From a bacterium (GTDB lineage: Bacteria; CAIWAD01): a DNA stretch of 9,508 nt. Below are positions 1 through 9,508 of this stretch, in pieces (position 1 is the stretch's first letter; the number at the start of each line of letters is the position of its first letter). The notes beneath the pieces were generated by a model. That model worked only from the letters and a program-made list of their open reading frames with translations, ran no database searches and was not told where the DNA came from. The stretch spans positions 1 through 9,508 of the forward strand of contig JAUIFJ010000060.1 of NCBI GenBank assembly GCA_030429345.1. Direction: 5' to 3'. The translations under genes were made by a program, and so were the position numbers.

Positions 1-52
1 AAACATCCATGGCGACCTCATTCTTTGGTGAAGCTTGAATAGGTTCGTTCAT
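1..52 (-). CDS. possible 5' end of a gene leaving the window on the left
   Basis: Read on the minus strand, an ATG at 52-50 opens a frame that stays open to the window edge (about 17 codons, beginning MNEPIQASPKNEVAMDV). No good Shine-Dalgarno sequence precedes it. The fragment is too short to assign to a family. The style loosely resembles the N-terminus of mutator-type transposases, but that is only an impression. The three plus-strand frames here all hit stops within about 45 bases. This could equally be non-coding DNA. Confidence 0.25.
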   Translation of the reverse strand, partial: MNEPIQASPKNEVAMDV

Positions 53-60
53 GGATGTTT
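1..60. repeat. perfect 11-bp inverted repeat at the left edge
   Basis: AAACATCCATG at 1-11 is the exact reverse complement of CATGGATGTTT at 50-60, with 38 bases between the arms. It may be chance, a regulatory dyad, or the effect of two similar codon strings in the possible minus-strand gene start. Because the left arm begins at the first base of the window, the repeat may extend further outside. Confidence 0.4.
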
Positions 61-113
61 CTATTTATCAGCCCCTTAAAAAGTTTCCGCCTGGAATGCT
101 TCAGCAAAATCGT

Positions 114-151
114 GGGGAGGCATTAGGGGCGGGAGGGGGGTGGTGGGAGGG
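114..151 (+). other. G-rich block able to form a G-quadruplex
   Basis: In the gene-poor stretch 53-324 the plus strand carries successive G runs: GGGG at 114-117, GGGG at 126-129, GGG at 131-133, six G at 135-140, GGG at 145-147 and GGG at 149-151, mostly separated by one to four bases. This meets the usual four-tract, short-loop quadruplex pattern. It lies on the coding strand about 175 bases before the start of the Asp-box gene. Apart from a weak promoter candidate, nothing else recognisable lies in 53-324. Confidence 0.45.
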
Positions 152-243
152 CGCTCACCCTATTCGAAAGCTAGCGAGTATTGGCTTCTCTTCATACTTC
201 ATGCTTCGACCTCCACCCGTTCATTCTGCCACCCCTCAGGTCA

Positions 244-272
244 TTGAGTTTCACGCAAGGAAACCATATCCT
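244..272 (+). promoter_or_regulatory. weak sigma70-like promoter candidate
   Basis: TTGAGT (244-249) and TATCCT (267-272) are separated by exactly 17 bases. Each matches its consensus hexamer at 4 of 6 positions. A transcript would begin near 279, giving a leader of about 46 bases before the ATG at 325. The match is modest and the promoter rules of this organism are unknown. Confidence 0.25.
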
Positions 273-324
273 CGATCGCAATAGCGAACCACCCCAACAG
301 GGTGCAGAACACGAGGCCCCGTTC

Positions 325-1248
325 ATGTTTCGTCAAGCGTTCTCTTTCTTGATCCCGGCCAACATGTATTCCGTCGCTCTTGCGATGATCCTCGCAACGG
401 CTGTCACACAGGCCGGCATTGGCGTCTGGACCGAGATCCCAACTGCCAGCGATGAATTCGGCTGTGTTTACATCAGTGACTCAAATGAGTGGATTGTTTG
501 CAGTTTCCATTGGTCACCAGATCTTGGGGATAGTTGGGTAGCATACGATCAACCAGGAATGACACTACCACCAGTCCTCTCATCCACTGCAAATCCTCCG
601 CGTGTATTGTACTTCGATCCGATTGCAGAACGATTTCACAGCACCACTGACTTCGGTGTTACATGGCTATTCAATGACTTTGGTTCAACAGATCTGCAAA
701 TAGATGTCGAGTCGCCGAATATTCTCTATGGCGCATCATTCGATGACTCTTTTATTGTAAGTAGTGACTATGGTGAAACCTGGGCTACAACTGCCAACGC
801 TGGACCGATGAGAAACATAGCACAATCACAAGCGGTGCCTGACCTGATGTTGGCAACTGCCTGGGGATCTCAGGGATACAGCATCCTTCGCAGCCTAAAC
901 AGAGGACAAAGCTGGACCGTACTACATGATCCATTTCCAGATGACCAACAGACATATAGCAATCCGCCCATCAAAGTTGGGCTATCCCCCTTGGTAGACT
1001 CATTGGCTTTTCTGGTTACGAGGGATCAAGTTGATGGCAATGGAGGAAGACTTTGGCGATCTGTGGACGCAGGCACAAGCTGGCTGGAAGTTGACCTTAC
1101 GAATGTTCCTATGCGCTATGCAGATTATGATACCAGGCTGTTCTTCCACCCCTCGCAGGAAGATGTCATCTACTGGCAGGTTGCGGCAAGGGATTCATTG
1201 TGGCGGAGTACAGGATTGTTGCGAAGTCTCGACAGCGGCTTGAGTTGA
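325..1248 (+). CDS. secreted Asp-box (BNR-like) beta-propeller protein, cut short by an in-frame TGA
   Basis: The ATG at 325 is preferred over an upstream TTG at 181: a GAGG lies 8 bases before it, and it opens a hydrophobic signal peptide (residues 1-30, core about 15-27, cleavage near TQA-G). An ATG at 364 is an alternative start. The mature part is built of Asp-box repeats of the S-x-D-x-G-x-x-W type: SPDLGDSW (64-71), TTDFGVTW (107-114), SSDYGETW (146-153), SLNRGQSW (190-197, Asp replaced by Asn) and SVDAGTSW (246-253). Such repeats form the blades of sialidase-like and sortilin-like propellers. No catalytic arginine triad or other enzyme signature is evident, so a glycosidase role is not claimed. 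The frame ends at TGA 1246-1248, inside a sixth repeat, SLDSGLS-stop. The same frame continues directly downstream to a sorting domain, so the natural product is probably 448 residues ending at 1671. AT-rich compared with the enzyme genes downstream (about 43% GC in 481-540). Confidence 0.8.
   Translation: MFRQAFSFLIPANMYSVALAMILATAVTQAGIGVWTEIPTASDEFGCVYISDSNEWIVCSFHWSPDLGDSWVAYDQPGMTLPPVLSSTANPPRVLYFDPIAERFHSTTDFGVTWLFNDFGSTDLQIDVESPNILYGASFDDSFIVSSDYGETWATTANAGPMRNIAQSQAVPDLMLATAWGSQGYSILRSLNRGQSWTVLHDPFPDDQQTYSNPPIKVGLSPLVDSLAFLVTRDQVDGNGGRLWRSVDAGTSWLEVDLTNVPMRYADYDTRLFFHPSQEDVIYWQVAARDSLWRSTGLLRSLDSGLS
1246..1248 (+). other. in-frame TGA at the conserved tryptophan of an Asp-box
   Basis: This is codon 308 counted from the ATG at 325. 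The flanking translation is RSLDSGLS-stop-HALGVDPP. The two preceding repeats read RSLNRGQSW-TVL and RSVDAGTSW-LEV, so the missing residue is Trp and a single G-to-A change (TGG to TGA) explains the stop. The next base is C. The genome does not appear to read TGA as Trp throughout, because the 814-residue neighbour ends in TGA directly after its canonical KVLLVK tail. Confidence 0.85.
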
Positions 1249-1671
1249 CATGCCCTGGGAGTCGATCCACCAGAATGTACTTTCAATAGTTGGGCGTCAA
1301 TGGGTGGATTTGATCCACCATCATTTCTTCTCACTTGTAATGGCACTCTCTACGAATTCACCGACACCACCGGCATGGAAGTCTCCGTTGATCCCGCCCT
1401 TCTCCCTGCCTCTTTTAATCTTTCCCCTGCCGTGCCCAATCCCTTCAATCCGGTAACACGGCTGAGCTTGACTCTGGCCGAAAGCGGCCCGGCGCAAGTG
1501 AAGGTATACAACATCCGCGGGCAATTGGTTCTATCGATTCTTGACGAGGATCTCGCCCCCGGGCGCTACGATCTGCATGTGAACGGCTCGGGACTGGCCA
1601 GCGGCGTATACATCGTTGCCGCCACAAGCCATGGACAACAGCAGCACCAGAAAATTCTGCTGCTTAAATAG
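1249..1671 (+). pseudogene. in-frame remainder of the Asp-box protein, with C-terminal T9SS sorting domain
   Basis: This stretch is in the same reading frame as the gene before it and is separated from it only by the TGA. It starts with HALGVDPPECTFNSW and runs through a short linker into a sorting domain encoded from about 1408. That domain has PNPFNP, then VYNIRG, then LASGVY, and ends KILLLK before a TAG stop. In type IX secretion this domain directs export across the outer membrane and is often removed when the protein is anchored. The fragment has no signal peptide, and its first Met (1300) has no ribosome site, so it is unlikely to be a gene of its own. It is translated only if the TGA is read through or is a sequence error. 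Confidence 0.75.
1303..1319 (+). other. perfect 7-bp hairpin with TTG loop
   Basis: GGTGGAT (1303-1309) pairs with ATCCACC (1313-1319) around a 3-base loop. It lies 54 bases downstream of the in-frame TGA. The right arm belongs to a 9-base direct repeat, GATCCACCA, found at 1264-1272 and 1312-1320, which encodes a repeated DPP. It is probably a by-product of that small coding duplication. It is noted because hairpins after a leaky stop can affect readthrough. Confidence 0.4.
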
Positions 1672-1675
1672 GAAG
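1670..1675 (+). promoter_or_regulatory. ribosome binding site that fixes a GTG start at 1680
   Basis: AGGAAG ends 4 bases before the GTG at 1680 and overlaps the TAG stop (1669-1671) of the preceding frame. The in-frame ATG at 1692 would be 16 bases away, too far for this site. The overlap suggests translational coupling of the beta-helix gene to the Asp-box gene. The in-frame TGA at 1246 would weaken that coupling. Confidence 0.55.
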
Positions 1676-1679
1676 CCAA

Positions 1680-4124
1680 GTGAAGTCCGGAATGAAGCAT
1701 CTCTTGGGGTGGGCCCTCGCTCTGCTGGGGCCCGCCCTGGTTGCCCATAGCGCAGTCTTATCCGTGCCGGCGGAGCATGAGTCCATTCAGCAGGCGCTGG
1801 ACGCCAGCGCCGTCGGGGATACCGTGCGAGTTGCCCCCGGCGTCTACCAGGAGAACATCCTGGCGCCTGCGCATGCCTTCACGCTTCAATCCCACTACCC
1901 GCTTTCGCGCGACTCGAGCGACTGGCATGAGACAATCCTGGATGGCGGCGGCCTTGGAAGCGTCATCACAATCGAATCTACACAGGGAGGATGGACCCGG
2001 ATACAGGGCCTGGTCATTCGCAATGGAAACGGAGGCGACCAAGCCGGTGGGATTCACTGTGATTGTCCGTTCTCGGAGAGCGAAAACAATCTGGAGTTAA
2101 GCTCACTAATTTTTAGTGCTCACCAAACAACTACCGCCCTGTCAACTGACGCTTACATCGATGGATACGTGGAAAACCTTGTGTTGCGAAATACGATTTT
2201 CGACAACACCACCAACCAGCCACGTAGGAGATTTTGGGCCGGGCTACCCAATGCACGAGTAGATTCTGTCCGATTCTTGGGAAATGGTCTCCAGGGGGCG
2301 CCTGGCGGCATTAGCGCCGGCTCCTTGTTTGTCGCCGATGTACTCGTTCGGGACTACACTATGAGTGAGGCAAATAGCAGATTTGGCTTGTCCAGCAGCG
2401 TTATGGGAGATCTGCGTCGTATACAGATTGAGGGAAATGAAACGCCACATACAAGTATTGCCCAAATGGGTAGCTCTCGTGATTCAGGAGGCATAATTCG
2501 AATCCGCGATGTGCTGTTCCGTGAAAATGTCCACCACCATGTCCCCGACCTGACCAGTTCTCAAAGCTCTCTTTCCATCAGTGGGGACAGGATCGACATC
2601 GATTCGCTTGTCGTAGAGGAGAACTATTCCGCCAACAGCCAGATTCTTGGCATCGAAACTCATGGTGATACAACATTGTTCTGCGGTTCGGTAAATCACT
2701 TGATCGTCCGGAACAACCAGTCCGGTGACTCCGTGCTCTACGAGCAGGACAGCGGCCAGATCGCAAAAATCGTGGGCTGCAACATTCGAAACAGCCTCTT
2801 CACCGGCAATCGAAGCGAGCTGCCATTTACTTCCCCGGGAAACAGCGAAGCAACCTGGGGCGGAAGCCTGTATCTCGGGCATGCGCGGCACAGGGATACG
2901 CTGTACATCGAGAACACCGAGTTCAGCCACAATCGCTTGACGGACCGCGACGACTACTCTCAGGTCTCCGGAGAATACATGGTCGCCAATTTCGGGCATG
3001 CCATCTACCTGCGCGTAGAGGGGGAGGCAAATGTGGTCATGCGGAACTGCGTTGCGCACAATAATCAGTTGGTGAATCCCTGCCCGGAAATTGACTTCTG
3101 GTGGAGTTTGGGAGGCACAGTTTATGCCTTCATGAATGGCGATTCCACCAGCATCCGCATCGAGGACTGCTCCTTCACCGAAAACCAGGATGGCGCGCTG
3201 CATGCGAGCGGGAGTGGACAGGTTCTCATTCGGAACTGCGCCTTGCGAGACAATGAGCGCTTCGGAATCTATTCGGCTGCAGGCTTGTCAGACATCCGCA
3301 ATGTCTGGATTTCAGGCACGACACAAGTCGATGTGCAAACGGAGATTGTGCCGAGCAGGCAGGTGCCACTACTTCAGGAGGCCGCGATTCAGGTGCTCCG
3401 AAACCTGAGCATAACCCAGAATCAAACCACAAGCCTCTTGCGGCTGAATCCGCAATCATGGAGTCAATCCATCGTGGAGAATATTCTGGTCTGGGACAAT
3501 AACTATGAAGAACTTCAGGCGGTCTTTGGGAATCCTGACCAAGAGCAACCGGCCCTATTTCGCTACAGCCTGCTATCGGAAGAGGTCGAATTCGGCGAAG
3601 AAAACCTGATTGGAGTAGATCCTCTATTCCATGAAGAGTTGGGTTTTCCGTTTCTCTCGGCCAGTTCACCTTGTATCGACGCGGGTTGTCCGGACAGCCT
3701 CTACAACGACAGCGCGGATCCCGAAAACCCAGGCCTGGCACTCTGGCCCTCGCAGGGCGCGCTGCGCAATGACATCGGCTTCACAGGAGGCCCCTATGCA
3801 GGCACGCTGGAGCACCTTGTCCGTGTTCAACCTGGACCCGAAGAAAGCGGACCTTTGCCAACGACCGTGCAGCTGCTCCGGAATTATCCCAACCCCTTCA
3901 ACGCTCAGTCCCGTTTAGAGTACGTCCTGCCAACCGAAGGCTCCGTGTCCATTCAGTTGTTTGACATTCGGGGACGCATGCTGAAGCAATTATACACTGG
4001 ATTCCAGGGTGCCGGCTTGCAACAAATGACCCTGCAAGGCGATGGTTTATCCAGCGGCGTGTACTTCGTGAAGGTGGAATCACGAGGTACTGCTCAGGTA
4101 GAGAAAGTGCTGCTAGTGAAATGA
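1680..4124 (+). CDS. secreted right-handed parallel beta-helix protein with T9SS sorting domain
   Basis: The 814-residue product starts at GTG. Residues 1-24 form a signal peptide (core LLGWALALLGPALVA, cleavage near HSA). Residues about 33-60 (ESIQQALDAS, then GDTVRVAPGVYQENI) are the classic opening turn of pectin-lyase-like beta-helix proteins. Residues about 100-640 hold repeated short strands with many NN, RNC and IRN steps (for example VVMRNCVAHNN, IRIEDCSFTEN, VLIRNCALRDN), as in Asn-ladder coils. A closing block with VDPLF, SPCIDAG and LRNDIGFTGGP follows. Residues 729-814 are the sorting domain: NYPNPFNAQ, LFDIRGR, LSSGVYF, KVLLVK. No polysaccharide-lyase catalytic residues can be assigned, so adhesin or carbohydrate-binding roles are as likely as enzymatic ones. 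It is paralogous to the truncated gene at 6878-9058. The gene ends are GC-rich and the middle (about 2090-2480) is richer in AT. Confidence 0.9.
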   Translation: MKSGMKHLLGWALALLGPALVAHSAVLSVPAEHESIQQALDASAVGDTVRVAPGVYQENILAPAHAFTLQSHYPLSRDSSDWHETILDGGGLGSVITIESTQGGWTRIQGLVIRNGNGGDQAGGIHCDCPFSESENNLELSSLIFSAHQTTTALSTDAYIDGYVENLVLRNTIFDNTTNQPRRRFWAGLPNARVDSVRFLGNGLQGAPGGISAGSLFVADVLVRDYTMSEANSRFGLSSSVMGDLRRIQIEGNETPHTSIAQMGSSRDSGGIIRIRDVLFRENVHHHVPDLTSSQSSLSISGDRIDIDSLVVEENYSANSQILGIETHGDTTLFCGSVNHLIVRNNQSGDSVLYEQDSGQIAKIVGCNIRNSLFTGNRSELPFTSPGNSEATWGGSLYLGHARHRDTLYIENTEFSHNRLTDRDDYSQVSGEYMVANFGHAIYLRVEGEANVVMRNCVAHNNQLVNPCPEIDFWWSLGGTVYAFMNGDSTSIRIEDCSFTENQDGALHASGSGQVLIRNCALRDNERFGIYSAAGLSDIRNVWISGTTQVDVQTEIVPSRQVPLLQEAAIQVLRNLSITQNQTTSLLRLNPQSWSQSIVENILVWDNNYEELQAVFGNPDQEQPALFRYSLLSEEVEFGEENLIGVDPLFHEELGFPFLSASSPCIDAGCPDSLYNDSADPENPGLALWPSQGALRNDIGFTGGPYAGTLEHLVRVQPGPEESGPLPTTVQLLRNYPNPFNAQSRLEYVLPTEGSVSIQLFDIRGRMLKQLYTGFQGAGLQQMTLQGDGLSSGVYFVKVESRGTAQVEKVLLVK
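1707..1737 (+). promoter_or_regulatory. strong mRNA hairpin within the signal-peptide codons
   Basis: GGGTGGGCCC (1707-1716) pairs with GGGCCCGCCC (1728-1737) with only one U-G wobble, around an 11-base loop. It starts 27 bases after the GTG start. It could slow early elongation or hide the start region. It may also simply reflect GC-rich codons for LGWALALLGPAL. Confidence 0.35.
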
Positions 4125-4161
4125 GCAAGTCTTGAATTCGTCCACACTGAAACCTCCTCGC

Positions 4162-4185
4162 GTATATTTGCATGTACAAACATAC
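4162..4185. promoter_or_regulatory. candidate MarR operator upstream of the regulator gene
   Basis: This is a 24-bp imperfect dyad. The left half is GTATATTTGCAT and the right half, read on the other strand, is GTATGTTTGTAC, so 9 of 12 positions agree. The core is TTGCATGTACAA (4168-4179). It lies 21 bases before the regulator's ATG, in the only gap (4125-4205) between the beta-helix gene and the cassette. It overlaps a TATATT and a possible TTGCAT-17-TACACT promoter. MarR proteins commonly bind TTG-N6-CAA dyads of this size in their own promoters, so autoregulation is inferred. Confidence 0.5.
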
Positions 4186-4205
4186 TTCCCTACACTAAGC
4201 CCACC

Positions 4206-4637
4206 ATGGGAGAGAAAAAAGACTCCACATACTGCGGCTGCCTCTACTATTCCGCCAGTGCCCTGGCCCGGGTGATGACCCGCATGGCCGATGAGAGCTT
4301 TGCGCCCACGGGGCTTTCCTCTTCCCTGGCCCTGCTGCTGATGACCGTGCACAAGCGGCCCGGCATCCAGCCTTGCGGGATCAGCGAGCAGATGCAGCTT
4401 AGCCCCTCCACCATAACACGATTGGTAGAGAAGCTGGAACACAAGGGCCTGATCGAGCGTCAATCCGAGGGGCGGACGACCCGCGTCTATCCCACCAGCG
4501 TCGGATCCGGTCTGAGCGCGAGCATCGAGGAAGCCTGGAAGAAGCTCTACGCGAAGTATTCCGGACTGCTGGGAGAAGAAAAGAGCCGCGAACTGACCGC
4601 CGCGATCTACGAGGCCAGTCGCCGCCTGGAAGGGTGA
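4206..4637 (+). CDS. MarR-family transcriptional regulator
   Basis: The 143-residue product has normal length for MarR proteins, which bind DNA as dimers through a winged helix-turn-helix. Residues about 13-50 are the N-terminal helices. Residues 54-84 are the helix-turn-helix, with recognition helix LSPSTITRLVEKLEHKGLIE. Residues 85-98 are the wing (RQSEGRTTRVYPTS), and residues 105-142 are the C-terminal dimerisation helices. Cysteines are at 10, 12 and 57. The CGCLYYSAS segment lies where OhrR-type members keep the LCF-type peroxide-sensing Cys, so redox or electrophile sensing is possible but unproven. The ATG at 4206 lacks a clear Shine-Dalgarno sequence. If the TTGCAT-17-TACACT promoter is used, the message would be nearly leaderless. 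Similar dyads lie upstream of this gene and of the next one, which fits control of both itself and the downstream reductase genes. Confidence 0.88.
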   Translation: MGEKKDSTYCGCLYYSASALARVMTRMADESFAPTGLSSSLALLLMTVHKRPGIQPCGISEQMQLSPSTITRLVEKLEHKGLIERQSEGRTTRVYPTSVGSGLSASIEEAWKKLYAKYSGLLGEEKSRELTAAIYEASRRLEG

Positions 4638-4651
4638 AATTTTTTTGCCTG

Positions 4652-4675
4652 TTAGAATTGTATGTGCAAGCAAAT
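4652..4675. promoter_or_regulatory. second candidate MarR operator, upstream of the redox enzyme genes
   Basis: TTGTATGTGCAA (4658-4669) matches the core of the dyad at 4168-4179 at 10 of 12 positions, and the match over the longer 19-base core (4657-4675 against 4167-4185) is 13 of 19. It lies in the 52-base gap between the regulator and the first enzyme. It overlaps TAGAAT (4653-4658), a good -10 candidate, and follows a seven-T run at 4640-4646. Repressor bound here would block a promoter of the enzyme genes. Confidence 0.45.
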
Positions 4676-4689
4676 GACAAGGGCGACAG

Positions 4690-5346
4690 ATGGACAAGCG
4701 AATCGGAATCATTGGATCGGGTATGGTCGGCAAGACCCTGGCGGCGGGCTTTGCCGCAGAAGGCCATGAAGTGCGGATCGGCAGCCGCAGCCCGGAGAAA
4801 CTGGCCGAATGGCAGGCCGCCGAAGGCAAGGGAGTACAGAGCGGCTCCTTCGACGAGGTGGCGGCCTTCGCCGAGGTCGTGATCCTTGCCGTGCAAGGGC
4901 AGGTCGCCGAAGAGGCCCTGCGCCTGGCGGGAGCGGAGAACCTGGCCGGAAAAGTCGTGCTCGACGCCTGCAACCCGATCGCCGCCGCAGGACCCGACGA
5001 GGGAGTCTTGCGCTTCTTCACCGGGCAGAACGAGAGCCTGATGGAAGGGCTGCAGCAGGCCTTTCCGCAGGCGCGCTTCGTCAAGTGCTTCAGCTGCGTC
5101 GGCGCGCACCTGATGCTGCATCCGAAACTCGAAGGCGGCTTGCGGCCGGCCATGTTCATCTGCGGCAACGATGACGAAGCCAAGGCCTGGACGAAAGAGA
5201 TGCTGGACCGCATCGGCTGGAACACGGAAGACATGGGCGGAGCAAAGGCCGCGCGGGCCATCGAGCCCCTCTGCATGCTCTGGTGCATTCCGGGCTTCCG
5301 GGACAACCAGTGGAACCACGCCTTCGCCCTGCTGCGCACAAACTGA
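4690..5346 (+). CDS. NAD(P)-binding, F420-reductase-like oxidoreductase (COG2085 type)
   Basis: The 218-residue product is close to the usual length of this soluble family. The N-terminal Rossmann fold has GIIGSGMVG (6-14) for dinucleotide binding. GSRSPEKL (31-38) follows the second strand, and its Ser and Arg suggest preference for NADP(H). VVILAVQG (63-70), LDACNP (91-96), VKCFSCVG (131-138) and the C-terminal GGAKAARAIEPL (183-194) follow the order seen in NADPH:F420 reductases and their F420-independent relatives. Whether this organism makes F420 cannot be judged here; many relatives reduce other substrates. AAGGG (4679-4683) gives a good ribosome site 6 bases before ATG. It is the first enzyme after the MarR regulator and runs 39 bases from the dehydrogenase gene, so the two are probably co-transcribed. 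Confidence 0.85.
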   Translation: MDKRIGIIGSGMVGKTLAAGFAAEGHEVRIGSRSPEKLAEWQAAEGKGVQSGSFDEVAAFAEVVILAVQGQVAEEALRLAGAENLAGKVVLDACNPIAAAGPDEGVLRFFTGQNESLMEGLQQAFPQARFVKCFSCVGAHLMLHPKLEGGLRPAMFICGNDDEAKAWTKEMLDRIGWNTEDMGGAKAARAIEPLCMLWCIPGFRDNQWNHAFALLRTN

Positions 5347-5373
5347 ATCACACGCATATCAACCAACACAGCG

Positions 5374-5379
5374 AAAGGA
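5374..5379 (+). promoter_or_regulatory. ribosome binding site of the short-chain dehydrogenase
   Basis: AAAGGA lies 6 bases before the ATG at 5386 and confirms that start. The 39-base gap after the preceding stop shows no terminator, which supports one transcript. Confidence 0.6.
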
Positions 5380-5385
5380 CAGATC

Positions 5386-6258
5386 ATGTCTCACAACATC
5401 CTCATTACCGGCGCCAGCGGCGGATTCGGCCTGCTGAGCGCGAAAACCCTGTTGCAGAAGGGCCACAAGGTCGCCGCGACCGTCCGTGATCCGGCGGGCC
5501 GCAACCGCGAGGTGGCTGCCGAGCTGGAGGCCGCCAGCGCCTTCATCGTCGATATGGACGTGAGCTCGGACTCCTCCGTCGAACTGGGCGTCGCCAAGGC
5601 CATCGCGGAGATGGGTCACATCGACACGGTGGTCAACAACGCCGGCGTCGGCGTACTCGGCGTGCAGGAGACCTTCACCATCGAGGACTTCAAGCGCCTT
5701 TTCGAGATCAATGTCTTCGGTGTGCAGCGCGTCAACCGCGCCGTGCTCCCCGGCATGCGCGAGCGCGGCAGCGGCCTGCTGCTGCATGTCTCGAGCCTGC
5801 TCGGCCGTGTGACAATCCCCTTCTACGGCCCCTACAACGCCAGCAAGTGGGCCGTCGAGGCCCTGGCCGAGAACTACCGCCAGGAGCTGGCCGGCTTCGG
5901 CGTCGATTCCTGCATTGTCGAGCCGGGCGGTTTCCCGACCTCCTTCATGCACGCCCTGATCCGTCCCTCGGACAAGGAGCGTGAGACAGCCCTCGGTGAC
6001 TTCGGCAAGGCGCCCCAGGCCTTCTTCGACGGCTTCGAGCAGAACATGGCGGCCCACCCCGAGCAGGATCCGCAACTGGTGGCCGACGCCATCGCCCAGG
6101 TGATCGAGACGCCGGCGGGCAAGCGCCCCATGCGCACGGCAGTTGACAAGCTGGGCATGGGAGCGGCGATCGAGCCCTACAACCAGATGTTCGAGCAGGT
6201 AATGGACGGCATGTTCGCCGCCTTCGGCATGAGCGACATGCGCGGCATCAAGAGCTGA
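5386..6258 (+). CDS. short-chain dehydrogenase/reductase (classical SDR)
   Basis: The 290-residue product is a cytoplasmic NAD(P)-dependent oxidoreductase of the classical SDR family. TGASGGFG (8-15) is the cofactor glycine motif. R34 at the end of the second strand suggests NADPH. Then come DMDV (56-59), NNAG (84-87), the structural Asn in INVFG (109-113), catalytic Ser at 136/137 (HVSSLLG), and the Tyr-Lys pair in YNASK (150-154). EPGGFPTSF (179-187) is the post-catalytic loop. The C-terminal part, about 190-290, is longer than in minimal 250-residue SDRs and probably forms the substrate lid. All catalytic residues are present, so it should be active; the substrate is unknown. It lies between two other reductase-type genes behind a MarR regulator. 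It is strongly GC-rich (about 67% in 5821-5880). Confidence 0.93.
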   Translation: MSHNILITGASGGFGLLSAKTLLQKGHKVAATVRDPAGRNREVAAELEAASAFIVDMDVSSDSSVELGVAKAIAEMGHIDTVVNNAGVGVLGVQETFTIEDFKRLFEINVFGVQRVNRAVLPGMRERGSGLLLHVSSLLGRVTIPFYGPYNASKWAVEALAENYRQELAGFGVDSCIVEPGGFPTSFMHALIRPSDKERETALGDFGKAPQAFFDGFEQNMAAHPEQDPQLVADAIAQVIETPAGKRPMRTAVDKLGMGAAIEPYNQMFEQVMDGMFAAFGMSDMRGIKS

Positions 6259-6264
6259 TTTCCG

Positions 6265-6293
6265 GGGAGCCCCGAGGCCCTCTCGGGGCTCCC
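6265..6293 (+). terminator. strong hairpin, likely transcription terminator after the SDR gene
   Basis: GGGAGCCCCGAG (6265-6276) pairs perfectly with CTCGGGGCTCCC (6282-6293) around a 5-base loop, starting 7 bases after the SDR stop. The following bases (ATTCCTACCCC) lack a T run, so it is not a textbook intrinsic terminator. It may reduce expression of the last gene or protect the 3' end of the message. Confidence 0.6.
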
Positions 6294-6324
6294 ATTCCTA
6301 CCCCGCGCCTCCTACCTTGCCCGC

Positions 6325-6846
6325 ATGAAAATCACCTACTACACAGCCCTCAGCCTGGACGGCTACATCGCCCGCGAGGACGGCTCCGTCGACTGGCTGG
6401 ATCACCTGGGCGGCGAAGGCGAGGACTACGGCTACCACGACTTCTTCGCCACCGTCGACGGCCTGCTGATGGGCCGTAACACACTGGACATCTCCCGCAC
6501 CCTCGGCGACTGGTACTACGGCGACAAGCCCTGCTGGATCTTCAGCCACCGGGATGTGCCGCGGATCGCCTCCGGCGTGAGACAGTTCACTGGCACTCCG
6601 CAGGAAGCCGTCTCACAGGCGCAGGAGATGGGCCTGGAGCACCTCTGGCTCGTCGGCGGCGGCAACCTGGCCGGCCAGTTCCTGAGCGCGGGCCTGATCG
6701 ACGAATGCATCCTCTCCACCGTACCGGTCAGCCTGGGCACCGGCGTGCCGCTCTTCGAGGGCGCTACGGCCCGTTTCCGCCTGCTCTCCATTCGGCACTG
6801 GCCCGATCTGGTGCAAAGTGTGTATGCGGTGGAAAGGGCGGAATGA
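6325..6846 (+). CDS. dihydrofolate reductase family protein (RibD C-terminal domain type)
   Basis: The 173-residue product matches stand-alone RibD-C/DHFR-like NADPH-dependent reductases. It begins with the family opening MKITYYTALSLDGYIA (1-16). It continues with VDWL (22-25), VDGLLMGRNTLD (44-55), LWLVGGGNL (107-115), the glycine loop that contacts NADPH, and LIDECILSTVPVSLGTGVPL (124-143). It is not the essential folA enzyme. Such proteins (YwjB/YyaP-like) are widespread and mostly of unknown substrate. It follows the SDR gene by 66 bases with a strong hairpin between them, and has no clear Shine-Dalgarno sequence or promoter of its own. It is either the weakly expressed last gene of the cassette or expressed separately. 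It meets the minus-strand beta-helix pseudogene tail to tail, 31 bases apart. Confidence 0.88.
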   Translation: MKITYYTALSLDGYIAREDGSVDWLDHLGGEGEDYGYHDFFATVDGLLMGRNTLDISRTLGDWYYGDKPCWIFSHRDVPRIASGVRQFTGTPQEAVSQAQEMGLEHLWLVGGGNLAGQFLSAGLIDECILSTVPVSLGTGVPLFEGATARFRLLSIRHWPDLVQSVYAVERAE

Positions 6847-6851
6847 TTTTC

Positions 6852-6868
6852 GCGGCCAGGAATGGCGC
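6852..6868. terminator. weak bulged hairpin in the convergent gap
   Basis: GCG-(G)-CCA (6852-6858) pairs with TGGCGC (6863-6868) around GGAA, with one bulged base, between two convergent stop codons. Neither side carries a proper T run. It could serve both directions, but the support is weak. Confidence 0.25.
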
Positions 6869-6877
6869 TTGAATCGG

Positions 6878-9058
6878 CTACCGGATGAGCAGCACTTTCT
6901 GCGTATGGGTGGTTTCGCCGGATTGTAGTCGAAGAAAGTACAGACCACTTGCCAATCCATCCGCGTGGTATTGGATCACATGATGCCCTGGCCGGAGTTT
7001 CTGGTGCGCAATGTCGGCGACGCGTCGACCAAGCATATCGAACAGGGAGACATGGATCTCCCGCTCGGACTGAACTTCAATGGGAAGGCTCAGCTGTGAA
7101 TTGAATGGATTGGGAAACACGGGGTCCACCCGGATTGCCGTCGGGCGTACGGAAACGAGTCCTTCGTCCTCTTGCGGGATTCCCACCCAAGTGGAATCCA
7201 GCCCGAATGCCCCGGGTCCACCCGTAAAGCCGATGTCGTTTCGCAATCCACCAAGACTAGGCCACAACGCGAATCCGGGGTGCTCGGCATCTTCCATGTC
7301 ATTGTCAGTTTCTACAGGATTACCTGCATCGACGCAGAGAGACTGCTCACTGAGCCAGGGTGCACCAAGAGTCGGGTCGTAGCCAGGTTCGTCCCCATGG
7401 ATGTTTCCCTCCCCGGGATACTCTTCGTTCAGGAAGGAATAGCTGATCAAGGGCGGAGGAAACTGCGAAGCCGAGTGTTCGGGGTGTACGAAGTACTCGC
7501 ACTGGTTCTGATGCAACAACAGATTCCTGGCTGACAGCTGCGGATAAAAGGGGCCATTGGTCCAGAACAGGAATTGGGTGGCATTGTTGGTCAAGGTGAT
7601 ATTGCGCACATTCGCGGATCGTATGTCCTGAAACCCGAAGACGACTTGATGCGGCAAGCTGGACAAGGCGAATGGATAGCTCAGGTTGGCCTCCCAGGAT
7701 TCTACTCCTTTGATGAAGACATTCGATGCGTCCAGCGTATCCACTCGGATCAGGGCCCCCATTCGTCCTACATCGACCACACGAAGATTGCGGAGAGTCA
7801 GGGTTCCTGCTCGCCCATATTCAAATCCGCCGTCATCGCAGTTCTGGATCAACACATCCTCTACCAGCACTTCCGCATGATAAGGCTCCGTCGGACCGGG
7901 CGGCACGAAAATCTGCATGCTGCTTCCGATCATGCGTGGTTCAAAACCAGGATCCGACCCCCACTCTTCCGGAACGGGGTTGTCTTGTCTACAATCCAGT
8001 ATTTGCACATTCTGAATGATCGCACGGTTCACTTGCCCATACTCGTCCACTCGAATAGACAGCATTCTCCCCAGGTTCGCGATTCGATTCAGATCCAATA
8101 CTGAATAGTCGTCGTGATCATTCACTGTATGGTTGCGTATCAGGATATCCCTGAATTGCCAAGCATCCAAACCAGGTCTACCCTGCACGCTGGCTCTCAA
8201 GGCAAGTCCAGCTCCTTTCGCAGCATCGACATCTCCATTCTCCTCACAGGGATAAATGTTCGAAGTGTTATTCTGGATCACAACATTCTCAAATCCAAAA
8301 CCTAGCGAAAAGACTAGCTGTCCACCGGAGTTTTCAAATGGACAATCCATATCTGGACCAGGAGGTGCCCCGACGGTGTTCTCTTCGAGTAGGATGTTTT
8401 TTGCTGTGCCGATACCTGTGGAAGTCATGCTGACAAGTTGTGATGTTTCAGAAAAGCAATTGCGTACTTCAAGCGAGTCAACGAAAACTGAATCACCAGC
8501 TGTGATCCAGAAAACAGGCGCTTCTGCCGGCCCATTGAAATCTGAAATTACAGTTACGCTATCAATAAAAACATTTCTAATAAGAACTGATTGTGGAGCT
8601 TCACCTACTCTTCTTATGATGAATCCGCAAGCCCCTTCACCAACGCAATTCCGCAGTACCATATCTTGCGCCCTTAGCACTCGCCTTGCGCCAAATCTAA
8701 ATCCACCGTGAATGAGTTCCAGCGACTCAGCTACTAAGTCTTGCACAACTAGTGTATCTCCTGAAACGTATATGGGGAATGATGGCAATCCTTCCTGCGC
8801 AAACCTTATGCCGCTGATTTCTACGTAATCAAGTTCAACTAAAGTAATTTGCGGATATGCACTTGAGTGTATTCCGTTGTCTCGATACAAGTGAAGTCTT
8901 ACGTCGGACAACGATACTCGTATGGCACGCTGCTGAGCAAAAAGGCTAGCGCCGTGAGCGGGAGACCTGTTCTGTACAAACTCAACACTCTGCAATCCAA
9001 GATTTACATTCTCTACAATGTGGATTCCTCCTCCGAGCAGCCAGTCGCCTTGCCCCCC
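6878..9058 (-). pseudogene. 5'-truncated beta-helix protein with T9SS sorting domain, cut by an IS256 insertion
   Basis: About 726 residues of native sequence remain, starting near GGQGDWLLGGGIHI. This aligns with NGGDQAGGIH at residues 117-126 of the 814-residue paralogue. The missing part would hold the signal peptide and first helix turns. Shared landmarks include HDDYS then IANLGR (paralogue: RDDYS, VANFGH), LALRASVQ-like coils with many RN and QN steps, CVDAGNP, and PGFALWPSLGGLRNDIGFTGG. The last 87 residues are the sorting domain: FPNPFNSQ, LFDMLGRR, LASGLYF, KVLLIR. The open frame continues upstream to an ATG at 9169, but those first 37 codons come from IS DNA, partly in an overlapping frame of the transposase, and give no signal peptide. 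The product could not be exported normally. GC falls from about 60% near the 3' end (6961-7020) to about 35% near 8521-8580. Confidence 0.82.
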
Positions 9059-9508
9059 GTCAAGTCCAAAAGTGTGTGCAAATTCAACTGGCCTTCCGAA
9101 GTGATAGCATTTCAAGTAATTCAGGATTAAGGTAGCGGCGCTCACTCCGCCACTCTTCGTCCTGCTCAACGGTCATCGCTGTGATCAGACGCAACAGACT
9201 GGCGCTGTTCGAGAAGATCCCCACCAGACGAACACGGCGGCGAAGTTCCCGATTGAAGCGTTCCAGCAGGTTGTTCGACCGAATCCGGAGCCAAAGCCCT
9301 TCCGGAAACTCCATGTGTGCCGTGATTTCAGGAGCAGCCGTTTCCAGCCAGTCCGCCAGACTTTGGTTCCAGCTGGAGACTTCGTTGGCCAGTTCTAAGA
9401 TCGCCTTCTCGGCCCCCTCCTTGCTGCTCAGTCGCAGCGCTGCTTTCAATCGCGCGTGTATTTCCTTCCGGTGCCGCTTCGGACATTTTCCCGTCAGGTT
9501 TTGCATGA
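9059..9508 (-). mobile_element. 3' end of an IS256-family insertion sequence (partial)
   Basis: The element includes the transposase C-terminus and the adjoining terminal DNA. Read inward from the left, the end is about GTCAAGTCCAAAAGTGTGTG (9059-9078). It lies 6 bases outside the transposase stop, as expected for the compact ends of this family. The boundary at about 9058/9059 is placed where similarity to the paralogous beta-helix protein begins; it may be off by several bases. The other end and the target duplication lie outside the window, so neither the terminal repeat nor the 8-9 bp duplication can be confirmed here. Confidence 0.7.
9084..9508 (-). CDS. IS256-family (mutator-type) transposase, C-terminal part
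   Basis: About 140 residues are visible and the frame runs off the right edge; the Met at 9506 is internal to a protein of about 400 residues in this family. The visible part covers the end of the DDE catalytic domain. RSNNLLERFNRELRRR (77-92 of the visible part) is the signature block around the catalytic Glu, here E82. It is followed by the basic helix, VGIFSNSASLLRLITAM, and the family-typical tail with DEEW and RRYL. The two catalytic Asp residues lie outside the window, so whether the transposase is intact cannot be judged. The TGA stop (9086-9084) is just inside the element's end. The gene points in the same direction as the beta-helix gene it interrupts. Confidence 0.9.
   Translation of the reverse strand, partial: MQNLTGKCPKRHRKEIHARLKAALRLSSKEGAEKAILELANEVSSWNQSLADWLETAAPEITAHMEFPEGLWLRIRSNNLLERFNRELRRRVRLVGIFSNSASLLRLITAMTVEQDEEWRSERRYLNPELLEMLSLRKAS

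Follow-up and report, generated by a model that had tools for sequence, protein, structure and literature searches.

The window analysed here is an entire contig of 9508 bases from a draft genome of 4.24 Mb, 98% complete and split into 92 contigs; we took this genome to be a metagenome assembly, and the base at the site discussed below is a consensus call. Positions 325-1671 of the forward strand hold the gene of a putative T9SS-exported Asp-box protein whose translated frame contains a single internal stop, TGA at 1246-1248, and translation confirmed the statement of the first-pass annotation that the frame is continuous apart from this codon. The features of the frame are as follows.

325..1248, forward strand: N-terminal translated part, a hydrophobic leader followed by Asp-box (BNR/sortilin-VPS10-like) repeats, with 307 aa before the TGA (PF15902 match and translation)
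1225..1248, forward strand: sixth Asp-box, S-L-D-S-G-L-S-[TGA] (paralogue equivalent STDGGNTW)
1246..1248, forward strand: in-frame TGA at an Asp-box Trp position (Trp in 63/68 aligned homologous segments, with some bias toward Trp from the query)
1249..1671, forward strand: in-frame continuation with the end of the repeat domain, a linker, a T9SS type A sorting domain and a TAG stop (open for 140 aa, full-length alignment with an intact paralogue)
1435..1659, forward strand: core of the Por_Secre_tail sorting domain (37.8 bits)

Domains on either side of the stop

Six boxes of the form [ST]-x-[DN]-x-G-x-x-W end at residues 71, 114, 153, 197, 253 and 308 of the frame, and the TGA, codon 308, stands where the Trp of the sixth box would be. 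The earlier description of a sixth S-x-D-x-G-x-x-W repeat thus stands as regards the Trp position and fails as regards the strict motif in every box, since T opens box 2 and N replaces D in box 4. The base 3′ of the stop is C (context TGA CAT); in E. coli a TGAC context makes for weak termination. The N-terminal part matches PF15902 (sortilin/VPS10-type) at 36 bits against a cut-off of 33. With its six boxes and this match the protein resembles known Asp-box/BNR and sortilin-VPS10 repeat proteins; it differs from them in that BNR models score under their own cut-off on this gene copy and that the last box has a stop for its Trp.

Translation probably starts at 325, judging from a weak upstream GAGG, with an ATG at 364 as the alternative. 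Residues 13-30 of the translation form a hydrophobic stretch, which may be a signal peptide and appears as a helix in an AlphaFold2 model built from a two-row alignment; that model was poor (mean pLDDT 44) and no structural claim was built on it.

After the stop, 140 codons run on with no further lesion. This stretch scores 36.9 bits against Pfam Por_Secre_tail (PF18962; cut-off 27) and 36.5 bits against NCBIfam TIGR04183 (cut-off 23), which bears out the earlier claim of an intact T9SS sorting domain beyond the TGA. The genome has about 150 genes with a PF18962 sorting domain, and because the domain at 1435..1659 ranks 43rd among these 150 by score, it has no visible decay. The genome also encodes the translocon component SprA (a summed score of 663.9 bits across the frame, against a cut-off of 200). 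In its sorting domain and its host the gene is therefore like other T9SS cargo with a type A CTD; unlike them, it has a stop that splits the sorting domain from the cargo domain, so that under the standard code the two are not translated together.

GC content at third codon positions is 0.50 in 325-1671 and 0.40 in the intact paralogue described below, against a median of 0.82 for the genome’s sorting-domain genes. These low values suggest that both Asp-box T9SS genes are accessory or recently acquired.

Homologues and the ancestral state of the frame

An intact paralogue of 439 aa lies on another contig of the same genome (C8, L106:405-1724). It shares 31% identity with the interrupted gene, has no stop, aligns from end to end and carries Trp at the site equivalent to the TGA. 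The alignment spans the TGA site together with the roughly 60 residues that separate the stop from the sorting domain, and the linker just past the site is clearly similar in the two proteins (...PPECTFNSW... in the interrupted gene and ...PPTYTFGSL... in the paralogue, followed by DTT in both).

In 68 aligned homologous segments from 44 loci, the residue at the TGA site is Trp in 63, Phe in three, Tyr in one and Thr in one, with neither a stop nor Cys in any, although the query itself has Trp at the site and thereby biases the alignment somewhat toward Trp. Apart from this gene itself, no internal stop was found among the matches listed from a search of 386 genomes, all of them paralogues or distant relatives. 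A single-protein search of genome contigs found no relative, and a scan with a two-row alignment reached distant ones only; nor did three genomes of the same family yield a close orthologue.

Because the intact paralogue and 63 of the 68 segments (subject to the same bias) have Trp at the site, the TGA is an interruption of a frame that was once continuous, and the open frame beyond it is not due to chance. The codon in relatives, which the first-pass annotation had singled out for comparison, is thus nearly always one for Trp, with no stop in any of these paralogues and distant relatives.

Decoding of TGA in the source genome

The title claim of the first-pass annotation was that readthrough might switch the protein between an anchored and an unanchored form: tRNA-Trp would misread TGA often enough to be useful, and the gene would yield a truncated, unsorted form and a full-length, sorted form; if true, this would be a translational switch over T9SS export. 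The TGA does occupy a Trp position with C next to it, and the sequence beyond it is intact; in one study UGA allowed more readthrough than UAG in the bacteria examined (PMC9481147), and dN/dS falls below 1 for many in-frame stops in bacterial genes (PMC7918605). The authors of the latter nonetheless concluded that many in-frame stops are brief and that functional recoding does not account for the vast majority, and the genome itself gives no support to such a switch.

ARAGORN found one tRNA-Trp, with anticodon CCA, in which we read by eye a 5-bp anticodon stem (ACGGA/TCCGT) and G24. None of the features that would let it suppress UGA, namely a UCA anticodon, a 4-bp anticodon stem or G24A (PMC13092985), was present in this tRNA-Trp; the anticodon scan covered all but about ten of the 43 tRNA hits. 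Apart from having TGA at a Trp position, then, the case is unlike the UGA-to-Trp decoding by altered tRNA-Trp described in that work, where the anticodon stem has 4 bp, and TGA is here a regular stop: it terminates 40 of the 150 sorting-domain genes, eight of these in the same TGAC context as at 1246-1248, and also ends open reading frames of the window at 4206, 4690 and 5386. With a canonical tRNA-Trp, release factor 2 present, the stop seen in none of the paralogues and distant relatives compared, and TGA the normal terminator of 40 genes of its class, we found no positive evidence for the title claim and judge the switch very improbable. The cut product would lose not only the sorting domain but the final Asp-box strand as well, which again counts against a useful switch.

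Another reading is a maintained leaky stop, at which a small, possibly condition-dependent insertion of Trp would give a trickle of surface-anchored protein beside the truncated form; to this, too, we give very little credence.

Reassignment of UGA to Trp throughout the genome was considered and rejected, given the presence of release factor 2 (RF2, 463.7 bits), the regular use of TGA as a stop and the canonical tRNA-Trp.

A split gene was also considered, in which the downstream part is made separately from an ATG at 1300, 17 codons past the TGA, and has a role of its own. The targets of T9SS sorting domains are proteins already exported across the inner membrane, and there is neither a Shine-Dalgarno-like sequence upstream of 1300 nor an evident signal peptide after that ATG. 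On these grounds internal restart at 1300 was rejected, and a separate role for the downstream part is exceedingly unlikely.

TAG, usually the rarest stop in bacteria, predominates in the sorting-domain genes, with 91 of 150, followed by TGA (40) and TAA (19).

A probable recent nonsense codon at a conserved Trp

Very probably, the frame at 325-1671 is the gene of a T9SS-exported Asp-box protein in which a conserved Trp codon has recently given way to a nonsense codon, and it is now a null or nearly null allele. The first-pass annotation had offered a recent nonsense mutation as a simpler reading, and it is this one that the comparisons support, with Trp in 63 of the 68 segments (the query’s bias toward Trp included) and the stop private to this gene among the matches listed. 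We infer all three of its components, namely the recency of the change, the loss of export and the loss of function.

On this nonsense reading, translation would end at 1248, after 307 residues. The truncated product would keep its leader, which would probably export it to the periplasm; without the final Asp-box strand and without its sorting domain, it would not be delivered by the T9SS and would probably stay in the periplasm or be degraded. It is for this reason that we predict an allele with little or no function. That the downstream part is still intact would reflect either a recent origin of the change or its being polymorphic in the population sampled, and not continued use, even though 140 downstream codons free of lesions would also be expected under some continued use.

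How readily such a codon arises was estimated by weighting all single-step nonsense changes in the gene, on the assumption of a 4:1 weight for transitions: TGA at any position makes up 32% of outcomes, TGA in place of a Trp codon 19%, and TGA in place of one of the five strict Asp-box Trps 6.6%. A TGA at an Asp-box Trp is thus not an improbable product of nonsense change and not very surprising; it is notable mainly because it was noticed. The case is a caution: chance readily produces a TGA in place of Trp with the frame after it unbroken.

In-frame stops are widespread in bacterial genes and tend to last a short evolutionary time (PMC7918605), which fits the TGA at 1246-1248. Like the nonsense-interrupted pseudogenes and short-lived stops of that work, this is a lone in-frame stop in an otherwise intact gene, unseen in relatives and with both flanks conserved; it differs in that the comparison here is with a 31%-identical paralogue and distant relatives, no close orthologue having been found. 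Some misreading of the stop by tRNA-Trp is physically expected, at a level that depends on the species: UGA readthrough in one reporter was about 12% in E. coli and 0.04-0.08% in two Pseudomonas species (PMC9481147). Traces of full-length protein may be made, but there is no sign that the site is retained for this.

As a nonsense mutation the change would be of little consequence, turning off one accessory surface-protein gene among about 150 T9SS cargo genes.

Decay of other T9SS genes

Interrupted frames were surveyed among the 150 CTD genes of the genome, a screen that misses lesions near the start of a gene, such as that in copy A of the pair described next; it was used in place of a six-frame screen trained on all long open reading frames, which was swamped by antisense shadow frames.

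One interrupted gene from this survey, on contig C61 (L186, C61:7100-15800, minus strand), proved to belong to a tandem pair of sorting-domain genes in which neither copy is whole. In copy A, a CAA codon of copy B is replaced by TAA; in copy B, a CGA codon of copy A is replaced by TGA, and this TGA is not at a Trp. Each copy is also thrown out of frame by a one-base indel. Both copies look to have been broken by ordinary changes.

Within the window itself, a beta-helix T9SS gene on the minus strand (6878-9169) is homologous to its neighbour at 1692-4124, without a matching N-terminus or leader. At 6878-9508, on the minus strand, this gene adjoins the 3′ part of a Mutator-family transposase, whose sequence recurs at the termini of several other contigs. 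The beta-helix gene is a probable case of disruption by an insertion sequence, with its start lost at the transposase. Because of this apparent loss of the N-terminus and of the TGA in 325-1671, two of the three T9SS genes of the contig look damaged. Decay of T9SS genes is ordinary in this genome.

These lesions also bear on whether the TGA is real in most cells. It could be an error of assembly or base calling, or a variant from a minority strain that entered the consensus, with the gene intact in the majority of cells. The site lies on a single contig of a 92-contig draft, one that ends at a multi-copy transposase, and the rest of the gene is intact, as would be expected on that account. Against it, a lone substitution is an uncommon type of error in a consensus assembly, and other CTD genes of the genome do have lesions, made visible by comparison of the tandem copies; we consider an error or variant unlikely.

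Selenocysteine and a thioredoxin/ResA-like T9SS family

The genome encodes a tRNA-Sec (anticodon TCA) and SelB, and another of its T9SS genes has a likely genuine Sec TGA. The organism could thus decode UGA as Sec, and in this equipment and in the placing of a TGA within a T9SS gene the window’s case is like that of bacterial selenoproteins. The likeness ends at the site itself, where relatives have Trp or Phe/Tyr/Thr and never Cys, where the redox motifs CxxU and UxxC are absent, and where no hairpin after the TGA at 1246-1248 fits the constraints on a bacterial SECIS, namely a loop of 3-9 nt that has a G among its first two nucleotides and lies at a distance of 16-37 nt from the UGA (PMC13188914). 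The hairpin test discriminates weakly, since 42% of random in-frame sites pass it, as do 37% of terminal stops, and we used only its negative result, as support. Insertion of Sec at 1246-1248 is largely refuted by the Trp site, the missing redox motif and the missing hairpin, and we give it almost no probability.

The other T9SS gene came from the survey of the 150 sorting-domain genes. It is a thioredoxin-like gene on contig C44 (L164:3481-5292) with an in-frame TGA in the motif GATW-U-PAC, and a SECIS-like hairpin fits there, with a loop GUU starting 17 nt past the UGA. It belongs to a family that has the look of a recoded TGA in this lineage, whereas the TGA of the window is without any such mark.

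A literature search for T9SS-exported selenoproteins found no matching paper. From their sequences, the members of this thioredoxin/ResA-like family are apparently conserved T9SS-exported selenoproteins, and we regard such a family, with T9SS sorting domains, as more interesting than the window’s TGA. Genes of this type, which combine an in-frame TGA in UxxC (mostly GATW-U-PxC) with a T9SS-type sorting tail at the C-terminus, were seen in six genomes: the present one, three others from its family, another from its class and one more distant. In each of the five other genomes the relative of the C44 gene has both UxxC and a C-terminal tail that resembles a sorting domain.
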